From the IMG/VR virus record IMGVR_UViG_3300037117_000101, positions 1-64,000 of that record: DNA of 64,000 bases; one strand, given 5' to 3'. Below, piece after piece: positions 1-64,000 of the stretch. Under the pieces are notes generated by a model, which was given only the letters and a program-made list of their open reading frames with translations, was not told the origin of the DNA and ran no database searches. Every line of letters starts with the position of its first letter. Position 1 is the first letter of the stretch. The translations under genes were made by a program, and so were the position numbers. The stretch is from a virus.

Positions 1-178
1 TGATAGTGGCACTCCCCATCTTATGTAGCTACAAAATTTGCGGCACTCGTGTCGGATGCTCTTCTGCACCCACTTGAGGTAGGGCTTAGGAAGACGGCGG
101 TAGCCGTCCCGGCATCATTTCCGGGGTGCGCTGGCATGCCGCGAGGAGCCAGTTCTTCTCCTACACGAGCCCGTCTCG
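1..178. other. Window edge, no gene assigned
   Basis: No frame here combines a start, a ribosome site and convincing coding character. A short minus-strand frame (ATG near position 138, 38 codons) has no ribosome site. An open minus-strand stretch without a start codon could be the tail of a gene whose other end lies outside the window. Confidence 0.3.
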
Positions 179-421
179 TTAAGCGTCCATGCCCCCACCG
201 GGCTCCTGACTAGGAACGGCGCCGGGCGCGCCCATGCCATATGGCGCATCTGCAAATTGACCTGCTGGTTTCGCAGGCGTAAGTTTCGCAGGCGTAAGTT
301 TCGCAGGCGTAAGTTTCGTGGGCTTCGCTGGCTTATTACCCTTGTCCTTGAACGACTTTATGGCGTCCGTGATTCCCGGACCCAGCCCTTCTGCTGATGC
401 TTGTCCGTTTCCAAATGCCAT
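179..421 (-). CDS. Small protein with LTPAK repeats
   Basis: An 80-residue protein of unknown function. The start at 421 (MAFGNGQ) was preferred over an upstream ATG because it lies just 3' of the previous gene. The middle is lysine-rich and carries three copies of the pentapeptide LTPAK after a degenerate first copy, encoded by a perfect 15-bp tandem repeat. The C-terminal third is rich in glycine, alanine and proline. No transmembrane segment or known domain is visible. It is the most distal gene of the minus-strand block seen here, following a 66-residue hypothetical gene. Confidence 0.6.
   Translation of the reverse strand: MAFGNGQASAEGLGPGITDAIKSFKDKGNKPAKPTKLTPAKLTPAKLTPAKPAGQFADAPYGMGAPGAVPSQEPGGGMDA
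272..316. repeat. Three perfect 15-bp tandem repeats
   Basis: The unit CGCAGGCGTAAGTTT occurs three times in tandem and a partial fourth unit follows. The unit is five codons long, so copy number can change without breaking the frame. It encodes the LTPAK peptides of the overlapping gene. Confidence 0.9.
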
Positions 422-422
422 G

Positions 423-623
423 TTAGTTTCTCGCCTTGCGTGCCATAGCGTACGAGGCATGCTTATGTACGTGTTGTGGCAAACCCTTCTCGGGTACTGC
501 CGCGAATTCGTGGAGTTGTTTGTGGCTCATACTCTTGAGTCCGGCGTTCTTGGCCGACAACTCTTCGGGGTGATGCTCTGCGATTGCCATGACTTCGCGT
601 TGTGCTACGCTGACTGCTGGCAT
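423..623 (-). CDS. Hypothetical 66-aa protein
   Basis: A small histidine- and lysine-rich protein with no recognised domain. The start at 623 is supported by a GAGGGGG ribosome site. It ends 1 bp before the LTPAK gene begins and starts just after the stop of the membrane/coiled-coil gene, so the three are probably co-transcribed. No signal peptide or membrane helix is visible. Confidence 0.6.
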   Translation of the reverse strand: MPAVSVAQREVMAIAEHHPEELSAKNAGLKSMSHKQLHEFAAVPEKGLPQHVHKHASYAMARKARN

Positions 624-624
624 G

Positions 625-996
625 TTACCCCCTCGTCTTCTTACGCTTCTCTCTCGACGTATTTTCGAGGTGGTTCATAAGTGAGGTGTGGAGTTGGCCC
701 ACCGATTTCTCTACTCCATCTTGGCGCTCGCCGAATCGAATCATCTGGTCGCCCAATCTCACGTGACCGGCCTTCAGGTCACTTAGTACAACGTCTTGAC
801 TATCCAAAGAATGCTGAAGCGTGGGGATGCAATTTGTGTCCAACTTGTCGATTGTTGAACTAATGTGAACAACCTTACGAACTACAGGCGCAACCAACTT
901 CTGATACAGAAAGGTGATCACCGAAACAAACGCCATCGCGGCGCCGGTTATTTTTCCCCAAAATAGAAACTGATGAATCAAGTTGTGTTGGATCAT
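625..996 (-). CDS. Membrane-anchored coiled-coil protein
   Basis: With the start at 996 (MIQHNL) the product is 123 residues. It has an N-terminal hydrophobic helix around residues 13-37, then a mainly helical tail rich in D, L, S and Q that looks like a coiled coil. The frame is open further upstream to 1146, but that would overlap the preceding gene and run through a terminator-like hairpin, so the shorter form is preferred although its ribosome site is weak. Phage proteins with one membrane helix and a coiled coil are often lysis accessory or tail-associated factors. That is only a suggestion here. Confidence 0.5.
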   Translation of the reverse strand: MIQHNLIHQFLFWGKITGAAMAFVSVITFLYQKLVAPVVRKVVHISSTIDKLDTNCIPTLQHSLDSQDVVLSDLKAGHVRLGDQMIRFGERQDGVEKSVGQLHTSLMNHLENTSREKRKKTRG

Positions 997-1005
997 GGTG
1001 GTGTT

Positions 1006-1033
1006 GAGAAAGGGAGGACGGTTTTGCCCTCCC
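1006..1033 (-). terminator. Candidate intrinsic terminator
   Basis: On the minus strand GGGAGG and CCTCCC form a six-pair stem with a ten-base loop, followed by TTTCTC. It lies 70 bp beyond the stop of the 1103-1741 gene and just before the next start, where partial termination would be expected. Confidence 0.5.
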
Positions 1034-1102
1034 TCACCCAGTTGACCGTACAGACCGAGGCCGTCGCATGTGCGGCGCGCTCCCGAATGTCGTGCGATTT
1101 TG

Positions 1103-1741
1103 TTAGTTGACGATTTGGAAGTTGAACAGGTTTGCACTGTTTCCAACTACCGACGTACCGAACGTCACACCCAGCACGAGACCGAACACCGGCTCGACCA
1201 CAAACGTCGGAGGAGGCGGATTCAGACCCTGATAGGAATTGCTGGTTGAAGGCAGGAGCCCGGCCAGCGTGCTGGTCAGAGCCGTGCCTGCGGTGCTGAT
1301 CGTGTTATCGATCAGGAACGTCTGGGTGCCCTGAATCAGGTTGGACTGAGAGTCGCCCTGAATCTTGACATCCATATCGAACGGATAGAACACGCCGTCC
1401 GAGACTTCTGCCGCGTATGCGCCAGACGCCGCGATGGTCGTGTAAACCGGAGCTGCCACGGTACCCGTGTTGGCCTTCAACGTGAAGGTCACAGTGGACG
1501 AGCCGCCGCCGACGCCGACCAAGAAGTTACCGGAAGCGATAACGTGGAACGGCTGGCCGTTCAGGCGATTCGAGCCCGGAGTCAGCAACTGACCCGACGC
1601 ATTCGTTGCCGAAGGAGTCAGGTTCGCAACCCCAATCGAAGGACCGGGGAGGTTCGGAAAATACTTGATGAGGGTTCCGGTTCCGCCAACTGTGGACGGA
1701 TTGGAGCCATTGATGCTGTACTGCGTAAGTGCTTGTGCCAT
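1103..1741 (-). CDS. Putative virion surface protein
   Basis: A 212-residue protein rich in G, T, S, N and V with little charge, the beta-rich composition typical of phage head decoration or tail proteins. No database family is recognised by eye. Start ATG at 1741 with ribosome site AGAGGAAA. The motif around NPPPPTF near residue 172 is proline-rich and could be a linker. It is followed by a terminator-like hairpin and preceded by another small beta-rich protein of similar composition, so both may be structural. Confidence 0.55.
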   Translation of the reverse strand: MAQALTQYSINGSNPSTVGGTGTLIKYFPNLPGPSIGVANLTPSATNASGQLLTPGSNRLNGQPFHVIASGNFLVGVGGGSSTVTFTLKANTGTVAAPVYTTIAASGAYAAEVSDGVFYPFDMDVKIQGDSQSNLIQGTQTFLIDNTISTAGTALTSTLAGLLPSTSNSYQGLNPPPPTFVVEPVFGLVLGVTFGTSVVGNSANLFNFQIVN

Positions 1742-1865
1742 GTTTGTTTCCTCTTTGTTATGTACCTAGAATGCAACGGATCACGCTGCAACTAAGCTTT
1801 AGTGAAGAGCAGCACGCATGTACGCGCTACTCGATTGTCCAGCGTTCGTTTGCTGGATCAAAATT

Positions 1866-2249
1866 TTAGACGAATGTCATGGCGACGACAACAGGGTTCG
1901 CCGGAGACGTAGTGCCGCCCGTTCCGCCTGTGGTAACGGCAGCCATCGAGAGAGCAGTCCCGAACGTGATGCCGGAACTGGCCCCCGTGAAAAAGTCGTG
2001 AGTTACAACGGCGCCTGCCGGAACGTACACGATGTGATCTGGGTCGGTCGTGCCGACTATGACGGAGCCCGAAGCCATGTTGTAAAACTTGACGTACACA
2101 GGCGCTCCGAGGTTCGCCGAGTTATCAATCTTTATCGAGTAAGCGACCGCGGAACTTGGCTTGATTGAGTTCACGACATTGTTCGCAGCCGTGTTCTGAA
2201 AAATAGACTGACTGCTGGGCGTGCCGATGTTCGTTATGGTTACTGCCAC
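1866..2249 (-). CDS. Putative small structural protein
   Basis: A 127-residue protein beginning MAVTITN, low in charge and rich in V, T, A, S and G, consistent with a beta-sandwich virion protein. The start is GTG at 2249 with AAGGAG seven bases upstream. It lies just downstream of the glycan operon, separated by 11 bp from its last gene, so it may share that transcript. Function unknown. Substrate of the adjacent glycosyltransferases is one possibility because it is Thr/Ser-rich, but nothing proves this. Confidence 0.5.
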   Translation of the reverse strand: MAVTITNIGTPSSQSIFQNTAANNVVNSIKPSSAVAYSIKIDNSANLGAPVYVKFYNMASGSVIVGTTDPDHIVYVPAGAVVTHDFFTGASSGITFGTALSMAAVTTGGTGGTTSPANPVVVAMTFV

Positions 2250-2260
2250 GATGAGTCTCC

Positions 2261-2917
2261 TTAAAGCCTATAAAGTCGTTCGACGAATTCCGGGGCGTCG
2301 TAGGGACAAACCACGGAAGCATTCTGGCGGGTGATCTCGCAATTCATACAATTTTCCCAACCCGTCGCGGACGGGCGACAATGCGCTCGACACCTATAGC
2401 CGCATTGCGATCTAAAGATTAATCGGTTCGGACTGTCTTGGGGCATAATACCCCGGGCTGCGAGAACACCGCCAACCCACCGATCCTCAGCCGGATCTCC
2501 GTCCCACGTAGCCGCCGCTACGGCCTCCGCGGAACGCCGACTCAACGTATAGCCGAACCCACTGCAATATATCTTGTTGGAGTGTCCGACATAATCCCCC
2601 AACTCTTTCAGGAGATTGTGCGGCTTCACGAGCGTGTCGTCGTCGGTCTTCAAAACGTAATCGTAACCCCGCTTGACGGCCCATGCGAACATGGCCTGAA
2701 CCTTGAGCGGAAGATTCGGGTAGTCGTCCGAGACCGGCAGTTGCACCGTATTAGGCAGCAGCACCTTCAACTCCGTCGTGTGTATTCCGGGGCGCTCGCC
2801 CACAAAGAACCTGACATCGATCCCCGCGGCTTCAGCATCTGGAACCCATGTGAAACGCTGCATGCTCGCGCGCTCTTGAAACTTGTGGCACGTTGTCACG
2901 CCGATTAAGAAGCGCAC
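2261..2917 (-). CDS. GT31-like glycosyltransferase
   Basis: A 218-residue GT-A fold candidate. Residues 88-95 read VLKTDDDT, the metal and nucleotide-sugar binding acidic motif of beta-1,3-galactosyltransferase-like (GT31/Fringe) enzymes. Residues 143-149 (AEDRWVG) match the second conserved E-D motif that precedes the glycine-rich acceptor loop. The last 50 residues carry six cysteines (around CGYRCRAHC and CMNC), perhaps a small zinc or disulfide module. It is the last gene of the overlapping glycan operon and overlaps gmd by 13 bp. A second gene with the same two motifs lies at the head of the operon (9890-10549). Donor and acceptor are unknown. Confidence 0.75.
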
Positions 2918-3861
2918 TGTCTCTCCGCGTTAACCATCAAGTGAACCAATTCATGAAACTTGACTTTGGGCTCCCAGTTCAGAATCCTACGGGCTTTCGA
3001 GGCATCGCCTTGGAGCAAGTCCACTTCGGCGGGGCGGAAATACTTTTCGTCTGCCACCACATACCCATGCCAGTCCAAGCCCACAAACCCAAATGCCGCG
3101 TCCAGAAATTCTCGGACAGAGTGCGTCTCGCCGGTTGCGATCACAAAATCATCGGGCGCGTTCTGCTGCATCATCAGCCACATGGCCTCAACGTATTCTT
3201 TGGCGTAGCCCCAGTCGCGCTTGGCGTCCAAGTTACCCAGAAACAACTTGTCCTGATCTCCGGCTGCGATACGTACTGCGGCCTTGATGATCTTCCGGGT
3301 CACGAACGTCTCGCCGCGGCGAGGTGACTCGTGGTTGAACAGAATGCCGTTGCACGCGAACATATTATAGGCTTCGCGATAATTCACGGTAGTCCAGAAC
3401 GCAAACTGCTTCGCGATCCCATAGGGGCTGCGGGGGTAGAACGGCGTCGTCTCGCTCTGCGGCGTTTCCAATACCTTGCCGTACAGTTCGCTGCTGCTGG
3501 CTTGATAGAACCTCGCCGGGCAGATCAAATTCCTATTGGCTTCCAACAATCGCAGGGTGCCTAGCGCATCCGCGTCTGCCGTGTACTCTGGTATTTCGAA
3601 ACTCACACGCACGTGGCTCTGAGCGCCGAGGTTATAAATCTCGTCGGGCTCTATTGTCGCCACAATTCTGTTCACTGATCCCGCGTCGGTCAGATCGCCA
3701 AAGTGCAAGTGCAATTGATCGAATACGTGATCGATCCTTTGGGTGTTGATGCTGCTTGACCGGCGAACGATGCCATGAACTTCGTAGCCCTTCTCCAACA
3801 GGAGTTCGGCCAGATAGCTGCCGTCTTGGCCCGTGATCCCTGTGATGAGCGCGCGTTTCAT
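2905..3861 (-). CDS. gmd: GDP-mannose 4,6-dehydratase
   Basis: Converts GDP-D-mannose to GDP-4-keto-6-deoxy-D-mannose, the shared precursor of GDP-fucose, GDP-colitose, GDP-perosamine and GDP-rhamnose. The 318-residue protein has the NADP-binding motif GITGQDG at residues 8-14, the SSSELYG segment near 122-128, the catalytic YxxxK at Y147/K151 and the family-typical [11 protein letters not shown]. Bacterial Gmd is usually somewhat longer (about 340-370). The start at 3861 overlaps the upstream stop as ATGA. A much longer open frame upstream is the antisense-like shadow of the preceding gene and was not used. The neighbours supply the next enzymes and the transferases. Confidence 0.93.
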
Positions 3862-4574
3862 GATCCCCATTCTTTCTTTAGCTGCTCGAACACCGATGTG
3901 CTGGGATAAGTTCCGTTCTTGTCCCGACCGGCCTGTCTCCACAATTCGTTGAAGAAATGAACTGAATAGGCATCCTTGAAATCTATAGACGCCCCTGCTC
4001 TCGTAAAGTCGTTTGGCACGCCCGCCCAGAATATGGGAAAGAACAATCGTCCGGGTATGATGTACTTCTGATATCCGAAATGGTGAACTGCTTCTGTGAT
4101 CAAAGGAGGGCCTGCTTGGCCCCACGTCATAGTCGCCGGATTCATTTGCTGACACTGCGCCCAGCCCCACTCCATAATCGGACTGTGCGCGGGCGCCTTG
4201 AACAACCCACTCGTAATGCAATCGTCTGATCCCGGTTTCCCCAAACCACCGATGAACACGTATTCAGAATCGAACACGAAGGGCTTGAGGCACACGGCGT
4301 CGGTATCAACCCACCAGCCGCCCTTTTCCAGAACCAGTTTCCATCGGAAGAAATCCGAGAAACTTGAATAGCCACCGCGGACCAAGAACAACTGCTCACG
4401 CGGAATAATCTCGTTCGCGTCCTTGACGATCACGCCATCGGGTATGCGACCTACAGAATCGTACACGTACAGAACATACTCGTGTCCGTTCTTCAAAAAG
4501 GAATTGATGCTCAGCCTCTCCATGTTGGAGAGATCGCCCGTCACCCACAACCCCTGAACTATGTCGTGTATCAT
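3858..4574 (-). CDS. GT32-type DXD glycosyltransferase
   Basis: A 238-residue protein matching the sugar-binding DXD glycosyltransferase family (capsular polysaccharide/alpha-1,4-galactosyltransferase type). The family core is visible as [17 protein letters not shown] followed by D90-T-D92, and a C-terminal stretch ending in HFFNELW resembles the H-x-x-x-x-W region of such enzymes. It overlaps gmd by an ATGA junction and follows a GIY-YIG nuclease gene after 5 bp. Likely adds one sugar of the phage-encoded glycan. Donor not deducible. Confidence 0.82.
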
Positions 4575-4579
4575 AAAGT

Positions 4580-5182
4580 CTAAGAAAAAGCAACTATCAG
4601 ATTTCGTTCGCTACAAAGAACGCAACGAGGATTTGCACGATTTCGATCTTCGTGAAATCGTTTATGGGTTTGAGATCGAGCAGCTGCCGCCTGATGCTCT
4701 GGATTTCTTAGACGAGCGAGATGCCCGCTTTCGACATTTCTACGCCCGCCGATACGACCCCCGCTTCGACCGTTAACGGGACCAGAAGCTTTACCGCCCT
4801 TAATAGAGTCCGACGTAGAGAACTTATAAAGTTTTCCTGACTCTAGCGTTTTGCGTCCCCCAACCCTGCCGCCCATCTGGGCTATGTTCTTATAATTTTT
4901 ATCTTCCGGGAGTCTAAGATTCATCCCACCATCATAGCCGTACCACGTATGATATTGAAACATCCAAATAGTTTCCAGTTCGTTCAGCTCAAGGTAATCC
5001 TGTACTTCAATCTTCTCTCGAATCGGCTGAGGCAAAGCTATACCCGGAAATTCTTTCCTAAACCGCTTTCCAAAAGACGAAAGCGCCGAGCGATGAGATT
5101 TATCCCGTTTTGGTCCTTGGCCTACGTAAATAAACGCATCCGATTTATACGGATGGGGATAACGATACAGCGTTCCCAACAT
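4580..5182 (-). CDS. GIY-YIG homing endonuclease with NUMOD3 repeats
   Basis: The N-terminus has a GIY-YIG-like core (LYRYP...FIYVGQG, residues 5-23) and a candidate catalytic glutamate in LNELETIWMFQYHTWYG around residues 65-81. The C-terminal half has repeated GGR/GGK motifs (GGRVGGRKT, GGKASGP, GGRIGGRRN), typical of NUMOD3 DNA-binding elements in homing endonucleases. The start overlaps the stop of the upstream GT2 gene (TAATG) and its end lies 5 bp before the next gene, so it is inserted between glycosyltransferase genes without breaking the operon. Base composition is more A/T-rich than its neighbours, in line with recent acquisition. Confidence 0.8.
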   Translation of the reverse strand: MLGTLYRYPHPYKSDAFIYVGQGPKRDKSHRSALSSFGKRFRKEFPGIALPQPIREKIEVQDYLELNELETIWMFQYHTWYGYDGGMNLRLPEDKNYKNIAQMGGRVGGRKTLESGKLYKFSTSDSIKGGKASGPVNGRSGGRIGGRRNVESGHLARLRNPEHQAAAARSQTHKRFHEDRNRANPRCVLCSERNLIVAFS

Positions 5183-5883
5183 TATTTTTCCTTTCTATAA
5201 ATAGATTGGATTCGGGCTAATGTCTCTGAAAAGGGGGCCATTGTTTTTGACCTGCACATTGAGTTTTTATGAACTCGGTAATGAAACAGATATTCCGGAA
5301 TCACATCTATCTTCCACTTATTCAAAGCCACAATCGAACACCACAAAGCCCAGTCCTCTGAGCCCCGCGTAAAGTCCTCGGGCCAGCCGCCAACTTCCAG
5401 AAGCGTCTCGCGCCGAATCAAGGAGCATACTGCCAAGGTGTTTCCTGAAGTGATCTGCTCCAGCGTGGGAACAAATATCGGGTAACTCGAACCCGGCGCG
5501 CCAGTGCTTTCGCGGCCCAGTCCAAAAATGTGAATCCATGTCGAGACAACACCCACACCATCCATCATGCGCGCCACTGTCTTCTCTAAGTAATCGGGCT
5601 CGATCCAATCGTCGGAGTCCAGCGGAAGGATCAGATCCCCAACGGAGTGGCCTAAGGCGATGTTTCTCGTCGCGGGTAATCCGCGGTTCACCTTGTTGCT
5701 CATCACCCGGATCTGGGAATGTTTGTCTGCGTACTTTGCGGCCACTTCAAGACTGTTGTCCGTGCTGGCGTCATTCACACAAATTATTTCCCAATCTATA
5801 TATGTTTGCGCAAGAATAGAATCAAACGTTTCCGCTACAAACGACGCTTGATTATAGAGCGGCACCAAAATTGATACGGTCAT
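5182..5883 (-). CDS. Family 2 glycosyltransferase
   Basis: A 233-residue GT-A enzyme. It opens with the GT2 signature SILVPLYNQASFV, then NDASTDNS near residue 38 and the metal-binding LDSDDW at 88-93. The later SEDWALW (about residues 184-190) fits the conserved E-D motif of the acceptor side. No membrane segment, so it probably acts in the cytoplasm. Its first 32 bp overlap the end of the endonuclease VII gene, and its stop overlaps the GIY-YIG start. Confidence 0.88.
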   Translation of the reverse strand: MTVSILVPLYNQASFVAETFDSILAQTYIDWEIICVNDASTDNSLEVAAKYADKHSQIRVMSNKVNRGLPATRNIALGHSVGDLILPLDSDDWIEPDYLEKTVARMMDGVGVVSTWIHIFGLGRESTGAPGSSYPIFVPTLEQITSGNTLAVCSLIRRETLLEVGGWPEDFTRGSEDWALWCSIVALNKWKIDVIPEYLFHYRVHKNSMCRSKTMAPFSETLARIQSIYRKEK

Positions 5884-6379
5884 ATTTTTCTTTCAGCGGT
5901 CTTTGAGATAGATATTTCTTAACCACATCACTTTGTAAATCTGAGTCCCGCTCCAACACAGGCAACACAACTCGATTACAATTGGAACACAACAAACCCC
6001 GAATACACTCTATGCAACCCGCCGCAGCACCATCTGAGTGAATTACATGTTTGTGGTCGTGGTCTACTGATAATTTCAAGAGTTTAGAATCGAACGCCCT
6101 CTTACACAAAGCGCATCGGCCATCTTGGGCGTCCAAAAGATATTCATAATCTTCCGGGGACATTCTAAACTTTCTTTTCAAGGACGTTTTGAAAAGGCTC
6201 GTTTGAGCATTCGGGCTTTGACGATACGCGTTCCTCTTCAGACGACTTTCGGGAGTCTTACTCGCGATACGAATACACAAAATACATCGAGACCACAAAC
6301 CATTGAGTCGTCGCCCATCTTTATAAAACTCGTCTAATGACCTCGGCTCTTTGCAGCCGACACAAATTTTAGTTGTCAT
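5852..6379 (-). CDS. Endonuclease VII-like HNH nuclease
   Basis: A 175-residue protein with two zinc knuckles: CVGCKEPRSLDEFY at the N-terminus and the endonuclease VII module CALCKRAF, LSVDHDH, GLLCSNCN. This is the His-Me finger fold of T4 gp49-type recombination endonucleases, which many phages carry as mobile genes. Its start overlaps the upstream aminotransferase-fold gene by ATGA and its end overlaps the GT2 gene, so it is translated in series with the glycan genes. A/T-richer than the flanking sugar genes. Role as a resolvase or as a homing nuclease cannot be separated from sequence. Confidence 0.82.
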   Translation of the reverse strand: MTTKICVGCKEPRSLDEFYKDGRRLNGLWSRCILCIRIASKTPESRLKRNAYRQSPNAQTSLFKTSLKRKFRMSPEDYEYLLDAQDGRCALCKRAFDSKLLKLSVDHDHKHVIHSDGAAAGCIECIRGLLCSNCNRVVLPVLERDSDLQSDVVKKYLSQRPLKEKYDRINFGAAL

Positions 6380-7560
6380 CGATACACCGGGTTGTATTCA
6401 TGAAAGACCTCAGAGACATAATCTAAGTCCTCCTTAGTAAGACCCTGATGGCACCCGATGAAAAAGCCGTGTTTCGCCAATCTCTGTGCCACAGGATACT
6501 TTTCGGCTTCTCCTGGGAACAGTTTCTCATAAATTGGCTGCGAAAGCAAGGGAAAAAGATGTCTAGTTTCTATGCCGCGCTCTTCCAAAAGCAGCAGCAG
6601 CTTATCGCGATCCAAGTGCGGGCTCAGCACCATGGGGTACATCATGAAACTGTGAGTGTAGTTCTCTGGGATGAACGGGAGCTGCAAAATGTTGTCTTCG
6701 TCTCGCAACAGAGACGTAAGGTACGCTGCGTTCTGGCGACGACGGGTGATGTTCTCTTCCCAGCGTTCCAATTCTGACAGTGCAATTGCTGCTTCCAACT
6801 CCGTCGCCCGATACGAGTAGCCCAGACGATCAAACTTGTAGCGGCGTTCGATGATGTTCTGAAGGCCGCTGCCGACGTTGTTGTCGTCATCGATGCTCGT
6901 GTAGATCGAGTCTCGACCATGAGCCATGAGGCTCTTGCAAATCTTAGCCAGCTTGTCGTCGTCCGTGAGAACAAGCCCGCCGACGCCGCCAACTACGAGA
7001 TGGGCTACGTACGTGCTGAAGCAAGACAGATGCCCGAACGAACCTACAGATCGGCCATTCGTCTGCGCGAACATGGTCTCACAACTGTCTTCAATCACCT
7101 GAAGGTCGTTGTCTGATGCGATGTTCTGGATCATCCGCATATCCGCGGGGAGCCCGAACAAATGCACCGGGATGATCGCGCGCGTACGAGATGTAATCTT
7201 CTCCCGAATCATCTCGGGATCAATGTTGTACGTAAGTGGGTGCACGTCCACAAACACCGGTTTCAAGTTGTTCTGCAACACGATGTTCGATGTGGCGATG
7301 AAGGTCGTGGCCGGAACCAGCACCTCGTCCCCATCCTGATATCCGTGAACTTCCTTCAGTGCGGCCAGCGCCACCTGAAGGGCGCTCGTTCCGCTGTTCA
7401 TGAAGATGCCGTGCTTGGACTGGTGCAGATGCGCGAACTCGCGTTCGAAAGTTTCCGTGTACTTGCCGCGGGACAAACGGTTGTTGTCCAGAGCGTCGTT
7501 CACGTACTCTCGACCCTTCGAACTGATGCCGAGGTGGCCTAGCGTGATTGGACGTACCAT
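6376..7560 (-). CDS. DegT-fold PLP enzyme, ColD-like 3-dehydratase
   Basis: A 394-residue member of the DegT/DnrJ/EryC1 sugar aminotransferase fold. It has the PLP-site motifs NSGTSALQVAL (55-65) and VIEDSCETMFA (155-165). Where aminotransferases carry the PLP-binding lysine, this protein has histidine: FSTYVAHLVVGGVGGLV with His187. Lysine-to-histidine replacement at this place is the hallmark of the 3-dehydratases ColD (GDP-4-keto-6-deoxymannose 3-dehydratase) and RfbH, and the C-terminal HGFFIGCHQ also resembles that group. With Gmd and the Fcl/ColC-like enzyme beside it, the inferred reaction is PLP- and glutamate-dependent C3 deoxygenation towards GDP-colitose. It overlaps the reductase gene by 22 bp. 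Confidence 0.82.
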   Translation of the reverse strand: MVRPITLGHLGISSKGREYVNDALDNNRLSRGKYTETFEREFAHLHQSKHGIFMNSGTSALQVALAALKEVHGYQDGDEVLVPATTFIATSNIVLQNNLKPVFVDVHPLTYNIDPEMIREKITSRTRAIIPVHLFGLPADMRMIQNIASDNDLQVIEDSCETMFAQTNGRSVGSFGHLSCFSTYVAHLVVGGVGGLVLTDDDKLAKICKSLMAHGRDSIYTSIDDDNNVGSGLQNIIERRYKFDRLGYSYRATELEAAIALSELERWEENITRRRQNAAYLTSLLRDEDNILQLPFIPENYTHSFMMYPMVLSPHLDRDKLLLLLEERGIETRHLFPLLSQPIYEKLFPGEAEKYPVAQRLAKHGFFIGCHQGLTKEDLDYVSEVFHEYNPVYR

Positions 7561-8468
7561 TCGATGGTCTCTTTCAGCCCTTGTTCGAGCAACGTCTTTG
7601 GTGCAAATCCGAACTGACGAGCACGAGTAATATCCAGAACCCGGCGGGCTTGCCCATCGGGCTTGCTGGCGTCCCAGACAACATCGCCGTGGAAACCGAC
7701 TATGCTCTTAACTCTATCGACAATATATGAAATTGAATTCTCGTTGCCCGATCCCAAGTTGATGGGCATGGACTCGTTGTAGGATTCCGCGGCTTGGATG
7801 ATTCCTTCCGCGGCGTCCTTCACGAACATGAAGTCTCTTGTTGCTCGCCCTGTTCCCCACATCGTAATAAAGGAGGCGTTTGTTTCTTTAGCTGTCACGC
7901 ACCGACTGATTATCGCCGGAATAACGTGGGACGTTCCCAGATCAAAATTGTCGCCGGGCCCGTACAGGTTCGTGGACAGGATGTGAATGACGTTCATGCC
8001 GTATTGCACGCGATACGCTTGGCCCTGAACCAGAAGGGCGCGTTTGGCTATTCCGTAAGGAGCGTTGCTGCCCTCGGGGAAACCGCTCCACACATCCGTC
8101 TCTTGCGTGGGTATCGGCGCGTTCGCGGGATACTCGCATGCGCTGCCCATCTGCACAAACTTCTGAATGCCGAACTGCTGCCCGACGTCCATCAACTGCA
8201 TCCCCATTATTGCGTTGTCGTAGAAAAACTTTCCGGGGAGGGCTCGGTTCGCACCGATGCCGCCTACGAGCGCCGCCAAATGAATGACAACATCCGGCTG
8301 CGCGTGGTGATACATCCTCACTGCGTCCTCGCGTTGGCGCAAATCGTAGTCCTGAATGCGGGGTATAAAAACTTTGGAACAACCCATCGCCCACAAACGA
8401 TTGACGACATGCGATCCCAGAAAGCCAGCGCCGCCAGTTACGCAAACCCGCTTATCCCTGAGATTCAT
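7539..8468 (-). CDS. GDP-fucose/GDP-colitose synthase-like reductase
   Basis: A 309-residue extended short-chain dehydrogenase of the GDP-L-fucose synthase (Fcl/WcaG) and ColC group. Seen: NADP motif TGGAGFLGSH (11-20), AALVGGIGANR, and the catalytic set S109-x-C111 (GSACEYP), Y138/K142 (PYGIAK) and H181 (SHVIPA), all two positions from E. coli Fcl. The Cys and His acid/base residues for epimerisation are kept, so C5 (and perhaps C3) epimerisation followed by C4 reduction is expected. Product is GDP-L-fucose from the Gmd product, or GDP-L-colitose if the ColD-like enzyme acts first. The start at 8468 overlaps the upstream gene by 17 bp. Confidence 0.88.
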   Translation of the reverse strand: MNLRDKRVCVTGGAGFLGSHVVNRLWAMGCSKVFIPRIQDYDLRQREDAVRMYHHAQPDVVIHLAALVGGIGANRALPGKFFYDNAIMGMQLMDVGQQFGIQKFVQMGSACEYPANAPIPTQETDVWSGFPEGSNAPYGIAKRALLVQGQAYRVQYGMNVIHILSTNLYGPGDNFDLGTSHVIPAIISRCVTAKETNASFITMWGTGRATRDFMFVKDAAEGIIQAAESYNESMPINLGSGNENSISYIVDRVKSIVGFHGDVVWDASKPDGQARRVLDITRARQFGFAPKTLLEQGLKETIEWYVQSR

Positions 8469-9114
8469 CTCGGGCTCTTTTCTTGAGGTAATTATCCTCA
8501 GCCAGCAAACGTCCAATCTCTTCTTGATGCGCCGGAGGGCAAGCAGCGATAACCGCGGCCATCTCACTCGACGCGCGAGGGATGTCGTAGCCTGTACTGT
8601 TTGGGTGATAGGCCTTGAACCGATAGTCTCGAACCACCTTCAATCCCATAAGTCGCGCGGTGGCGATGGCGATGAAGTCCATACCCCACATGAAAGATAC
8701 TTGGGGGTCTATGCGCGGCATCCGTCGTACAACATCTCCGCGAATCGCGATGCACAAAGAATCAGTGTTGGGAACTTCGTAGACGCAGGGCTCAACAAGT
8801 TTCAGATCAGTAAGATTATAGATGTAGCTCGTCCACGCGATATCCGGGGCATACCAACCCACATCCCAGCGAGAGAAAATTCTCTCCATCTCTGAAAACA
8901 TTGTTTCGAAATCAACGGGCAGCGTGACATCAGCCATAACCCACAGGAGAACATCACCGGTGAACTGCGCGCGCGCCTTCTTCCACTGCGCGTTGAAGTA
9001 GTCGGAGGGATCGTCCAGAACCGTTACCCCACAGTGCGGAATGATTCTATTTGCAACCTCTTGCGCATGCTGTTTGGGGCCGGGCCAGTCTGGAACGAAT
9101 GCTTCGAACTTCAT
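8452..9114 (-). CDS. GT-A-like glycosyltransferase
   Basis: A 220-residue protein with GT-A features: a central acidic segment LLWVMADVTLP near residue 57 in the place of a DXD motif, and WGMDFIAIATARLMG around 142-156, which resembles the acceptor-side motif of GT2-like enzymes. No membrane helix. It overlaps the fucosyltransferase by ATGA and the reductase by 17 bp. The assignment rests on motifs and on position between sugar genes. The exact family is not certain. Confidence 0.6.
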   Translation of the reverse strand: MKFEAFVPDWPGPKQHAQEVANRIIPHCGVTVLDDPSDYFNAQWKKARAQFTGDVLLWVMADVTLPVDFETMFSEMERIFSRWDVGWYAPDIAWTSYIYNLTDLKLVEPCVYEVPNTDSLCIAIRGDVVRRMPRIDPQVSFMWGMDFIAIATARLMGLKVVRDYRFKAYHPNSTGYDIPRASSEMAAVIAACPPAHQEEIGRLLAEDNYLKKRARDESQG

Positions 9115-9893
9115 ATCCTAAGCCATCTTTCTGGGACGATATCCGTGTCGTCCGCTTTGTCTTTCTCAACAGCAAACCAACGACGGGGTGCGATCACCGT
9201 TCTGCCCGCTTGATCGTCGCCGATCCACGCGCCCCACCAAGAGAAAGAGGAGTTGGCAACAATGGCATGCTTGCAGGAGGCCATGAGCCTCAAGTCTTCG
9301 TGCTTGTCCGTGCCTTCCACGATGCGGAAGTCAGACGGGAAATGCTCTTTACACCAGTCCGTGTCGTCGGAGAAGACAAAGAACTTGGGGTTGATGTGTT
9401 GGTCACGAATCGTATCCACGGCCCCGGCGTAGTAGTCGAGTCCCGGCATCCCGTGAAAATGTTGTAGACCCACATAGTCCTGACGACGGACGTGAATGAA
9501 CACACTGTTCTGTTTCAATATCTCGGTACTTATTGATTTCGTGTAGGGCTGAAGAGGCTTGAACATCCAATGAGAGTTGAATCGCTTTCGAATGCTGTAC
9601 GATTGAGCCTCAAAGTACTTTTCGGATTGCCAGTACCCCACCATAGTGCGGTCATAGGGCGGCTCCAACATCTGGGAGTCGAACCTCAAACTCTTCTCAT
9701 ACAGGGGCTGGTTCGTTGAGTTGTCTCTGAACTGGAGATCGAAATACTCTTCGAGTGAATACTCGCGATGCGTGCCCTCGATAAGTTCAGATCTATCGAA
9801 AGCAACTTCGAAGCCGTGGCTCTCCAATGCGAAACCGTACGCTCTCTGGAAGAGCTGATTGCCCATCCCGCCTAAAAGCTTGACGACGATCAT
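9111..9893 (-). CDS. GT11 alpha-1,2-fucosyltransferase family
   Basis: A 260-residue inverting transferase of family GT11. All family motifs are visible: LLGGMGNQLFQRAYG at the N-terminus, the GDP-sugar site FIHVRRQDYVG, and NSSFSWWGAW near the C-terminus. GT11 enzymes use GDP-L-fucose, and some O-antigen members use GDP-colitose, which fits either product of the adjacent enzymes. The start at 9893 overlaps the upstream gene by ATGA. An earlier in-frame ATG gives 13 extra residues but has no better ribosome site. Confidence 0.92.
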   Translation of the reverse strand: MIVVKLLGGMGNQLFQRAYGFALESHGFEVAFDRSELIEGTHREYSLEEYFDLQFRDNSTNQPLYEKSLRFDSQMLEPPYDRTMVGYWQSEKYFEAQSYSIRKRFNSHWMFKPLQPYTKSISTEILKQNSVFIHVRRQDYVGLQHFHGMPGLDYYAGAVDTIRDQHINPKFFVFSDDTDWCKEHFPSDFRIVEGTDKHEDLRLMASCKHAIVANSSFSWWGAWIGDDQAGRTVIAPRRWFAVEKDKADDTDIVPERWLRI

Positions 9894-10549
9894 TTGGTAG
9901 CCCCGTGCAATGACTGCATGGCTTTCATCCAACCCGCAAGATAGTCAACTACGAAATGACTTCGGGGATAGTGCCAAGAGATGTGCCCGACAAAATCTAT
10001 CAGATCCGCGGCACGGATCACGCCGCCTTGAATCCACGGACCCAGTACTTGGCCCACGTACATGTCTTCTGCCCAGACGTGCGGTTCGGTATCGACGATA
10101 ACGCGAGCTGCTTTGGCTGAGACGAAATAGCCTCTACCGCCAGAGGGCCACGAATAAACTCCACGATACTCCCCGCGCTCATCCTTGTAATCGAAAGGCA
10201 GGCTTCCCACCGGATGGCCTACACAAAACTTACCGGCCACATCATGGGACTCAAATCCACAAGCCATCAACCCCCGTGGGATGATGAAGGTGTCGGTGTC
10301 GCAAAGAAACGTGAACTCGTATGCGGCGGCTACCGACCACCGCAAAATCTCGCGTGTCTTCTGCGGCAACGAATCATAATCGTCTGGCGCGTCTACAGAC
10401 ACTTCGTCTGTTTTCGATGGCGTGCCCCGGCCAATGAAGAAACGTAAATCAGCGTCTCGCACATCACGACCCCACGTTTGCCTGATGGTTTCGTGACTGC
10501 CTCTTTCTAAATCGCGCTGACACGACTTCACTGCCAGAAGAAGTCTCAT
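9890..10549 (-). CDS. GT31-like glycosyltransferase, first gene of glycan operon
   Basis: A 219-residue protein with the GT31 motifs HETIRQTWGRD (19-29), LCDTDTF with D84-x-D86, and AEDMYVGQVLG with E161-D162. It is paralogous in layout to the product of 2261-2917, which closes the operon, but shares little sequence outside the motifs. The start at 10549 has AGGAG five bases upstream and follows the stop of the repeat-containing structural gene by 8 bp. Probably transfers a hexose, donor unknown. Confidence 0.78.
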   Translation of the reverse strand: MRLLLAVKSCQRDLERGSHETIRQTWGRDVRDADLRFFIGRGTPSKTDEVSVDAPDDYDSLPQKTREILRWSVAAAYEFTFLCDTDTFIIPRGLMACGFESHDVAGKFCVGHPVGSLPFDYKDERGEYRGVYSWPSGGRGYFVSAKAARVIVDTEPHVWAEDMYVGQVLGPWIQGGVIRAADLIDFVGHISWHYPRSHFVVDYLAGWMKAMQSLHGATK

Positions 10550-10557
10550 AAGGACTC

Positions 10558-12204
10558 CTAGAAATTGCCCTTGTTGTAACTCATTTCGAACTTGGTCAAG
10601 TAGGCTTGGAATAAATCCGGCCCGCTGATGGTCCCGCCGAACTGCACACCCAAACTCAACTGTATGATGGGCTCTCGGTGACGACTCGGGCGCGAATGGC
10701 CCGAAATAGTCTGGGGCGGATTGATTGAGTATCCGCTTCCGTAGTACTGCGTCCCGCCAATCCACAAGCGGCCAGCGCAACTAACGACCGGCGTACCCAC
10801 GCCGTTTCCGGCGAGCGTAGCAATCAGCGTCCAACTATTCATTGTACCCGGCACCAGAGCCGTGGGGCTCACCAAAGTAAACAGGGTGTCGATAACCTGC
10901 GCCTGACCGAAGCCAAAATAGTTCTGTGACAGAATGATATTGACAGTCGGACTAACCGCAGAGGCAGGAATGAAAACCATTCCCTGCGCGGTCACTGTGT
11001 AAACCTTGCCTGAGAGGCGAAGGTTGTCGGGCGCGACTAAGAGTTCGCCCGGCGCCTGCACGCGTCCCTGAAAACCTTGGTTGTCCGGGGTTCCCGGAGT
11101 TGACCAACGTGGCGGCAGCACAGAGCCCGCATTCACATTGGGGAGAAAACTTGGCTGGTGAAACAACTGCAACGTATTGGAGTTCGTGTCCAGATACGCA
11201 GGATTCGATAACGTGACTCCGAACTCTCTCAAGATGTACGGAGACGGCTGACTCCCCACCGGGTTCGACGAGAACACACCCATGCTGCCACGACCTGCCA
11301 TGGCGCACGCAAGCGACACCACAACCTCGCCCGTCAAATTTCCGATAAGAGAACCCTGCCCCGCCATAGCTGCGGCCAAAGAGGCCGAAGCGGATAGTGT
11401 GGCCGAGAGCGAACCCGTTCCAGCCATTGCGGCAACGAGGTTCGGACTGATAAATGTAGTGAGGTTTGCAACAACCGAGCCATGTCCTGCAAGAACTGCG
11501 GCTAAAGATCCGGTACCGGAAAGTGTTCCGCTAAGAGATCCGGCCCCGGCCATCGCTGCCACAATATTCGAGAGCGATGCTCCTGCCTTGAACGCGACGC
11601 CAACAATCCCTCCGGCTGGGGAACCTGCAGTCGATATGCCGAGAACTGCGCCCGTCTGCGGCGAGCTGTACGTTGTATAGGCCCCTGCTTGACGAACGTT
11701 TTGAAAGGATGAAGTCTCAAGGATCATCGGCGGTGTCGCGCTCCACCCGCCAACTCCATTCCGATCATATATGCCGCAGAACGCTATTTCGTCTGTGCCC
11801 GACGTGTTTGCCGAGGCGGTATTGCTGAGACCTGCCGAAACCAGCGCCCCCTCTAGGAATAGCACGTCGAATATAGGCGTGCCGCCCGTGATGGGAACGA
11901 CCCAGACATACAGAAGTGCTGTACCGGAATTTGGCTGCCAATTCGCCGTAACAACTAGCGCGGCGTTTGCGGGCGCGCCGAAAGTGTAACCGAACTGATA
12001 GTCGTCAGTCCCGTCCGATATCAACGTAGTTGACGCGTACACGTTCGAACTTGAGTCCGTGACGACGACGGGTGTATCAACAGTAGGCGCGACAGCAAGA
12101 AAGCAAATCATCGCACCCGAAGGAACGTTGATAGCGTTCGAAGTCACAGGTGAGAAAGCTGAGCCACCCGTAAAACTTACAAGAGGAGTCCCGAAAATAC
12201 TCAT
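10558..12204 (-). CDS. Large virion-type protein with AMAGxGSL repeats
   Basis: A 548-residue, low-charge protein. The first ~210 residues are beta-rich. Residues ~210-310 contain an irregular repeat of about 11-25 residues built on (V/A)AAMAGxGSLSxTLS, seen about six times. The last ~230 residues are again beta-rich and end in a short charged tail. This looks like a tail fibre, spike or decoration protein with a repetitive shaft. Start ATG at 12204 with AAGGAG. Its Ser/Thr density and position next to the glycan operon make it a possible glycosylation target, which is inference. Confidence 0.65.
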   Translation of the reverse strand: MSIFGTPLVSFTGGSAFSPVTSNAINVPSGAMICFLAVAPTVDTPVVVTDSSSNVYASTTLISDGTDDYQFGYTFGAPANAALVVTANWQPNSGTALLYVWVVPITGGTPIFDVLFLEGALVSAGLSNTASANTSGTDEIAFCGIYDRNGVGGWSATPPMILETSSFQNVRQAGAYTTYSSPQTGAVLGISTAGSPAGGIVGVAFKAGASLSNIVAAMAGAGSLSGTLSGTGSLAAVLAGHGSVVANLTTFISPNLVAAMAGTGSLSATLSASASLAAAMAGQGSLIGNLTGEVVVSLACAMAGRGSMGVFSSNPVGSQPSPYILREFGVTLSNPAYLDTNSNTLQLFHQPSFLPNVNAGSVLPPRWSTPGTPDNQGFQGRVQAPGELLVAPDNLRLSGKVYTVTAQGMVFIPASAVSPTVNIILSQNYFGFGQAQVIDTLFTLVSPTALVPGTMNSWTLIATLAGNGVGTPVVSCAGRLWIGGTQYYGSGYSINPPQTISGHSRPSRHREPIIQLSLGVQFGGTISGPDLFQAYLTKFEMSYNKGNF

Positions 12205-12213
12205 GGGCGCTCC

Positions 12214-12654
12214 TTAGGATTCTGTAATCGTCAGCGCGCCGATGGCGAAGCTCGGAGTTATCCCCGAACTAACCGCCAAAGGCGTAGTCAAGGCTCCGAA
12301 CCAAAGCAGGTTGCCCGTGCCGGACGCGAGGGTTCCGATAGCGGCGTACGTTTCTGATTCGCTGCCGCCTGTTGCTGCCGGGAAAGTCACCGCGGCGACG
12401 TTCGAAATCGTCTCGCCCGTAATTGCCCAGCCGCCGGACGTGCGCGCGACTGGCACGCGGGAATAACTCGTGTAGGCCGCTTCGCTCGTGGTCTGGTTGC
12501 CGGTAGCGCCCGGGTTCGCAGTATGCAAGCTGACGTACAAGTTAGTCAGCGGGCTGCCCGCGTTCGCGAGCAAGCTAGCGATCTCTGAGAACGTTGCTTG
12601 AAAGATTGCTTCAAGGAACAAGATGCTGTTGGTGTTTCCTTTTCCGGTTGCCAT
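12214..12654 (-). CDS. Conserved phage structural-type protein
   Basis: A 146-residue protein. The segment NLYVSLHTANPGATGNQTT followed by SEAAYTSYSRVPVARTSGGW is a pattern I recognise from small proteins in many phage structural regions, of uncharacterised role. Beta-rich, few charges, no signal peptide. Start ATG at 12654 with AAGGAG. Sits between two proteins of the same block with 8-9 bp gaps, so all are probably one transcript. Confidence 0.65.
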   Translation of the reverse strand: MATGKGNTNSILFLEAIFQATFSEIASLLANAGSPLTNLYVSLHTANPGATGNQTTSEAAYTSYSRVPVARTSGGWAITGETISNVAAVTFPAATGGSESETYAAIGTLASGTGNLLWFGALTTPLAVSSGITPSFAIGALTITES

Positions 12655-12662
12655 GATGCTCC

Positions 12663-13007
12663 TTATTTCTTTGCGTTGTTAATCGCGTTGTTGCCCTTAG
12701 CCGCCAACAGCCCTGTGACGCCCATCGCTACCTGCGTCCCGGCAATCATCACTTGAAGAATCATGAGGCCAGTGTGATCAGGAGCTATGTGGGGTGCAGC
12801 GAACAAACCCAAACACCCTGCCAGAAGCGGGCCACCTGTTTTCACGATGAAGTTAAGTGCAGGATGAGCAACAAGCCACGTTGCCGAGGAGTTTGTTTCC
12901 ACTGCGATCTTCTTGACGTCCACGCCAATGTATGTGGTGTATGCGTCAAGAAATTGACCAGTAGTTCCCAAAGCGGTCGCTGCCGCCAAAACGATGAAGG
13001 TGACCAT
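12663..13007 (-). CDS. Membrane protein, 114 aa, possible holin
   Basis: Three hydrophobic stretches are visible: residues 2-21, about 60-75 and about 83-105, with a short lysine-rich C-terminus. Size and topology would fit a holin, but there is no endolysin next to it (the GH108 gene is 42 kb away), so the assignment is weak. Start ATG at 13007 with AAGGAG. Confidence 0.5.
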   Translation of the reverse strand: MVTFIVLAAATALGTTGQFLDAYTTYIGVDVKKIAVETNSSATWLVAHPALNFIVKTGGPLLAGCLGLFAAPHIAPDHTGLMILQVMIAGTQVAMGVTGLLAAKGNNAINNAKK

Positions 13008-13015
13008 GGTGCTCC

Positions 13016-14056
13016 TTAGGAGTAGTACGCGACCCCGAGGTGATCGAGGTGGTACACAGCCTTGCCGCCCTGAACCGTCACTTGAAGAATGTCCTGCAAC
13101 TGTGCGTTTTCCGAGAACACGTCGGCGAAATAGCCCGCGAGTGTGTTGGTAAGACCCTGACCCAAACGGGTGTAGTACTTACCGAACAGAACCTGCTTCG
13201 TGGTGCCGCTGCCGTTGCCCGGTGAAGTAGCAGTCGTAGCCGCCGCGATAGTAACTGCGCCGCTCGACGTAACGATACCAGCCAGCGCGCGACCGGCCAA
13301 GACACCGCCGCCCAGCGTGATGGAGGTGTTGGCGAGAATGTTTCCGCCCATCGTGGAAGTGGCAACGGAAGTGAACGAACTGCCGACCAACCAAACCACG
13401 TTAGAGGGGTCCGCGCCGTTCTCGAACGTCACTGCTTGGCCTGAGGCCAAGTTGATGGTCGATGATCCCTTGAACACATACAGACCGGCGCCGTTCAGGA
13501 CGAGACCTGTCGTCATGAGCGCAGCACCGAAACTGTAGTTGCCCGGGGTGACGACATTCCCACCCGAGAAGGCAGTGCTCAAGTTGATTGATCCGCCCAA
13601 GGATGTGAAAGACAGACCAGTGTAATAATTGTACGCGATTAAAGCCGCGGCCTGCGCCGCTGCTGCGTCGGTGTTATCGATGGAGTACGGAGCTGTGACT
13701 ACGCCCGGAGGAAAGCCGGTAATCGATGGTGTCGGAAATGATCCGATGTTCCCGCCTTTGATCACAGTGCCCGGGGTAGCGTTGGTGATGCCTGCCGCCG
13801 CGAGTATCGTGTAATTTGCAGCCGCGCCCAATTTGGAAGCAACGCTTGAGCCACCGCCGCCAGCACCGTTGGACGGAAACAGCGTGACAACACCCAACTT
13901 GTTGACGTTAACAACGATGTCGCCGCCTTCATCTATGATTTGCAGGAGGTCCAGCCCGAGAGGATTTGGTAAAGAGGCGAGTGCGGGAATCGAGCCCGGA
14001 GTCAAGAAGAGACGACCCCAATCGGCCTGCGTTCCTTTCGTTATCGTTGCTGACAT
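13016..14056 (-). CDS. DUF3494 ice-binding-like domain protein
   Basis: A 346-residue protein. Residues ~72-285 match the DUF3494 beta-helix of ice-binding proteins: LGAAANYTILAAAGITN, then GGNIGSFP, ITGFPPG, a short alpha-helix rich in AAAQAAALIAYN, VVTPGNYSF, LNGAGLYVFKGSSTIN, VVWLVGSS, GNILANTSITL and GRALAGIVTSSGAVTI, in the usual order. The N-terminal ~70 residues (including GTQADWGRLFLTPGS) and the last ~60 residues (GKYYTRLGQGL... to the C-terminus) are outside the domain and may attach it to the virion. No signal peptide, so it is not a secreted bacterial type. Start ATG at 14056 with AGGAGA. Lies in the structural block between membrane and coiled-coil small proteins. Confidence 0.82.
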   Translation of the reverse strand: MSATITKGTQADWGRLFLTPGSIPALASLPNPLGLDLLQIIDEGGDIVVNVNKLGVVTLFPSNGAGGGGSSVASKLGAAANYTILAAAGITNATPGTVIKGGNIGSFPTPSITGFPPGVVTAPYSIDNTDAAAAQAAALIAYNYYTGLSFTSLGGSINLSTAFSGGNVVTPGNYSFGAALMTTGLVLNGAGLYVFKGSSTINLASGQAVTFENGADPSNVVWLVGSSFTSVATSTMGGNILANTSITLGGGVLAGRALAGIVTSSGAVTIAAATTATSPGNGSGTTKQVLFGKYYTRLGQGLTNTLAGYFADVFSENAQLQDILQVTVQGGKAVYHLDHLGVAYYS

Positions 14057-14160
14057 GCTGAATCTCCTGTGGTTCTATAAGTGCCCGGCGATATTCTGCG
14101 TGGTGTGCACCACCGCATGAAGGGGGCCCTTCGCGCCGGACCGGCCCCGCAGAGTTTCAA

Positions 14161-14394
14161 TTACAGAAGCGACTTGATCTTGGCGACGAATGCGGTCAGA
14201 TCGGCGGAAGCTGTAGTCTCGACCTTCGAAACTTCGGTCGTGACATCGAGCTTCAACTTTGCGATCTCAGCCTTCACCTTGACTTCCTCGGACTTCGCCC
14301 AAGCTTCGGCAACTGCTCCGAACACGCCCTTCAAGGTCGCGTACACGCCGATGCCTGCCAACCCAGCAATTACTCCTGCGATTACGATAAACAT
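14161..14394 (-). CDS. Membrane-anchored helical protein, 77 aa
   Basis: One N-terminal membrane helix (residues 2-27) followed by a charged, lysine/glutamate-rich helix that looks like a coiled coil (EEVKVKAEIAKLKLDV). Start ATG at 14394 with AAAAGGAGA. It follows groES by 12 bp. The layout resembles short inner-membrane spanin-like or tail-associated proteins. Function not established. Confidence 0.6.
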   Translation of the reverse strand: MFIVIAGVIAGLAGIGVYATLKGVFGAVAEAWAKSEEVKVKAEIAKLKLDVTTEVSKVETTASADLTAFVAKIKSLL

Positions 14395-14406
14395 TGTGGT
14401 CTCCTT

Positions 14407-14727
14407 TTAGATGACTGCGAGAATTTCATTCTCTTTCAAAATCAGCATCTCAACGCCATCAAGTTTGATGTCGTTGCCGCTGTACTTCCCGAACAGGATT
14501 TGATCTCCGACGATGACTTCCATCGGAATGCGCTTGAAGGTAACGGGGTCGATTGCACCGTTGCCGACAGCCAACACTTTGCCCATCTGCGGTTTTTCTT
14601 TTGCCGACTCCGGGATGAACAACCCACTGGCCGTCTTCTCGTCATCTTGAACGGGTGAAACGAGCACGCGGTCTTGGAGAGGACGCGGGTACGACTTTTT
14701 TGCCGTCTTGCTTGATGCCTTGCTCAT
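14407..14727 (-). CDS. groES: GroES-like co-chaperonin
   Basis: A 106-residue Cpn10. Seen: PLQDRVLVSPV, the mobile loop KTASGLFIPESAKEKPQMGKVLAVG, VGDQILFGKYSG and the C-terminal LKENEILAVI. About ten extra basic residues precede the usual N-terminus. Phage GroES-type proteins (T4 gp31, for example) replace host GroES so that GroEL can fold large virion proteins. No groEL occurs in the window, so it presumably works with host GroEL. Start ATG at 14727 with AAAGGAAA, just downstream of the tRNA cluster. Confidence 0.93.
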   Translation of the reverse strand: MSKASSKTAKKSYPRPLQDRVLVSPVQDDEKTASGLFIPESAKEKPQMGKVLAVGNGAIDPVTFKRIPMEVIVGDQILFGKYSGNDIKLDGVEMLILKENEILAVI

Positions 14728-14765
14728 TGTGTTTCCTTTCGTGTGGTGCGATTGTACTTCTCAAA

Positions 14766-14839
14766 TGGCAGGCCGGGAGAGACTTGAACTCCCAAGTCCC
14801 GGGTTGGAGCCGGGCAGTTTGCATTAAGCTTACCAGCCT
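14766..14839 (-). tRNA. tRNA-Trp (anticodon CCA)
   Basis: The acceptor stem AGGCUGG/CCGGCCU with G discriminator and encoded CCA, anticodon stem CCCGG/CCGGG with loop CUCCAAC (anticodon CCA), and a T-arm with loop UUCAAGU fold as a standard tRNA. The D-stem is weak (only two or three pairs). First of four tRNAs spaced by 2-9 bp. Confidence 0.85.
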
Positions 14840-14846
14840 ATCGATG

Positions 14847-14922
14847 TGGTTGGCGGGCTAGGATTCGAACCCAGACTCGTTGGTTCAGAGCCAACTGTGC
14901 TACCGGATTACACTACCTGCCA
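14847..14922 (-). tRNA. tRNA-Gln (anticodon CUG)
   Basis: Acceptor UGGCAGG/CCCGCCA with one A-C mismatch, D-stem GUGU/GCAC, anticodon stem GUUGG/CCAAC with loop CUCUGAA (anticodon CUG), T-stem CUGGG/CCUAG with loop UUCGAAU, A discriminator and encoded CCA. Reads CAG codons. Confidence 0.88.
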
Positions 14923-14931
14923 AGAAAAAAT

Positions 14932-15010
14932 TGGTAGGGTGAGGTGGATTTGAACCACCGTTCTCCTCTGTCCGAGAGAGGCGAGGACAACCAGACTCCT
15001 CTATCACCCT
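14932..15010 (-). tRNA. tRNA-Pro (anticodon CGG)
   Basis: Acceptor AGGGUGA/UCACCCU, D-stem GAGG/CCUC with an 11-base loop, anticodon stem CCUCU/AGAGG with loop CUCGGAC (anticodon CGG), T-stem GGUGG/CCACC with loop UUCAAAU, A discriminator and encoded CCA. Reads CCG. Confidence 0.88.
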
Positions 15011-15012
15011 AG

Positions 15013-15086
15013 TGGGGTGACGGGAGGGTGTTGGTCCCTCGTACCGCGATTCACAATCGCGTGCTCTGCCGTTGAGCTACCGTCAC
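15013..15086 (-). tRNA. tRNA-His (anticodon GUG), odd T-loop
   Basis: Acceptor GUGACGG/CCGUCAC with C discriminator (the His identity base) and encoded CCA, D-stem GCUC/GAGC, anticodon stem CGCGA/UCGCG with loop UUGUGAA (anticodon GUG). The T-stem GAGGG/CCCUC closes the loop ACCAACA instead of the usual UUCRANY, so the ribothymidine/pseudouridine signature is missing. The base before the acceptor is U, so the G-1 typical of tRNA-His is not encoded. Confidence 0.78.
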
Positions 15087-15286
15087 ACTCGTTTGGACTG
15101 GCTGCGCATCTTGTGGATGCTGCGGCTGCTGTCCGAGTGTGAATGCTTTCATGTTACTCCTCAAATGGTGCGGCCATTCATATCGCCCCGGGTACGCTTG
15201 GAAGTGGCCCGGCGTTTCGTGGGAGGGTTCATCAGTGAGACGTAGACCGCGACGTTGATCTCACCATCTTGACCTCGGCAAATCTC

Positions 15287-15508
15287 TTACTGCAAATTCG
15301 AACGTGTTCTCTGGTCCATAGTGGTGTTCATCCCACAAGTGATCATGGGGTAGTTCGGCGTCCACGGATACGGAGCCGCTGGTGCGGGAGCCGGATTCGG
15401 GATGTAGATCGGAATAGCCTGAGGCTGCCGCAAGGACAGATCCAAAAGTTGACGCCGGAGTTCCTTCACTTCCCTTTCCAACTCTTCGATACGCTGTTTC
15501 TGATTCAT
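15287..15508 (-). CDS. Small coiled-coil protein with Pro-rich tail
   Basis: A 73-residue protein. Residues 1-30 (MNQKQRIEELEREVKEL...) are a clear heptad coiled coil, followed by a proline-rich stretch (IPNPAPAPAAPYPWTP) and a short polar tail. The start at 15508 has AGAGGAAG upstream and overlaps the stop of a small membrane-protein gene by ATGA. Oligomerising linker or scaffold-type protein, function unknown. Confidence 0.6.
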   Translation of the reverse strand: MNQKQRIEELEREVKELRRQLLDLSLRQPQAIPIYIPNPAPAPAAPYPWTPNYPMITCGMNTTMDQRTRSNLQ

Positions 15509-15657
15509 TGCTTCCTCTTGAAACTTTCTCCACAACCACATCGCGGTCGGGAACACGGCTTGTTGCGTCTTGGGAACAACTTCTGCCACGCGACAATTCC
15601 CCACGCGTAGACTATGATCCAAAGCGAAAATGCGTAACCGAACAGGGATGCGATCAT
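15505..15657 (-). CDS. Small membrane protein, 50 aa
   Basis: The frame starts MIASLFGYAFSLWIIVYAWG, giving one strong membrane helix, followed by a basic, cysteine-containing tail (three Cys). GCGAGG lies five bases before the ATG, and the stop overlaps the ATG of the coiled-coil gene (ATGA), which supports real coupled translation. Topology suggests a small inner-membrane factor such as a lysis accessory protein. Confidence 0.55.
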   Translation of the reverse strand: MIASLFGYAFSLWIIVYAWGIVAWQKLFPRRNKPCSRPRCGCGESFKRKQ

Positions 15658-15669
15658 AGCGCCTCGCAA

Positions 15670-15993
15670 TTATCCAATTCGCGTGGACTCGAACTTCTCG
15701 CCCTTGCCCGGCTCTTCCAAATCGCCGCCCGGGGGCGTGTCCTTGCCCAGTTTACTGAGGTTCTGGCCTTCCTGCAATTCGACCGCGCGCTTGTGCGCGC
15801 CTGCGTCGGCCTTGGCCTCTGTTACCGCGGTGTCGGTCGAGAAGCGGTACTTGAACGGGCCGGGCTCGACGGACTTGCCTGTCGAACGCGTGCCCGCGTT
15901 GGGAGCACCATCCATCATATCCGCAGCGTCGATTGCTTCCGGCGCGGTTTTCTTCATGGCCTCAACGGCCTCCTGCGAATTCTTGACCTTCAT
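15670..15993 (-). CDS. Hypothetical 107-aa polar protein
   Basis: Starts MKVKNSQEAVEAMKK at 15993 with TTAGGAG. Mostly charged and disordered-looking (many E, K, G, P, D), with no domain recognised. The same frame is open upstream, interrupted by one TAA after a seven-codon ORF with its own strong ribosome site, so an N-terminal extension may have been lost. Confidence 0.6.
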   Translation of the reverse strand: MKVKNSQEAVEAMKKTAPEAIDAADMMDGAPNAGTRSTGKSVEPGPFKYRFSTDTAVTEAKADAGAHKRAVELQEGQNLSKLGKDTPPGGDLEEPGKGEKFESTRIG

Positions 15994-16080
15994 GGTGGCT
16001 CCTAAAATAAGCGCCCGTCTCTCCGGGCCCGTCAAGCCTAGTAGGTCGGCTTTCACCAGATGCTTGCGTGTATCAACGGC

Positions 16081-16115
16081 TTATAGCCGGTTCACTTCGT
16101 TCATCAGTCACCTCC
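16081..16115 (-). other. Seven-codon mini-ORF with perfect ribosome site
   Basis: GGAGGTGA stands four bases before an ATG that opens MNEVNRL and then a TAA. The frame continues in phase, without another stop, into the gene ending at 15670. It is either a leader peptide or the broken start of a longer form of that gene. Confidence 0.4.
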
Positions 16116-16158
16116 GTAGGTGAATCTAACCGAACACGGACTTGACAGCTTTTTGCAG

Positions 16159-16644
16159 TCACGCGACGGCAGTCACAACCATTGTGGCCGACTGTGCGAC
16201 TGGCGGCGGGGGAGGCGGTGGTGCGGCTGCGTTAACAGTAACCGTATCCGACGCGCTAAGATTGTTGCCACTGTCTATGGCAGAGATAACTGCTGCTCCG
16301 GGAGCCACAGCGGTAATATTGCCGCTCTGATCCACGGTTGCGATAGTCGTATCGCTGGATGAGAACACTGGCGCCAAGATCGGCGCGATCACGTTTCCTG
16401 TTCCGTTGAGTCCTGTGAACTCAGTGAAGACGGCCTTCGCGCCGTTTCCGCCTACGAGAATGGTTGCTGGCATGTCTTTGTCTCCTATGGTCAGAATCAC
16501 GGATCGTGCTACTAGCATCCCCCGTGACTTCTTCAATTCGTATTCTTCGATCAGATGGACTTGCTTTTCGAGTTTTTCTATTCGCTCCAACTCGTCCTGC
16601 TTTTCGTCCTTCTTCATATCCAAGCGATCACGACTCCTCAACAT
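16159..16644 (-). CDS. Coiled coil fused to a Big_2 immunoglobulin-like domain
   Basis: A 161-residue frame. Residues 1-45 are a charged helix (DELERIEKLEKQVHLIEE). Residues ~65-145 form a bacterial Ig-like (Big_2) domain with FSSSDTTIATVDQSGNITA and PGAAVISAIDSG. A run of seven prolines and a short hydrophobic tail follow. An internal ATG at 16473 has its own TAGGAG eight bases upstream and would give the Ig domain alone, so two products from one frame are possible. Big_2 domains are common on phage surfaces, where they bind carbohydrates weakly. Confidence 0.65.
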   Translation of the reverse strand: MLRSRDRLDMKKDEKQDELERIEKLEKQVHLIEEYELKKSRGMLVARSVILTIGDKDMPATILVGGNGAKAVFTEFTGLNGTGNVIAPILAPVFSSSDTTIATVDQSGNITAVAPGAAVISAIDSGNNLSASDTVTVNAAAPPPPPPPVAQSATMVVTAVA

Positions 16645-16662
16645 GGATACTCCTTTCGGCAA

Positions 16663-16938
16663 CTATTTACCGACTCGCGACAATCGTTCTCTCTCGGTCC
16701 CCAGCATGCGATTCACTTTCAAGGGCGGGGCGTTACGGATCTGGGCCTGTTTCAGCGAAGACCGCGGACAGGGCTTCACGAACTTGACGTCTCCATCTTG
16801 GCGCGCGGGCTGAACCATCAACTTGCCTCTTTCGTCCAGTTGGCGACCGGCCTCGTCGTGGAGGCGACCGCAATAGGGACAGGGCTCTCCGGCCTTAGTC
16901 AGCTCCCAATAGATGTTCTTGGGAGGACTTGACCGCAT
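16663..16938 (-). CDS. Hypothetical 91-aa protein with CxxC
   Basis: Starts MRSSPPKNIYWEL at 16938 with GCGGAG. CPYCGRLHDEAGRQLDERG looks like half of a zinc finger. The remainder is basic and proline-containing with no domain recognised. It ends 18 bp before the coiled-coil/Big_2 gene and is followed upstream by the structured non-coding region. Confidence 0.55.
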   Translation of the reverse strand: MRSSPPKNIYWELTKAGEPCPYCGRLHDEAGRQLDERGKLMVQPARQDGDVKFVKPCPRSSLKQAQIRNAPPLKVNRMLGTERERLSRVGK

Positions 16939-16989
16939 TGTGTTCTCCGCAGGGGGGCGATGTCGAATCATAATCTCTCATTCGGGGAG

Positions 16990-17374
16990 GTGCACGACCG
17001 TCCCCCAGTTTCCCGGGCACATGGTGCGTCTTCGTCAGGGGCTCTCACCACTCTGTCCCTTCCGAATGAAACTTGGCGGCTCCGACCCATTCGTTTGCAC
17101 ACAGGGTGTTGGCAGGCCGCATGCTCTACCACTGATCTACACGACGTAGTGGGGCGGGATGCCCGTAGGGCGCGCCTGTTCGGTCGAAGTGGGGATCGAA
17201 CCCACGCACTATCAATACCCCGAGAACATGCAACACATTACCTGTTGCAGCGGTCGCATCGGGGCTTACAAAATCACGGCGAAGGTGACGAACAATACGG
17301 ACTTTCCGACTGAGTACGGTCTCGCGTGAAAACTCAATATGGTGGGGCCACCTTTCGGTAAGCCCCGCAGTGAA
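16990..17374 (-). ncRNA. Structured region with tRNA-like fragments
   Basis: No credible protein frame. On the minus strand several RNA features are seen: a canonical T-arm (GUGGG-UUCGAUC-CCCAC) at about 17191-17207 whose following UUCGACC can pair with GGUCGGA about 100 bases further on; a D-arm-like segment GAUCAGUGGUAGAGC at about 17130-17144 followed by a CUGCCAA loop (anticodon GCC); a seven-pair hairpin UGCAACA/UGUUGCA; and two GAAA-tetraloop hairpins (GGGGC..ACC-GAAA-GGU..GCCCC and CCCGG-GAAA-CUGGG). I could not fold these into normal tRNAs. Alternatives are degraded or rearranged tRNAs, or an intron-like RNA accompanying the adjacent HNH gene. Confidence 0.4.
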
Positions 17375-17376
17375 AC

Positions 17377-17745
17377 TCAATTTCTTAATCTGTCTTCCTC
17401 TTCGGCGTGGCAGTTTGCGCAAAGAAGAGTACACTTGTCTAATTCTTGCTGTATGACGTCCCAAGAACGAACGTGACGCCAACAACTTGAGATAGTGAAC
17501 TTCTTCATCTCTGGGTCTCGGTGATGAAACTGCAAGGCCCACATGCACTTGCTATAACCGCATCGGGCGCATTTGCCGCCGAGGTATTCAACTGCGCGTA
17601 TCTTAGTTCGCTCTCTCCACTTGTCAACTCTGAGATTGCTATTACAAGTTTTAGAGCAGAACTTCGATTTCTTAGGACCGCGCTTAGGCAATCCCGTTTC
17701 CGGGTTCACGTCCGAATCACAATACAAACACTTGAAAACTTCCAT
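17377..17745 (-). CDS. HNH endonuclease in the tRNA cluster
   Basis: A 122-residue protein with an N-terminal zinc knuckle (CLYCDSDVN ... FCSKTC), a second one (CARCGYSKC), and the HNH core LQFHHRDP ... CTLLCANCHAEE. Start ATG at 17745 with GAGGAGGG. It sits between tRNA-Asn and the structured region, a common location for homing nucleases. A near-duplicate of about 15 bases (TTGAGTTT(T)CAC) lies at its 3' end and 40 bases further on. Confidence 0.85.
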   Translation of the reverse strand: MEVFKCLYCDSDVNPETGLPKRGPKKSKFCSKTCNSNLRVDKWRERTKIRAVEYLGGKCARCGYSKCMWALQFHHRDPEMKKFTISSCWRHVRSWDVIQQELDKCTLLCANCHAEEEDRLRN

Positions 17746-17767
17746 CTGGCCCTCCTCTAAAGGGTTT

Positions 17768-17796
17768 GATCGGGGGTGTTAGAGGCACCCCCAATC
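17768..17796 (-). terminator. Strong hairpin between tRNA-Asn and HNH gene
   Basis: On the minus strand GGGGGTG and CACCCCC form a seven-base stem extended to 11 pairs by GAU(U)/(G)AUC, with loop CCUCUAA. There is no U-tract, so it may separate the tRNA from the HNH mRNA by processing rather than terminate. Confidence 0.5.
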
Positions 17797-17816
17797 GGTA
17801 CTACGATATAATCGAC

Positions 17817-17892
17817 TGGCTGGGGCGGTTGGACTCGAACCAACAACCTTTCGGGTAACAGCCGAATGCTCTACCGATTGCGCTACACCCCA
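17817..17892 (-). tRNA. tRNA-Asn (anticodon GUU)
   Basis: Acceptor UGGGGUG/CGCCCCA, D-stem GCGC/GAGC, anticodon stem UUCGG/CCGAA with loop CUGUUAC (anticodon GUU), T-stem GUUGG/CCAAC with loop UUCGAGU, G discriminator, encoded CCA. Confidence 0.9.
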
Positions 17893-17910
17893 CTTGAACT
17901 ATTTCAAAAT

Positions 17911-17987
17911 TGGTGGACCCGGAGGGATTCGAACCCCCGACATCCTGCTTGCAAAGCAGGCGTTCTCCCGGGCTGAACTACGAGCCC
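17911..17987 (-). tRNA. tRNA-Ala (anticodon UGC)
   Basis: Acceptor GGGCUCG/CGGGUCC, anticodon stem CCUGC/GCAGG with loop UUUGCAA (anticodon UGC), canonical T-loop UUCGAAU, A discriminator, encoded CCA. The third acceptor pair is G-U, the identity element recognised by alanyl-tRNA synthetase. Confidence 0.92.
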
Positions 17988-18033
17988 ATCCTGTGGACCG
18001 CAGCCGACTCGCACGGCCATCTGTCCTTTCGGA

Positions 18034-18186
18034 CTACTCATGCTGAGTAACGTTCCACGAATCGCTGTGAGGTAGGCGCGCGATGGCGCCTCGTTCGAGT
18101 TGATTAGCAATCCCCGCGTCGGAACGCGACTTCCGAACCTGCCCCTTGACGGGGATGTTCGCTTTGAACTTCGCAGGGAATCCCAT
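18034..18186 (-). CDS. Hypothetical 50-aa basic protein
   Basis: Open frame MGFPAKFKANIPVKGQV... with normal codon use, a basic N-terminal half and no domain recognised. The ribosome site is weak (TTAGG ten bases upstream, GAGGAG farther). Just beyond its stop a GUCC-GAAA-GGAC hairpin leads to tRNA-Ala. Confidence 0.45.
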   Translation of the reverse strand: MGFPAKFKANIPVKGQVRKSRSDAGIANQLERGAIARLPHSDSWNVTQHE

Positions 18187-18220
18187 GTGAGATTAGCCTA
18201 ACCACTCCTCACGATTCCTT

Positions 18221-18460
18221 CTACAGACATATATGTCGTTTTGCGGCATTATGACTGTGGAAAACTTTGTCGCAAGCCAAACACGTGCGGGTTTTGATTG
18301 ACTGCTCCCGGCGTTGTTTGCAATGCGCGATCAGGTTGGCGTAGGTAGACCAGCGCGAGTGCGCGACCTTCCTGACACCTTTCCCGATCTTACGTCCCTT
18401 CCGGCCCTTTTTGGGTTCGGCATTTTTGGGACGCTTCGAAACTATTACGGGTGATACCAC
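18221..18460 (-). CDS. Basic protein with a C2H2-like zinc finger
   Basis: A 79-residue protein, strongly basic in its first 35 residues (KKGRKGRKIGKGVRK). The C-terminus has CLACDKVFHSHNAAKRHIC, a CxxC...HxxxHxC pattern that fits a single zinc finger. Start GTG at 18460, six bases after AGGAGG. A tiny ORF (MTLAL) with its own AGGAGGTG overlaps this ribosome site. Nucleic-acid binding is likely from charge and finger. Confidence 0.65.
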   Translation of the reverse strand: MVSPVIVSKRPKNAEPKKGRKGRKIGKGVRKVAHSRWSTYANLIAHCKQRREQSIKTRTCLACDKVFHSHNAAKRHICL

Positions 18461-18499
18461 ATGACACCTCCTAAAGTGCTAGGGTCATCGGTTCACCTC

Positions 18500-18733
18500 C
18501 TATGTAAAGTTGGCCTCGTTTTCCAGACGTCTCGCCGGGTCGCGGCGTTCGGAATTGCTCACCGAAATAGTCATGCGGCCTGAAGCTACGTGTTTGCCGC
18601 CGAGTCCGTCGCCTGAGGCGAGCGGTAATACTTCGCTGACTGCGAAAATTTGCCCTTTACTTCGGGTCCGAAGTACTTGGGGCGATGTGAATTCTGTCGC
18701 CTTGTATCCGGTTGTTATTCGAGCCCGGCTCTC
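18500..18733 (-). CDS. Open frame without a canonical start
   Basis: Directly after the TAA of the membrane-protein gene the same frame stays open for 77 codons to a TAG at 18500-18502. The translation (RITTGYKATEF..., later LENEANFT) has protein-like composition. The only ATG is at 18574, giving 24 residues with no ribosome site. Stop read-through, a non-AUG start or a decayed gene are possible. Confidence 0.25.
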   Translation of the reverse strand, partial: ESRARITTGYKATEFTSPQVLRTRSKGQIFAVSEVLPLASGDGLGGKHVASGRMTISVSNSERRDPARRLENEANFT

Positions 18734-19000
18734 TTAGAACAACAGACCGGCGATTATGCCGATCTCGTACATCGAGAAGTCCAAGAGGTTGCTACCCCTC
18801 GTATCGACAGTCTCGTAATTCTGGTCGTACCAAAACTCTTTCAAGGCCGCGGCGACAGTGCCGACGGCTGCCGCGATTAGGGCCGCGTGCATACCGTGAT
18901 GCTGCTTGACCTTCGTGACCACGATGTATCCCGCCATGGCGTGGCCGGACTGGGCTGTGAAATCCCAAATCCATTTCGTGACCGTAATCTGGCTACTCAT
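18734..19000 (-). CDS. Small membrane protein, 88 aa
   Basis: Starts MSSQITVTKWIWDF at 19000, nine bases after GGAG. A hydrophobic segment at about residues 42-56 (HAALIAAAVGTVAAALKEF) and a hydrophobic C-terminus (IGIIAGLLF) predict two membrane stretches. KEFWYDQNYETVDTRGSN is a distinctive loop I have seen in phage membrane proteins of unknown role. Its start overlaps the stop of the preceding 45-codon gene. Confidence 0.6.
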   Translation of the reverse strand: MSSQITVTKWIWDFTAQSGHAMAGYIVVTKVKQHHGMHAALIAAAVGTVAAALKEFWYDQNYETVDTRGSNLLDFSMYEIGIIAGLLF

Positions 19001-19130
19001 CGTCGATGTCTCCATCCCAAGGGCCATCCGCGCGCTCTGGGATCTCTCGACCGTAAAGGGAATCTATCGGCTTCGCGATTTGAGCACCCGGGCGTTCAAA
19101 GGCTGTTGCCACCTGTCGTCTCTGGCTCAT
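18993..19130 (-). CDS. Hypothetical 45-aa acidic-tail protein
   Basis: Frame MSQRRQVATAFERPGAQ... ending DGDIDDE. The stop (TAG) overlaps the ATG of the membrane-protein gene (ATGAGTAG), suggesting coupling. Ribosome site weak (GCGAG). It would be the first gene of the whole minus-strand block. Confidence 0.45.
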   Translation of the reverse strand: MSQRRQVATAFERPGAQIAKPIDSLYGREIPERADGPWDGDIDDE

Positions 19131-19846
19131 GTCGTCGCTCGCTTACATTTCGGAATGTCGTCGTACGCTTACAGGGCGGGAGAAGTTCACTCCCTCTCAA
19201 AACCTGTTTGTATGCAGGCATGTATTATGCTAAGTCCTTTGTCTTGTATCCCGGGGAGGGGCCGCGCCGGACGCTCAATTGTGTGGTATATGTTGGACGG
19301 TCTTGTGCGCGGGTACGTGATTGTGTGTGCGCCTCCGGCGCCGCGGCGGCGGGGTGGGGTGGGTGGGGGCGACCCTACCCACGGCCAAGCCCTTTAGAAT
19401 GAGAGCCTTACGAGGAAACCACGCAAGCCTCGACGACTCAACAACATACAGAGCAGCCTCCTAAGTATATGAGGACAAACCATTTAGCAGCGCGACATCG
19501 GCGCGAGCGTACCAGTACTACCTATTGCAAACCGTTGCACGTTGCTTGCAACCCGTTGCGAATCAACGCGATACAATCAATGCTCTATTGATTATGTTGC
19601 CCGATTTGGCCTGATTCGTTGCGTAAACCCTTTAGAATCAAGGCGCGAGTATTTTCGTGTACATTTTACACGATTTTTTCGTGATTTTCGGGCAAGTTTT
19701 GAAAATTGTGCGAATCACGGTGAATCAATGAATCGAGCGGCCTAACACGCAATCTATAACTCTATTGCTTGCATCATCATACAACCGAGCGCGCGCTCCG
19801 GCGATTCCACGGGCAATTTCTGTGGTCTGCCGAGCCATCTTGTAGA
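19131..19846. other. Non-coding part of the divergence region
   Basis: The minus-strand leader with a copy of the 27-bp hairpin element lies at 19196-19222. Around 19330-19390 is a very GC-rich, G-run-containing segment, followed by A/T-rich DNA. Two related direct repeats, TTGCAAACCGTTGC and TTGCAACCCGTTGC, lie near 19525-19560. Long plus-strand frames across 18887-19402 look like antisense noise. No gene is supported. Confidence 0.6.
19196..19222 (-). repeat. 27-bp hairpin element, divergent copy
   Basis: Read on the minus strand it begins CATGCCTG and ends ACAGGTTTTGAG, as in the three plus-strand copies, but the seven loop bases differ (CATACAA instead of TGTAGGA). The CCTG/CAGG stem is kept. 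It is about 65 bp upstream of the first gene of the minus-strand block. Confidence 0.75.
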
Positions 19847-19850
19847 GTTT

Positions 19851-19972
19851 GGTGACAGCATTCTCAAAATTTGGTGACAGCATTCTCAAAATTTGGTGAC
19901 AGCATTCTCAAAATTTGGTGACAGCATTCTCCAAAAGTTTGGTGACAGCATTCTGTAATCTGGTGACAGCAT
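19851..19972 (+). repeat. Six direct iterons GGTGACAGCAT
   Basis: Perfect copies of the 11-mer start at 19851, 19873, 19895, 19917, 19941 and 19962, about 21-24 bp apart (two helical turns), most with the extended unit TTTGGTGACAGCATTCTC. This layout is typical for binding of a multimeric initiator or regulator on one face of the DNA. Confidence 0.92.
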
Positions 19973-20014
19973 AAACTATTGATAGCACACGATTTAAGTG
20001 TGTTTTCGATGAAA

Positions 20015-20025
20015 ATGCTGTCACC
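20015..20025 (-). repeat. Single inverted iteron
   Basis: ATGCTGTCACC, the reverse complement of the 11-mer, 42 bp after the direct array. Confidence 0.9.
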
Positions 20026-20044
20026 ATTGGGGCGGAAAGCCAAA

Positions 20045-20082
20045 AGTTAAGCATTAATTATGGAAGTTAAGCGTTAATTATG
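20045..20082. repeat. Two 18-bp AT-rich direct repeats
   Basis: AGTTAAGC(A/G)TTAATTATG occurs twice, 20 bp apart, with one mismatch. Each copy holds the palindrome-like TTAATTA. AT-rich repeats beside iterons are typical unwinding elements, though a regulator site is equally possible. Confidence 0.85.
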
Positions 20083-20209
20083 TTTCGCCTTGTTATCTCT
20101 TCTCTCGTAACGTATCGTCTTACAAGTATATGTATATAAAAGAGTTATAATGCGTTCAGGCCCATCTAAAATAAGGAATTGCGTGTTTTACCGGGGAAGG
20201 CCCTATTTT

Positions 20210-20307
20210 GGTGACAGCATTTTGCTAACTCCAATAAGCCCATATAGATAACCCCTAAAAATGCTGTCACCAATGCTGTCACCAATGCTGTCACCAATGC
20301 TGTCACC
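20210..20307. repeat. Second iteron cluster, mostly inverted
   Basis: One direct copy of the 11-mer at 20210-20220 faces four tandem inverted copies starting at 20261, 20273, 20285 and 20297, exactly 12 bp apart (unit ATGCTGTCACCA). Together with the first array the region holds 12 copies and forms a large inverted arrangement. Confidence 0.92.
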
Positions 20308-20340
20308 AACCCCTTGTCGGGTCACATAATCAATGCTTAA

Positions 20341-20368
20341 CTCGTCAAAACTCGTCAAAACACGTCAA
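20341..20368. repeat. CTCGTCAAAA short direct repeats
   Basis: Two perfect copies of CTCGTCAAAA followed by CACGTCAA. They flank the iteron region on the side of the plus-strand genes. Confidence 0.7.
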
Positions 20369-20572
20369 TCGGCACCCCGCACGCGCCATTTGGCGTGTAT
20401 CGGGAGCAAAAACAGGCGCATTGCATAATTATACGTCTTTTTGGCACATATTACAGTGAAACTGCATAAAATATGGGAATCAATGCCCGCTGCCCGGCGA
20501 GCCGCACACGCTCCCGAATTAGCTTGCAATCCACGTTTGAGGCGTGTATGCTTCCTCTTGAGGTAACACGCC

Positions 20573-20731
20573 ATGACGTTCCAAGAGCACACGGCGCACG
20601 CCAAAAGCATCGAAAACCCCACCAACCCCGTAGCGGCCTTCATTGTGGGTTGGGCTATCCAAATTGGGGTTTGCGCATTCATTCTGTGGGGCGTGGTTGC
20701 CCTTGTAAAGTTCTTTTGGATGCACTCTTAA
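20573..20731 (+). CDS. Small membrane protein, 52 aa
   Basis: Frame MTFQEHTAHAKSIENP... with one hydrophobic helix (VAAFIVGWAIQIGVCAFILW), a second hydrophobic stretch and a short basic end. GAGG stands nine bases before the ATG. It is the first plus-strand gene after the repeat region. Function unknown. Confidence 0.5.
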   Translation: MTFQEHTAHAKSIENPTNPVAAFIVGWAIQIGVCAFILWGVVALVKFFWMHS

Positions 20732-20927
20732 CGGGTTTGCTCGCGCGCGTGAACTGGTCTAATGATCGAGGGCGCGCCGACAGAACAACGTTGGGTACGG
20801 TAGGCGCATCTTGTCCACAACGGCAGGACCCTACGCTTACCGGACGCTAATCAACGTCAAGACTGGCGAGCCTATTTTTCCCTCTCAAAACAAACAAGTT
20901 ACGCCTCAAAATAGCTTACGAATTCTC

Positions 20928-20956
20928 TTGACAAACACGTGCCTGTTTGTTAGCAT
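20928..20956 (+). promoter_or_regulatory. Sigma-70 promoter
   Basis: TTGACA, 17 bp, TAGCAT. Followed 26 bp later by the ATG of the 60-residue gene. Shares the extended TTGACAAACA with the promoters at 22524 and 56512. Confidence 0.75.
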
Positions 20957-20981
20957 TCTATCAGCATCAATGGAGACGATA

Positions 20982-21164
20982 ATGGAAAACAAATGGGAAG
21001 ACTTGACAAGCGAACAGCGGGCGTGGATTGACGCCAATTTTACACGATGCGGAAACGAATTTCTACCCCGCCGTCGCACGTATTCCACGCCTAGCGCATG
21101 GGGTAGCTGGCATTTTTGGGCTGTCCTAAGCATTGTGATTCTCGTTTTGTGGATGTGCCTGTAG
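20982..21164 (+). CDS. Tail-anchored membrane protein, 60 aa
   Basis: Starts MENKWEDLTSEQRAW with GGAG six bases upstream. Polar N-terminal 40 residues and one C-terminal membrane helix (FWAVLSIVILVLWMCL) that ends the protein. It is directly driven by the promoter at 20928 and so is probably an early gene. Function unknown. Confidence 0.65.
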   Translation: MENKWEDLTSEQRAWIDANFTRCGNEFLPRRRTYSTPSAWGSWHFWAVLSIVILVLWMCL

Positions 21165-21183
21165 TACTAGGCCGAAAGTACCA

Positions 21184-21211
21184 TTGACTCCAAAACGGGA
21201 TATGCTAGAAT
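21184..21211 (+). promoter_or_regulatory. Sigma-70 promoter
   Basis: TTGACT, 16 bp, TAGAAT. The expected transcript start is within a base or two of the ATG at 21218. Confidence 0.6.
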
Positions 21212-21217
21212 CGTCTC

Positions 21218-21322
21218 ATGGTAGCCAAACACAATTCGAAACTGAGGGTTAACACAGTCCGCAAAACGGACGGTAAACTCGCAATCATCGTGCAAGGCAC
21301 GAAAACGATTCGTCAATCCTAG
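21218..21322 (+). CDS. Possible leaderless 34-aa basic peptide
   Basis: Frame MVAKHNSKLRVNTV... , strongly basic. There is no ribosome site, but the ATG lies six bases after the -10 box, which would give a leaderless mRNA. An eight-pair hairpin follows its stop. Confidence 0.35.
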   Translation: MVAKHNSKLRVNTVRKTDGKLAIIVQGTKTIRQS

Positions 21323-21332
21323 CGGGCAATGC

Positions 21333-21356
21333 CTGTCAGTTCTGGCGGACTGACAG
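21333..21356 (+). promoter_or_regulatory. Eight-pair hairpin
   Basis: CTGTCAGT and ACTGACAG pair around the loop TCTGGCGG. There is no immediate U-tract, so it is more likely an attenuator or mRNA 3' structure than a full terminator. It lies between the 34-codon gene and the next large gene. Confidence 0.5.
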
Positions 21357-21422
21357 ACGGAGCACACAAGGAAAGTGTTTTTGAATCCGTCCGGGCAGGA
21401 CGTTAAACACGGAGGAAATACA

Positions 21423-21986
21423 ATGGACTATCAGAAACAAGCAACAGATTTTCTAGCGGCTAGTGGATTAGAATTTCGCGCGGTTCTTATCGGCGACGAT
21501 TGCCCTACGTTCTGCGAAGATGCGCTAGCAGAACGCGACATGGACAAAATCAACGTATTCCCACGCAAAACTCATATCCACGGGAAGCACTACCGTTGCA
21601 CAATCTCCGGCAAGGATCGCGGACACCTTTCGTTTGATTTCTGGAACAGTTATTCAGACGAAAAATTTAATCATGTTCGCAAGAATCCGGGCGTTTGTTC
21701 CTATCAAACTCTTGACCGTGTGCTAGGCAAGAAAGGCTACAGCGACGGTGCGTTAGGCATTCTCCCGCGATTAAAACAACCCGCGCGGATTCCAACTCCG
21801 TATGATTTACTCGCCTGTGTCCAGAAGCATGATGTTGGCACGCTTGCTGATTTCTGCGGCGATTTTGGGTATGACACAGACTCAAAACGAGCAGAGCAAA
21901 CCTATATTGCAGTCTGCAAAGAGTACCAGAAGATACGCAAATTCTTTACGGACGCAGAATTAGAAGCATTGCAAGAAATCGCCTAG
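21423..21986 (+). CDS. Conserved mobile-element/phage protein, 187 aa
   Basis: Starts MDYQKQATDFLAASG after CGGAGG. The C-terminal block PTPYDLLACVQKHDVGTLADF and FGYDTDSKRAEQTY followed by a helical end (FFTDAELEALQEIA) is a pattern I recognise from uncharacterised proteins on plasmids, conjugative elements and phages. No catalytic motif is evident. Confidence 0.65.
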   Translation: MDYQKQATDFLAASGLEFRAVLIGDDCPTFCEDALAERDMDKINVFPRKTHIHGKHYRCTISGKDRGHLSFDFWNSYSDEKFNHVRKNPGVCSYQTLDRVLGKKGYSDGALGILPRLKQPARIPTPYDLLACVQKHDVGTLADFCGDFGYDTDSKRAEQTYIAVCKEYQKIRKFFTDAELEALQEIA

Positions 21987-22071
21987 ACTGTCCAGCGTCG
22001 CGCGCCTTTGAGGGGCGTGCGGCGAAGTATAGACTAGATAGGCCGCGAACGCGGAAAGGACGGATAAGACG

Positions 22072-22353
22072 ATGCCCAAGGCAAAACGCAATCCAGCAAA
22101 GAATCGAATTTTGAAAATTACGATCAGGCGAATGATGGATGATTCGCCGGATACATCATGGCTTGGCGAATACAGCGACCGCGCAAGCTCGGAGTTTTCG
22201 ATTGACCGCTACCACGATTTTGATTGCGCCATTAACACAAGCAAGGCCGCTGGTACTAGCCCCCAAAATCTTTATAGCATTTTGAAAATCGTTTCTCAGT
22301 TAGGAATTTTGAGTCCGGGAGAAACGTACTTCGCAATACCCCTCCCATATTGA
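22072..22353 (+). CDS. Hypothetical 93-aa basic protein
   Basis: Very basic N-terminus (MPKAKRNPAKNRILKITIRRM) then DSPDTSWLGEYSDRA and a short FSIDRY block that recur in small phage proteins of unknown role. The C-terminus SPGETYFAIP is nearly repeated as an untranslated remnant at about 24967. AAGGAC lies upstream of the ATG. Confidence 0.55.
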   Translation: MPKAKRNPAKNRILKITIRRMMDDSPDTSWLGEYSDRASSEFSIDRYHDFDCAINTSKAAGTSPQNLYSILKIVSQLGILSPGETYFAIPLPY

Positions 22354-22405
22354 GGCGAGGAGGGTCCAAGAATTTGGAATCCAGAATTGAAAGGAGGGGG
22401 AGCCA

Positions 22406-22558
22406 GTGAAAAACGGAAAAGGGGTACCTAATCTGCCCATCCCACGTAATCAGGAGGGTCAGACATTCGAGCAAGAACAAGATCATGAATTGGAAAGCGA
22501 GTTGTTGCGTGAAATCTTTGGGCTTGACAAACAGGCACGAGTGAGTTATCCTGAATAG
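22406..22558 (+). CDS. Hypothetical 50-aa acidic protein
   Basis: GTG start with an AAAGGAGGGGG site. Sequence begins MKNGKGVPNLPIP and continues as an acidic helix (FEQEQDHELESELLREIFG). The promoter at 22524 lies inside its last codons. No domain recognised. Confidence 0.55.
   Translation: MKNGKGVPNLPIPRNQEGQTFEQEQDHELESELLREIFGLDKQARVSYPE
22524..22552 (+). promoter_or_regulatory. Sigma-70 promoter
   Basis: TTGACA, 17 bp, TATCCT, ending 22 bp before a strong AAAGGAGG ribosome site and the ATG at 22575. Confidence 0.78.
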
Positions 22559-22574
22559 GTATAAAGGAGGTATC

Positions 22575-22748
22575 ATGGGTTGGATTCTTTCGCAGTTGTT
22601 TCCGGTAACACTACCGAAGGTTGTGCTCGAATTCGAGGAGCCGAAGCCAACACCACACGATCCTTTTTCGACGCCAGTCACAGAGTGCGGCGTCACGATG
22701 GTGGCTTACGATGTGCGCCGTCTCGGAATCGAGAGACACCATGCGTAA
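22575..22748 (+). CDS. Hypothetical 57-aa protein
   Basis: Starts MGWILSQLFPVTLPKVV with a perfect AAAGGAGG site. Hydrophobic, possibly amphipathic N-terminus, then a Pro/Glu-rich linker and VTECGVTMVAYDVRRLG. First gene behind the promoter at 22524. Function unknown. Confidence 0.55.
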   Translation: MGWILSQLFPVTLPKVVLEFEEPKPTPHDPFSTPVTECGVTMVAYDVRRLGIERHHA

Positions 22749-23301
22749 ATGGATCATCATAATTGCAGTCGAGGCCACATTAGGACTCGCACTATCATTC
22801 GTCGCATTTATCTCCGGCTATAACACGGGATTCAAGGACGAGCAGACGGTTTGCATTCAATGGGCCACACAGCAACGGATCACATGCGGTTTGGTTTCCG
22901 CAGACAGGAGGCTCCATGAGACGCTTAACAGTTCTGATTCTTATTCTCGCGAGCACAACATTAGCAGCGCCCCCAGACCAACCTATAAGATTAGGCAAGG
23001 CCAGTTGGTATGGATACGAATGGACAACGGGAAAACGCGGCACAATGGCGAACGGACAGCGTTTCAATCCCCGCGCATGGACGGCGGCGAGTTACGATTA
23101 TCCGCTTGGCACAGTTCTGGAAGTCACCAATCAAGCCAACGGTCAACGGGTAGCAGTTATGGTTACAGACCGAGGGCCAGCAAAACGACTAGGGCGGCTT
23201 CTGGATCTAAGCGAGGCAGCGGCAACAGCACTAGGCTACCATCGGGACGGGATCGCAGTCGTAGCAGTAAGGGTACTCGTACTACCCCATACCACTACTA
23301 G
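22741..23301 (+). CDS. Signal-anchor protein overlapping the RlpA-like gene
   Basis: The frame starts MRKWIIIIAVEATLGLALSF, a clear membrane anchor, then YNTGFKDEQTV and a short cysteine-containing region. From 22916 on, it runs for 386 bp in a different frame over the RlpA-like gene, where its sequence becomes Ser/Arg/Gly-rich and disordered. Both frames stop within four bases (TAG at 23299, TAA at 23303). The N-terminal 60 residues look real. Whether the long tail is translated is uncertain. Nested signal-anchor and secreted genes recall the Rz/Rz1 spanin layout, but no homology is claimed. Confidence 0.5.
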   Translation: MRKWIIIIAVEATLGLALSFVAFISGYNTGFKDEQTVCIQWATQQRITCGLVSADRRLHETLNSSDSYSREHNISSAPRPTYKIRQGQLVWIRMDNGKTRHNGERTAFQSPRMDGGELRLSAWHSSGSHQSSQRSTGSSYGYRPRASKTTRAASGSKRGSGNSTRLPSGRDRSRSSKGTRTTPYHY

Positions 23302-23305
23302 GTAA
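22916..23305 (+). CDS. RlpA-like double-psi beta-barrel protein, secreted
   Basis: A 129-residue protein with signal peptide (MRRLTVLILILASTTLAAPP, cleavage after an AxA-like LAA; no lipobox cysteine) followed by an RlpA domain: GKASWYGYEWTTGKRG, ANGQRFNP, TAASYDYPLGT and the catalytic-face VMVTDRGP with D85. RlpA proteins act on glycan strands that lack stem peptides. The phage version may help degrade or remodel the peptidoglycan. Ribosome site AGGAGG lies in the upstream overlapping gene. Confidence 0.86.
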   Translation: MRRLTVLILILASTTLAAPPDQPIRLGKASWYGYEWTTGKRGTMANGQRFNPRAWTAASYDYPLGTVLEVTNQANGQRVAVMVTDRGPAKRLGRLLDLSEAAATALGYHRDGIAVVAVRVLVLPHTTTR

Positions 23306-23343
23306 CAGAACCAAAATTCGAGTCAAACATAGGAGGCAACACA

Positions 23344-23484
23344 GTGACAAACGAAGAGAGATACCCAAAAGGTGACTGGCAGTACGACGTTGCAAACGGC
23401 GACACTGTTCTCGGCTACGCGGATTGGTTGGCACATAACATCGAAATTGACAAGATTTTAGTCAAGTACGAGGCCACGTCATGA
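23344..23484 (+). CDS. Hypothetical 46-aa protein
   Basis: GTG start after TAGGAGG. MTNEERYPKGDWQYDVANG..., acidic and aromatic, ends ATS with a stop overlapping the next ATG. No domain recognised. Confidence 0.5.
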   Translation: MTNEERYPKGDWQYDVANGDTVLGYADWLAHNIEIDKILVKYEATS

Positions 23485-23654
23485 GACACGAATTCAAGGA
23501 TCAACCGCAAGAGAGGTTCGCGTATACCGACAGATGGGAAGCCAAGATGCGCGACAAAGAGCGCGGCGCAGCACGCAAGGCCAAGAACGCGATACAGTTC
23601 GAAGGCCACGCTAAGTCCAAGAGCGAACGCGAAGATCAATATGGCTCGCGCTAA
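23481..23654 (+). CDS. Hypothetical 57-aa charged protein
   Basis: ATGA overlap with the previous gene. Very charged (Lys, Arg, Glu, Asp) and probably helical or disordered: MRHEFKDQPQERFAY then RDKERGAARKAKN. Its end overlaps the next start by 14 bp. Confidence 0.5.
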   Translation: MRHEFKDQPQERFAYTDRWEAKMRDKERGAARKAKNAIQFEGHAKSKSEREDQYGSR

Positions 23655-23745
23655 GGTCGAGGAGGCAATCAAGAAGCTGGAGGCCGCTGGTCTCAAGATA
23701 ACTGCGGCAATCCTTCGCGAGAAACTGGCCGAGGTCACACGTTAG
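23641..23745 (+). CDS. 34-aa helix-turn-helix-like peptide
   Basis: The whole sequence, MARAKVEEAIKKLEAAGLKI followed by TAAILREKL, resembles the first two helices of the KfrA-type DNA-binding N-domain found in plasmid regulators. Too short to be a complete domain, so either a dimerising mini-regulator or a fragment. Confidence 0.4.
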   Translation: MARAKVEEAIKKLEAAGLKITAAILREKLAEVTR

Positions 23746-23762
23746 TCGTTATCGGAATTTTG

Positions 23763-23861
23763 ATGTTCGTGCCATTGTACTCCATGGCCGACATCGTACT
23801 ACAATACTGGCTCGACAGGAGGGAACATGAAAGATTCAAAGATGAATTTACTGCTACTTAA
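23763..23861 (+). CDS. Possible 32-aa membrane-start peptide
   Basis: ATG at 23763 opens MFVPLYSMADIVLQYW then a charged end. The hydrophobic run extends upstream of the ATG (a TTG codon precedes it). It overlaps the next gene by 35 bp and has no ribosome site. Confidence 0.25.
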   Translation: MFVPLYSMADIVLQYWLDRREHERFKDEFTAT

Positions 23862-24171
23862 AATCGGAGATCCTGTTATCCACAAAGCCACCGGCCTATG
23901 CGGTACAGTCGAGGCCGTGGAGTTCTACGGCACCACGACCGGCCAGATGCTCACGGTAGCGATGCTGTGCGGTAGACGCATGCGTGGCATTTCGCGCGAT
24001 GAGTTTGGCCTGCACACTCCGGGCGCCGCGCAGATCAAGGCGCAGACACCCCCACAATGGGCCGTGCCCACTGCCGAAAATTCACAGCCGATAACTGTAG
24101 ACCAGATGGGCAACGTGTTCCATAATATGGGGTCGATCAGTGACAAAAGCATTCTCGACGAAATTTGCTAA
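23827..24171 (+). CDS. Hypothetical 114-aa protein
   Basis: Start ATG after CAGGAGGG. Residues 10-60 (KIGDPVIHKATGLCGTVEAV ... ISRDEFGLH) look like a small SH3/Tudor-like beta barrel, as in proteins with a KxGDxVxHxxxG start. The rest is polar. Function unknown. Confidence 0.6.
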   Translation: MKDSKMNLLLLKIGDPVIHKATGLCGTVEAVEFYGTTTGQMLTVAMLCGRRMRGISRDEFGLHTPGAAQIKAQTPPQWAVPTAENSQPITVDQMGNVFHNMGSISDKSILDEIC

Positions 24172-24181
24172 GGAGGAAACA

Positions 24182-24466
24182 ATGGCAGAACAGAACGCAT
24201 ATGAGAAATTTACTCAGAAGGAATGGGCCTTGGCGCTCATGGGTCTCATGGGTCTCACGCCTAGCGGTAGCGAATTCCTTACGCCGGATGAATGCACATC
24301 CTACGTGCGGCGACGCCTCAACTATCCTCGCATAATCATCGAACTGCGCGAAGAGAACGCCACGCTCCGCAGGCTGCTAGGAGTCGCGTTAGAGGATTAT
24401 GACGACGAGAACTGCGTCTCGCGGGCCAACACTATACGCGAAGCGTTGGCAAAGGCGGCACGCTAA
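24182..24466 (+). CDS. Hypothetical 94-aa helical protein
   Basis: Start ATG after AAGGAGG. Helical with a coiled-coil-like segment (ELREENATLRRLLGVALED). Stop and next start overlap (TAATG). No domain recognised. Confidence 0.55.
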   Translation: MAEQNAYEKFTQKEWALALMGLMGLTPSGSEFLTPDECTSYVRRRLNYPRIIIELREENATLRRLLGVALEDYDDENCVSRANTIREALAKAAR

Positions 24467-24636
24467 TGACCATCATCGAGAAGGGCCACATCAATCTCTG
24501 GAGTGGTGAGGTCACATCTGTGTTTCGTGTCGTGGACCCCCGCACGCAAAAAGTCTTAGCCATTTTCAGTAGCTATGAAGCGGCAAAACGCTACGTGAGC
24601 GTGAGCAACCCCACGGCGGTGCGCTATGGCCTATGA
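24466..24636 (+). CDS. Hypothetical 56-aa protein
   Basis: Starts MTIIEKGHINLWSGEV in a TAATG overlap and ends by overlapping the next gene by 11 bp. Alternating beta/alpha pattern (FRVVDPRTQKVLAIFSSYEAA) suggests a small folded domain. No family recognised. Confidence 0.5.
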   Translation: MTIIEKGHINLWSGEVTSVFRVVDPRTQKVLAIFSSYEAAKRYVSVSNPTAVRYGL

Positions 24637-24877
24637 GGTCCGCCACGGCGAAGTAGGCTTCGACATATTCGAGGGTGGACGTGTGCACAGTACGGGCTAC
24701 AGTAACCGGGTCCACGCATGGGCAGCCATCCGCAGGGCTAACAAAGCAGCCGAGCAATTGGCCTATGCGCGGGCCACGCTGCGCCATGTGTGCGATTCCT
24801 TCGAGGATGACGGCATGTCCCGCGCGACTGTGGCTAAGGTACTGGGACAGGAAAAGGACTGGAGGGAACGGCCATGA
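24626..24877 (+). CDS. Hypothetical 83-aa protein
   Basis: Starts MAYEVRHGEVGFDIFEG within the end of the preceding gene. The first 45 residues resemble the preceding protein in pattern (beta strands, then a helix AWAAIRRANKAA), so the pair may be tandem relatives. The C-terminal segment MSRATVAKVLGQEKDW is helix-turn-helix-like. Unknown role. Confidence 0.5.
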   Translation: MAYEVRHGEVGFDIFEGGRVHSTGYSNRVHAWAAIRRANKAAEQLAYARATLRHVCDSFEDDGMSRATVAKVLGQEKDWRERP

Positions 24878-25018
24878 AAATGCGGGCGAAGAACTTTCGT
24901 ACCAGTACCCTTAGTACTCCAGTCGGCCCGATGAAAACAAATCCGTAAACCGGACAATTCCAATCCGGGAGAATCGTACTTCGCGGGAGAGCCTCAAAAT
25001 TCAGCAAAGGGAGGGACT

Positions 25019-25432
25019 ATGAAAATCGAATTGACAGAGGACGAAATAGCGATCTGCTTGGTGGCTTTGAGATGGTGGAGTACCGTATCATCTGCAATTG
25101 TCGCGGCAAAAATAAGTGGTCAAACTAGGGTAGATTTGCCCCCACGTTGTCCTGTTGCAAAAGCTTGCCGTTGCAACGACGGATACGAGACTATCTTGCA
25201 GGAATTCTTCGAGACGTTTCCCGAGGGCGCGGGGGACCATGATGAGGTCGTAATCGAGGATGCGCACCAGTTCGAGAAGCGTATCGTAGCGGGGCACGAT
25301 CTTCCCCGACTCGATGCCGGAGACGTGCCTCTGGGCGATCCCGAGATGGCGTCCCAGTTCCCTCTGGCTCCAGCCGCGCTTCTTCCGCGCATCTCTCAGC
25401 GCCCGGCGCAGTTCATCGGGCAGTCCAAGTGA
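25019..25432 (+). CDS. Hypothetical protein over an antisense HTH relic
   Basis: Strong AAGGGAGGG site and ATG, product 137 residues. The N-terminal ~35 residues (MKIELTEDEIAICLVALRWW...) look like a genuine small helical protein. From about residue 40 on the sequence has the odd composition expected for the complement of another gene: the opposite strand codes for an XRE-type helix-turn-helix. The original gene was probably shorter and its end was replaced by the inverted fragment. Confidence 0.4.
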   Translation: MKIELTEDEIAICLVALRWWSTVSSAIVAAKISGQTRVDLPPRCPVAKACRCNDGYETILQEFFETFPEGAGDHDEVVIEDAHQFEKRIVAGHDLPRLDAGDVPLGDPEMASQFPLAPAALLPRISQRPAQFIGQSK

Positions 25433-25443
25433 CGAGGGAGGAA
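25088..25443 (-). pseudogene. Antisense XRE/HipB-like HTH relic
   Basis: The minus-strand frame is open from 25443 to a TGA at 25088. It encodes LRRALRDARKKRGWSQREL, LGIAQRHVSGIESGKIVPRY and TLLELVRILDYDLIMVP, a textbook XRE-family helix-turn-helix of the HipB antitoxin type. There is no ATG, GTG or TTG before the domain (first codon of the open frame is ATT) and no ribosome site, and it opposes all neighbouring genes. Most likely a captured fragment without its start. A non-standard start cannot be excluded. Confidence 0.55.
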
Positions 25444-25881
25444 TTCATTCGCACATGGCTCCGTCTTCACGAGTCCCGTTGCTTTTATTGTGGAACGGGA
25501 TTCGGCGCGAAGGACACGCTGCTGGCTACGTCCATCGAACACGTGTACCCCAAGCATCGGTTCCCGAAGTTGGAACTGAATGAGGTGAAGGCGTGCCGGG
25601 GCTGCAACTTTGCGAAGAACGGGTTCATGCCCGAAGAGTTTCGCGACTGGCTGACGCAGGGTGACGTTTTCTACAGCGAGTGGCGATTGGGCGAGCCCCT
25701 GCCGCCCGTCAAAGACCCCTTGCGTACCGCGCTACGATTGATGATCGATGCCCACTTCGATGCGGAGATCAAAAGGATTCGCGGCAAGAATAGCCCGAGA
25801 TACCAGATTACGACCCAGCGGTTAAGGGAGATCATGCGCAACGCCCGAAAGAAAGTGCTTGACATTCGGGCCCAAGTATAG
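25429..25881 (+). CDS. HNH endonuclease
   Basis: A 150-residue protein with CFYCGTGF, the catalytic-region SIEHVYPKH and KACRGCNFAKN, the metal-binding cysteines and histidines of an HNH nuclease, followed by a helical C-terminal part. GTG start overlapping the previous stop, poor ribosome site. Its last codons (LDIRAQV) lie within the promoter cassette that is repeated at the end of the SNF2 gene. Confidence 0.82.
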   Translation: MTREEFIRTWLRLHESRCFYCGTGFGAKDTLLATSIEHVYPKHRFPKLELNEVKACRGCNFAKNGFMPEEFRDWLTQGDVFYSEWRLGEPLPPVKDPLRTALRLMIDAHFDAEIKRIRGKNSPRYQITTQRLREIMRNARKKVLDIRAQV

Positions 25882-25887
25882 TAGACT
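25859..25887 (+). promoter_or_regulatory. Sigma-70 promoter, copy 1 of a duplicated cassette
   Basis: TTGACA, 17 bp, TAGACT. The whole stretch from GCTTGACATTCGGGCCC to GTAGACTG is identical to 63265-63296. Drives the gene at 25909, followed by ligase. Confidence 0.8.
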
Positions 25888-25908
25888 GCTCACAGTCAAG
25901 GAGACCCA

Positions 25909-26313
25909 ATGGAAGAGAAGCGAATTTACAGCGTATCACCCTCAGTTATCGTACCGAGCGTGAGCGGACCTACGAAAACGGTCCAGCCACTAGGCCGACA
26001 GGCTGCGCAACTCGCGCACGCTGTTGGCAAAGTGAGGTTCCAGCAAGCGCGCTTAGCTGTCGATAGCATTGGGTACGAACCCATCACGACAATTCTTCTC
26101 TCTTGTCGCGATACCAGAGAACTGCTGCACGTGATCGATCTTCTGACGCGCGCACGAATTCAACATGAACGTTTCTACGACAAGAACGAACCGGCCTATG
26201 GATTGGGTACGGGCCACATCCTCACCGCAGTGGCGACGCATCCGATCCAACCCTCAAAGGTCGATCATATTCTCGGCTATCTCCCACTCTTCCTCGAAGG
26301 AGTGAATCGATGA
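25909..26313 (+). CDS. Possible PTH2-like protein
   Basis: A 134-residue protein. RQAAQLAHAVGKVRF, EPITTILLSCRDTRELLHV and GTGHILTAVATHPIQP are arranged as in type 2 peptidyl-tRNA hydrolases (K/R-AAQ-AHA helix, strand with VLS, final T-A-T strand). The match is by pattern only and the catalytic lysine/aspartate pair is not certain. Start ATG after CAAGGAG. Overlaps the ligase gene by ATGA. Confidence 0.5.
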   Translation: MEEKRIYSVSPSVIVPSVSGPTKTVQPLGRQAAQLAHAVGKVRFQQARLAVDSIGYEPITTILLSCRDTRELLHVIDLLTRARIQHERFYDKNEPAYGLGTGHILTAVATHPIQPSKVDHILGYLPLFLEGVNR

Positions 26314-27212
26314 GTTTCAAGCCCATGCTCGCAGGCAAGTGTACAGATGTGACGAAGCTGACGTTCCCAGTGCTGGCATCCCTGAAGCTGGACGGCGTGC
26401 GGTGTCTCGTGATCGGCGGGCGGCTAATGAGCCGAACTCTGAAGCCCATCCCGAACTCCAAAGTTCAGGCCTTGTTCAAGGGACTACCCGATGGCACGGA
26501 CGGCGAGTTGATTCTGGGAGATCCCACGGCGCCGGACGCGTATCGCAAGACTGTCTCCGCAGTCATGGGCGACGGCAATCCCATCGAGGGCCTGCGCTAT
26601 TGGGTATTTGACAACTTCAATCTTCCCGGTGGTTTTCAAATGCGTTTCAATTATTTGAAAACACTTTTGCTTGATGGGATGTCGGGCGTCAAATTGCTTA
26701 CTCATAGCCTGTGTCCCAACGTCGAAAGTTTGAATCTTGTCGAAGAGTTAGCAGTTGCAGAGGGCCACGAAGGCATAATGGTGCGCAGCCTTGACGGGCC
26801 CTACAAGCAAGGTCGCAGCACCGAGAAGGAAGGCTACCTCCTCAAGATTAAACGCTTCGAGGACGCCGAGGCCATCATCATCGGCTACGAAGAGCGAATG
26901 CACAACGGCAACGAGGCCAAGAAGAACGCAGTGGGCCGCACAGAGCGCAGCACCGCGCAGGACGGTCTGACGGGCCGGGGCGATCTTGGTGCGCTAATCG
27001 TGCGCGGCATCAACGGCACGTATAAATACGTAGAGTTCAAGATTGGCACGGGTTTCGACGACAAAGAAAGACTTGACATCTGGTCCAAACGTGATATAAT
27101 GATGGGTATGATAATCAAATACCAATACTTCCCAACAGGCAGCAAGGACAAACCCCGCTTCCCCACGTGGCTGGGTTTCCGATACAAAATCGATATGGAC
27201 GAGGAGGACTAA
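26310..27212 (+). CDS. ATP-dependent DNA ligase
   Basis: A 300-residue T7-type ligase. Motif I is SLKLDGVR with the AMP-lysine K26; the conserved Arg of MSRTLKPI, the glutamate of DGELIL, WVFDNF (motif III), EGIMVRS (motif IV) and YLLKIKRF (motif V) follow, then an OB domain (GALIVRGINGTYKYVEFKIG). Seals nicks in duplex DNA during replication and repair. A promoter lies inside its 3' part. Confidence 0.92.
   Translation: MSFKPMLAGKCTDVTKLTFPVLASLKLDGVRCLVIGGRLMSRTLKPIPNSKVQALFKGLPDGTDGELILGDPTAPDAYRKTVSAVMGDGNPIEGLRYWVFDNFNLPGGFQMRFNYLKTLLLDGMSGVKLLTHSLCPNVESLNLVEELAVAEGHEGIMVRSLDGPYKQGRSTEKEGYLLKIKRFEDAEAIIIGYEERMHNGNEAKKNAVGRTERSTAQDGLTGRGDLGALIVRGINGTYKYVEFKIGTGFDDKERLDIWSKRDIMMGMIIKYQYFPTGSKDKPRFPTWLGFRYKIDMDEED
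27073..27100 (+). promoter_or_regulatory. Sigma-70 promoter inside the ligase gene
   Basis: TTGACA, 16 bp, TATAAT, both boxes perfect. Placed 112 bp before the next gene, it would add transcription of the genes after ligase. Confidence 0.75.
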
Positions 27213-27454
27213 TGATCGTAGGGTCTACAAAGATCGATATGGTGACTGGCCGAGTGAAGCATTTCCCACCCGAGCCCGAGAAGAAGGGCATGAGCCTGCA
27301 CAAGAAGATTAGCTTCTTCAAGAGCGGGGTACGCATCGTGGCTTACTTAATCGGCTGCGCCGCATTCGTCCACAACACAGCCGCGTTTATGGCTTTCTAC
27401 GTTCTGGTTCTGAGCGAGATCGTTGGCATCTACGAAGAAGTGGGTGAGAAATGA
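27212..27454 (+). CDS. Membrane protein, 80 aa
   Basis: Starts MIVGSTKIDMVTGRVK after GAGGAGG, TAATG overlap with ligase. Cytosolic N-terminal 40 residues, then one long or two short hydrophobic helices (VAYLIGCAAFV and AAFMAFYVLVLSEIVG) and an acidic end. Confidence 0.6.
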   Translation: MIVGSTKIDMVTGRVKHFPPEPEKKGMSLHKKISFFKSGVRIVAYLIGCAAFVHNTAAFMAFYVLVLSEIVGIYEEVGEK

Positions 27455-27708
27455 ACGAGACACCCGACAGGCGCGAGCGTCCCCGGACGCCCGGCAACTT
27501 CAAGAATGCGGAAGACGCGACGTATAAAATCTTACGAGAACACGAGAGGGGAAAAATGGAATTCCGCATAGAAAAGATTAATAGCAAGTATGTGATTTTC
27601 GATCAAGATGGCGCGGCGTATGGCAGCTATGATAACAAGGCTGACGTCGAGGTGGCGATTGAAGGTTGGATTAAGTATTATCAAGAGGACACCAATGTTG
27701 CTGACTAA
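27451..27708 (+). CDS. Hypothetical 85-aa protein
   Basis: ATGA overlap at the start. An internal ATG at 27556 with GAGAGGGG upstream would give only the compact C-terminal half, MEFRIEKINSKYVIFDQDG..., which looks like a small alpha/beta domain. The first 35 residues are Arg/Pro-rich. Confidence 0.5.
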   Translation: MNETPDRRERPRTPGNFKNAEDATYKILREHERGKMEFRIEKINSKYVIFDQDGAAYGSYDNKADVEVAIEGWIKYYQEDTNVAD

Positions 27709-27964
27709 GAAAGATATCGAGAGGATGACTCGCCTCCTGTTGTGGGTGAACGAGCGGGTGCTGCGCACGTGGGTTGCAGATCTGATACATACGCTCAACG
27801 ATGCGGAATCCCAACTCACTACGGCGCGCGATGTCATCGCGCAACTTGAGAGGGACGTTGCGGGTTGGCGCGGGGTAGCAGAACGGTTCGCGGTTAAGCC
27901 TCTGCCAGTCGCGAGCTGCGTGTGCGGCGGCATCGGATGCCTTGGGTGCTGTGGTCAATCATGA
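27695..27964 (+). CDS. Hypothetical 89-aa helical protein with Cys tail
   Basis: Starts MLLTKKDIERMTRLLL after AGAGGA. Helical and coiled-coil-like (LNDAESQLTTARDVIAQLE) with a C-terminal CVCGGIGCLGCCG cluster of five cysteines, a possible zinc site. Overlaps the previous gene by 14 bp. Confidence 0.55.
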   Translation: MLLTKKDIERMTRLLLWVNERVLRTWVADLIHTLNDAESQLTTARDVIAQLERDVAGWRGVAERFAVKPLPVASCVCGGIGCLGCCGQS

Positions 27965-28092
27965 TCTTCACGCATGTAGTGTGGGAGTATAAAAAACGAA
28001 CTGATGGAACATTGACGAGATCACGAGTAAAGATACCACCGCACATGGGTTCAGCTTCAGTACAACATCCTGATGACGACAAGGAGGCATCA

Positions 28093-29058
28093 ATGCCCTA
28101 CGTAGACGGCGAATATGTATCGTCAGCAATAGCAGATCGGTTGCAGTCCAAGAAGCCTCGGTCGGGCTGGGTCTCCGAGTCAGGCTATCGCTTCAAGCCT
28201 GTCGCAATCATGGAGAAGAGTCTGCCGGTTGGGATTTACACCTTCCACAATTCGCAGAACGACGGCATCGTTTTCCAGACTCAGATGTTCCCTACGGACC
28301 AGTTGATTTCGTTGCCCGGGCTCCCGTCGGATTACATTCTGAAGCAGATGCAAAAGTTCTGGGAGAGTGGCGCCATATACAAGTCACGCGGATTCGTCCA
28401 TAAGCGCGGCATCCTTCTCTATGGCCGTCCGGGCTGCGGCAAGACATCGGTCGCGCGCCAGATGTGTGACGAGGTGATGAAGGTCGGCGGCGTCGTGTTC
28501 TCCATCTCTGATTTCTCATTGGCGACCGCGGCCATCTCAATGTTCCGATCTGCGGAGCCCGACCGCCCAATCCTCACTCTGCAAGAAGATATCGAAGGGC
28601 TGTTCACGGGGGACGAGGGCGAGCATCAGGTCAAGTGCGCTCTTTCGTTTTTGGATGGTCAAGACCAGTTCAACAATATCGTCCACCTTGCGACGACCAA
28701 CAAACCCGAAATGCTTGAGGATCGATTTATCAAGCGTCCCGGACGTTTCGATCTAGTCATCGGCGTCAAGTCTCCCACCGAAGCAACGCGCGAGGCCTAC
28801 ATAAGATTCACGTGCAAGAATCAGGTCTCGGATGCGGAACTGGACGAGCTGGTTGAGAAGACCAAGGGATTGGAACTGGCCTATCTTCGCGAGATCGCGG
28901 CTTCATTCCTTTGCTTGGGGATTCCAATCGAGGAAAGCGTGGCACGCCTGAGGGCCAACTCGAAGATCAAGTACTTGAAAAACGATTCTGACAAGGGCGG
29001 CGAGATGGGTTTCGTGTTGGGTTACGATTCGAAAAACATGAAGGATCTATCGCTGTGA
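28093..29058 (+). CDS. AAA+ ATPase
   Basis: A 321-residue protein. Walker A is GRPGCGKTS (111-119), the Walker B region is PILTLQEDIEGLF, sensor 1 is VHLATTNKPE and the arginine-finger region is FIKRPGRFDLVI. This is a single AAA module like those in Bcs1/proteasome-type or phage clamp-loader-like ATPases. The start at 28093 has CAAGGAGG. The frame is open to an earlier ATG at 27961 that overlaps the previous stop, so a 365-residue form is possible. Partner unknown. Confidence 0.85.
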   Translation: MPYVDGEYVSSAIADRLQSKKPRSGWVSESGYRFKPVAIMEKSLPVGIYTFHNSQNDGIVFQTQMFPTDQLISLPGLPSDYILKQMQKFWESGAIYKSRGFVHKRGILLYGRPGCGKTSVARQMCDEVMKVGGVVFSISDFSLATAAISMFRSAEPDRPILTLQEDIEGLFTGDEGEHQVKCALSFLDGQDQFNNIVHLATTNKPEMLEDRFIKRPGRFDLVIGVKSPTEATREAYIRFTCKNQVSDAELDELVEKTKGLELAYLREIAASFLCLGIPIEESVARLRANSKIKYLKNDSDKGGEMGFVLGYDSKNMKDLSL

Positions 29059-29426
29059 TCAACGTCTGGCACATTCGGAAAGCGCCTAAGGACGCGCAGT
29101 ACATCGGGCGTGAGAGCGGCGGCTATCCCCGTTCGCCATTCTGCAATCCGTGTTCGATGCGTCGGTTCATGCCGAGTGGTCGCCCACCTACGCGTGAAGA
29201 TGTATTGATTGAGTTTGCGCTGTACTGGTTCGCGCCCGAGCAGAAGAATCTGCGCAAGCAGGCTGTCACTGATCTGCCGGACGACATCATGTGCTGGTGC
29301 GCGCCGCTGTGGTGTCACGGCCACATCATCGCAGGATACGTGGAATGGGTGAGGCGGAACGAAGGCGAGCGAGCCCTAAGAGACTACGACAGTTTTCTGT
29401 GGCCCAGCCACTTGTGGGAGGAATAA
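29055..29426 (+). CDS. DUF4326 family protein
   Basis: A 123-residue protein with the features of DUF4326: VWHIRKAPKDAQYIGRES near the N-terminus, SPFCNP, and the C-terminal CWCAPLWCHGHIIAGYVEW. The family is common in phages and is uncharacterised, with a Cys/His set suggesting metal binding. GTG start overlapping the AAA stop. Confidence 0.75.
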   Translation: MINVWHIRKAPKDAQYIGRESGGYPRSPFCNPCSMRRFMPSGRPPTREDVLIEFALYWFAPEQKNLRKQAVTDLPDDIMCWCAPLWCHGHIIAGYVEWVRRNEGERALRDYDSFLWPSHLWEE

Positions 29427-29581
29427 TGCACATTTGCGAAATTTGCGAGCATGGTTGGTGTAGGTGGTGCGCGCGGGGAATCTGCGAGTGCTTTCCCGAC
29501 GTAGTACAGCTACTTCCGAAAAAGGAGCCTAGTCTATGGAAAACTTTTCTCAATACGGTTTCCAATATCCTAAATCGCTAA
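29426..29581 (+). CDS. Cysteine-rich 51-aa protein
   Basis: Starts MHICEICEHGWCRWCARG after GGGAGG. Six cysteines in the first 23 residues, probably binding zinc, then a hydrophobic C-terminal helix. Its 3' third overlaps the nucleotidyltransferase gene by 46 bp in another frame. Confidence 0.5.
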   Translation: MHICEICEHGWCRWCARGICECFPDVVQLLPKKEPSLWKTFLNTVSNILNR

Positions 29582-30297
29582 TCATGACGTACATCGGCGG
29601 CAGCCACGCCCATGGCGCCAAGGTGGGCGGCACGGACGACACTGATTGGTATGGGGTCTTCATAGAGCCGCCCCAGCTGGCTCTGGGGCTCGACAAGTCG
29701 GAGCACTTCGTCACCTCGACGGGCGGCGGGCCGGGTGGCAACGGGCCCACGGACGTGGACGTGTGCCTCTATAGCCTGCGCAAGTGGGCCGGACTGGCAG
29801 CCAAGGGCAACCCATCGTCTCTGCACTTCCTGTTCGCTCCCTTGGAATACGAAGAGGGTGCATGGAAAGTAATTCAGTGGCATGGTGAGAAGTTCCTTAG
29901 CCGCGGACACGTGCGTCCGTTCTTGGGATTCGCTGACGATCAGATGAAGCGACTCTTCGGCGAGAAGGGCCAGAAGAACGTGCACCGCGCAGCAGACGAA
30001 GAAAAATATGGCTACGACACCAAGTACGCCATGCACGTGATTCGTCTCTATGGCGAGGCCAAGGAACTGATGGAGACAGGCCATATCACTTTGCCCCGGC
30101 CCAACAAGGACGAACTGATCGCGATTCGCGAAGGCAAGTTCAAGTTAACCGAGATTCGAACCATGGGCCGGGATCTGGAAGCCGATGCTCTGCGCGCCTC
30201 GGACGCATCACCCCTGCCAGCAATGATCGACAGGCCCGCGGTCTCAAAAATTATCGCCGATGTGTATCGTGAATTCTGGAGTGGGAGTCATCAATGA
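29536..30297 (+). CDS. Nucleotidyltransferase, RNA-repair type
   Basis: A 253-residue pol-beta-superfamily enzyme. MTYIGGSHAHGAKVGGTDDTDWYGVF shows the GSxxHG helix and the D-x-D metal pair; VDVCLYSLRKWAGLAAKGNP supplies the third acidic residue. The later H-x-x-R-L-Y-G-E-A and acidic segments match the RNA-repair-pathway nucleotidyltransferase family (PF10127 type), which often occurs with RNA ligase and kinase genes, as in this window. Start ATG after AAAGGAG. Confidence 0.75.
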   Translation: MENFSQYGFQYPKSLIMTYIGGSHAHGAKVGGTDDTDWYGVFIEPPQLALGLDKSEHFVTSTGGGPGGNGPTDVDVCLYSLRKWAGLAAKGNPSSLHFLFAPLEYEEGAWKVIQWHGEKFLSRGHVRPFLGFADDQMKRLFGEKGQKNVHRAADEEKYGYDTKYAMHVIRLYGEAKELMETGHITLPRPNKDELIAIREGKFKLTEIRTMGRDLEADALRASDASPLPAMIDRPAVSKIIADVYREFWSGSHQ

Positions 30298-30521
30298 ACT
30301 GCATCTTAGTTGTGTTTCTCGCGATGATAGCATTTGTTGTAGGCGAAGGTTTTTTGATTTGGGTAGGAGAGACGTTATTTACATGGGCGTTTGATAATCG
30401 CTGGCTACGCGATCATCATTTGTTTATGGCGACCTGTTTTCCAGCAGTCATCGTTCTTTTTCTAATAGGGATTGGCATACTTATGGCGTGCGCTGGGTCC
30501 ATCGCGGTATTTTGCCGATGA
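30294..30521 (+). CDS. Two-helix membrane protein, 75 aa
   Basis: Starts MNCILVVFLAMIAFVVG with an ATGA overlap. Hydrophobic helices at residues 3-32 and about 50-72 separated by a charged loop (AFDNRWLRDHH). Holin-like size and layout but no further support. Confidence 0.55.
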   Translation: MNCILVVFLAMIAFVVGEGFLIWVGETLFTWAFDNRWLRDHHLFMATCFPAVIVLFLIGIGILMACAGSIAVFCR

Positions 30522-30745
30522 CGCTCTCGAAGGCACAGATCGAAATCGATAAGCTGCGCTTTCGTAAATGGTTCTGGATTTGGGAGCGTGACCTGCTGGA
30601 GTGCGCCCGACAGTTCCCGATGTGGCTTCACGTTGCGCGAGGGCAGGGATTCACAGACGAGAAGATTATGGCCCCGTGGACGCACGGGGACGAGGGGCGG
30701 CACATCCGGTACATGGAGAATCCGTGGTTCGAGGAGGCAACATGA
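30518..30745 (+). CDS. Hypothetical 75-aa protein
   Basis: Starts MTLSKAQIEIDKLRFRKW, ATGA overlap with the previous gene. Rich in tryptophan and charged residues, probably helical. Followed by an overlapping membrane-protein gene. Confidence 0.5.
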   Translation: MTLSKAQIEIDKLRFRKWFWIWERDLLECARQFPMWLHVARGQGFTDEKIMAPWTHGDEGRHIRYMENPWFEEAT

Positions 30746-30912
30746 GCGACAACAGCAGTAGCAACATAGGAACTTTCGGAATCATAGGCGACGTTTTTGC
30801 CGGTATTCTTTCCTACCTCAAGTGGGGAAGTTTGAAGCTAGCGTTTTGGCATGTGCTGTGTGGCTGGATCTACGTGGTCTACTACACGATCCGATATCAC
30901 TGGCCGAGCTAA
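30742..30912 (+). CDS. Small membrane protein, 56 aa
   Basis: Starts MSDNSSSNIGTFGIIG after GAGGCAAC, ATGA overlap. Hydrophobic and aromatic through the C-terminal two thirds (LAFWHVLCGWIYVVYYTIRY). Confidence 0.5.
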   Translation: MSDNSSSNIGTFGIIGDVFAGILSYLKWGSLKLAFWHVLCGWIYVVYYTIRYHWPS

Positions 30913-30913
30913 C

Positions 30914-31120
30914 ATGAAGAGATATCTCGTATTTTCATACCCGCAGTGGTATCCAAATGGCGGATGGAGCGATCTTGCCGGGCGTTTCGATACCGTCGAT
31001 GAGGCTGTAGTCTTCGCGCGTGAACAAGGTGCGGAATTGCTCAGCACTTGGGGCTCCGGCGGTCTCTATACCGTTCAGGTGATCGACGCCGAGACGGGCG
31101 AAAAAGTGTACGAAGCATAA
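30914..31120 (+). CDS. Hypothetical 68-aa protein
   Basis: Starts MKRYLVFSYPQWYPNGGWSD. The pattern beta-strand, FDTVDEAVVFAREQ helix, then strand (GLYTVQVIDAETGE) is common in small phage proteins with a single alpha/beta domain. Function unknown. Confidence 0.6.
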   Translation: MKRYLVFSYPQWYPNGGWSDLAGRFDTVDEAVVFAREQGAELLSTWGSGGLYTVQVIDAETGEKVYEA

Positions 31121-31143
31121 TCAATAGGAGATTAGCTATAAAG

Positions 31144-31170
31144 CATGCCTGTGTAGGAACAGGTTTTGAG
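31144..31170 (+). repeat. 27-bp hairpin element, copy 1
   Basis: Identical to the copies at 31662 and 50534. It begins CATG, has the inverted repeat CCTGT-GTAGGA-ACAGG and ends TTTTGAG. It ends directly at the ATG of the endonuclease VII-like gene. Confidence 0.95.
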
Positions 31171-31659
31171 ATGACTCCACAAGAAAAATCACGGGACAAG
31201 AGACTTCAGAAGACATATGGGTGGACGCTCGAAATGGTCAACGCCCTCTCCGAGGCGCAGGGCCATCGATGCGCGGCCTGCGGACGATTCGCTAAGGACA
31301 TGCCTCTGAATGTTGACCACAAGCACTTCAAGGTCACGGCGCGCCGACTGACTGACGAAGGCTACGCGTTGCCGTCGCAGTCAAAGCCGGTGAAGTATTG
31401 GCTGGCCCAGACTACAATAAACGGCCAGACGTTCGGAGGAACTGCGAAAACCAAGACCGAGGCTATAGCGATAGTGAAGAAGGCCGCGATGCCGTACAGC
31501 GTCCGAGGGTTGCTTTGCGCCGGACGGTACGCAGGGTGCAACCGGAAGTTAGGCCGGATTGACGATTCCCAGTGGCTGAGGCGATGCGCCGATTATGTCG
31601 ATAATTGGCCGTCCCGGGCGGTATTCCCAGCCAAAACAGTGCAAAAAGTACACGAATAA
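31171..31659 (+). CDS. Endonuclease VII-like HNH nuclease flanked by repeats
   Basis: A 162-residue protein: CAACGRFAKDMPLNVDHKHF and SVRGLLCAGRYAGCNRKLG are the endonuclease VII zinc and His-Me finger motifs, with a ~50-residue insert between them. Its ATG follows the 27-bp element directly, and a second identical element begins 2 bp after its stop, so the gene plus one element looks like an inserted unit between two repeats. Confidence 0.85.
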   Translation: MTPQEKSRDKRLQKTYGWTLEMVNALSEAQGHRCAACGRFAKDMPLNVDHKHFKVTARRLTDEGYALPSQSKPVKYWLAQTTINGQTFGGTAKTKTEAIAIVKKAAMPYSVRGLLCAGRYAGCNRKLGRIDDSQWLRRCADYVDNWPSRAVFPAKTVQKVHE

Positions 31660-31661
31660 TT

Positions 31662-31688
31662 CATGCCTGTGTAGGAACAGGTTTTGAG
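31662..31688 (+). repeat. 27-bp hairpin element, copy 2
   Basis: Perfect repeat of copy 1, located after the nuclease stop and 8 bp before the ATG of the next gene. TTTTGAG runs into the ribosome site GAGGAGA. Confidence 0.95.
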
Positions 31689-31696
31689 GAGACCAC

Positions 31697-32464
31697 ATGA
31701 GCGCCACAGCATCAACGCTAACGCCAACCCCGCAGCCCGTAGGGCCGGTTGTAGTCAAGCCTGTATCGACGCTGCCCGCATGGGTACAGAGCTGGGAGAC
31801 CCTGATTAAGGCTCACGAGAAACTGATCATCGTCGCCATTCTGGCGTTCACGGCGTTTCATTTCTACTCCCGGGCCATAGACGCTTGGGATCGTAGGGAT
31901 TCGAAAGTGGCGCAAGTCGCCGCACAAGTGGTGAAGGTTGACGACACCACCACGAAGGCCGACACCGCGACATTGGTGGCCTTACAGAAGACGGTGGCCG
32001 CGCAGCAGATGCTGCTCGCGCAGCAGATCGTGAAACAGAAGCAGGTCACACAGACGCAGCAGGCAACGGACGCAACATTGCCTCTCCCCGATCTGGGTGC
32101 CCGCCTCGCCTTGATCGCACAGCTAACTCCGGCAGATGTGAACTCCTCGCAAGTGCCGGGCTCGTTGGTTGTCTCCGCTCCGGGCGCGTTGAAGATTACG
32201 CAAGAACTTGAAACCATTCCGAGTCTCGAAGCCCAAAACGTGGCTCTGAACACAGAGTTGACGAACGACGGCACCATCATTGCAAAGCAGACGCTGGTTA
32301 TCGCCGATCTGAATACGGAGCTGACCGATGAGAAGAAGTCCCATGTCGCCGACGTCAACGCCCAAAAAGTCAAGACCAAGCACGCTTTCGTTCGAGGGCT
32401 CAAGATTGGCTTCGGCTTTGGATTCGTCGCAGGAATCTTTGGCGCTCATGCTGCCGGATACTAA
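31697..32464 (+). CDS. Membrane protein with long periplasmic coiled coil
   Basis: A 255-residue protein. Pro-rich cytosolic N-terminus, membrane helix at about 43-60 (KLIIVAILAFTAFHFYS), then 160 mostly helical residues rich in A, Q, T and K (VAAQQMLLAQQIVKQKQ), and a hydrophobic Gly-rich C-terminus (IGFGFGFVAGIFGAHAAGY). A protein spanning from inner membrane with a coiled-coil stalk fits a spanin-like lysis role, which is inference. Start ATG after GAGGAG. Confidence 0.55.
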   Translation: MSATASTLTPTPQPVGPVVVKPVSTLPAWVQSWETLIKAHEKLIIVAILAFTAFHFYSRAIDAWDRRDSKVAQVAAQVVKVDDTTTKADTATLVALQKTVAAQQMLLAQQIVKQKQVTQTQQATDATLPLPDLGARLALIAQLTPADVNSSQVPGSLVVSAPGALKITQELETIPSLEAQNVALNTELTNDGTIIAKQTLVIADLNTELTDEKKSHVADVNAQKVKTKHAFVRGLKIGFGFGFVAGIFGAHAAGY

Positions 32465-32774
32465 GTATGGGTACTTCGGCTGTGCTCATTGTGCGCGACC
32501 GAACAACACAATTTTCAAGTATTGCGAAGCGTGTAGGATAGCACGACGTAGAAGAAGTGCAAAGTACGACAAGACCCCGAAGAGCAAAGCAGTCAATGAT
32601 CGCTGGAACGGGAGCCTAAGACGAAAGCACAGTACCGCTAAATACGCCGTAGACAAAATGGTTGAACGTAACCGTAAGAGCGTCACATGGAGCGGACATA
32701 GATTGAATCCAATACAAATGTTCTGCCGTTTGACGGGTATGACCGAAGAACAGTTGAACTTCCCACGGAGATAA
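32448..32774 (+). CDS. Zinc-ribbon basic protein, 108 aa
   Basis: GCAHCARPNNTIFKYCEACR is a C4 zinc knuckle like those at the N-terminus of phage HNH nucleases. The rest is basic with no HNH core visible. It overlaps the previous gene by 17 bp with a poor ribosome site. A degenerate homing nuclease or a small DNA-binding protein. Confidence 0.55.
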   Translation: MLPDTKYGYFGCAHCARPNNTIFKYCEACRIARRRRSAKYDKTPKSKAVNDRWNGSLRRKHSTAKYAVDKMVERNRKSVTWSGHRLNPIQMFCRLTGMTEEQLNFPRR

Positions 32775-32775
32775 C

Positions 32776-33624
32776 ATGACGAAGAAAGTCAAGATTCAGA
32801 CAGAGTTGCAGAGGGTTCAAAGTACGTTCCTCGAATCATCCCTTGATATCGAGCGCCCCAAGTCCGAGTTCCCAGAGTTGTTCGTGGAACTGGACGACAA
32901 TCTCGACACCATCCAACTGGCGCCACTGTTCGATGTGCACATCGGCAACCCCTCATTCGACGAGAAACTTTTCCTAAAGCACCGACAGTGGATCGCCGAG
33001 ACCCCCAACGTCGTATCGTGGCTGGGCGGCGACATGATCGAGAACATCACTGCGGCCAAGATGGGCCACACGCCGCTCTCGAACGAAGAGCAAATCGAAA
33101 GGGCGACCGTGTTGCTGGCGCCAATGCAGCACAAGATCGCGTTCTCGCTCCCGGGCAACCATGAAGCACGCACGTACGCGGCCACGCACACCTCGACCGG
33201 CAAGAGGCTGGCCGACAACCTTCAGGTCCAATACTTCAACGACTACTGCTTCGCAACCTTTCGGTGGCGCGGCAACAACTTCCGTCTCCTGACCCATCAC
33301 GGTGCAGGCGGCGCGCAAACGGCGGGCGCACAGCGTAACGCGGCGCGTAAGGAATTGTCGTGGGCCAAGCCGGACATCCTCTGGACCGGCCACCTTCACG
33401 CCACGCTGAACGATACGGTATACCTCACGGACTACGACCAAAGCACGGGCCGGGTTTACGAACGCGGTTGCGCTGTGATTATCTCGCCGAGTTACCTGAA
33501 GTATTTTGGAAGTTGGGCATCCAGCATGCGCATGACGCCGGGCCTTCGAGGCCTGTCGGTTTGCGAACTGAAAGACAACGGAACTATTTTGATTGCATCT
33601 CACGCAAGGGGGAAGAGGCTCTAA
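32776..33624 (+). CDS. Metallophosphoesterase
   Basis: A 282-residue calcineurin-like phosphoesterase. Motifs in order: LFDVHIGN (DxH), WLGGDMIEN (GDxx), LPGNHEAR (GNHE), LLTHHGAG and WTGHLHAT (GHxH). Probably a DNA- or nucleotide-directed phosphatase/nuclease. Substrate unknown. Start ATG after CGGAG. A second enzyme of the family lies at 54371. Confidence 0.88.
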   Translation: MTKKVKIQTELQRVQSTFLESSLDIERPKSEFPELFVELDDNLDTIQLAPLFDVHIGNPSFDEKLFLKHRQWIAETPNVVSWLGGDMIENITAAKMGHTPLSNEEQIERATVLLAPMQHKIAFSLPGNHEARTYAATHTSTGKRLADNLQVQYFNDYCFATFRWRGNNFRLLTHHGAGGAQTAGAQRNAARKELSWAKPDILWTGHLHATLNDTVYLTDYDQSTGRVYERGCAVIISPSYLKYFGSWASSMRMTPGLRGLSVCELKDNGTILIASHARGKRL

Positions 33625-34187
33625 TGTTGATTCTAGCATTCGGCAACAAGGCGCGCCACGGCAAGGACACAGCCGGTGAGGCCGTGGTCAACCACTTCAT
33701 CTTTCAGCGCAGCATCCTGCAAAGGCACTATGGCGCCAAGCAGGTAAGGCCCGCAGCCATGTTGTACAAGTTCGCGGACGCTCTCTACAAGGAATGTCGC
33801 GAGTTGCACGGCATGACGGAGAAGGATTCGCCCCTGCTCCAGCGAGTAGGCACGGCCCGCCGCTACGAGAACTATGACTACTGGGCCGACAAGTGCTTTG
33901 CGCAGATTGACAGGGAGCAGCCAGACGTCGCGGTCATCACGGACATCCGCTACAAGAATGAGGCCCGGGGAGTCAAGGCCCGGGGTGGTTTCATCATCAA
34001 CGTCTCGCGCATGAATCCCGACGGCACGCCTTACGTGGACCCGTCACGAGACGCCACGCATTCCAGCGAAGTGGACTTGGACGACTACTTGTTCGACCAT
34101 TTTATCAAAGCGTACACGGGCGAGGTTGCCTTGATTCAAGAGCAGGCCATCACAATCGCCGAGTATGCAAGGGGGTTGAAATCATGA
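33624..34187 (+). CDS. Deoxynucleoside monophosphate kinase-like P-loop protein
   Basis: A 187-residue kinase. FGNKARHGKDTAGE is the P-loop of the phage dNMP kinase type (G-x4-GKDT). VITDIRYKNEA is the acidic switch with a following base and FIINVSRMN the next strand, as in T4 gene 1-like enzymes. Would phosphorylate dNMPs for DNA synthesis. Overlaps the previous stop (TAATG) and the HD gene (ATGA), consistent with a nucleotide-metabolism cluster. Confidence 0.75.
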   Translation: MLILAFGNKARHGKDTAGEAVVNHFIFQRSILQRHYGAKQVRPAAMLYKFADALYKECRELHGMTEKDSPLLQRVGTARRYENYDYWADKCFAQIDREQPDVAVITDIRYKNEARGVKARGGFIINVSRMNPDGTPYVDPSRDATHSSEVDLDDYLFDHFIKAYTGEVALIQEQAITIAEYARGLKS

Positions 34188-34939
34188 AGCAGCGAGATTA
34201 TGAGCCCGGCGAAATCATGGAAATACCGACCGCGACGAATCCGATGGTGGTCCCAAAGCAAGCCACGGCGAGTAGAATAATTGACGGGAAGCCGATTGGT
34301 CAACGTCAAATCTTTAATTACGAGGACTTAGTGGTCCCAAAGACAGCCACCGGTTTCGTTCAAGACGGCAAAGTGATCAAAGTGGGTTGTAGCGTCGATG
34401 TTGACAAGGCTTGGATTCAGACCGCTGGCGGCGGGATCTTTCACATCCTCGACCCCCGGCAGAACGAGATTCTGATCACGGATATCGGACACGCGCTCTC
34501 GATGATGTGCCGATTCACGGGCCACGTCCGTCGGTTTTACTCTGTCGCGGAGCATTCTGTTCTCGCTAGCCGGATCGTGCCGCAAGAGGACGCTCTTTGG
34601 GCTCTCTTGCACGACGCATCCGAGGCCTACATCGCAGACCTGAACCGGCCACTGAAACACTACACCGCCGTGGGCCCGACATACATGGGCGTCGAAGAGA
34701 AGATCATGAAGGCCGTTTGCCTCAAGTTTCATCTATCGGAGACGCAGCCCGAGAGCGTACACAAAGCCGACACGATGATGCTGTACGCGGAGAAAGAACA
34801 GTTGATGCCCGCCAAAGAATGGGGCACCAAGTGGAGCGAGGACCAAGTAGCAGCGGACGTGGAAGTAAGGTGCTGGGCGCCGGACGTAGCCAAGACGATG
34901 TTCATGCACAGGTTTTACCAATTGACGGAGCAACTTTAA
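34184..34939 (+). CDS. HD-domain phosphohydrolase
   Basis: A 251-residue protein with an HD domain in its second half: FYSVAEHSVLAS, then ALLHDASEAYIADLNRPLK with the catalytic His-Asp, and a last Asp in HKADTMMLYAE. This is the YfbR-like 5'-nucleotidase type common in phages, acting on dNMPs. The first ~75 residues are a separate basic extension. Translational overlap with the dNMP kinase gene suggests joint control of nucleotide pools. Confidence 0.82.
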   Translation: MKQRDYEPGEIMEIPTATNPMVVPKQATASRIIDGKPIGQRQIFNYEDLVVPKTATGFVQDGKVIKVGCSVDVDKAWIQTAGGGIFHILDPRQNEILITDIGHALSMMCRFTGHVRRFYSVAEHSVLASRIVPQEDALWALLHDASEAYIADLNRPLKHYTAVGPTYMGVEEKIMKAVCLKFHLSETQPESVHKADTMMLYAEKEQLMPAKEWGTKWSEDQVAADVEVRCWAPDVAKTMFMHRFYQLTEQL

Positions 34940-34949
34940 GGAGATAACA

Positions 34950-35303
34950 ATGCCAGTAATGGACGTGCAGGTTCGAACCATCAGCTGTGAGCAGTGCGAT
35001 AAGACGGTGACCTTCAGTATGAAGGACCACCAGCAAGTCGTCAAGGATAACTCGTGGCTCAATACGTCGCGCGTCATCCAGACCGGCGACGGACGCAATT
35101 TCCTCTATTGCTCCGACGAGTGCGAGATCAAGGGCGTCGGAACGAGCAAGCACAACGTGCCGGAACCCAAGAAGATCATCGAGACCCCGCAGGTTGGCGC
35201 CGCGCAGGCCATCAAGATCGCAGCACAGGCCGCGGAGCAAGCCAAGGCGGGAACGAAGGCCATCAAGGAAGGTAAACCCGCGTCACTGAAGGTCGTTCGA
35301 TAG
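34950..35303 (+). CDS. Zinc-finger protein, 117 aa
   Basis: CEQCDKTVTF and LYCSDECEIKG form a C4 zinc site in the first 60 residues. The second half is an Ala/Lys-rich helix (AAQAIKIAAQAAEQAKAG). Start ATG after AAGGAG. Unknown function, probably nucleic-acid related. Confidence 0.6.
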   Translation: MPVMDVQVRTISCEQCDKTVTFSMKDHQQVVKDNSWLNTSRVIQTGDGRNFLYCSDECEIKGVGTSKHNVPEPKKIIETPQVGAAQAIKIAAQAAEQAKAGTKAIKEGKPASLKVVR

Positions 35304-35312
35304 GAGGACACA

Positions 35313-35585
35313 ATGGCGTCACCAGCAAGCGGCAAGAAGAGGGGTATGAGTGTCGAGACCGCGCATAAACTATTCTCTACGTGCGGCCTTCTTTTGAATC
35401 CCAACTTCCAGACCATCCTCGAAGGAAGCGGATACGTTCTCGACGAGCTAGCAGTAGAGTCTATGCGCGCCGAAGCGGCTCTCGTGATTGCGAAGGACGT
35501 GGTTAAGGAAGCCGGATACAAATTTGACAAAGTTCTCAAAGGCGGTCCTGCGCCAGAGACACCAATCGACACTTTGGAGGCATAA
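35313..35585 (+). CDS. Hypothetical 90-aa protein
   Basis: Starts MASPASGKKRGMSVE after TAGGAGG. Helical with no recognised motif. The next gene begins at the base after its stop codon. Confidence 0.55.
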   Translation: MASPASGKKRGMSVETAHKLFSTCGLLLNPNFQTILEGSGYVLDELAVESMRAEAALVIAKDVVKEAGYKFDKVLKGGPAPETPIDTLEA

Positions 35586-35918
35586 ATGGCCGCGACCACA
35601 ACGTACATGATTGAGTACATCGGTCAAGTAAAAGAGCCCCGGCCACCCAACTGGCCCGCATTCGTCCGGCAGGACGTAATTGTCGAAGTCGAGGGGATGC
35701 CGGGATTGAAGGTCGCAACGGAGACGCACTTGATTCATATCATGAGGGTCAACCAAGGGATGGTTTGTCGCAAAGATCCCGACGCGCCCTTGAACGCGGT
35801 ATACGTTCCTGACGAGCAATTCTTTGTGCCTTTGCATATGATCCAAAGCATCAGTACTCGCACAAGGCGCATCGTTGGGACCATGCCGGACGAGAAAGGG
35901 AGTTACATAAAACAATGA
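35586..35918 (+). CDS. Hypothetical 110-aa protein
   Basis: Starts MAATTTYMIEYIGQVK with TTGGAGG inside the end of the previous gene. Beta-rich (VIVEVEGMPGLKVATET, FFVPLHMIQSI). Overlaps the exonuclease gene by ATGA. Confidence 0.55.
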   Translation: MAATTTYMIEYIGQVKEPRPPNWPAFVRQDVIVEVEGMPGLKVATETHLIHIMRVNQGMVCRKDPDAPLNAVYVPDEQFFVPLHMIQSISTRTRRIVGTMPDEKGSYIKQ

Positions 35919-36649
35919 TTCTCATGGGGTTTGACATGGAGACAACCGGGCTGGACTTTCAGAATGACAGGCCCATCGAGGTCGGCGCGATCCTTTACTC
36001 CACCGGCCAGAAGCGTACGATGGAATCAACGGGCTTCCTCGTCAAGACTGACGTGGCGATCTCGTCTTTCATCACGGGCCTGACGGGCCTCACACAAGCA
36101 GCGGTAAATAAGTTCGGCTACGACAGTTTTGATGCACTCGATATCGTAATCGATATGATGAAAGAAGCAGAAGCAATCGTGGGCCAGAACGTGATTCGCT
36201 TCGACAAGCACATGTTGGGGGCTTGGGCGTCACGGCACGGTAGGACGGTTCCAGAAAAGTTGTGGATCGACACTCGCACGGATCTCCCGGGAGTGGAGTC
36301 GAAGGGTTTGACGTACATGGCTGCGGATCACGGGTTCTTGAACCTGTTCCCGCACGGCGCGCTGACCGACGTTCAGACGTGTCTCAAGATCGTATCCATG
36401 TACGACATCGATGCGGTTGTGGCAAGGGCCAAGGAGCCCATCGTAATCCTCAAGGCCCACACAGGCTTTAAGGATAGCGGGCTCCCCGATAATGCTTTGG
36501 CGAAGGCCCGGAAGTTTGGTTGGAATCCAACCTATCGGCTCTGGTACAAAGTTGTGAAGCAGAGTGATGTGGCGGCAGAAACAAGCCACGGTGAGTTCGA
36601 CGTATCCTTTGTCACGGATATCCCGGTCGAAAAGCTGTGGTATTCATAG
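35915..36649 (+). CDS. DnaQ-like 3'-5' exonuclease
   Basis: A 244-residue DEDDh exonuclease. Exo I is MGFDMETTGLD, exo II region QNVIRFDKHMLG, exo III PHGALTDVQT with H five residues before D. The last ~80 residues form an extra domain (PIVILKAHTGFKDSGLPD...). Could provide proofreading or end trimming. The phage DNA polymerase carries its own exonuclease motif, so this is a separate activity. Confidence 0.85.
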   Translation: MILMGFDMETTGLDFQNDRPIEVGAILYSTGQKRTMESTGFLVKTDVAISSFITGLTGLTQAAVNKFGYDSFDALDIVIDMMKEAEAIVGQNVIRFDKHMLGAWASRHGRTVPEKLWIDTRTDLPGVESKGLTYMAADHGFLNLFPHGALTDVQTCLKIVSMYDIDAVVARAKEPIVILKAHTGFKDSGLPDNALAKARKFGWNPTYRLWYKVVKQSDVAAETSHGEFDVSFVTDIPVEKLWYS

Positions 36650-36667
36650 CCAATAAAGGAGACTCAA

Positions 36668-37300
36668 ATGGCGTTAATCGTTGAAGACAAGAAAAAGGTG
36701 TACGAGAAGCCGGACTCGGGAACGTTCGTCGGCGTGATTGCTGACGTTGTGGACTTGGGACCGAAGCCCACGAAGTACGGGATCAAGAACAAGATCCGCA
36801 TTGTTTGGCTTCTGGGCAAGCAGGCATCGGCTGGCGGCGGATATGCGAATGACACGGAAGGCAACCCATTTCGCGTTATGAGCAGCTTCAACGCCACGAT
36901 GAACGAAGGCGGCGATCTGTTCAAGATGGTTCGCAGCATTTTGGGAACCGCGCCTCCGGCACCATACGACGTGGAGAAGGTGTTGGGCATTTCGAATTTG
37001 CTCTTCATCGTCAAGGAAGAGGACGCGAACAAGAAGGGTACGTTTTACGCGAATGTGAAGGGCGTTCTGCCGCTGGGCACCGAAGCGGCACTGGCGATCC
37101 CGGCCACCTTCATTCGTAGCAAGGACCGTAAGGACACTCGTACGGCGGCTCCGGCACAGGCTCCTGCTGCGCCAGTGTCAAACATCAGTGCGAATCTGAC
37201 AGGCGTGGCGACTGCGGGAACCCCCGTAGCCCCTGTTGCAACTCCGGCCCCCGCCGCAGTTGCGGCGCCTGCCGAAGTCGTGCTGGACGCAAAGTTCTAA
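36668..37300 (+). CDS. Putative single-stranded DNA-binding protein
   Basis: A 210-residue protein. SGTFVGVIADVVDLGPKPTK and KNKIRIVWLLGKQ suggest an OB fold like that of phage SSB-type proteins, followed by a Pro/Ala-rich flexible linker and a short acidic-hydrophobic end (VVLDAKF), the general layout of SSBs. Located just before the primase-polymerase and after the exonuclease. Start ATG after AAAGGAG. Confidence 0.65.
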   Translation: MALIVEDKKKVYEKPDSGTFVGVIADVVDLGPKPTKYGIKNKIRIVWLLGKQASAGGGYANDTEGNPFRVMSSFNATMNEGGDLFKMVRSILGTAPPAPYDVEKVLGISNLLFIVKEEDANKKGTFYANVKGVLPLGTEAALAIPATFIRSKDRKDTRTAAPAQAPAAPVSNISANLTGVATAGTPVAPVATPAPAAVAAPAEVVLDAKF

Positions 37301-37307
37301 TGAATAG

Positions 37308-37372
37308 CCGGGAGAGCCTGCGTTCGACTCGCAGGAGTAACATTCGTCTAGCGGCTAGGACACCCGGCATTT
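37308..37372 (+). ncRNA. Permuted, acceptor-less tRNA-Glu-like RNA
   Basis: In the gap between two genes, the 3' half of a tRNA precedes its 5' half. GCCGGG opens the element (anticodon 3' strand), followed by AGAG, a T-arm CUGCG-UUCGACU-CGCAG with canonical T-loop, then only nine bases (GAGUAACAU), then UCGUCUAGCGGCUAGGAC, almost identical to the D-arm of bacterial tRNA-Glu, then ACCCGGC (anticodon 5' strand) and AUUUC with the Glu anticodon UUC. The GCCGGG/CCCGGC pairing closes the structure. No acceptor stem, discriminator or CCA exists between the halves. It ends eight bases before an AGGAGG site. Confidence 0.72.
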
Positions 37373-37385
37373 CTTAGGAGGCAGA

Positions 37386-37559
37386 ATGAAGACCCTTTAT
37401 TGTTTGATCTGCGGGAAAGCTTGCGAAGCAATGGACTGCACGGACGGCATCATTTGCGACGACTGTCCGCTGCCGTATACAGGAGACTTAAATGAGCGTG
37501 AATCTGAAAAGGATGCTGTTCAGGCGAGTGATCCGAACGATACGGTTCAACCTTCTTAG
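37386..37559 (+). CDS. Small zinc-ribbon protein, 57 aa
   Basis: Starts MKTLYCLICGKACEAM after TTAGGAGG. CLIC ... CDDC plus further cysteines make a zinc ribbon, then an acidic tail. It overlaps the next gene by 68 bp in another frame. Confidence 0.5.
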   Translation: MKTLYCLICGKACEAMDCTDGIICDDCPLPYTGDLNERESEKDAVQASDPNDTVQPS

Positions 37560-37995
37560 GACGTATCACGGCATCCTGAATGACGTCGAGTACTACCAAC
37601 TGTGCTTGAAACTGAAGTTGCACCAGTACGTGCCGAAGTACTTCACTCGCACCGCCGAAGAGCACAACGAAATTCGCTTGAAGATCCGGCGTCGCCAGAA
37701 CGAATGTCAACACCTGAAAGGCGGCCATGTCCGCAGCTTGGCCTTCAAAGATTACGCTGTGACAGATCATACTTACATCGACGGCTCCCGTCTTGTTCGC
37801 TGCATGATCTGTCGGAAGCGTTGGGCACCGGAGACCCGGGAGTGGACTTTGGCCCTCGAAATGGTTCAGCAAAGTTCGAACCGAGCGTCTTCATCGGAAG
37901 TTCCGATGCTCGTGACCGAGCACGATGAGACAACTGGTGCGGCACGAGGCTATCGCAGCGTTGCCGAGGCTCGTAAGGCCGGTATCAAGATTTAA
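37492..37995 (+). CDS. Zinc-ribbon protein, 167 aa
   Basis: Starts MSVNLKRMLFRRVIRTIRF after CAGGAGA. ECQHLKGG and VRCMICRKRWAPETREW give a CxH...CxxC metal site about 35 residues apart. Otherwise basic N-terminus and polar C-terminus. Possibly a nucleic-acid-binding helper of the primase that follows. Confidence 0.6.
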   Translation: MSVNLKRMLFRRVIRTIRFNLLRTYHGILNDVEYYQLCLKLKLHQYVPKYFTRTAEEHNEIRLKIRRRQNECQHLKGGHVRSLAFKDYAVTDHTYIDGSRLVRCMICRKRWAPETREWTLALEMVQQSSNRASSSEVPMLVTEHDETTGAARGYRSVAEARKAGIKI

Positions 37996-38023
37996 TACGC
38001 AATTTTTCGAACAAAAGGACACC

Positions 38024-40096
38024 ATGAACTTCCTTGAACGTGCGACGGCGACCGTCGCGAAGGGCGCTCCTGTCATCCGGCTCCGGCCACGTACGAAGAT
38101 CGCGGCAGACAGCGATTGGCCCTCCCTCGCCACAAAAGATCCCGTAGTTCTCGCACAATGGAACGAAGAGTCACCCGAAGCCAACTGCGCCGCAGTAGCC
38201 AGCGCCACGCTGGACGGCGTGTGGTTCTTCGAGATCGACGACCCATCCGTGCCGGGGCGCATCGAAGCCGAGACCGGCCAGAAGATTCCCCTCACCTATC
38301 GTGTCCGCAGCCGTCCGGGGCGCGGCCACTATTACTGGAAACAGAACGCCGTATCCGTCGCCATGGGCAACGTGGCCCAAGGCTTCGTCAAGAACGGGGA
38401 CTTCTCTGTTCGCGTGGATCGAGAGTACGTGGTCGCGGCAGGTTCGATTCACCCCATCTCAGGAGACCCCTACGAGGTTGTTTGCACGGCGCCCATCATC
38501 GAGGCCCCGCTCTTTTTGACTGATTGGATCAAGGCCCAACGAATCGAGAAGGCCAAGATAGGAACACGCCTGCCGGGAGACCCCAAGATTCCGCACGGCC
38601 AGATCAACAGTCATCTCGTCTCGATCATCGGGACGTTCATCGCCAAGGCCGTCCCTCAGGAAGCAGCCGAGGCCGCGATATTGGCGTGGACCCACGAGAA
38701 CTGCGAGGAGCCGATCAACGAGGACAAGGTTCTTCAAGACGTGCGCGGCATGTACGGTCGGTATCCTCTCGGAAGTCTGATGAAAGACACAGTGTTGTTC
38801 GGCGACAAGCCTGCGGGGCAAACCGCATACGGCATCGCGCCCGCCACGCCCCTCGCTCCGCTCACAGAGGAAGAGGCTGAAGAGCAACTTGAACTGAAGC
38901 TGCCGCCCTATCCCATCTTCCCCAAGTGGGTGATGCTTGGCACCTCGATCTATGATGGGCTGGTAGAACCATTTTGCAGAGTCAACAGTCGGTATGAAGA
39001 GTACATGTTCATGCCCGCCATGGCCCTGATGTTGAATTATGTCGCCAACAAAATTCGCGTGGAGCAGAAGCAATTAATCCCGTCGCTCTTTATGGTCCTC
39101 ATTGGCCGAAAGGGGAAGATCATCAAATCCAGTTCGGTCGAGAGCGCCATCGAGTATTTCAAGTATGCGGGGATGGTCGAGCACGGTAACACCTCGATGG
39201 AGAACGCGAACAGCAAGGCTCTCGTGTGGGAGATCGGATCGCCCGAAGGATTGGGCCTTGAGATGTCGCGGCTCAAGTGCCGCAATGGAATTCTATTTTA
39301 CGACGAACTGAGCACGCTGACCAATAAAGCTGGCATCGACGGCAGCACACTGACGTCCCGGCTACTGGCGCTCTACGAATCTGGCAAGTTCCAGAACCTG
39401 ATCAAATCCAAGAAGGAAAGTTTCTCGTTCGATCCCGGGAGTTATTGCGTGTCTCTGATCGCGTGCTGCACCGACAAGAACTTCACCACGCACTGGTCAA
39501 AGTTGTCGGGCCGGTCCTCAGGACTCGATGAAAGGTTCTTCTTTTTGTATCAACCCGAGAAGTTCAAGGCTCTGTCCCCTCAGATTCATGTGGCGACTCA
39601 GGAGGGCGCGCTGATCACACGCAAGCGTGTGGATGCGGCTATTGCGCAAGGCGTATTCAAGATCGAGAACCTTACACCATTACAGGAAGCTATGGCAAAG
39701 GGCGTCGAGAACCGCGAAGAAATCCGGGCCGAGAAGTTCGCGTTGTATTTCGCCATTGACTTGGGCCGGGACGAGATCGACTGTGATTGCATCGAACGAG
39801 CCCTCGCGCTTGTCGAGTATGAGAAAGCTGTCAAGAAATATGTACAGACGTATGAAGCAACAACGAAAGAGGGCGCTGTGCAAATGGAATTGCGTCTTCT
39901 CCTAAAGCGCAGTGGTGGCGAAATGTCGATGCGCAACGTTACACGCGCGATGCATCCCGAGCGGGGCGGCACCTCGCTATGGAATCAGGCGTATCAAGGA
40001 CTGCTCAAGAACCGCATCATCAAGGAAGTAGGCACTGGCAAGAGGGGCGACCCCAAGCGAGTGGTTCTTTTGCAGGACATTGAAGACGAAGACTAA
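38024..40096 (+). CDS. Primase-polymerase with helicase-like C-terminal region
   Basis: A 690-residue protein. N-terminal ~190 residues form a bifunctional primase/polymerase (Prim-Pol) domain: VWFFEIDDPSVPG (acidic metal site), YRVRSRPGRGHYYWK (histidine motif) and EYVVAAGSIHPISGDPYEV. A middle helical linker leads to a ~350-residue ATPase-like region with VLIGRKGKIIKSSS in the place of a Walker A and ILFYDELSTL in the place of Walker B, resembling phage DUF3987-type modules. Makes primers and perhaps unwinds at the fork. Start ATG at 38024 after AAAAGGAC. Confidence 0.82.
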   Translation: MNFLERATATVAKGAPVIRLRPRTKIAADSDWPSLATKDPVVLAQWNEESPEANCAAVASATLDGVWFFEIDDPSVPGRIEAETGQKIPLTYRVRSRPGRGHYYWKQNAVSVAMGNVAQGFVKNGDFSVRVDREYVVAAGSIHPISGDPYEVVCTAPIIEAPLFLTDWIKAQRIEKAKIGTRLPGDPKIPHGQINSHLVSIIGTFIAKAVPQEAAEAAILAWTHENCEEPINEDKVLQDVRGMYGRYPLGSLMKDTVLFGDKPAGQTAYGIAPATPLAPLTEEEAEEQLELKLPPYPIFPKWVMLGTSIYDGLVEPFCRVNSRYEEYMFMPAMALMLNYVANKIRVEQKQLIPSLFMVLIGRKGKIIKSSSVESAIEYFKYAGMVEHGNTSMENANSKALVWEIGSPEGLGLEMSRLKCRNGILFYDELSTLTNKAGIDGSTLTSRLLALYESGKFQNLIKSKKESFSFDPGSYCVSLIACCTDKNFTTHWSKLSGRSSGLDERFFFLYQPEKFKALSPQIHVATQEGALITRKRVDAAIAQGVFKIENLTPLQEAMAKGVENREEIRAEKFALYFAIDLGRDEIDCDCIERALALVEYEKAVKKYVQTYEATTKEGAVQMELRLLLKRSGGEMSMRNVTRAMHPERGGTSLWNQAYQGLLKNRIIKEVGTGKRGDPKRVVLLQDIEDED

Positions 40097-40113
40097 ACCA
40101 GAAAAGAGCGCAA

Positions 40114-40947
40114 ATGAAAAAAGACAAAAGTAAGCGAGCGCCCGAAAAAGACGAAGTCGAAATTCAAACCTGTTTCGCTGTGGGAAAAGAATCTTTTGAA
40201 TACGTAAAGAGACCCCCACAACCGTTTATGACGGGAATTATAGACCCGGATTGGCCGTATACAGTGGCTCCGGGAATGAAAGACGGTGCAGGTAAACTCT
40301 CGGGGTTTACACGCAATCGAGACACCGAGAAAAACCAATACAAAGAAATCGAACCACTCTCTATAGAAGATTTGGGTAAGTTGCCGGTCGGCGATCTAAT
40401 AGGTGGATACCTATTTATGTGGACAGTCTCTCCTTTTTTGATCGGAGGGTTGAAAGGCCACGATGAATCGGCGACTAATTATCTGATTAAGTCGTGGGGC
40501 TTCGAAGCATGTTCCACCATTACATGGGCGAAGTGGGATAAGGATAGGAATGCTGGTTACGGAGGTGTGGGATTTTGGTTTTTGGGAAATGCTGAGTTTT
40601 GTATCGTAGCTAAAAAATCGGGAATGCCATCTATTCGAACAGGAACTTCTAGCCTATTAGTAGAGGGAGAAAATTCTAGCCCTTTGTTAGTCGAGTCGAA
40701 ACAAAGACACTCGTCCAAGCCTCGGAGTATTCATGCTTTGGCAGAACGTCGTTTCCCGGGGCCGTATTTAGAGATTTTCGGTCGCTACGGCGGCGTTCAA
40801 ATACCCAAGACAAAAAATGGAGTAACGGAAAAAATAACAGTAGACTTCGGACCCCCTCCTTCAGGGTGGCGTGTTATGGGTAGCGAAGCCCCGGGAGACG
40901 GACAGGACATACGAAAATCGATGGACGATGCTATTTTATTTCCTTGA
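40114..40947 (+). CDS. MT-A70-type DNA adenine methyltransferase
   Basis: A 277-residue protein. The catalytic motif is GIIDPDWPY (D44-P-D-W47), a variant of DPPW. YLFMWTVSPFLIGGL, WGFEACSTITWAKWD, LGNAEFCIVAKKSG, HSSKPRSIHALAERRFPGP and LEIFGRY follow in the order of MT-A70 enzymes. Expected to place N6-methyl on adenine and protect phage DNA. Clearly more A/T-rich than the genes around it, as is the following pair, suggesting joint transfer. Confidence 0.82.
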   Translation: MKKDKSKRAPEKDEVEIQTCFAVGKESFEYVKRPPQPFMTGIIDPDWPYTVAPGMKDGAGKLSGFTRNRDTEKNQYKEIEPLSIEDLGKLPVGDLIGGYLFMWTVSPFLIGGLKGHDESATNYLIKSWGFEACSTITWAKWDKDRNAGYGGVGFWFLGNAEFCIVAKKSGMPSIRTGTSSLLVEGENSSPLLVESKQRHSSKPRSIHALAERRFPGPYLEIFGRYGGVQIPKTKNGVTEKITVDFGPPPSGWRVMGSEAPGDGQDIRKSMDDAILFP

Positions 40948-40972
40948 CAAAAAGGCAAAAAAGGAGTAGATT
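40944..40972 (+). promoter_or_regulatory. Sigma-70 promoter
   Basis: TTGACA, 17 bp of A-rich spacer, TAGATT, overlapping the stop of the methylase gene and 35 bp before the next ATG. Confidence 0.7.
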
Positions 40973-41006
40973 GGTCTTGTATGAAATCTTCGGCTAGGAG
41001 GACAAA

Positions 41007-41588
41007 ATGAATACGAGAGTAGGACATCCAAAATACCCCGAACTCGGTGTAGGCGAAGTAATCAACGAAACGAACGGCAAAGCAACAGTGGAGTTCGAAG
41101 ACAAAACGATTGTGTTTCCTTTAGTGGATTTAGAAGTCATCCCGTCGCGTGATGTGGTATACGCCTACCGAGACGGAGAAAAAATAGCGCTGGGGGAAGT
41201 GAAGAAAGAGCAGATCGACTTCGTGGTCGCGCAATCGCAAGACTGGGTATCAGTAGACGATCTAGTCAAGAAAGTAACAAAGCATTTTTCCGAATACACA
41301 ATGGAGGACGGGTCTCCCCTGAACCAAGGCGGCTTTGACCCAATGTTTTGTGTGTCGCGTAAGAATCCCGGTATTCTCATACGAACGGGTAAACTTATTT
41401 TTAGTAAGGCCCCGAAAAATAGCGGCTGCCAGTGGTTGTTTAAGTCTAGGGCGGCAGCATCACAGCAGGAAATATTGGCAGCGGTAGATTGCGCACTAGC
41501 AAAAGACAAATTCGTTTTCGCGGAGACCACTGATGCAAATAGCGATAGACTCGGAGTTCAAGCGGTTGATTCCTGCGTTACTGCCTGA
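41007..41588 (+). CDS. Hypothetical 193-aa protein with Tudor-like start
   Basis: Residues 1-50 (TRVGHPKYPELGVGEVINE ... KATVEFEDK) look like the small CarD/Tudor-like barrel seen at the end of UvrD helicases. A second domain follows with VSVDDLVKKVTKHF and SGCQWLFKSR. AGGAGG precedes the ATG. Overlaps the ParB-methylase gene by 56 bp and shares its A/T-rich composition. Function unknown. Confidence 0.55.
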   Translation: MNTRVGHPKYPELGVGEVINETNGKATVEFEDKTIVFPLVDLEVIPSRDVVYAYRDGEKIALGEVKKEQIDFVVAQSQDWVSVDDLVKKVTKHFSEYTMEDGSPLNQGGFDPMFCVSRKNPGILIRTGKLIFSKAPKNSGCQWLFKSRAAASQQEILAAVDCALAKDKFVFAETTDANSDRLGVQAVDSCVTA

Positions 41589-42780
41589 GGAGTTCAGGCA
41601 ACTAGAAGCGAACATTCTTCAAGACGGCGAGATTACGGTGCCGCTCGCTATCTGGAAGTCGGGGGGCAAGAATATCTTGCTCGACGGTCACAACCGCTTC
41701 AAGATTGCCGAGAAGAATGGTCTCAAGTTCTCTACAACCGAGATCAAAAAGCCCGACCGCGACAACGCGAAACTTTGGGTTTTGAACCACCAACTAGGGC
41801 GTAGAAACCTGACCGATGATGTACGGCTCGTTTTAGTGGGTAAGCGATTGGACTCAGAGGTAGCCATATCCAATAGCGAGCGTGCAGCTAAAGCAGGAAA
41901 AACCGGAGGAAAAGGCCGCCCTAAAAACAATAACTCGGAGGCCCAAAAGTCCCCCAAGCTAAAAACGGCAACCATTAGGAAACGAAAAAGGATAGCAAAG
42001 GAAGAAAATGTTTCAGAAAAACGGCTTCGCGCTCTTCAAAAAGTTAAAAAAGACGCCCCTGAGCTAGAGTCTCTCGTTCAAGACCAGATTATTACGTTCA
42101 ACGAAGCTAAAAAATTATCTTCTCTGTCCGGTGTCGCCCGCACGACTGCGGTTTCTCTAGTAAAGACAGGAACAGACGTGCGTGCGGCTATTCGAACAGC
42201 CAAGAAAGAAGACTACAACACAGCGGTCGCGGCAGCTAAGCCGAAGGAGTTAGAGGGTACTTATCGTATTCTTTATGCCGATCCGCCGTGGAAGTACATC
42301 GGCCTGAATAAAATGGACGAACACGGGCATGCCGAGCGGCATTACGACTGTTTAGATGACGATCAACTCAAGAAGTATAAGGTGAGCGGAAAGCGACTGG
42401 TGCGCGACATGGCCGACAAGAACGCCGTACTCTTCCTGTGGGTTACATCGCCTTTACTTGAGCGGTGTTTTGCGATCATCGAAGCGTGGGGTTTTGAGTA
42501 TAAGTCTTCGTTTGTGTGGGACAAGGTGAAACACAATATGGGCCATTACAACTCTGTCCGTCACGAACTACTTTTGATTGCAACACGGGGTTCTTGTAAG
42601 CCCGATGTATCGAAGTTGGTGGATTCGGTGCAATCAATAGGGCGCACAAAACATTCGGAGAAGCCGGAAGAGTTCCGCAAAATCATTGAGGGCTTATATG
42701 ACCACGGCAGAAAGCTTGAGCTGTTTCGGCGCGGTACAGCTCCTGCGGGATGGGATATTGCAGGAAACGAAGCGGTTTAA
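41533..42780 (+). CDS. ParB-like nuclease fused to MT-A70 methyltransferase
   Basis: A 415-residue fusion. Residues 1-100 are a ParB/Spo0J-type domain with LLDGHNRFKIAE. The middle (~100-235) is basic and helical with an HTH-like segment. Residues ~240-415 are an MT-A70 methylase: ILYADPPWKYIG (D250-P-P-W253), VLFLWVTSPLLERC, WGFEYKSSFVWDK, RHELLLIATRGSC, RTKHSEKPEEFRKII and LELFRRG. The ParB part probably reads DNA or helps target methylation. The second adenine methylase in tandem. Confidence 0.87.
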   Translation: MQIAIDSEFKRLIPALLPEEFRQLEANILQDGEITVPLAIWKSGGKNILLDGHNRFKIAEKNGLKFSTTEIKKPDRDNAKLWVLNHQLGRRNLTDDVRLVLVGKRLDSEVAISNSERAAKAGKTGGKGRPKNNNSEAQKSPKLKTATIRKRKRIAKEENVSEKRLRALQKVKKDAPELESLVQDQIITFNEAKKLSSLSGVARTTAVSLVKTGTDVRAAIRTAKKEDYNTAVAAAKPKELEGTYRILYADPPWKYIGLNKMDEHGHAERHYDCLDDDQLKKYKVSGKRLVRDMADKNAVLFLWVTSPLLERCFAIIEAWGFEYKSSFVWDKVKHNMGHYNSVRHELLLIATRGSCKPDVSKLVDSVQSIGRTKHSEKPEEFRKIIEGLYDHGRKLELFRRGTAPAGWDIAGNEAV

Positions 42781-42796
42781 GGTATAAGGGGCCGCA

Positions 42797-44956
42797 GTGA
42801 AGACTCTGTACATCGACTTCGAAACCAGATCGACTGCGCAGTTGAGCGGACCCAAATCCGTGGGGTTGTACAACTACGCCACCGACCCGTCCACGAAAGC
42901 CCTGATGCTGGGCTGGGCGATTGACGAAGGCGAAGTTCAGATGTGGCTTTGCGAAGAAGAGCCCGTCCCGAAGGAACTGTACCACGCGCTTAACGATCCT
43001 CTCGTGCAGATCGTCGCGTTCAACAGCGCGTTCGAGCGTTACATCTTCAAGTTTGTGTTGGGCGTCACACTTCCCGTTCGTCGTTTCCAAGACCCGCAGG
43101 CCAGCGCGCGTTACTTATCGTTGCCCGCATCTTTGGAAGATGTCTCCATCATTCTGGGTCTGCCGCGCGACTACGCCAAGGAAGCGGACGGCAAGCGCCT
43201 AATCAACATTTTCTGTATGCCCTCGAAGCGCAAGAAGAAAAGGGGCGAGCCCGTCGAGTACTATTTCCGCGATAAGGAAACGGACCCCGAGGATTGGGCG
43301 AAGTTCATCGAGTACTGTCGGCAGGACGTGGTAGCCGAGCGCGAAGTCATGCGCCGCGAGGTGCTGCTGGGCGTGATGCCTCTGCCGCCCAAGGAGCGCG
43401 AAGTCTGGATATTCGACCAGACGGTCAATGACCGAGGCATGCCGACGAACGTGGAGTTCGTTACCAAGGCATTCAAGATCGCCGGAATCGCGAAAAAAGC
43501 CGCCTTGGACACCCAGAACAAACTCACGGGATTGGCGAACGCGAATTCGGGCGACCAGTTGATACCTTGGTTGACAGAGCGAGGCTACGCCGAGGAGTCC
43601 ATCGAGAAAGATTTCGTGGCTTCGGAGTTGAAGAACAACACGAACTTGACTCCACTATGCCGAGAAGTTCTGCTCAACAGGCAGACGGCAGCCAGCACAT
43701 CCTATACGAAGTTCGCGACGATTCTCCGACAAGTCTCCCCGGATAAGAGATTGCGGAACCTGTTCACATTCATGGGCAGCGCGCGCTGCGGTCGATGGTC
43801 AAGCACGGCGCTCCAATTCCACAACATGGCGCGACCCGACGAACGATTCGAGGACGAGGACAACGTCAACATGGCCCGTGCCATGGTTATGGCCGACGAT
43901 TATGAAGCCATAGAGAAACAATTCGGGCATCCGACGCCTGAGAAGCCGGACCCGGGCGCGGTGTTATCGGTAATCAAGTCACTTCTGCGTACGGCATTCG
44001 AAACCCAAGACGGCAACGAGTTCGCGGTGGCCGACGAGAACGCAATCGAAACGCGCGTGGGCGCATGGGTATCGGGGTGCCAGCCTCTGCTAGATGTGTT
44101 CCACAAGGGTCGCGACCCGTATATCGATTTCGCGATGAAGACGACTCAGATTCCGTACGAGACTTTGGAGTTCGATCTCAAAAACAAGAAGGACCCCATT
44201 CGGCGCGGCGCGGCGAAGAAGCACAGGCAGCAGGCCAAGCCGGGCGTGCTGGGCTGTGTCTATCGCATGGGCGCTGCGACCCTCCGAGAATACGCAGAAG
44301 GCTATGGCGTCGTAATGTCGCTGGAACAGGCTCAGATCATCGTAGACGTGTTCCGCGAGTCGTACAAGGAGATCGTCCAGTTCTGGTACATCTTGGAAGA
44401 GGCCGTTGACGACGTGCTCAAGGGCGCGAATACGGTTCGCAACGTAGGCCCCAACGGCTGCATCAAGATTGACAAGATTCCTATCCGAAGTCGGCACCCC
44501 ATCCTTCGGATTCAGTTGCCCAGCGGTCGCTATCTGCACTATATGGACGCGCGCATCGAGAGCACCAAGATGCCTTGGACGCGCGAGACTAACGATCTGG
44601 ATACTCTCGGTGTTCCGATCCGTGTGGATGTTTACAAACCCACGCTGGTATACGCAGGTCAGGACCAGAAGACGCACGGCTGGGGCGTAGTCACATCGCA
44701 CGGCGGCAAGGTTTTCGAAAACATTGTGCAGGGCATCGCGCGAGACGTGCTGGCGCATGTGCTCCTGAAGTTCGAGAACGAACGAGGGCTGCCGATTTGC
44801 GGGCATGTGCATGACGAAGGGGTAACAGAGAAAAGTACCGATCCTTTTGCGCCCGGGGTGAGGGAGATGGAGTGGGAGATGTCCCAGCCGATTTACTGGG
44901 CACCGGGTCTTCCTCTGAAGGGCGACGGTTTTGAAAGCACGTATTATCACAAATAA
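42797..44956 (+). CDS. Family A DNA polymerase
   Basis: A 719-residue replicative polymerase. N-terminal proofreading domain with exo I TLYIDFETRS (D7, E9), VAFNSAFERYI and YCRQDVVAERE. Polymerase motifs: A is FAVADENAIETRVGAW (usual D-Y/F-S-x-I-E-x-R, here with E after the D), B is KKHRQQAKPGVLGCVYRMG, C is CGHVHDEGV. No 5'-3' exonuclease domain. Start GTG after AAGGGG. Central enzyme of the phage replisome with the Prim-Pol. Confidence 0.93.
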   Translation: MKTLYIDFETRSTAQLSGPKSVGLYNYATDPSTKALMLGWAIDEGEVQMWLCEEEPVPKELYHALNDPLVQIVAFNSAFERYIFKFVLGVTLPVRRFQDPQASARYLSLPASLEDVSIILGLPRDYAKEADGKRLINIFCMPSKRKKKRGEPVEYYFRDKETDPEDWAKFIEYCRQDVVAEREVMRREVLLGVMPLPPKEREVWIFDQTVNDRGMPTNVEFVTKAFKIAGIAKKAALDTQNKLTGLANANSGDQLIPWLTERGYAEESIEKDFVASELKNNTNLTPLCREVLLNRQTAASTSYTKFATILRQVSPDKRLRNLFTFMGSARCGRWSSTALQFHNMARPDERFEDEDNVNMARAMVMADDYEAIEKQFGHPTPEKPDPGAVLSVIKSLLRTAFETQDGNEFAVADENAIETRVGAWVSGCQPLLDVFHKGRDPYIDFAMKTTQIPYETLEFDLKNKKDPIRRGAAKKHRQQAKPGVLGCVYRMGAATLREYAEGYGVVMSLEQAQIIVDVFRESYKEIVQFWYILEEAVDDVLKGANTVRNVGPNGCIKIDKIPIRSRHPILRIQLPSGRYLHYMDARIESTKMPWTRETNDLDTLGVPIRVDVYKPTLVYAGQDQKTHGWGVVTSHGGKVFENIVQGIARDVLAHVLLKFENERGLPICGHVHDEGVTEKSTDPFAPGVREMEWEMSQPIYWAPGLPLKGDGFESTYYHK

Positions 44957-44965
44957 GGAGACAAA

Positions 44966-46273
44966 ATGGCAAACAAGAAAAAATTCATCCCGCTCACAAG
45001 TCTGGATAATCTGAGCGACGCACAGAAGACTGAGTACAAGGTTAACGCGTGCGAGTATTTCGAGATTCCGCCCGAGTTGAGCCTGCTAGAATTCATGTGG
45101 CTGGACTCAGGTGACGCCGGTCGCCACCTCGTGCTCTACGCCAAGAAGGGCGCTACGGATATCATGAGGGGCAACCGCGGAATCTCTGTTGACGAGATCC
45201 GGGAAGTGGTGGGCGACGGCTCCATCATGTTCATCGCCAAGGGCCACGACAAGACAGGCCGCACAGACGTGGCCGTAGGCGCCGCAGACACCCGGGGCCG
45301 CAGTGGCAAGTACCTGTCGGACGCAATCATGACAGCGCAAACGCGCGCTACCCGCCGCCTCACGCTTCAATTCGTAGGCGGGGGCCTGCTCGACGAGTCA
45401 GAAGTTCAGAACACGACCACGGACATCTCCCGCGCAACTCAGCCCTTGGCCGAAATCGCAGCCCCGGCTTCGCTCTCACCCAATCCTTCGGCGGGCCGCG
45501 ATGTGACTCCTATGAAAGTTGGAGACACGGTGCAGATGCCAAACGGGCAAGTCTTGCCGGTTGTCGAAGCCGGAACGTCCTCCATCGATCCGAAAATCAT
45601 TGCTGCGGGCGACAGTCTAGTGAAAAATATTATCGAAGCCACCAACGCGACTATTGCCGCCGCAATCGCAGAAGAGCCCAAGAAACGTCGTCGCCGGAAG
45701 AAGGGCGAAGTCGTGTTGGAATCGCCGGGTCAACCTGAACCTGTTTGGGTGAAGCAATGTCTGGCGTGTCACGTGCCGGTGCACGAAGGGCCGCATCCCG
45801 ACAATCCTACATCGATAATTTACGTCAACGAAGATGGGAAGCCTCACGTTTGCCTCAACCCTCCTTCCCCTCCTTCCCCTCCCACGCCTGCGCAACAGGC
45901 TGCTGCGGAGGCCCTAGCAACCATAAATGCCACTAAGCTAATCGGAGACCCCATGGTTGAACCGCCACCGCCACCCCGCGTCGAACTGAAGGACCAGCCC
46001 AACGCCGAACAGATCAAGGTTTTCAAGGATCGTTTGTTCAACTATACGAACATAATTCTGAAACAAGGCAAGATGATCCCGTGCGAAGGCATCGGGGGCA
46101 TCGCGCAGAAGATGTTATTCTTCGTGAAGGCCATGTTCGCCACAGCGGAAACGAAACACCTAACTGTCAACCAGTGGGAATCTTTCTTGGGATTCCTTGA
46201 CGAGAAGTATGCAGAGATTGGCGCCGAAGGGCTCGTGAAGTTGATCAATCAGAAAATCGGGGCCAAAGAGTAA
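44966..46273 (+). CDS. Recombination/annealing-like protein
   Basis: A 435-residue protein. The N-terminal ~160 residues contain YAKKGATDIMRGNRGISVDEI, VAVGAADTRGRSG and YLSDAIMTAQTRATRRLTLQFVG, a set I recognise from phage proteins next to exonucleases that are thought to be single-strand annealing proteins. The middle is a basic/Pro-rich linker with a CLACHVPVHEGPH zinc-like motif, and the C-terminal ~100 residues are helical. A RecB-like nuclease gene four genes downstream could be its partner. Start ATG after AAGGAGA. Confidence 0.5.
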   Translation: MANKKKFIPLTSLDNLSDAQKTEYKVNACEYFEIPPELSLLEFMWLDSGDAGRHLVLYAKKGATDIMRGNRGISVDEIREVVGDGSIMFIAKGHDKTGRTDVAVGAADTRGRSGKYLSDAIMTAQTRATRRLTLQFVGGGLLDESEVQNTTTDISRATQPLAEIAAPASLSPNPSAGRDVTPMKVGDTVQMPNGQVLPVVEAGTSSIDPKIIAAGDSLVKNIIEATNATIAAAIAEEPKKRRRRKKGEVVLESPGQPEPVWVKQCLACHVPVHEGPHPDNPTSIIYVNEDGKPHVCLNPPSPPSPPTPAQQAAAEALATINATKLIGDPMVEPPPPPRVELKDQPNAEQIKVFKDRLFNYTNIILKQGKMIPCEGIGGIAQKMLFFVKAMFATAETKHLTVNQWESFLGFLDEKYAEIGAEGLVKLINQKIGAKE

Positions 46274-47847
46274 TGGAACTCAACGCAGAACAGAAAGCGT
46301 GTGTCGAGGCTATAGACGGCGTTTGGGTAGCCGTCTCAGGCCCCGGCACAGGAAAAACTACGACTCTTGTTCAGCGCCATTTGGCTATGCTGATGCGTGG
46401 AATTTCATCTCGGGACATTTTGAATCTGAGTTTTACTTCTGCGGCTGCTGAGGCCATGGTGAAGAAGGTTGGCCTGCTGGACGCCGACAAGGTGTTCCGC
46501 ACTTTCCACAGTTTCTGCATGGAACTGCTACGGCAGGAGCGAAGCAATTTGTCTTTTCCTCTATGCGATACAGTGATTCCGGTGGGCATGGAGGATTACA
46601 AACTGCTGTTCGATCTTGTGAAGCGTTATCCCGCGATTCGAAACTTCAACGCGCTGAAGGAATATTTGTCGGACTGGAAGCGCCAGAACATCGACCCCGA
46701 CGAGGCCATGGATAGATCCCGCAACAACGGCATCGAATACTTTTACGCTTTGGCTTACTCCGATTACGAAAAGGAATGTCGCGAGCAGGGGTGGCTGGAC
46801 TTCGACAGCGTGATGCAGGAGACGCTGGCGTTGCTGGAATCCAACGCCGAGGTCCGTGCGAAATGGCAGCGCAAGTACATTGCCGTGGATGAGTGTCAAG
46901 ATACGGACGTGGTTCAGTTCCGCATCCTGCAACTCCTGTTCAATGGCAACATCTTTGTCGTAGGCGACGAGAACCAATTGATCTACGAATGGCGCTCCGC
47001 GCAGAGCGGAAACCTGACCAACTTCGCCCAGAAGTTCCCGGGAGCCAACACGTTGTACATCGGTAAGAATTACCGCAGCACCCAAAAGTTGGTCGAATTT
47101 TTCAAAGCTATTCTGCCCAAGGATAACGGCATCGCGTCACGCATGATGACAGACAACGAAGAGGGTATCGGCCCCGTCTTCAAGAAGTACTCCGATGATC
47201 ATGAGGAAGCTTACTGGGTTCTGGCGCAGATCACCGATCCCGAGAACACCGCGATACTGGCGCGCACCAACCGCCAACTTTTCATCTATCACCGCATCTG
47301 CACGATGCGCAGCATCAAGTACAAAATATTGGGGAAGAAGGACTTCTTTGATCAAAACGAGGTTCGAAAGCTTCTTACATATGCTAAAGAGGTAGACAGC
47401 AATCAGCCTGCTGCGCAAGTGTTGAAGGGATTAATCGAGAAGCACCGCATGCTTGAAGTATATAAGCACAGTGTAACGAAAGATTCAAACCCTATCGAGA
47501 ATTTGAACAGCGTTGTAACTCTGGCTGGCACGAAGGGCGGAACCATCAAGGAGTTCATAGAGTATTTGCGCAAGCGTTCGCATGGGCGCAAGAATGCGAA
47601 AGGATTGACTCTAAGTACAGTACACCAAGCAAAAGGAAGAGAGTGGGAAAATGTCTTTATTGTGGGGGCCGAACAGGGGCGGATGCCACATAAGGACGGG
47701 GAGTTGGAAGAGGAAACCAGAATTTTCTATGTTGCAGCGACAAGGGCGGCTCACCTCTTACACATCAGTTACTCAGGACGCCATAGTATGTTCTTGGAGC
47801 CGTTCAAGGATCAGATTCAGAATTTGTCGAATTCGGAGACGTTATGA
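46273..47847 (+). CDS. UvrD/Rep-type superfamily 1 helicase
   Basis: A 524-residue SF1A helicase. Motif I VSGPGTGKTT (21-30), Ia LNLSFTSAAAEAM, Ib FHSF, II YIAVDECQDTD, III VFVVGDENQLIYEWRSA (as FVVGDENQ), IV KNYRSTQ, V LSTVHQAKGREWENVFI and VI RIFYVAATRAAHLL are all present. Somewhat shorter than UvrD (about 720), lacking large 2B insertions. Unwinds DNA in replication or recombination. Starts in a TAATG overlap. Confidence 0.92.
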   Translation: MELNAEQKACVEAIDGVWVAVSGPGTGKTTTLVQRHLAMLMRGISSRDILNLSFTSAAAEAMVKKVGLLDADKVFRTFHSFCMELLRQERSNLSFPLCDTVIPVGMEDYKLLFDLVKRYPAIRNFNALKEYLSDWKRQNIDPDEAMDRSRNNGIEYFYALAYSDYEKECREQGWLDFDSVMQETLALLESNAEVRAKWQRKYIAVDECQDTDVVQFRILQLLFNGNIFVVGDENQLIYEWRSAQSGNLTNFAQKFPGANTLYIGKNYRSTQKLVEFFKAILPKDNGIASRMMTDNEEGIGPVFKKYSDDHEEAYWVLAQITDPENTAILARTNRQLFIYHRICTMRSIKYKILGKKDFFDQNEVRKLLTYAKEVDSNQPAAQVLKGLIEKHRMLEVYKHSVTKDSNPIENLNSVVTLAGTKGGTIKEFIEYLRKRSHGRKNAKGLTLSTVHQAKGREWENVFIVGAEQGRMPHKDGELEEETRIFYVAATRAAHLLHISYSGRHSMFLEPFKDQIQNLSNSETL

Positions 47848-48347
47848 AATGCTATAAGTGTAGATGCGAGTTGACAAAGAAGACCGCCTCGCCTTCGGTC
47901 CTCAGACGAACAAGAGGATGGTGCCGAATCTGCGCGAAGAAGTATCGTACCCAACATGCTGCCGAAATGCGATTGTATTTTAAGAGGCACTATGCAACTC
48001 ACGGCGAAGAGAGATCGCGCTTACAGCAAACCTTTTCGTTTCGGCACGCACGATTGGTGTTCTTTTTAAAGAAAACCAAAGTCTCTAAGAGCGATCCGTT
48101 ATGGCGTACGAATTTCTTTATTGGTTTGTTGAGTTTTAACGGGTGCCACTATTGTCTCGGGCCTTTGGGTATAAGAGGATACTCTTTAGATAAAGTAGAC
48201 CCGCGAGGTTCATATTCTGCAAACAATGTAGTGCCGTGTTGTGTACGCTGCAACAGGATTAAACTCGACCATTTGACATATGGGGAGATGATGGAATTTG
48301 TCGCCCCCGCTTTGCGGAAACTTCGAGAATCTAAGGAGACTCTATGA
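47844..48347 (+). CDS. HNH endonuclease
   Basis: A 167-residue protein. N-terminal zinc knuckle MKCYKCRCELTKK ... WCRICAKKY, then the HNH core GCHYCLGPLG, YSLDKVDPRGSYSANNVVPCCVRCNRIKLD. ATGA overlaps at both ends keep the helicase and downstream genes in the operon. A/T-rich relative to neighbours, typical of a mobile gene. Confidence 0.85.
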   Translation: MKCYKCRCELTKKTASPSVLRRTRGWCRICAKKYRTQHAAEMRLYFKRHYATHGEERSRLQQTFSFRHARLVFFLKKTKVSKSDPLWRTNFFIGLLSFNGCHYCLGPLGIRGYSLDKVDPRGSYSANNVVPCCVRCNRIKLDHLTYGEMMEFVAPALRKLRESKETL

Positions 48348-48619
48348 TCCACTTTTGCGATGTTTGCGCCACAATCAAAACGCAGGATGACTTCGAAGAG
48401 TATTACGAGTACGAGCGGAACACCTGCAAGACTTGCGCCTCGCGCGACCCTCAGGAGATCGACGAAGAGGGTGTAGTTCTCAGGCGTCTCGACGAAATGA
48501 TGTTTGGCGAGGACAGCGACGATTTCGAAGACCCAGAAGACGTCCTCGAAGAGGACGATGACGACGACGATTTCATTTGGGATGGCGACGAAGAAGATGG
48601 CGGCGAGGAGGAAGACTAA
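48344..48619 (+). CDS. Zinc-ribbon protein with very acidic tail, 91 aa
   Basis: CDVCATIKTQDDFEEYYE and CKTCASRDPQ form a C4 knuckle. The last 40 residues are almost entirely Asp and Glu. Such tails can mimic DNA or bind basic proteins. Role unknown. ATGA overlap upstream, TAATG downstream. Confidence 0.6.
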   Translation: MIHFCDVCATIKTQDDFEEYYEYERNTCKTCASRDPQEIDEEGVVLRRLDEMMFGEDSDDFEDPEDVLEEDDDDDDFIWDGDEEDGGEEED

Positions 48620-49836
48620 TGGCTGTTCTATATGTGAACCAGAAGGGTCAAGCGTGGCGCAAACACTCATACAGCGCAGGACTGGACTTCGACCAATGCC
48701 CCCTCAAGTATTACCTGAGGCGCGTCGAAGGCTGGAAGCCTATAGACAATAAGGCCGCGTTCAAGTTCGGGCGCGCGCTGGAAACCGCGATCCAGTTCTA
48801 TCATGAGAACAACGGGGTCCGCGGCATTGAAACATTCGAGGCTGAGTGGGGGGCGCACAAGGAGCAGAAGGATCTGAAGTTCTCCAAGACCGAAAAGGAT
48901 TGGGAGAACCTGAACCGCTGTGGCGTTGACATGATGAAACTGTACATCCTTAGGCAACCCTCTCTGCCGATCCCCATGGGGGCCCAGAGCGTGTTCCAGA
49001 GGGAGTACGCCAAGGAGGTTTACCCCGGAGACTCCAACTACGGCGAGATCGAAGACGCCGGGAAGCTGGATATCGTGTGTTATGTAGATCCTGCACATCC
49101 CTTACTTCCGCCCTTGACATGGAGGGCAGAGTATGGTATACTGCGACCGTTAATCGTAGACATCAAAACAGGAGCGAAGGACTTCCATGAGTCTCAAGGC
49201 ATGTCGAGATTCGATATGCAGTTGCGCCGCTACAGCTGGCTCGCGGACATTCGGGACGTGGCGTTCCTTTGGTTCAAGAAAGCCAGCACCAAGTTGGCGA
49301 AGGGCCGTATCGTAACGTTGTTGGTGGACGCCGGAGCGTATAAAGCTGGCACGGAGGCGGTGGTGGGGGCCGAAGACGAGAACGATCTTTGGTGGCTGTT
49401 GGCCGGAACCTTCCAGATCGAGGAAATGGAGAAGGCTCAGGGCCGTAAGCCGGACGGGAAGCTTGACACGACCAAGGCCGCAGTAGCGCGCAAAGAGATG
49501 TGGTTGGCTCAGAACGCATGCAAGGTTCCAGCGTCAGCCATTACTCGCTGCCGTGTACAGTTTAATGCCTCGTTCGTCACTAAGGAGAGCGCGGCAACAG
49601 CAGGACGCGTGGCCGGGCGCCAGATTCAGAGCATCGTCAACGCGTGGAAGACGAATACTTGGGACAACACGTTCGGAGTGCGATACCCGCACGACGACAC
49701 GAGCGATCCATACTTCCAAGCGTTCGTGAAGGAAGACAAGTTGTACCGTGATGCAAATTTCATTCAATCCGCAGATCAGACACTGGACGACCTGTTCGCG
49801 GACGAAACACCAGAGGAAGAGGCCGACAATGAATAG
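48619..49836 (+). CDS. PD-(D/E)XK exonuclease, RecB/Cas4 type
   Basis: A 405-residue nuclease. Seen: SAGLDFDQCPLKYYLRRVEG (the S-x-L-x-x-Y-x-x-CP-x-x-Y start of RecB-like nucleases), FGRALETAIQFYH (histidine motif), DAGKLDIVCYVD (catalytic D), LIVDIKTG (D-x-K), and RFDMQLRRYSWL (QxxxY). The ~90-residue C-terminal part is extra. With the annealing-like protein upstream it could form a phage recombination pair. A perfect promoter lies inside the gene. Confidence 0.85.
   Translation: MAVLYVNQKGQAWRKHSYSAGLDFDQCPLKYYLRRVEGWKPIDNKAAFKFGRALETAIQFYHENNGVRGIETFEAEWGAHKEQKDLKFSKTEKDWENLNRCGVDMMKLYILRQPSLPIPMGAQSVFQREYAKEVYPGDSNYGEIEDAGKLDIVCYVDPAHPLLPPLTWRAEYGILRPLIVDIKTGAKDFHESQGMSRFDMQLRRYSWLADIRDVAFLWFKKASTKLAKGRIVTLLVDAGAYKAGTEAVVGAEDENDLWWLLAGTFQIEEMEKAQGRKPDGKLDTTKAAVARKEMWLAQNACKVPASAITRCRVQFNASFVTKESAATAGRVAGRQIQSIVNAWKTNTWDNTFGVRYPHDDTSDPYFQAFVKEDKLYRDANFIQSADQTLDDLFADETPEEEADNE
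49114..49142 (+). promoter_or_regulatory. Sigma-70 promoter inside the nuclease gene
   Basis: TTGACA, 17 bp, TATACT. It is 0.7 kb from the next gene, so it may serve an internal start, the downstream genes, or be unused. Confidence 0.5.
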
Positions 49837-50146
49837 CATACAGTGCAAAGTGAAGGGCTGCGCGAATGTGCATCTGACGGAGGAAGCCGTTTCTCCCAAC
49901 GCAAGATTCATTTGCAAGGAGCATCCCCGGCAGGATCAGGTCGAAGCTGTCGGACGTAAGTATAATCCTGCGACGGATGAAGCTGATGAGAGCGACCACT
50001 TTCAGAGCCATCAGTTCGATAAGGATCTTCGCATCTCCGGGAAGCCTTCTGGTACAGATCACATCGCGAATCAGGGTTCGGACGTGATCACAGCAGACGA
50101 GATCGAAAAATTGTACCCAGAGAAGGGCGAGACCCTTGGCGAATAA
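49829..50146 (+). CDS. Hypothetical 105-aa zinc-binding protein
   Basis: Starts MNSIQCKVKGCANVHLTEE and has FICKEHPRQD, a CxxxxC...CxxH pattern. The rest is polar and acidic. Overlaps the nuclease gene by 8 bp and the next gene by 11 bp. Confidence 0.55.
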   Translation: MNSIQCKVKGCANVHLTEEAVSPNARFICKEHPRQDQVEAVGRKYNPATDEADESDHFQSHQFDKDLRISGKPSGTDHIANQGSDVITADEIEKLYPEKGETLGE

Positions 50147-50546
50147 CTTGCGCCCCACATATGGGGAGTTGGCGAAACAAATAGATCCGAAAGAACAATT
50201 TATGCGTTCCGGCCACCAAATTTTGGTGATTAGAAGCATACAGAAAGAGACCCCGGATTGGGCGAATAGCGATGCCAAAATTCAAAAGATTTTGCTTCGG
50301 TCATTTCCTAAGTTGAAAACAAATAAGAAACAATCCGCAGCAGCCGGTCGCTGGATGCGGATCATCCATTTGTACTTTCGTATGAAGCAGACTCGTGGTC
50401 AAATTTCGGCAGAGATGAATTTGAACTACGTGACTGTGGACACGTTGGTGCGAAACATCAAACGGGTCGCAGCGGGTTGTAGGGCAGATGGTCATGGGAT
50501 CTTGGGAGGAAAGCCCCGAGGTCGACCGAAAGTCATGCCTGTGTAG
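50136..50546 (+). CDS. Helix-turn-helix protein, 136 aa
   Basis: TTG start likely, within the end of the previous gene. RWMRIIHLYFRMKQTRGQIS then AEMNLNYVTVDTLVRNIKRV reads as a sigma-factor-region-4-like or recombinase-like helix-turn-helix. The last codons (MPV and TAG) are provided by copy 3 of the 27-bp element, so the C-terminus may have been changed by its insertion. Confidence 0.55.
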   Translation: MANNLRPTYGELAKQIDPKEQFMRSGHQILVIRSIQKETPDWANSDAKIQKILLRSFPKLKTNKKQSAAAGRWMRIIHLYFRMKQTRGQISAEMNLNYVTVDTLVRNIKRVAAGCRADGHGILGGKPRGRPKVMPV

Positions 50547-50560
50547 GAACAGGTTTTGAG
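50534..50560 (+). repeat. 27-bp hairpin element, copy 3
   Basis: Identical to the copies at 31144 and 31662. Its ATG-CCT-GTG-TAG is in frame with and ends the upstream gene. It precedes the HNH gene at 50604. Confidence 0.95.
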
Positions 50561-50603
50561 AGGACTCCGTGAAACGCGATCCAGTCTCTAAAGGGTATTG
50601 TGT

Positions 50604-51143
50604 ATGAAACTAAAGGACTTATCTGGGCGGCTATTTGGCCGATGGGAAGTTTTAGGGCGAAGCGCCCGAAAAAGTAGTCGAATTTGCTGGGATTGTGTCT
50701 GTACGTGCGGAAAGACTAAGTCAATTTATGGTCGAAATCTATTGGCGGGAAAGAGTCGTGGTTGCGGAAAATGCCAAACACGGCTGGTAGGAGATGAGGC
50801 AGCTTTTAGAGCCGTCTTTAGATGTTATCGAGAAAACGCCAAACGAACGAATAAAGATTTTCATCTTTCTCTAACTCTTGTTCGAGAACTCACATCCGCT
50901 GATTGCTTTTACTGCGGCGAATCACCATCTCAAGAAAGCAAACATCGAGCGCATAACGGTAAACAGAAGAAAAACGGGCAATCCTATTTTTACAATGGCA
51001 TCGACAGGAAGAACAACTCGTTAGGGTATACGCCTGAAAATTGCACTTCTTGCTGTAAAATTTGCAATTATATGAAACAAGAACTCTCACAACAGGAATT
51101 CATCTACCACATCAAAGAAATTCTTGAAAGGCTGCAGCCATGA
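50604..51143 (+). CDS. HNH endonuclease next to the hairpin element
   Basis: A 179-residue protein. N-terminal beta-rich zinc module (FGRWEVLGRSARK, CVCTCGKTKSIYGRNL, CGKCQ) and the HNH core CFYCGESPS, FYNGIDRKNNSLGYTPENCTSCCKICNYMK. TGAAACGCG occurs both before this gene (50570) and at the start of the next gene (51141), as if its insertion duplicated or displaced that start. A/T-rich compared with flanks. Confidence 0.86.
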   Translation: MKLKDLSGRLFGRWEVLGRSARKSSRICWDCVCTCGKTKSIYGRNLLAGKSRGCGKCQTRLVGDEAAFRAVFRCYRENAKRTNKDFHLSLTLVRELTSADCFYCGESPSQESKHRAHNGKQKKNGQSYFYNGIDRKNNSLGYTPENCTSCCKICNYMKQELSQQEFIYHIKEILERLQP

Positions 51144-51859
51144 AACGCGCTATGGTTGTGGAGTTCTCGGTGAAGGTTCACACGTGCCGTCTCTTGCAAG
51201 ATTACGGGCCGGGCACCTTGGAAGAACAGATCCTTCCAAATAATCGATACATTTGCGTCCGCAATCCCCGGCGCGATGAGGACGAGCCCAAATCTTGGCT
51301 CGAAGAGGTCACTAAGGCCCCTGAATACTACAGGATGCGGCCTAACTGCAAGTGCCGCAAATGGATCACGTTCCGGGAGGCCATCGATTTGTGTGATTCC
51401 GGCCACGCTCTGTGGGCCTATAAGACGAAAAGTTCTGAAGTTCTGAGGTGCGAGCCTGACCCGCCCCGGCGCAACGCTCTGGGGACGCCCCTGAGGGGCG
51501 CGCTAGGCCACATATGGCGCCCTGTGGTCGTCGGCAGGGTTCCCCGCATCGACCTGATCACCAAGGCCGATATCGAAAGGGCTTACATCAACGCCGTGGG
51601 CGCCTCAATCAAGAAGATCGAGATGATTCATGAAATGCACATGGAGGCCCGCGCACTCCTGTTTTACGGTTTGACGGTTGAGGACGGCCAAGTCATTGAA
51701 AACAAGGACGGCGCGCCGCACTTGGTCGGCAATCAGCGTAAGGTAGGCTCTAGGGCGTACGGCGCACCGGAATCCATCAACGATCCTATGGAGGGCCGTT
51801 GCCTCTTCCCTTTTACCGCGGATGAGCGCACGGCAGGCGGGCACCAAAATAGTGCTTGA
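51140..51859 (+). CDS. Hypothetical 239-aa protein
   Basis: Starts MKRAMVVEFSVKVHTC in an ATGA overlap with the HNH gene. NCKCRKWITFREAIDLCDSG is a Cys-containing segment and LITKADIERAYINAVGASIKKIEMIHEMHMEARALLF a long helix. No family recognised. Ends at a promoter. Confidence 0.6.
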   Translation: MKRAMVVEFSVKVHTCRLLQDYGPGTLEEQILPNNRYICVRNPRRDEDEPKSWLEEVTKAPEYYRMRPNCKCRKWITFREAIDLCDSGHALWAYKTKSSEVLRCEPDPPRRNALGTPLRGALGHIWRPVVVGRVPRIDLITKADIERAYINAVGASIKKIEMIHEMHMEARALLFYGLTVEDGQVIENKDGAPHLVGNQRKVGSRAYGAPESINDPMEGRCLFPFTADERTAGGHQNSA

Positions 51860-51884
51860 CATTCACGTCGAAGTATAGTAGGAT
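51856..51884 (+). promoter_or_regulatory. Sigma-70 promoter
   Basis: TTGACA, 17 bp, TAGGAT. The sequence CTTGACATTC...AAGTATAGTAG resembles the duplicated cassette at 25859 and 63267, so it is a third, diverged member. Confidence 0.75.
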
Positions 51885-51906
51885 GGTTGAGTAGTCAGGA
51901 GGCCCA

Positions 51907-52356
51907 ATGAAAAAGATTACAGCACTGTGTGTCGCAGTTATGATTATCGTCGGTGGTTCGCTTCACGCTGTCGCGGCGAACGCCGCGCGAAAATCGGCGG
52001 TGAACACGGAATTTTTAGAGGGCATCTACTCCACCTACAACGACGAGTATTTCGGTGGACGGTTGCCGAAGGACACCGCGATCATCTACGCGCCGGACCC
52101 GGACGAACCGGAGGACGTGGGCTCAACGGAATGCAGTCTCGATATCGTTACGATGAAGCCTTCGGCGTGCTCGATTCACATCGCGCCCTACGCGAACGTC
52201 GCGCAGACCGTTGCTATCGAGTCCATGATTCACGAGATGTGTCACATCCAGACTTACGGAGTCGCGGAGCACGACGGCAAAGGATCGCACGGCAAAGAGT
52301 GGACGGCGTGCATGCTGGGCGTCGCGATGTCGGGAGGCATGGACGGTGTGTGGTGA
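51907..52356 (+). CDS. Secreted SprT-like metalloprotease
   Basis: A 149-residue protein with a signal peptide (MKKITALCVAVMIIVGGSLH ... AVAANAA) and a SprT-like zinc protease domain: YNDEYFGGRLP, the zinc motif H109-E110-M-C-H113 (IHEMCHIQTYG) and a third ligand in GSHGKEW. SprT-like proteases are normally cytosolic DNA-protein-crosslink or stress enzymes, so export is unusual. Might act on periplasmic or envelope proteins during lysis or exclusion. Start ATG after AGGAGG, directly behind the promoter. Confidence 0.75.
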   Translation: MKKITALCVAVMIIVGGSLHAVAANAARKSAVNTEFLEGIYSTYNDEYFGGRLPKDTAIIYAPDPDEPEDVGSTECSLDIVTMKPSACSIHIAPYANVAQTVAIESMIHEMCHIQTYGVAEHDGKGSHGKEWTACMLGVAMSGGMDGVW

Positions 52357-52412
52357 GATTCTTCATCCCACCAACATGTAAGATTCGCATCATAGATGTA
52401 CAAGGAGGAATT

Positions 52413-52667
52413 ATGGACATTCAAAATAAGGAATTCAAAACGTATGCCTTGAACTCAAGAGGCGTCAACAAAGTTTTGGAAGTGCGCCAGATCTTCGACA
52501 AGGCCCTGACTCAGTTGACGGTCCTTTGCGCCAATAATTTGACGTTCGCAGGTGATCGGGAATTTCAAGCCGTTCGGGAATCCCTCGAAGTGGCGAGCAT
52601 GTTCGCAGTAAAATCGATTTCAGTGCGGGCCGAGAATCAAATCCAAGACGAAGGAGGCAAACTCTAA
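52413..52667 (+). CDS. Acb2/Tad1 hairpin-like small protein
   Basis: An 84-residue, all-helical protein: MDIQNKEFKTYALNSRGVNK, an alpha-hairpin, and DREFQAVRESLEVASMFAVK. Length, helical hairpin pattern and the R-x4-V/I-x-L-x-x-A-x-x-F/M-A motif resemble the Acb2/Tad1-hairpin group, phage proteins that sequester cyclic nucleotide signals of CBASS and Thoeris defence. Remote similarity judged by eye only. AAGGAGG precedes the ATG and the gene overlaps the next one (TAATG). Confidence 0.5.
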   Translation: MDIQNKEFKTYALNSRGVNKVLEVRQIFDKALTQLTVLCANNLTFAGDREFQAVRESLEVASMFAVKSISVRAENQIQDEGGKL

Positions 52668-53101
52668 TGGGACACACCGTAGGAGAACAGGCTGGACGTT
52701 CGGTCAAGAAGAGCGAGAAGACAAAGTTGGCGGAACGTACGCCCCAAGAAATCATCAAGAGCATTCGCAATCTTCTGGACGCGAAGCTGGCGGTGACACC
52801 GGACGACACTCGCTTCCTATTGACGAAGTACGACGAAGCAATCGTCTTGGGAGAGGCCCTTGTGGCTTCGAAGTGGGTGGACGCGGTTCCTCTCGCTCAT
52901 TACGATGATCTTCAAGCGAAGTATGACAGAGCGTACGCCGCGCTTCAAGCGATGGCACCAACAATGGCCGAGACGCCGGTCGAGGAGTTTATGGGCGCCG
53001 AGAACAAACTGGCCGAGGTTGTCGAACTGGTCAACGATTCCATGGGCGTGGACGCAGCGGCTATGGAGAACGAAGGAGGGCCTGATGCCCCGACGAGCTA
53101 G
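52667..53101 (+). CDS. Hypothetical 144-aa helical protein
   Basis: Starts MGHTVGEQAGRSVKK. Helical throughout (LTKYDEAIVLGEALVA, YDDLQAKYDRAYAALQAM). No motif recognised. Its 3' end overlaps the next small gene. Confidence 0.55.
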   Translation: MGHTVGEQAGRSVKKSEKTKLAERTPQEIIKSIRNLLDAKLAVTPDDTRFLLTKYDEAIVLGEALVASKWVDAVPLAHYDDLQAKYDRAYAALQAMAPTMAETPVEEFMGAENKLAEVVELVNDSMGVDAAAMENEGGPDAPTS

Positions 53102-53246
53102 CAATGAGAAGAACGGAGCGAGCCGCGAGAAGTGGGAGAAGGATAAAAAGGTAGGGCGCACCAAGCAAGTCTTCACGCTCTACAACGACGGACGCACGGG
53201 CGGCTATTGGACGCGCGTGAAGATCGAGGAAAAAGAAGGGGAGTAA
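53085..53246 (+). CDS. Hypothetical 53-aa basic protein
   Basis: Starts MPRRASNEKNGASREKW after AAGGAGGG, overlapping the previous gene by 17 bp. Very charged, then a short beta segment VFTLYNDGRTGGYWTRVK. Unknown. Confidence 0.5.
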   Translation: MPRRASNEKNGASREKWEKDKKVGRTKQVFTLYNDGRTGGYWTRVKIEEKEGE

Positions 53247-53248
53247 TC

Positions 53249-53491
53249 ATGCCGCAAGGCGAGCTGCCGCAGGGCATCGTTTGCTTTTGGTGTAAGGGGG
53301 TTTACACGTGTCGGCCTTCGGAGCACGTTTGCCCCGACGGTACGACTTTTCTCGAGAGGGCCGAGAAGGCCGGGCAGGTTGGCGGCAACCGTTATCATTA
53401 CGGGGACGATGAGGGCGCGAAAAAGTTCGACCGTATGCTTACCGATCTGGATATTAAACTTTTGAAGGGCATGAAAATTCGACCATTTTAG
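53249..53491 (+). CDS. Zinc-knuckle protein, 80 aa
   Basis: IVCFWCKGVYTCRPSEHVC has CxxC and further Cys/His that can bind zinc. The C-terminal half is polar. Start ATG after GGGGAG of the previous gene's end. Confidence 0.55.
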   Translation: MPQGELPQGIVCFWCKGVYTCRPSEHVCPDGTTFLERAEKAGQVGGNRYHYGDDEGAKKFDRMLTDLDIKLLKGMKIRPF

Positions 53492-53499
53492 GAGGGGCT

Positions 53500-54054
53500 A
53501 TGATTCGAATCAATGTGGTGGGCGAACTCTCTGAAGTCGCCAAGGCAACACTCCGATACCACGCGGAACACTACGCCAAGTCCTACAGCGAGCGTAATCC
53601 GGGTCTGGGTAAGATGACCCGTTGCGGAAACCCGGGCTGCGTTCTGGGGCGCCACCGTTCCGCGGTCGTACATGCCGATCTGACCTACTCCACGGCGCAC
53701 TACGAGCTGGACGCGGAGACCGGCCTGCAACTACCGGAGGACGAGAAGACCATTTTGATCGCGCCCAAGACGCGCAACGGACTGATGGGCGCCGCGCGCT
53801 TCAAGGGCAGAATTCTTCGGCACCGGCATCCCCGGACGCTGGAGGCCAAGCAACTCGCGGATGAATTGTTCGACGCCGATTTGGAATTCGCGGAATCATT
53901 TCCGAATTATCAGCCCGACATCACGCACAGCGTTCGCGAGGCCATCCGTATCATCAATACCCGTCTCCAAACGCGAGCCCGGAAGGCCCAGAAGCAATCC
54001 GATCTCTCTCGCCGCATCAACAAGGGGCTGGCGACACCCGGATCGCGGCTATGA
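53500..54054 (+). CDS. Hypothetical 184-aa protein
   Basis: Starts MIRINVVGELSEVAKATLRY after AGGAGGGG. TRCGNPGCVLGRHRSAVVH contains two cysteines and histidines, LIAPKTRNGLMGAARFKGRI a basic strand, and the C-terminus is a long basic helix. No family recognised. Confidence 0.6.
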   Translation: MIRINVVGELSEVAKATLRYHAEHYAKSYSERNPGLGKMTRCGNPGCVLGRHRSAVVHADLTYSTAHYELDAETGLQLPEDEKTILIAPKTRNGLMGAARFKGRILRHRHPRTLEAKQLADELFDADLEFAESFPNYQPDITHSVREAIRIINTRLQTRARKAQKQSDLSRRINKGLATPGSRL

Positions 54055-54146
54055 TTCTTCGAACCCTGTGCGCGGTTTCATTCGGATGGGTCGCTCTCAC
54101 GATTATCATTGCGCGTGTGGCGCGCTGGTGGAGGACAGGTAAATGA
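54051..54146 (+). CDS. 31-aa membrane peptide
   Basis: ATGA overlap with the previous gene. MILRTLCAVSFGWVALTIII is one membrane helix with a basic end (ARVARWWRTGK). The stop overlaps the next start. Single-helix peptides of this kind are frequent in phage early regions. Confidence 0.45.
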   Translation: MILRTLCAVSFGWVALTIIIARVARWWRTGK

Positions 54147-54370
54147 TGAAAATTTGGTATGTATATCCGCCAACCGGACCACGAGTTATGGTTAGTGGCA
54201 CGTCAATTGAAGCCATACCTGATGGGAGGCTTGAAGTACTAGACGATGATGTAGTGGTGACGCGATTCGAGCGAGAAGGCTGGCGCAAAGTTACTCTGGA
54301 AAAACTACAAATGGTGAACACAGAATACGCCCTTTTTGCTAACAAAATATTTCCAGCGGAGGTGGTCTAA
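54143..54370 (+). CDS. Hypothetical 75-aa protein
   Basis: Starts MMKIWYVYPPTGPRVM. Beta-rich with GRLEVLDDDVVVTRFEREGW. Ends with the stop codon that immediately precedes the phosphoesterase start. Confidence 0.5.
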   Translation: MMKIWYVYPPTGPRVMVSGTSIEAIPDGRLEVLDDDVVVTRFEREGWRKVTLEKLQMVNTEYALFANKIFPAEVV

Positions 54371-55033
54371 GTGAAGATCACAATCATAGGCGACGTACAC
54401 GGAAAGACGGGTCAGTACGTCCACCTTCTGCGAAAACTGGAAGGGCAGGCCCCGCACGCCACGAGTATTCAGGTGGGCGACATGGGACTGGGTTTCAAGG
54501 GCGTGGGTCTGCCGCCCCCGGGCACGACTATGCCGACGGGCAACCATACTTTCTTCCGTGGCAATCACGACGACCCCGAGAAGTGCCGCCGACATGGCAA
54601 CTACCGCGGTGACTGGGGATACGATAAAGAGACCGACATCTTTCACGTGGCCGGAGCGTGGAGCATCGACCGTGACATGCGCATCGAAGGTATCAGTTGG
54701 TGGTGCGACGAAGAGTTGTCGTATGGGGTATTCGATAGGATCATCGACATGTACATTGCGGCCAAACCGCGGATCATGTTGAGCCACGACTGCCCCGAGA
54801 TCGTCAACAAGACTCTACTTTACAATTTGATGGGCCCGTATTGGATGGCGAAGCAGGCCTGCGGCACGTCTCGGACGTGCGGAGCCTTGCAGGCCATGCT
54901 CGACGCGCATCAACCCGAGGAGTGGGTCTTCGGCCACTACCACGTTGATAAGGAAGTTCACGCGCCGGGCTACAAGACGAAGTTCACGTGCGTGTCCGAG
55001 CTGTCCACGTACGAATTGGAGGTAGGACAATGA
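54371..55033 (+). CDS. Metallophosphoesterase
   Basis: A 220-residue calcineurin-like enzyme: ITIIGDVHGKTG, IQVGDMGLGFKG, FFRGNHDDPEKC, IMLSHDCPEI and WVFGHYHVDKE are the five metal-site motifs. GTG start directly after the previous stop, with GGAGGTGG. Similar to protein-phosphatase-like phage enzymes (lambda NinI type). Substrate unknown. Confidence 0.88.
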   Translation: MKITIIGDVHGKTGQYVHLLRKLEGQAPHATSIQVGDMGLGFKGVGLPPPGTTMPTGNHTFFRGNHDDPEKCRRHGNYRGDWGYDKETDIFHVAGAWSIDRDMRIEGISWWCDEELSYGVFDRIIDMYIAAKPRIMLSHDCPEIVNKTLLYNLMGPYWMAKQACGTSRTCGALQAMLDAHQPEEWVFGHYHVDKEVHAPGYKTKFTCVSELSTYELEVGQ

Positions 55034-55410
55034 GTTATGTAAATCCTAATTGCGGGTGTCCGCATCCCAATAGCGAGCACGGTAGCTGCGCAGCGGGCGA
55101 ATTCTGCAAGGGCTCCAATTGTCGCTGCGTGGACGGAACCTATTACGGAGAGATGGACGATCCCGCCTCGCTAGGCAAGGTGCGCGCCAATCTGGCACCC
55201 GCGAAGTGGGTTACTGAGACGCGCAACAGCAAAGTGTTGGTAGATTTCATAGCTTATTGTCTGCTGCACCCCGAGGAGCGATTCTGGCAGGCCCTGCGGA
55301 ATTGGGCAGGTGCTAGTTTCATTCTTGCGGTTGAAGACGGATATAACCATCTCGATTCAGTGCAAATCGGGGGGCATGATACGTTTCATCGGGAGGGGAA
55401 GAATGGCTGA
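55030..55410 (+). CDS. Cys-rich N-terminus protein, 126 aa
   Basis: MSYVNPNCGCPHPNSEHGSC and FCKGSNCRCVDG give seven cysteines in 35 residues (zinc module), followed by a helical part with FIAYCLLHPEERFWQALRN. ATGA overlap with the phosphoesterase, 8-bp overlap with the endolysin gene. Confidence 0.55.
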   Translation: MSYVNPNCGCPHPNSEHGSCAAGEFCKGSNCRCVDGTYYGEMDDPASLGKVRANLAPAKWVTETRNSKVLVDFIAYCLLHPEERFWQALRNWAGASFILAVEDGYNHLDSVQIGGHDTFHREGKNG

Positions 55411-55897
55411 TTTCACAATAGCGGTACTGCTGACGCTTCAACACGAGGGCGGCTTTGTGGATAACCCTGCTGATCCCGGGGGCGCCACGAATTTCGGCAT
55501 CACTCAACGGGATCTGAATCTCACGATGCCGGGCAAAGATGTTCGCACGCTGACATCCGCCGAGGCCGCGCAGTGGTACGAGACGACTACACAGCCGCAA
55601 CGTTACAACAACCCACTATATTGGTCTATCGAGGACCAGTCTGTGGCATCGAAAATATTCGATATGGGCGTGCTCTTCGGCGTGGGCGAGGCTGTGCACT
55701 TGATTCAGGGCGTTCTTCAGCTGAGTATTGATGGGAACTTCGGGCCCCAAACGCTGGCCGCAGTGAACGGAGCCGAGCCCCTTTCGCTTCTGTCGGCGTT
55801 CAAGACTGTATTGGCTCAGCATTCTTTTGATATCGGCAGCGAGCATCCCGCCGAACGTCAATTTATTATCGGCTGGATCAGAAGGGTGAACTCGTGA
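55403..55897 (+). CDS. GH108-type endolysin (muramidase)
   Basis: A 164-residue lysozyme. The family motif TLQHEGGFVDNPADPGGATN with catalytic E15, then FGITQRDLN and the helical core DQSVASKIFDMGVLFGVGEAV and SIDGNFGPQTLAAV (the PG_binding_3 part) match glycoside hydrolase family 108. No signal peptide, so it would need a holin to reach the cell wall. Start ATG after GGGAGGGG. Confidence 0.9.
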   Translation: MADFTIAVLLTLQHEGGFVDNPADPGGATNFGITQRDLNLTMPGKDVRTLTSAEAAQWYETTTQPQRYNNPLYWSIEDQSVASKIFDMGVLFGVGEAVHLIQGVLQLSIDGNFGPQTLAAVNGAEPLSLLSAFKTVLAQHSFDIGSEHPAERQFIIGWIRRVNS

Positions 55898-56142
55898 GAC
55901 GTCAACCCTGCTACATGACGCATCAGGGTTGCGCTGATCGCCGACGGCATTGGGCAGACCCGGAGGGCGCTTCGCGCGGAGTTCAATACGTTGAGGTGCC
56001 AGACGAGCGCGATGAATTGATTCCAGTATTCTGCTCCTTTACGTGCGCTGCGATGTCGGGGTGGATGCCCATTTATACGCATCACGCAAAATGTGTGAGA
56101 TGCGGAATCAATCACGCCCCTCGATGGGTCTGCGTGGAGTAA
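55894..56142 (+). CDS. Hypothetical 82-aa Cys/His protein
   Basis: GTG start overlapping the endolysin stop. CSFTCAAM ... CVRCGINHAPRW suggests a C4 zinc fold. Ends three bases before the next gene. Confidence 0.55.
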   Translation: MRRQPCYMTHQGCADRRRHWADPEGASRGVQYVEVPDERDELIPVFCSFTCAAMSGWMPIYTHHAKCVRCGINHAPRWVCVE

Positions 56143-56144
56143 AT

Positions 56145-56552
56145 ATGAAAATCGGATTCACAGGAACGCAACGGGGCATGACGGACTTCCAGAAAGAAGT
56201 CCTCGAAGCCTTTTTGCGCATCTATGAGGATTGGGGCGAGGAGTTATGGTTTCTTCACGGCGACTGCATCGGTGCGGACGCCGAGGCTGTGAGAATCGCC
56301 CGGGATATGAAGTACGGCATCTGGACGTTTCCGCCGATACACACTGCGAAGCGCGCTTGGGTAGAGTCCGGTCGAACAGAAACGCCCCGGGAGTACTTGA
56401 CGCGCAACCATAACATCGTCAAGGCTTGCGATCTGATGGTCGCGGCGCCGGGCGAAGACACTGAGGTACTTCGGTCCGGTACTTGGGCGACAATTCGATA
56501 CGCGAAAAGACTTGACAAACACCTATTTTTGATATATCCTAAGCACACTTAA
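56145..56552 (+). CDS. SLOG-superfamily protein
   Basis: A 135-residue Rossmann-like protein: MKIGFTGTQRGMTDFQKEV, ELWFLHGDCIGADAEAVRIA, WTFPPIHTAKRA, YLTRNHNIVKACDLMVAAPG and LRSGTWATIRYA match the YspA/DprA-like SLOG fold that binds nucleotides. SLOG proteins occur in defence and counter-defence systems and in nucleotide signalling. Exact ligand unknown. Contains the next promoter at its 3' end. Confidence 0.75.
   Translation: MKIGFTGTQRGMTDFQKEVLEAFLRIYEDWGEELWFLHGDCIGADAEAVRIARDMKYGIWTFPPIHTAKRAWVESGRTETPREYLTRNHNIVKACDLMVAAPGEDTEVLRSGTWATIRYAKRLDKHLFLIYPKHT
56512..56540 (+). promoter_or_regulatory. Sigma-70 promoter
   Basis: TTGACA, 17 bp, TATCCT, 22 bp before the start of the polynucleotide kinase gene. 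Same TTGACAAACA and TATCCT as the promoter at 22524. Confidence 0.8.
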
Positions 56553-56562
56553 AGGAGGGCCA

Positions 56563-57450
56563 ATGCCCGGCATCATGCGAATACTGAGCGGTCTCCCGGC
56601 GAGTGGGAAGAGCACGTACTGCCACGATCTGATGGAGCGCGAGCCCCACAAGTGGGCCCGAGTGTCGTGGGACGACATTCGCCATGAATCTCCTAACTAC
56701 AAGTTTTCCAAAGCCAATGAGAAGCGCGTGATTGAGCGCGCGTATCTCGCCGCGCACGAAGCCGCGGGAGATGGGTACAATCTCCTGATTGACAACACGA
56801 ATCTGAGCGACCGCCACGTAAATTACTGGACCGAGTTGGCTAATGCGTGGGGCTTGGCAGTCGAGGTCAAGTTCTTCGACGTGTCAGTGGACGAGTGTGT
56901 AAGGCGGGATGCGCTGCGAGCGGGGAAGTACTCCAAGGGTGGCGCGCAGGTTGGCCGCGTAGTCGTCGAGCGATTCGCGCTATCGCGCGGCCTGATCCAG
57001 TGGCCCGCCAACAAGCCCATCGTGATCGTGGACGTGGACGGCACACTGTCCGATACCAGCCATAGGCGCAAACTTCGAGAAAATGGGAAAGTTGATTGGA
57101 ACTATTTTTACCGCGACGATTTGATTCTGGCCGATCCCCCTTTCTCGGTGGTCGTGGACTGGGTGCGGGGCCTGTACGAAACCCACGTGGTTGTCATCGT
57201 GTCCGGCAGAGACGCGGGGTCGTCGGCGTTCAGCACGGTGGAGTGGCTTGCGAAGAACAACGTGCCCTATCATCACATCTTCATGCGTAACGCGGGAGAT
57301 CGTAGGGACGACACGCTCGTGAAGCAAGACATCCTGAACCTGCTGCCCCGAGATCGCGTTGCGTTCACAATCGACGACCGCGACCGTGTTGTCGCGATGT
57401 GGCGCAAGAACGGCCTGACGTGCTATCAAGTAGCGGACGGAGATTTTTAA
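56563..57450 (+). CDS. Polynucleotide 5'-kinase/3'-phosphatase
   Basis: A 295-residue homologue of T4 PseT. N-terminal kinase with P-loop GLPASGKST (10-18), VSWDDIR, IDNTNLSD and the lid VRRDALRAGKYSKG. C-terminal HAD phosphatase with IVDVDGTLSD (D157, D159), VSGRDAGS and FTIDDRD. Heals broken RNA ends (5'-OH, 2',3'-cyclic phosphate) for sealing by RNA ligase. Start ATG after AAGGAGGG, directly behind a promoter and followed by two RNA ligases. Confidence 0.95.
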   Translation: MPGIMRILSGLPASGKSTYCHDLMEREPHKWARVSWDDIRHESPNYKFSKANEKRVIERAYLAAHEAAGDGYNLLIDNTNLSDRHVNYWTELANAWGLAVEVKFFDVSVDECVRRDALRAGKYSKGGAQVGRVVVERFALSRGLIQWPANKPIVIVDVDGTLSDTSHRRKLRENGKVDWNYFYRDDLILADPPFSVVVDWVRGLYETHVVVIVSGRDAGSSAFSTVEWLAKNNVPYHHIFMRNAGDRRDDTLVKQDILNLLPRDRVAFTIDDRDRVVAMWRKNGLTCYQVADGDF

Positions 57451-57599
57451 TGTCAACTTATGAAAACGATCTTTGTCAGCGCGTCAGTCGCGACATTATG
57501 GCTGGCATCTTCCATCCCGATCCGCCGTGGACTACGGAGTCTCTGGCCCTCGAAGCCAAGCGCGTGCATAAGACAACCGTGGGCGTGCTGCTCCGCTAG
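57450..57599 (+). CDS. Hypothetical 49-aa protein
   Basis: TAATG overlap with the kinase gene. MSTYENDLCQRVSRDIMAG... ends VHKTTVGVLLR. No domain recognised. Confidence 0.5.
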   Translation: MSTYENDLCQRVSRDIMAGIFHPDPPWTTESLALEAKRVHKTTVGVLLR

Positions 57600-57605
57600 G
57601 GCAGC

Positions 57606-57710
57606 ATGTGGGTAGGTGCGCACTATTCGACGAAGCAGAAGCGTTTGTGTATGAACCTGATTCCATTCGTCACGATCTGGGTGGCGTTCAAAGGAGGATT
57701 TCGGCCATGA
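57606..57710 (+). CDS. Possible 34-aa peptide
   Basis: Frame MWVGAHYSTKQKRLCMNLIP... with a short hydrophobic end (FVTIWVAF). Weak ribosome site, but its stop overlaps the next ATG (ATGA), as in real genes of this region. Confidence 0.35.
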   Translation: MWVGAHYSTKQKRLCMNLIPFVTIWVAFKGGFRP

Positions 57711-57841
57711 AAATTGACAAACTTGATAAAGTTGTAATTGCGTTCATCATTGCTGTCACCACTATCGAAGTCGCGGGCACGATAGCACTGGGGGTCGGCG
57801 CTGTTCTGATCATTCAGCACTTTCTCGTCAAATTTTGGTAA
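57707..57841 (+). CDS. 44-aa membrane peptide
   Basis: Starts MKIDKLDKVVIAFIIAVTTI after AAGGAGG (ten bases). One or two hydrophobic helices and a short basic-aromatic end. Confidence 0.5.
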   Translation: MKIDKLDKVVIAFIIAVTTIEVAGTIALGVGAVLIIQHFLVKFW

Positions 57842-57850
57842 GGAGGAACT

Positions 57851-57955
57851 ATGGGTTTCATATTCATTATCGCGTTGGTTTGCCTTTTCATGGGGCATCC
57901 TTGGTTTGCATTGGCGTTTGTCGGTCTCGGTATCATCTGGAGTAATCATGAGTAA
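57851..57955 (+). CDS. 34-aa membrane peptide
   Basis: Starts MGFIFIIALVCLFMGHPWFA after AAGGAGG. Almost wholly hydrophobic and overlapping the next start by 8 bp. Confidence 0.5.
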   Translation: MGFIFIIALVCLFMGHPWFALAFVGLGIIWSNHE

Positions 57956-58190
57956 CTTTACTTGGCCAACGAACTATGTGGTGTTCGGCCTGTTCCTGAT
58001 ACTCGCCACCCTAGTGGCCCTGCTCCTTATTCTGGGCGCGGACATTCTGGCGTGGCACTTCCTGAGGCCCCAAGGTTACTGGCAGGGATTGGCCTTGATT
58101 ATCGTGGAGGCTTTCACCGTTCTGCCCCGGGGATTCTTCGCAGTGATGTCGTGGTTGCTTATTTCCAAATTCGGCGCGGAGGTATCATGA
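57948..58190 (+). CDS. Membrane protein, 80 aa
   Basis: Starts MSNFTWPTNYVVFGLFLILA. Hydrophobic helices at about 8-34, 45-58 and 60-75. Forms with the three preceding peptides a run of four short membrane-type genes. ATGA overlap with the RNA ligase gene. Confidence 0.55.
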   Translation: MSNFTWPTNYVVFGLFLILATLVALLLILGADILAWHFLRPQGYWQGLALIIVEAFTVLPRGFFAVMSWLLISKFGAEVS

Positions 58191-58870
58191 GCGAATACCA
58201 AAAGATCGAGACCCTCTACGAGCGCGACCCCAAAACTTTCTCGGTGATCCCGGGCGAGTTCAAGAACAGGGCGTACAGCATTTTCAAAACGTGGCGCTGG
58301 ACAGAGAAAATTGATGGCACGAACGTGCGCATCATGTTTGCGCCGGAATCCGCCGCGGCGTGTAATACCGATCCGTACCCAGATCCCCGGATACCAGCAT
58401 CGGTTAAAGTCGGCGGGCGCACGGACAACGCCAACATGTCCGCGGATTTGGTTCAGAATATCCTTGGCATAGTAACGCCCGAGAAGATGGGGCGTTCGTT
58501 CCAGTGCCCCGTCGTGCTCTACGGCGAGGGCTACGGCGCCGGAATCCAGAAGAGCGGCATGCAGTACAGCGCGACCAAGAAGTTCATTCTGTTCGACGTG
58601 TTCGTAGACGGCCAGTGGTGGTTGAATCAGGAACAAGTTGAAGATGTCGGAGCGAAACTGGGACTGGATGTGGTGCCCTTCATGGGGGACTGGTCTCTCG
58701 ACGAAGCCACCGATTTCGTACGCGCAGGATTCGTCAGTCACATTCCGGGAGCCGCCAAGAAGGCCGAAGGTCTCGTGGGCCGGACCATTGAGACGCTGTT
58801 CGACAAGCACCATCACCGGATTATCACGAAGTTGAAGACCAAGGATTTCACGGGAGGAAAAGATGTCTAA
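58187..58870 (+). CDS. RNA ligase, Rnl2 type
   Basis: A 227-residue ligase. Motif I TEKIDGTNVRIMF with AMP-lysine K41, motif Ia/III region VLYGEGYGAGIQ and FILFDVFVDG, motif IV AEGLVGRT and motif V RIITKLKTKDF. Rnl2-like enzymes seal nicks in duplex RNA such as cleaved tRNA or bridged ends. It lacks the C-terminal domain of T4 Rnl2. GGAGG precedes the ATG. Confidence 0.9.
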   Translation: MSEYQKIETLYERDPKTFSVIPGEFKNRAYSIFKTWRWTEKIDGTNVRIMFAPESAAACNTDPYPDPRIPASVKVGGRTDNANMSADLVQNILGIVTPEKMGRSFQCPVVLYGEGYGAGIQKSGMQYSATKKFILFDVFVDGQWWLNQEQVEDVGAKLGLDVVPFMGDWSLDEATDFVRAGFVSHIPGAAKKAEGLVGRTIETLFDKHHHRIITKLKTKDFTGGKDV

Positions 58871-59171
58871 GAAAAAGCTAACATCTCGGGAGAACTTCAT
58901 CAAAAATGCGACAGTCGAGGACATTGCGCGTTTGACTTGGGATGCTTCAGAGCTAGCTATGAAGCATGACCCCGATCATCATAAGTGGTTGATGGAAATT
59001 TCGAAAGTTTTGAACAGGGATTTGCCAGCCATTGAAAGCCGTCTCGATATCATTGAGCAGCAACTTCGCCGGATCGGCGCGCCTCAGTATCGCCGGGTGC
59101 GGCGCGGCGTTCTCGCGGAGATCGTTCGCGGCCCCAAGTCGGCCAAGAACATAAAGGACTACACACTGTGA
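58863..59171 (+). CDS. Hypothetical 102-aa protein
   Basis: Starts MSKKKLTSRENFIKNATVED after GGGAGG. Helical, basic C-terminus (RRVRRGVLAEIVRGPKSAK). Overlaps both neighbours by a few bases. Confidence 0.5.
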   Translation: MSKKKLTSRENFIKNATVEDIARLTWDASELAMKHDPDHHKWLMEISKVLNRDLPAIESRLDIIEQQLRRIGAPQYRRVRRGVLAEIVRGPKSAKNIKDYTL

Positions 59172-59422
59172 GCTACATCAAATTCACCGAGAACGGCACG
59201 AGCCCCAGTGGCAAGACTAAGCGTTGGGTTGTAGAGGCCGCAGCCGGTGGCCCGAAGTTGGGCGACGTCTACTGGTACGCCCCATGGCGAAAATACGTAT
59301 GCGAAACAACCACCTCGATTTTTGACGAGGGTTGTCTTCGCGAGATCGCGGACTTCGTGGAAGGGGAGACGCGCGTGCATCGTCTGAAACTTGAGCTGGC
59401 GAAAATCGACGCCGAGGGGTAA
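59168..59422 (+). CDS. Hypothetical 84-aa protein
   Basis: GTG start overlapping the previous stop. MSYIKFTENGTSPSGKTKRW is a pattern I have seen in small phage proteins, with a beta-strand region WYAPWRKYVCE and C-terminal helix. Unknown. Confidence 0.55.
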   Translation: MSYIKFTENGTSPSGKTKRWVVEAAAGGPKLGDVYWYAPWRKYVCETTTSIFDEGCLREIADFVEGETRVHRLKLELAKIDAEG

Positions 59423-59423
59423 T

Positions 59424-59546
59424 GTGGTACACTGGTTTCAGCACTTGACAGAAGACGCGCAAGTCACTATAATGTGCGTGTTGGCTTGCGGGTTCATAAC
59501 CCTGCGCATTGTTGATATCTTGATTCGTTCGAAGGAGGGCAAATGA
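59424..59546 (+). CDS. 40-aa membrane peptide across a promoter
   Basis: GTG start five bases after GAGGGG. MVHWFQHLTEDAQVTIMCVL then GFITLRIVDILI gives one membrane helix with a basic end. A shorter ATG at 59472 is possible. The stop overlaps the Rnl1 start by ATGA. Confidence 0.42.
   Translation: MVHWFQHLTEDAQVTIMCVLACGFITLRIVDILIRSKEGK
59445..59473 (+). promoter_or_regulatory. Consensus sigma-70 promoter
   Basis: TTGACA, 17 bp, TATAAT, a perfect consensus, 70 bp before the Rnl1-type ligase gene. Confidence 0.85.
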
Positions 59547-60658
59547 AACTGGGCGCATTGCTGGACATTAAGGAGTTGGTACAGTTGGCGCACGATCATT
59601 TCGTGGGCTGCCAGCGTCATCCCACGTTGCCTTTGCGCATCTATAACTACACATCCCACGCGCAGTTCGAGAATAAGTGGGGCGGCACTATCGACTTCTG
59701 CCGGGGCTTGATCGTGGACGACAACGATAACATTGTCGCGCGCCCTTTCAAGAAGTTTCACAACCTTCAGACATCAAACCTGCCGGAGACGTGGGAAGAG
59801 AACCTGCCGCAATTTTTTCCGATGGTCACAAAGAAATACGATGGTAGTTTGGGCGTCTATTGGAAGTACGACGGCCATCAAGGCATCGCGACTCGCGGGA
59901 GTTTCACGAGTCCGCAATCGCAGTGGGCCACCGAATGGTTCAATAGAGCGTGTCCTGATGGGTTCGTGGATTGCGTGACTACACCTGCGACACCTCTGTT
60001 CGAGATCATCTATCCCGAGAATCGAATCGTGGTGAAGTACGATTTCGAAGGGTTGGTGCTGATCGGGCTCGTGGATATATGCACCGGCTGGGAGTATCAT
60101 TACCCCACGTTGGTGGACTGCGGAAGGTACAACGGCATCCGCGTCACAGAAGAATACAATCTGTCCTTGGCTGCGCTGAAAGCAGCCAACATCGAAAATG
60201 AAGAGGGCTACGTCCTGACCTATCGCAACGGCACGGGCTCGCCCTTGAAGATCAAAGTCAAGATGGCCGACTATCTGCGCCTGCACAAGATCGTCACGGG
60301 CATGAACGCGCGCAGCGTGTGGGAACTGCTGTCGAACGGGACCGGCACTGGGGGTTTCGAGCACACGCCCGAGCACTTCAAGAAGTGGCTGACGTCTTGG
60401 TCCGAGAAACTGAACGGAGATTTCAATTGTCTGTACATAGAGGCCCGAAAGATTTTCATGAATCGACCCGATCCTTGGCTGAACGGGACTGACCGAGAGT
60501 ATCGTGCGCAATTTGCTCAATATATCAAACGGATTTCAGACCCCAATCTTTTGGGGACGCTGTTCGCGATGCTCGACGGGCACGACCCGGCTCCGATCAT
60601 TTGGAGACAAATAAAACCCCGGGGCGACGACATGACTTTTCGAACGGAGGGGGAATGA
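59543..60658 (+). CDS. RNA ligase, T4 Rnl1 type
   Basis: A 371-residue ligase like T4 RnlA. IDFCRGLIVDDNDNIVARPF and KKFHNLQT precede motif I TKKYDGSLGVYW with K98. TRGSFTSPQ, LFEIIYPENRIVVKY (motif III area), EGYVLTYRNG (IV) and LKIKVKMADYLRLHK (V) follow, and a C-terminal helical domain. Rnl1 rejoins tRNA cut in the anticodon loop. Start ATG after AAGGAGGG. Confidence 0.93.
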   Translation: MKLGALLDIKELVQLAHDHFVGCQRHPTLPLRIYNYTSHAQFENKWGGTIDFCRGLIVDDNDNIVARPFKKFHNLQTSNLPETWEENLPQFFPMVTKKYDGSLGVYWKYDGHQGIATRGSFTSPQSQWATEWFNRACPDGFVDCVTTPATPLFEIIYPENRIVVKYDFEGLVLIGLVDICTGWEYHYPTLVDCGRYNGIRVTEEYNLSLAALKAANIENEEGYVLTYRNGTGSPLKIKVKMADYLRLHKIVTGMNARSVWELLSNGTGTGGFEHTPEHFKKWLTSWSEKLNGDFNCLYIEARKIFMNRPDPWLNGTDREYRAQFAQYIKRISDPNLLGTLFAMLDGHDPAPIIWRQIKPRGDDMTFRTEGE

Positions 60659-60834
60659 ACTACGAAGAGCATCACCGAACAAGAACCTGCAACGGCGCAA
60701 TCTGGGTTGTGTGCTACACCACGTTCTGGCGCGATGCGCTTCGCTGGGCTGGGGCGCTTCATGCGTGGGTACAGCGTCGGGCAAGTGAGACGGCCACATA
60801 TAAATTGTTGAAAGGGGGCCACGCCGATGTCTAA
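60655..60834 (+). CDS. Hypothetical 59-aa protein
   Basis: Starts MNYEEHHRTRTCNGAIWVVC after GGAGGGGG, ATGA overlap. Trp- and Arg-rich, moderately hydrophobic. Unknown. Confidence 0.5.
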   Translation: MNYEEHHRTRTCNGAIWVVCYTTFWRDALRWAGALHAWVQRRASETATYKLLKGGHADV

Positions 60835-61117
60835 GAAAAGTAAAGAGCCCGTCCTGACCATCGCGGGGATTCGGGCGTGTGTCAAGCAATTGCGCGCGGC
60901 GAAACCCGCGGCCCTCCCCAAAGGATATATGGTAGACCTTCTCATAAAGGACCGTGGATGGTTCCGATTTACGAATTTCGCTGTATTTCAAATCGAGGTG
61001 GTTCACGACGAATTGACCTTCGATACGTTGTCAGAAGAGTCCGAAATCATGATCAGAAAAGAAGCCCTTGCGCAACTCGAAGAAATCAAGAAGAGCGGGA
61101 CGGTGCTCAAATCATGA
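60827..61117 (+). CDS. Hypothetical 96-aa protein
   Basis: Starts MSKKSKEPVLTIAGIRACVK. Alpha/beta pattern with FRFTNFAVFQIEVVHDELTF. Short overlaps with both neighbours. No family recognised. Confidence 0.5.
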   Translation: MSKKSKEPVLTIAGIRACVKQLRAAKPAALPKGYMVDLLIKDRGWFRFTNFAVFQIEVVHDELTFDTLSEESEIMIRKEALAQLEEIKKSGTVLKS

Positions 61118-61290
61118 GTGATCCCGAAACATTCTGGTCTCTGCTGCATAACGCGGCCCACTGGGAATTCGAGTTGTTCCTGATGGCCTTGTTCGATGGC
61201 GTAGTGGGATGTGTCGCGTGGCCTTTCGTGAAGAAGCACTGGGCCCACCACATTGAGCGCGACAAGAAGGAGGAACAACATGGCATTTAA
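61114..61290 (+). CDS. 58-aa membrane-associated protein
   Basis: Starts MSDPETFWSLLHNAAHWEFE, then a hydrophobic helix (LFLMALFDGVVGCVAWPFV) and a charged C-terminus. ATGA overlap with the previous gene. Confidence 0.5.
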   Translation: MSDPETFWSLLHNAAHWEFELFLMALFDGVVGCVAWPFVKKHWAHHIERDKKEEQHGI

Positions 61291-61621
61291 GCTGCGTTAC
61301 ACCGCCGAGGAATTGCACCAGCATTTTCGCGACCGGCTGTCTTTCTGGCAAGGACAGCTTGAGGAAGGCGCCCACCTATTAAAAGGTGCCAAAAAGCGTA
61401 TGGCTCGTTACGAGAGGGATCGCGAAATGAAGAGCAGTGATTTCAGCAGCGGCTATATGACCCATTATCATGTGATGTCAGAGATCGGACGTAATTTGGG
61501 CACAATCGCTGGTGCAGAATGCGCGATTGCTAGGCTTCGTCTTCTTCAGTCTCATCTACCGGATTTGGCGCACCACGATCTGACTTTCGAGGATTTGCAC
61601 AAATTGGAGATTCGGGCATGA
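61280..61621 (+). CDS. Hypothetical 113-aa helical protein
   Basis: Starts MAFKLRYTAEELHQHFRDRL after GGAGGAA. Helical with many charged residues (LKGAKKRMARYERDREMK). Unknown. Confidence 0.55.
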   Translation: MAFKLRYTAEELHQHFRDRLSFWQGQLEEGAHLLKGAKKRMARYERDREMKSSDFSSGYMTHYHVMSEIGRNLGTIAGAECAIARLRLLQSHLPDLAHHDLTFEDLHKLEIRA

Positions 61622-61857
61622 CGATAGAGTTTGAAATTACGCAGTCTGAAGGACCGACATCGATACGTAGACAAGTCTGCGGCTGCATCATGGAGTACAA
61701 GTGCAGCCGGTGCGGCAAGTGCTACCGCTGCAAGCACAAACTTATCCGTTTCAGCGACGGCATCCCGATGTGGCGCAACAGTAAGGGCCAATTCGAGAAA
61801 CCCATCATGGAGAAGGGAGATTGGTACAATTCCGATTCGACTCAAGCGTCTACGTAA
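61618..61857 (+). CDS. Zinc-knuckle protein, 79 aa
   Basis: CGCIMEYKCSRCGKCYRCKHK contains six cysteines and a histidine, a zinc cluster. Its last 29 bp probably overlap the start of the SNF2 gene. ATGA overlap at its own start. Confidence 0.55.
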   Translation: MTIEFEITQSEGPTSIRRQVCGCIMEYKCSRCGKCYRCKHKLIRFSDGIPMWRNSKGQFEKPIMEKGDWYNSDSTQAST

Positions 61858-63289
61858 GCCGCCCGCCGATCCCTCGCGCGCCCTGACTTCGGATCTCGCA
61901 GTTCCCTGCCCCGCCGACCAGAAATACCTCCCCTTCCAATTAGCTGGTATCGAATACATCGCAACACACTCCGGCACCCTTCTGGCCGACGACCCCGGCT
62001 CCGGCAAGACCATCCAGTCCGTAGGCCTGTGCAACTACTACGACGACGCCCGCCGAGTTCTGATCGTGTGTCCCGGCTTCCTCAAGCCCCACTGGCGCAA
62101 CGAGTTCAAGAAATGGGACGTCAAGGGCCTGACCATCGGCATCGTCGAGGGCCGACAGGGCGAGTTCCCTGACACGGACGTCGCGATCATCAACTACGAA
62201 ATCCTGAAGGATCATCGTGTGGCGCTGCGCGAGAAGAAATGGGACGTGGTGATCGTGGACGAGGTTCACAAGCTGAAGAACCGGCGCGCCGACCGCACCC
62301 GCGAGGTGTTGGGAGGCATCAAGCGAGACGAGAACAATAGGATCGTGGAGCGAGTGTCAAGTATTCCAGCAAGAAAACTTGTCATGCTGACCGGAACGCC
62401 CACGCTCAACGGGAAGCCCAAGGAACTGTGGAATATCATTCAGGCCTTGGACCCCACAGGGCTGGGCGCGGACTGGTATAGGTTCGCCCGTCGATACTGC
62501 AAACTTTTGGAGATCAAGAGATTCGATCCCGCACAGGGTAAGGAAATGCACGCGGGCTGGATCTGGGACGAGGCCGACAACCTCGAAGAACTGCAAGAAT
62601 ACATGCGCTCGAAGTTTATGGTCCGCCGCCTGAAGGCCGACGTCCTGCCCCAGCTGCCCCCTAAGCGCCGGATGATCGTCCCCATAACCGGCAGAAATGC
62701 GACGGTTAAGAAGGCTATCGCCCGTCAAATGGTGGAATTCGACCAGTTATTGGGCAACCGCGACGAGGACGATTTGCTCACCGTGGGGTTTCAAGATCAC
62801 AGTGGCGCCATGAAGAAGTTGGGGCTGGAAATGGTGGCCCCGGCCATCGAAGTGATCGAGTCCGACCTTGAGGAGCACGACAAAATCGTAGTCATGTGCT
62901 GGCACGTCGAGGTGGCCCAAGCCATCCACAAGCATTTCGAGGCCCGGGGCGCCGTTCTAATCGATGGCACAGTGCCGTCTATGCGCCGTCAGGAACTGGT
63001 AGACGGCTTCCAGACCGATCCCGACGTTCACGTGGCCGTGGGAACTATCGGGGCCATGGGAGTGGGTTTCACGATGACTGCGGCCCACCTGATGATCTTC
63101 GTGGAGCGGGATTGGGTACCCGGCATCGTTACTCAGGCCGAAGATCGCATCCATCGCATAGGGCAGTTCCTGAAGGTGCTCTATAAGCATCTCGTGCTTG
63201 AGGGTTCGCTGGCCGAGCGTCAAGTTGCAGCCCTCATACGAAAGCAAAACAAAGTGGATTTAACGCTTGACATTCGGGCCCAAGTATAG
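61829..63289 (+). CDS. SNF2-like helicase, probable AUU start
   Basis: A superfamily 2 SNF2-type ATPase of about 486 residues. QLAGIEYIATHSGTLLADDP then GSGKT (motif I), LIVCPGFLKPHWRNEF (Ia), VVIVDEVHKLKN (II), LVMLTGTPTLNGKP (III), and in the second lobe VVMCWHVEVAQAI (IV), VAVGTIGAMGVGFTM (V) and QAEDRIHRIGQ (VI). In frame there is no ATG, GTG or TTG between 61634 and the domain; the ATG at 61631 would add ~65 residues that are just the shifted reading of the previous gene. AAGGGAG nine bases before ATT at 61829 makes AUU the best start. Ends in LDIRAQV within a promoter. Confidence 0.85.
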   Translation: MPIRLKRLRKPPADPSRALTSDLAVPCPADQKYLPFQLAGIEYIATHSGTLLADDPGSGKTIQSVGLCNYYDDARRVLIVCPGFLKPHWRNEFKKWDVKGLTIGIVEGRQGEFPDTDVAIINYEILKDHRVALREKKWDVVIVDEVHKLKNRRADRTREVLGGIKRDENNRIVERVSSIPARKLVMLTGTPTLNGKPKELWNIIQALDPTGLGADWYRFARRYCKLLEIKRFDPAQGKEMHAGWIWDEADNLEELQEYMRSKFMVRRLKADVLPQLPPKRRMIVPITGRNATVKKAIARQMVEFDQLLGNRDEDDLLTVGFQDHSGAMKKLGLEMVAPAIEVIESDLEEHDKIVVMCWHVEVAQAIHKHFEARGAVLIDGTVPSMRRQELVDGFQTDPDVHVAVGTIGAMGVGFTMTAAHLMIFVERDWVPGIVTQAEDRIHRIGQFLKVLYKHLVLEGSLAERQVAALIRKQNKVDLTLDIRAQV

Positions 63290-63295
63290 TAGACT
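63267..63295 (+). promoter_or_regulatory. Sigma-70 promoter, copy 2 of the duplicated cassette
   Basis: TTGACA, 17 bp, TAGACT, identical over about 32 bp to 25857-25888. Drives the structured leader and the gene at 63377. Confidence 0.82.
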
Positions 63296-63316
63296 GTTTT
63301 CACGGTAAATCACCGA

Positions 63317-63361
63317 GGGGAGCCGTCGTACCACTCGCAGAGCGAGGAGACGGCTCATCCC
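63317..63361 (+). promoter_or_regulatory. Structured 5' leader
   Basis: GAGCCGUC pairs with GACGGCUC around an inner hairpin CUCGC-AGA-GCGAG, and GGG/CCC can extend the base. A four-pair CGGU/ACCG hairpin lies just upstream. This unusually long, folded leader (about 75 bases) precedes AAGGAGG and the GTG at 63377 and may control translation or stability. Confidence 0.6.
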
Positions 63362-63376
63362 TACAAAGGAGGAAAC

Positions 63377-63934
63377 GTGCGAAGCACCGTGAAGAAGTAC
63401 ATTGCGGATAAGAACGGCAACTTCGTCGAACACACCCAAGTTACTGAATTCGACGAGTCGATGCCCATTCCGCGTCCTCCGTATGAGATCGGCTCCTTCG
63501 ACCCCGAAATTATCGCAAGACTAGAACAGCAACAGATCCCTGTTTCTGAATCCAATCTAAAGCAAGAATTCTCTATTCATTTCCGCGTTGTAGGTTCTGA
63601 TTGGATAGGCTCGCGTATAACTCCTCAGGGCCCTCAAGATTCCAACAAGTTCGAAATAACGCTGGACGAGAGCCAAGTTAAGAAGATGGATATCGATCCC
63701 TTGGCCGTGATGACCCACGAGATCGGCCACGCGCTGGCCTATTTGGCCGGTCTGCCGGGTAACAAGAGATCCATGTTTATGGAGTGGGGGAAGCAAACTC
63801 CTTGGGGGAAATGGGACGCCGAGGTGGAGGCTTGGGACGCGGCAGAGAAGGTATTCAAGGCCACTCGTGAAAAGTGCTTGGAATCCTACAGGCCCCTATC
63901 CGCGCGACCCCTAGAGTTCGGAGACAAGGCATGA
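63377..63934 (+). CDS. Putative zinc metallopeptidase, HExxH type
   Basis: A 185-residue protein, GTG start after AAGGAGG. VMTHEIGHALAYLAG carries the HEIGH zinc site, with a downstream acidic region (WDAEVEAWDAAEKVF) that can supply the third ligand, as in small ImmA-like or ArdC-like phage peptidases. N-terminal half is mixed alpha/beta. No signal peptide. Target unknown; antitoxin or repressor cleavage is one known role for such proteins. Confidence 0.7.
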   Translation: MRSTVKKYIADKNGNFVEHTQVTEFDESMPIPRPPYEIGSFDPEIIARLEQQQIPVSESNLKQEFSIHFRVVGSDWIGSRITPQGPQDSNKFEITLDESQVKKMDIDPLAVMTHEIGHALAYLAGLPGNKRSMFMEWGKQTPWGKWDAEVEAWDAAEKVFKATREKCLESYRPLSARPLEFGDKA

Positions 63935-64000
63935 GTACCACTGTTTGCTGCGCCAAGTGCGCTAAGCCGGTGGAAATTGTCGAGACTCAAAAGATCGGGC
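63931..64000 (+). CDS. Zinc-binding protein, 3' end outside window
   Basis: Partial frame starting MSTTVCCAKCAKPVEIVETQ in an ATGA overlap. CCAKC suggests half of a zinc knuckle. Continues beyond the window. Confidence 0.5.
   Translation, partial: MSTTVCCAKCAKPVEIVETQKIG

Follow-up and report, generated by a model that had tools for sequence, protein, structure and literature searches.

Proteins of the Acb2/Tad1 family are made by viruses and sequester the small molecules with which bacteria signal an infection alarm. According to PMC12043709, Tad1 holds not just gcADPR but cyclic di- and trinucleotides as well, and it has an additional beta domain at its N terminus. For the T4 Acb2 (Vs.4, 7uq2), PMC12657218 states that a Y8A substitution disrupts dinucleotide binding and that Phe82 stacks on the base of the bound dinucleotide, while a figure legend in PMC12657230 describes lowered affinity of the T68M mutant. 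A further member, Acb2 homolog 43 (9ptq), was crystallised with 3'cADPR, a ligand taken here from the PDB title; our literature search returned no paper that names PDB 9ptq, and found "Acb2 homolog" together with CBASS and sponge in one review. A hairpin motif, RE...T..EEA..W, is common to Tad1 (7uav, 8kbe) and a wider short-form family, whose members include Gage 104, Anon 46, Likha 60 and a protein of cyanophage S-2L, each encoded by a single small gene.

Here, we analyse a candidate for this family in a stretch of DNA of 64,000 nucleotides (the window), which makes up nearly all of a 64,505-base IMG/VR virus record. The family itself is already known, and the window protein is a new, diverged member of it. 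We estimate at about 0.7 the probability that the gene at 52413-52667 is a diverged Acb2/Tad1 sponge-family gene whose product acts by sequestering an immune signal.

The gene and its immediate context

The coordinates of the gene and of the features around it are collected in Table 1. The ORF is translated into a protein with a single stop at its end, and we conclude that it is confirmed as a real, intact gene. Its reading frame stays open upstream as far as a GTG at 51927. This GTG was rejected as a start, both since the extended frame would run across the SprT-like gene, which is read in a different one, and since the two homologues described below begin with Met just ahead of a conserved (K/R)EF stretch. 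The stop codon overlaps the start of the next gene (TAATG, 52665-52669). Given this overlap and the ribosome-binding site, the gene appears to be part of an operon running from the SprT-like gene to the 144-aa gene.

An early promoter, proposed in the original prediction for this locus, was borne out in part. A promoter-like site is present upstream of the operon, one of three such sites found versus a mean of 0.8 in shuffles, but in the related phage record L020 its -35 element is kept and its -10 element is not.

Table 1. Coordinates of the sponge-family gene and adjacent features in the window
Feature	Position	Strand	Remarks
Promoter-like TTGACA-17-TAGGAT	51856..51884	+	upstream of SprT-like gene
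SprT-like metallopeptidase gene, upstream	51907..52356	+	hydrophobic N terminus; has counterpart in L020
296-nt segment holding the sponge gene	52355..52650	.	50 nt in its place in L020
Ribosome-binding site AAGGAGG	52402..52408	+	4 nt before the ATG, read directly
Acb2/Tad1-hairpin-family gene, 84 aa	52413..52667	+	short N-terminal helix plus helical hairpin
Downstream gene, 144 aa	52667..53101	+	no family match; has counterpart in L020

Assignment to the Acb2/Tad1 family

PF24729 (Acb2/Tad1 hairpin) was the sole Pfam match of the window protein at E<=0.1 (E 0.0062), but its score of 17.2 bits lies below the curated cut-off of 27 bits. To this single sequence, PHROGs gave no match at E<=0.1, PADLOC nothing, and phmmer against PDB nothing at E<=1; an NCBIfam match at E 0.12 was judged meaningless. 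Related phages were sought via the helicase gene at 46273-47847, which yielded 22 loci, or 23 records with the window. PF24729 scored above cut-off in 2 of the 22 (30.6 bits in L008 and 27.7 bits in L006/L025), whereas in a control set matches at a loose E limit were seen in 8 of 14 genomes and none of the 14 was above cut-off. The same family was above cut-off in all five scanned actinophage members. The two soil-phage homologues are 37-38% identical to the window protein (alignment A1) and are found with it by tblastn at E 1.6e-7 (L008) and 3.8e-10 (L006/L025). Since the window protein alone is under the Pfam cut-off, its membership of the family rests on these L008 and L025 intermediates.

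A profile of three sequences, the window protein and the L008 and L025 homologues (profile A1), had 9ptq, "Acb2 homolog 43 in complex with 3'cADPR", as its best PDB match (E 1.9e-7). Aligned by HHalign to 21 other family members, the three-sequence kin profile matched at 96.6% over 63 columns (E 5e-10), and the window protein alone scored 20.3, whereas none of 200 shuffled versions exceeded 16.9. These 21 comparison members, 9ptq included, were hand-picked from matches and are not a random sample; the others come from phage records. Abscondus 10, a 55-aa protein with a doubtful start, figured in an earlier alignment and does not enter the counts. When a family profile was built without the window protein and its two homologues, 52413-52667 came first of 1299 window ORFs, with E 0.037. 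Homology to accepted Acb2/Tad1 members spans the whole hairpin, as seen both with HHalign and in the match of A1 to 9ptq. We conclude that the protein, though diverged, falls within the Acb2/Tad1 hairpin family and that the assignment is sound. The Acb2/Tad1-like identity originally proposed was thus right at the level of family, with homologues over the cut-off, the 9ptq match, the 21-member profile match and the fold in agreement; profile searches, named at the outset as the route to a different fold, turned up none and matched the Acb2 family. The assignment places a putative immune-signal sponge in an uncultivated soil-phage group, where it is missed by the one-sequence Pfam cut-off, by PHROGs and by tblastn.

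Predicted fold

A monomer model was obtained with AlphaFold2 from a three-row alignment (mean pLDDT 79.2; residues 1-8 and 82-84 unreliable). Helices were modelled at residues 7-10, 15-41 and 48-71, with no strand of three or more residues, and the fold is a short N-terminal helix followed by a long helical hairpin, in agreement with the short all-helical protein of hairpin pattern that had been predicted. With VIA-align, 9ptq came first among 312 aligned chains (Z 8.0, 2.3 A over 65 residues), and Vs.4 (7uq2) and the Pseudomonas-phage Acb2 (8h2x) followed at Z 6.7 and 6.3; Z values of 6-8 are common for helical hairpins and not decisive, and unrelated chains reached 6-7.7. Foldseek against PDB gave no match at E<=0.001. 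At least five matches in a viral structure library were named Acb2/Tad1 hairpin, among the 50 matches listed. Generic hairpins were set aside, among them pilin, ROP and HBV core from Foldseek and fragments of RNA polymerase II from VIA-align.

Because unrelated chains score at this level, the modelled fold is consistent with family membership but would not be proof by itself. The protein might instead have no kinship with the family and be some other small helical hairpin, such as a regulator or an antitoxin, whose likeness to it is accidental. Its sub-threshold scores as a single sequence (the Pfam bits and the E value from the independent profile) and the many unrelated hairpins that reach Z of about 6 would be compatible with this, but the homology through L025 and L008, both above the Pfam cut-off, and a full-length profile-profile alignment speak against it, and we regard it as highly improbable.

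Comparison with described members, pocket residues and ligand

Among proteins of determined structure, Acb2 homolog 43 shares with the window protein the RE motif, the N-terminal F and a Lys at the window-67 column, and like it has no Phe82. It differs in having a Thr where the window protein has Glu and in a shorter loop, and the two are 22% identical in the aligned part. T4 Acb2 belongs to the same Pfam family and has a similar fold, but Vs.4 is without the RE motif, has a long inter-helix insert, and carries Thr68 and Phe82. The Pseudomonas phage Acb2 (8h2x, 8h2j) likewise has a similar fold and is counted in the same Pfam family. Tad1 chains match the window protein in the RE motif at the second hairpin helix; unlike Tad1 with its beta domain, the window protein is modelled as a hairpin only. 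The short-form members share the hairpin motif, but where actinophage, Paenibacillus-phage and cyanophage proteins typically have TKLEEAMFWANAAIAR, the window protein has ESLEVASMFAVKSISV.

Residues were counted in a 24-row alignment, and frequencies are given over the 21 non-kin family members. Retained in the window protein are the N-terminal F (present in 16 of 21 members), the RE motif, R49 E50 where the second hairpin helix begins (Arg in 19/21, Glu in 15/21), Lys67, which is common to both kin and 9ptq, and a C-terminal NQ, the same as in its kin. Glu56 stands at a column that is Thr in both kin and in 18 of the 21 members, and beside it Lys is changed to Ser and Glu to Val (alignment A1). 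The T4 pocket set Tyr8/Thr68/Phe82 is not matched: Glu stands at the Thr68 column and Ser70 at the Phe82 column, and Tyr8 aligns with T10, but since Y11 is only one column away, the equivalent aromatic residue is uncertain. The residues at the Thr68 and Phe82 columns argue, as read from the alignment, against a T4-type dinucleotide pocket.

These residues bear on a narrower form of the main reading, in which the protein would be an anti-CBASS Acb2 like T4 Vs.4 that binds cyclic dinucleotides. Vs.4 was the first Foldseek row (7uq2, with cGAMP, E 0.49), in addition to its Z of 6.7, but profile A1 matches it with E 0.55 versus 1.9e-7 for 9ptq, the window protein has no equivalent of Phe82, and its RE motif stands where Vs.4 has DQ. 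We consider this form unlikely. The nearest solved relative, in contrast, was crystallised with 3'cADPR and has the RE motif, as Tad1 does, so a ligand of cADPR (Thoeris) type is weakly favoured as the likelier one.

The altered columns also raise a doubtful alternative, that of a family member with a changed pocket, in which the hairpin and perhaps the hexamer are kept but another signal, or none of the usual ones, is bound. Glu56 and the two neighbouring changes could mark such a pocket, as could an N terminus 3 residues longer, and an inter-helix loop longer, than in either homologue, and the long branch that separates the protein from every known member (best BLASTP against any non-kin member, 25 bits). 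Yet the Thr is not absolute: 3 of the 21 members have Asp, Asn or Gly there, the Asp being that of a T4-like phage. The protein also has in common with its kin the RE motif, the N-terminal F, Lys67 and the C-terminal NQ, and change through decay fits poorly with a gene that is intact and well-initiated. If the pocket change matters, the protein is a natural variant for learning how sponges choose their ligand. More speculatively still, the Thr-to-Glu change and altered motif might have re-tuned the sponge to a signal outside cGAMP, cA3 and gcADPR, or to spare the decoy dinucleotides through which Panoptes senses ordinary Acb2-type sponges; we hold this to be improbable.

Returning to the main reading, the window protein probably acts, by analogy with its relatives, as a hexamer that sequesters a signal of CBASS or Thoeris. 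As in those relatives, the short helix and hairpin would assemble into a hexamer, the pockets of which would hold a nucleotide immune signal, either a CBASS cyclic oligonucleotide or a molecule of the Thoeris cADPR type. The signal would be held and not cut; host effectors would stay off and infection would proceed.

Several observations were made on other family members. Hairpin-like proteins of Paenibacillus larvae phages (MG727702.1, KT361657.1 and others) are annotated "phosphomannomutase", most likely a propagated misannotation. In cyanophage S-2L (MW334946.1, L035), an apparently unannotated hairpin-family ORF at 35232-35411 lies just upstream of an annotated tail assembly gene, which it overlaps. 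Two Gordonia phages (MZ820089.1, L046, and PQ184803.1, L050) have a hairpin-family gene between the portal and RNA ligase genes.

Genomic neighbourhood

The gene had been placed in a likely anti-defence neighbourhood with a SLOG protein and two peptidases, a claim that turned out to be weakly supported. The SprT-like peptidase holds (Pfam E 4.7e-7). A second one is without Pfam support: the product of 55400-55897 is a GH108 lysozyme, and that of 63377-63934 matches no Pfam family at E<=0.01, though its sequence does contain HEIGH. For the SLOG protein (56142-56552), the Pfam match to YAcAr (E 0.05) is under cut-off, and phrog_289 matches at E 3.8e-7. No strong "defence island" signal was found around the sponge gene, and Tad2-like PF11195 was present in 0 of the 23 related records.

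A set of RNA-repair genes occupies 56563-60658, with a polynucleotide kinase/phosphatase (PF25109) first, an RNA ligase (PF09414) at 58187-58870 and a T4 Rnl1-like RNA ligase (PF09511) at 59543-60658; the phage also has 6 tRNAs. In T4, tRNA repair acts against host nucleases, and by analogy the kinase/phosphatase and two ligases could serve the same end here.

Presence, absence and mobility of the gene

The record L020 is colinear with the window, in blocks about 74-92% identical. Its match ends at window position 52354 and restarts at 52651, and L020 has 50 nt (16355-16404) in place of this interval; with the flanks conserved, the sponge gene is thus the difference at that site, and the two phages form a natural with/without pair. 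Profile A1 (E<=0.01) found the gene in 3 of the 23 related records, window included, although records are often fragments and absences other than that in L020 are not firm. In L008, relatives of window genes 51140-51859 and 53500-54054 precede the homologue by ~1.1 kb and ~0.2 kb, respectively, which puts it in the same neighbourhood at another point, while the L025 homologue stands at a different site, between HD-like and exonuclease-like genes (named by eye). We conclude that this is a discrete accessory gene, gained or lost singly. Such a pattern fits a counter-defence accessory gene, but it also fits other small phage genes.

Wider scans returned no further direct relatives: none of the window protein at E<=1 in 50,697 phage records, none of the L025 protein among phages, and none of the L008 protein among plasmids. 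Scanning viral_contigs with profile A1 gave only an already known contig (L026), and a pattern scan of the same set gave 20 stretches with 0 confirmed relatives. Three stretches from a degenerate-motif scan of viral_contigs, each inside an unrelated ORF, were dropped, as was the single locus from genome_contigs (L030), which falls within a 931-aa ORF that has metalloprotease-like features and is not a relative.

Other differences between the window and L020 were seen. Two HNH-like endonuclease genes, at 47844-48347 (named by eye) and at 50604-51143 (matching phage endonuclease families), have no matching DNA in L020. Conversely, the helicase match of L020 to the window is interrupted by ~890 nt (L020:10800-11688), as if by an intron or a homing-gene insert.
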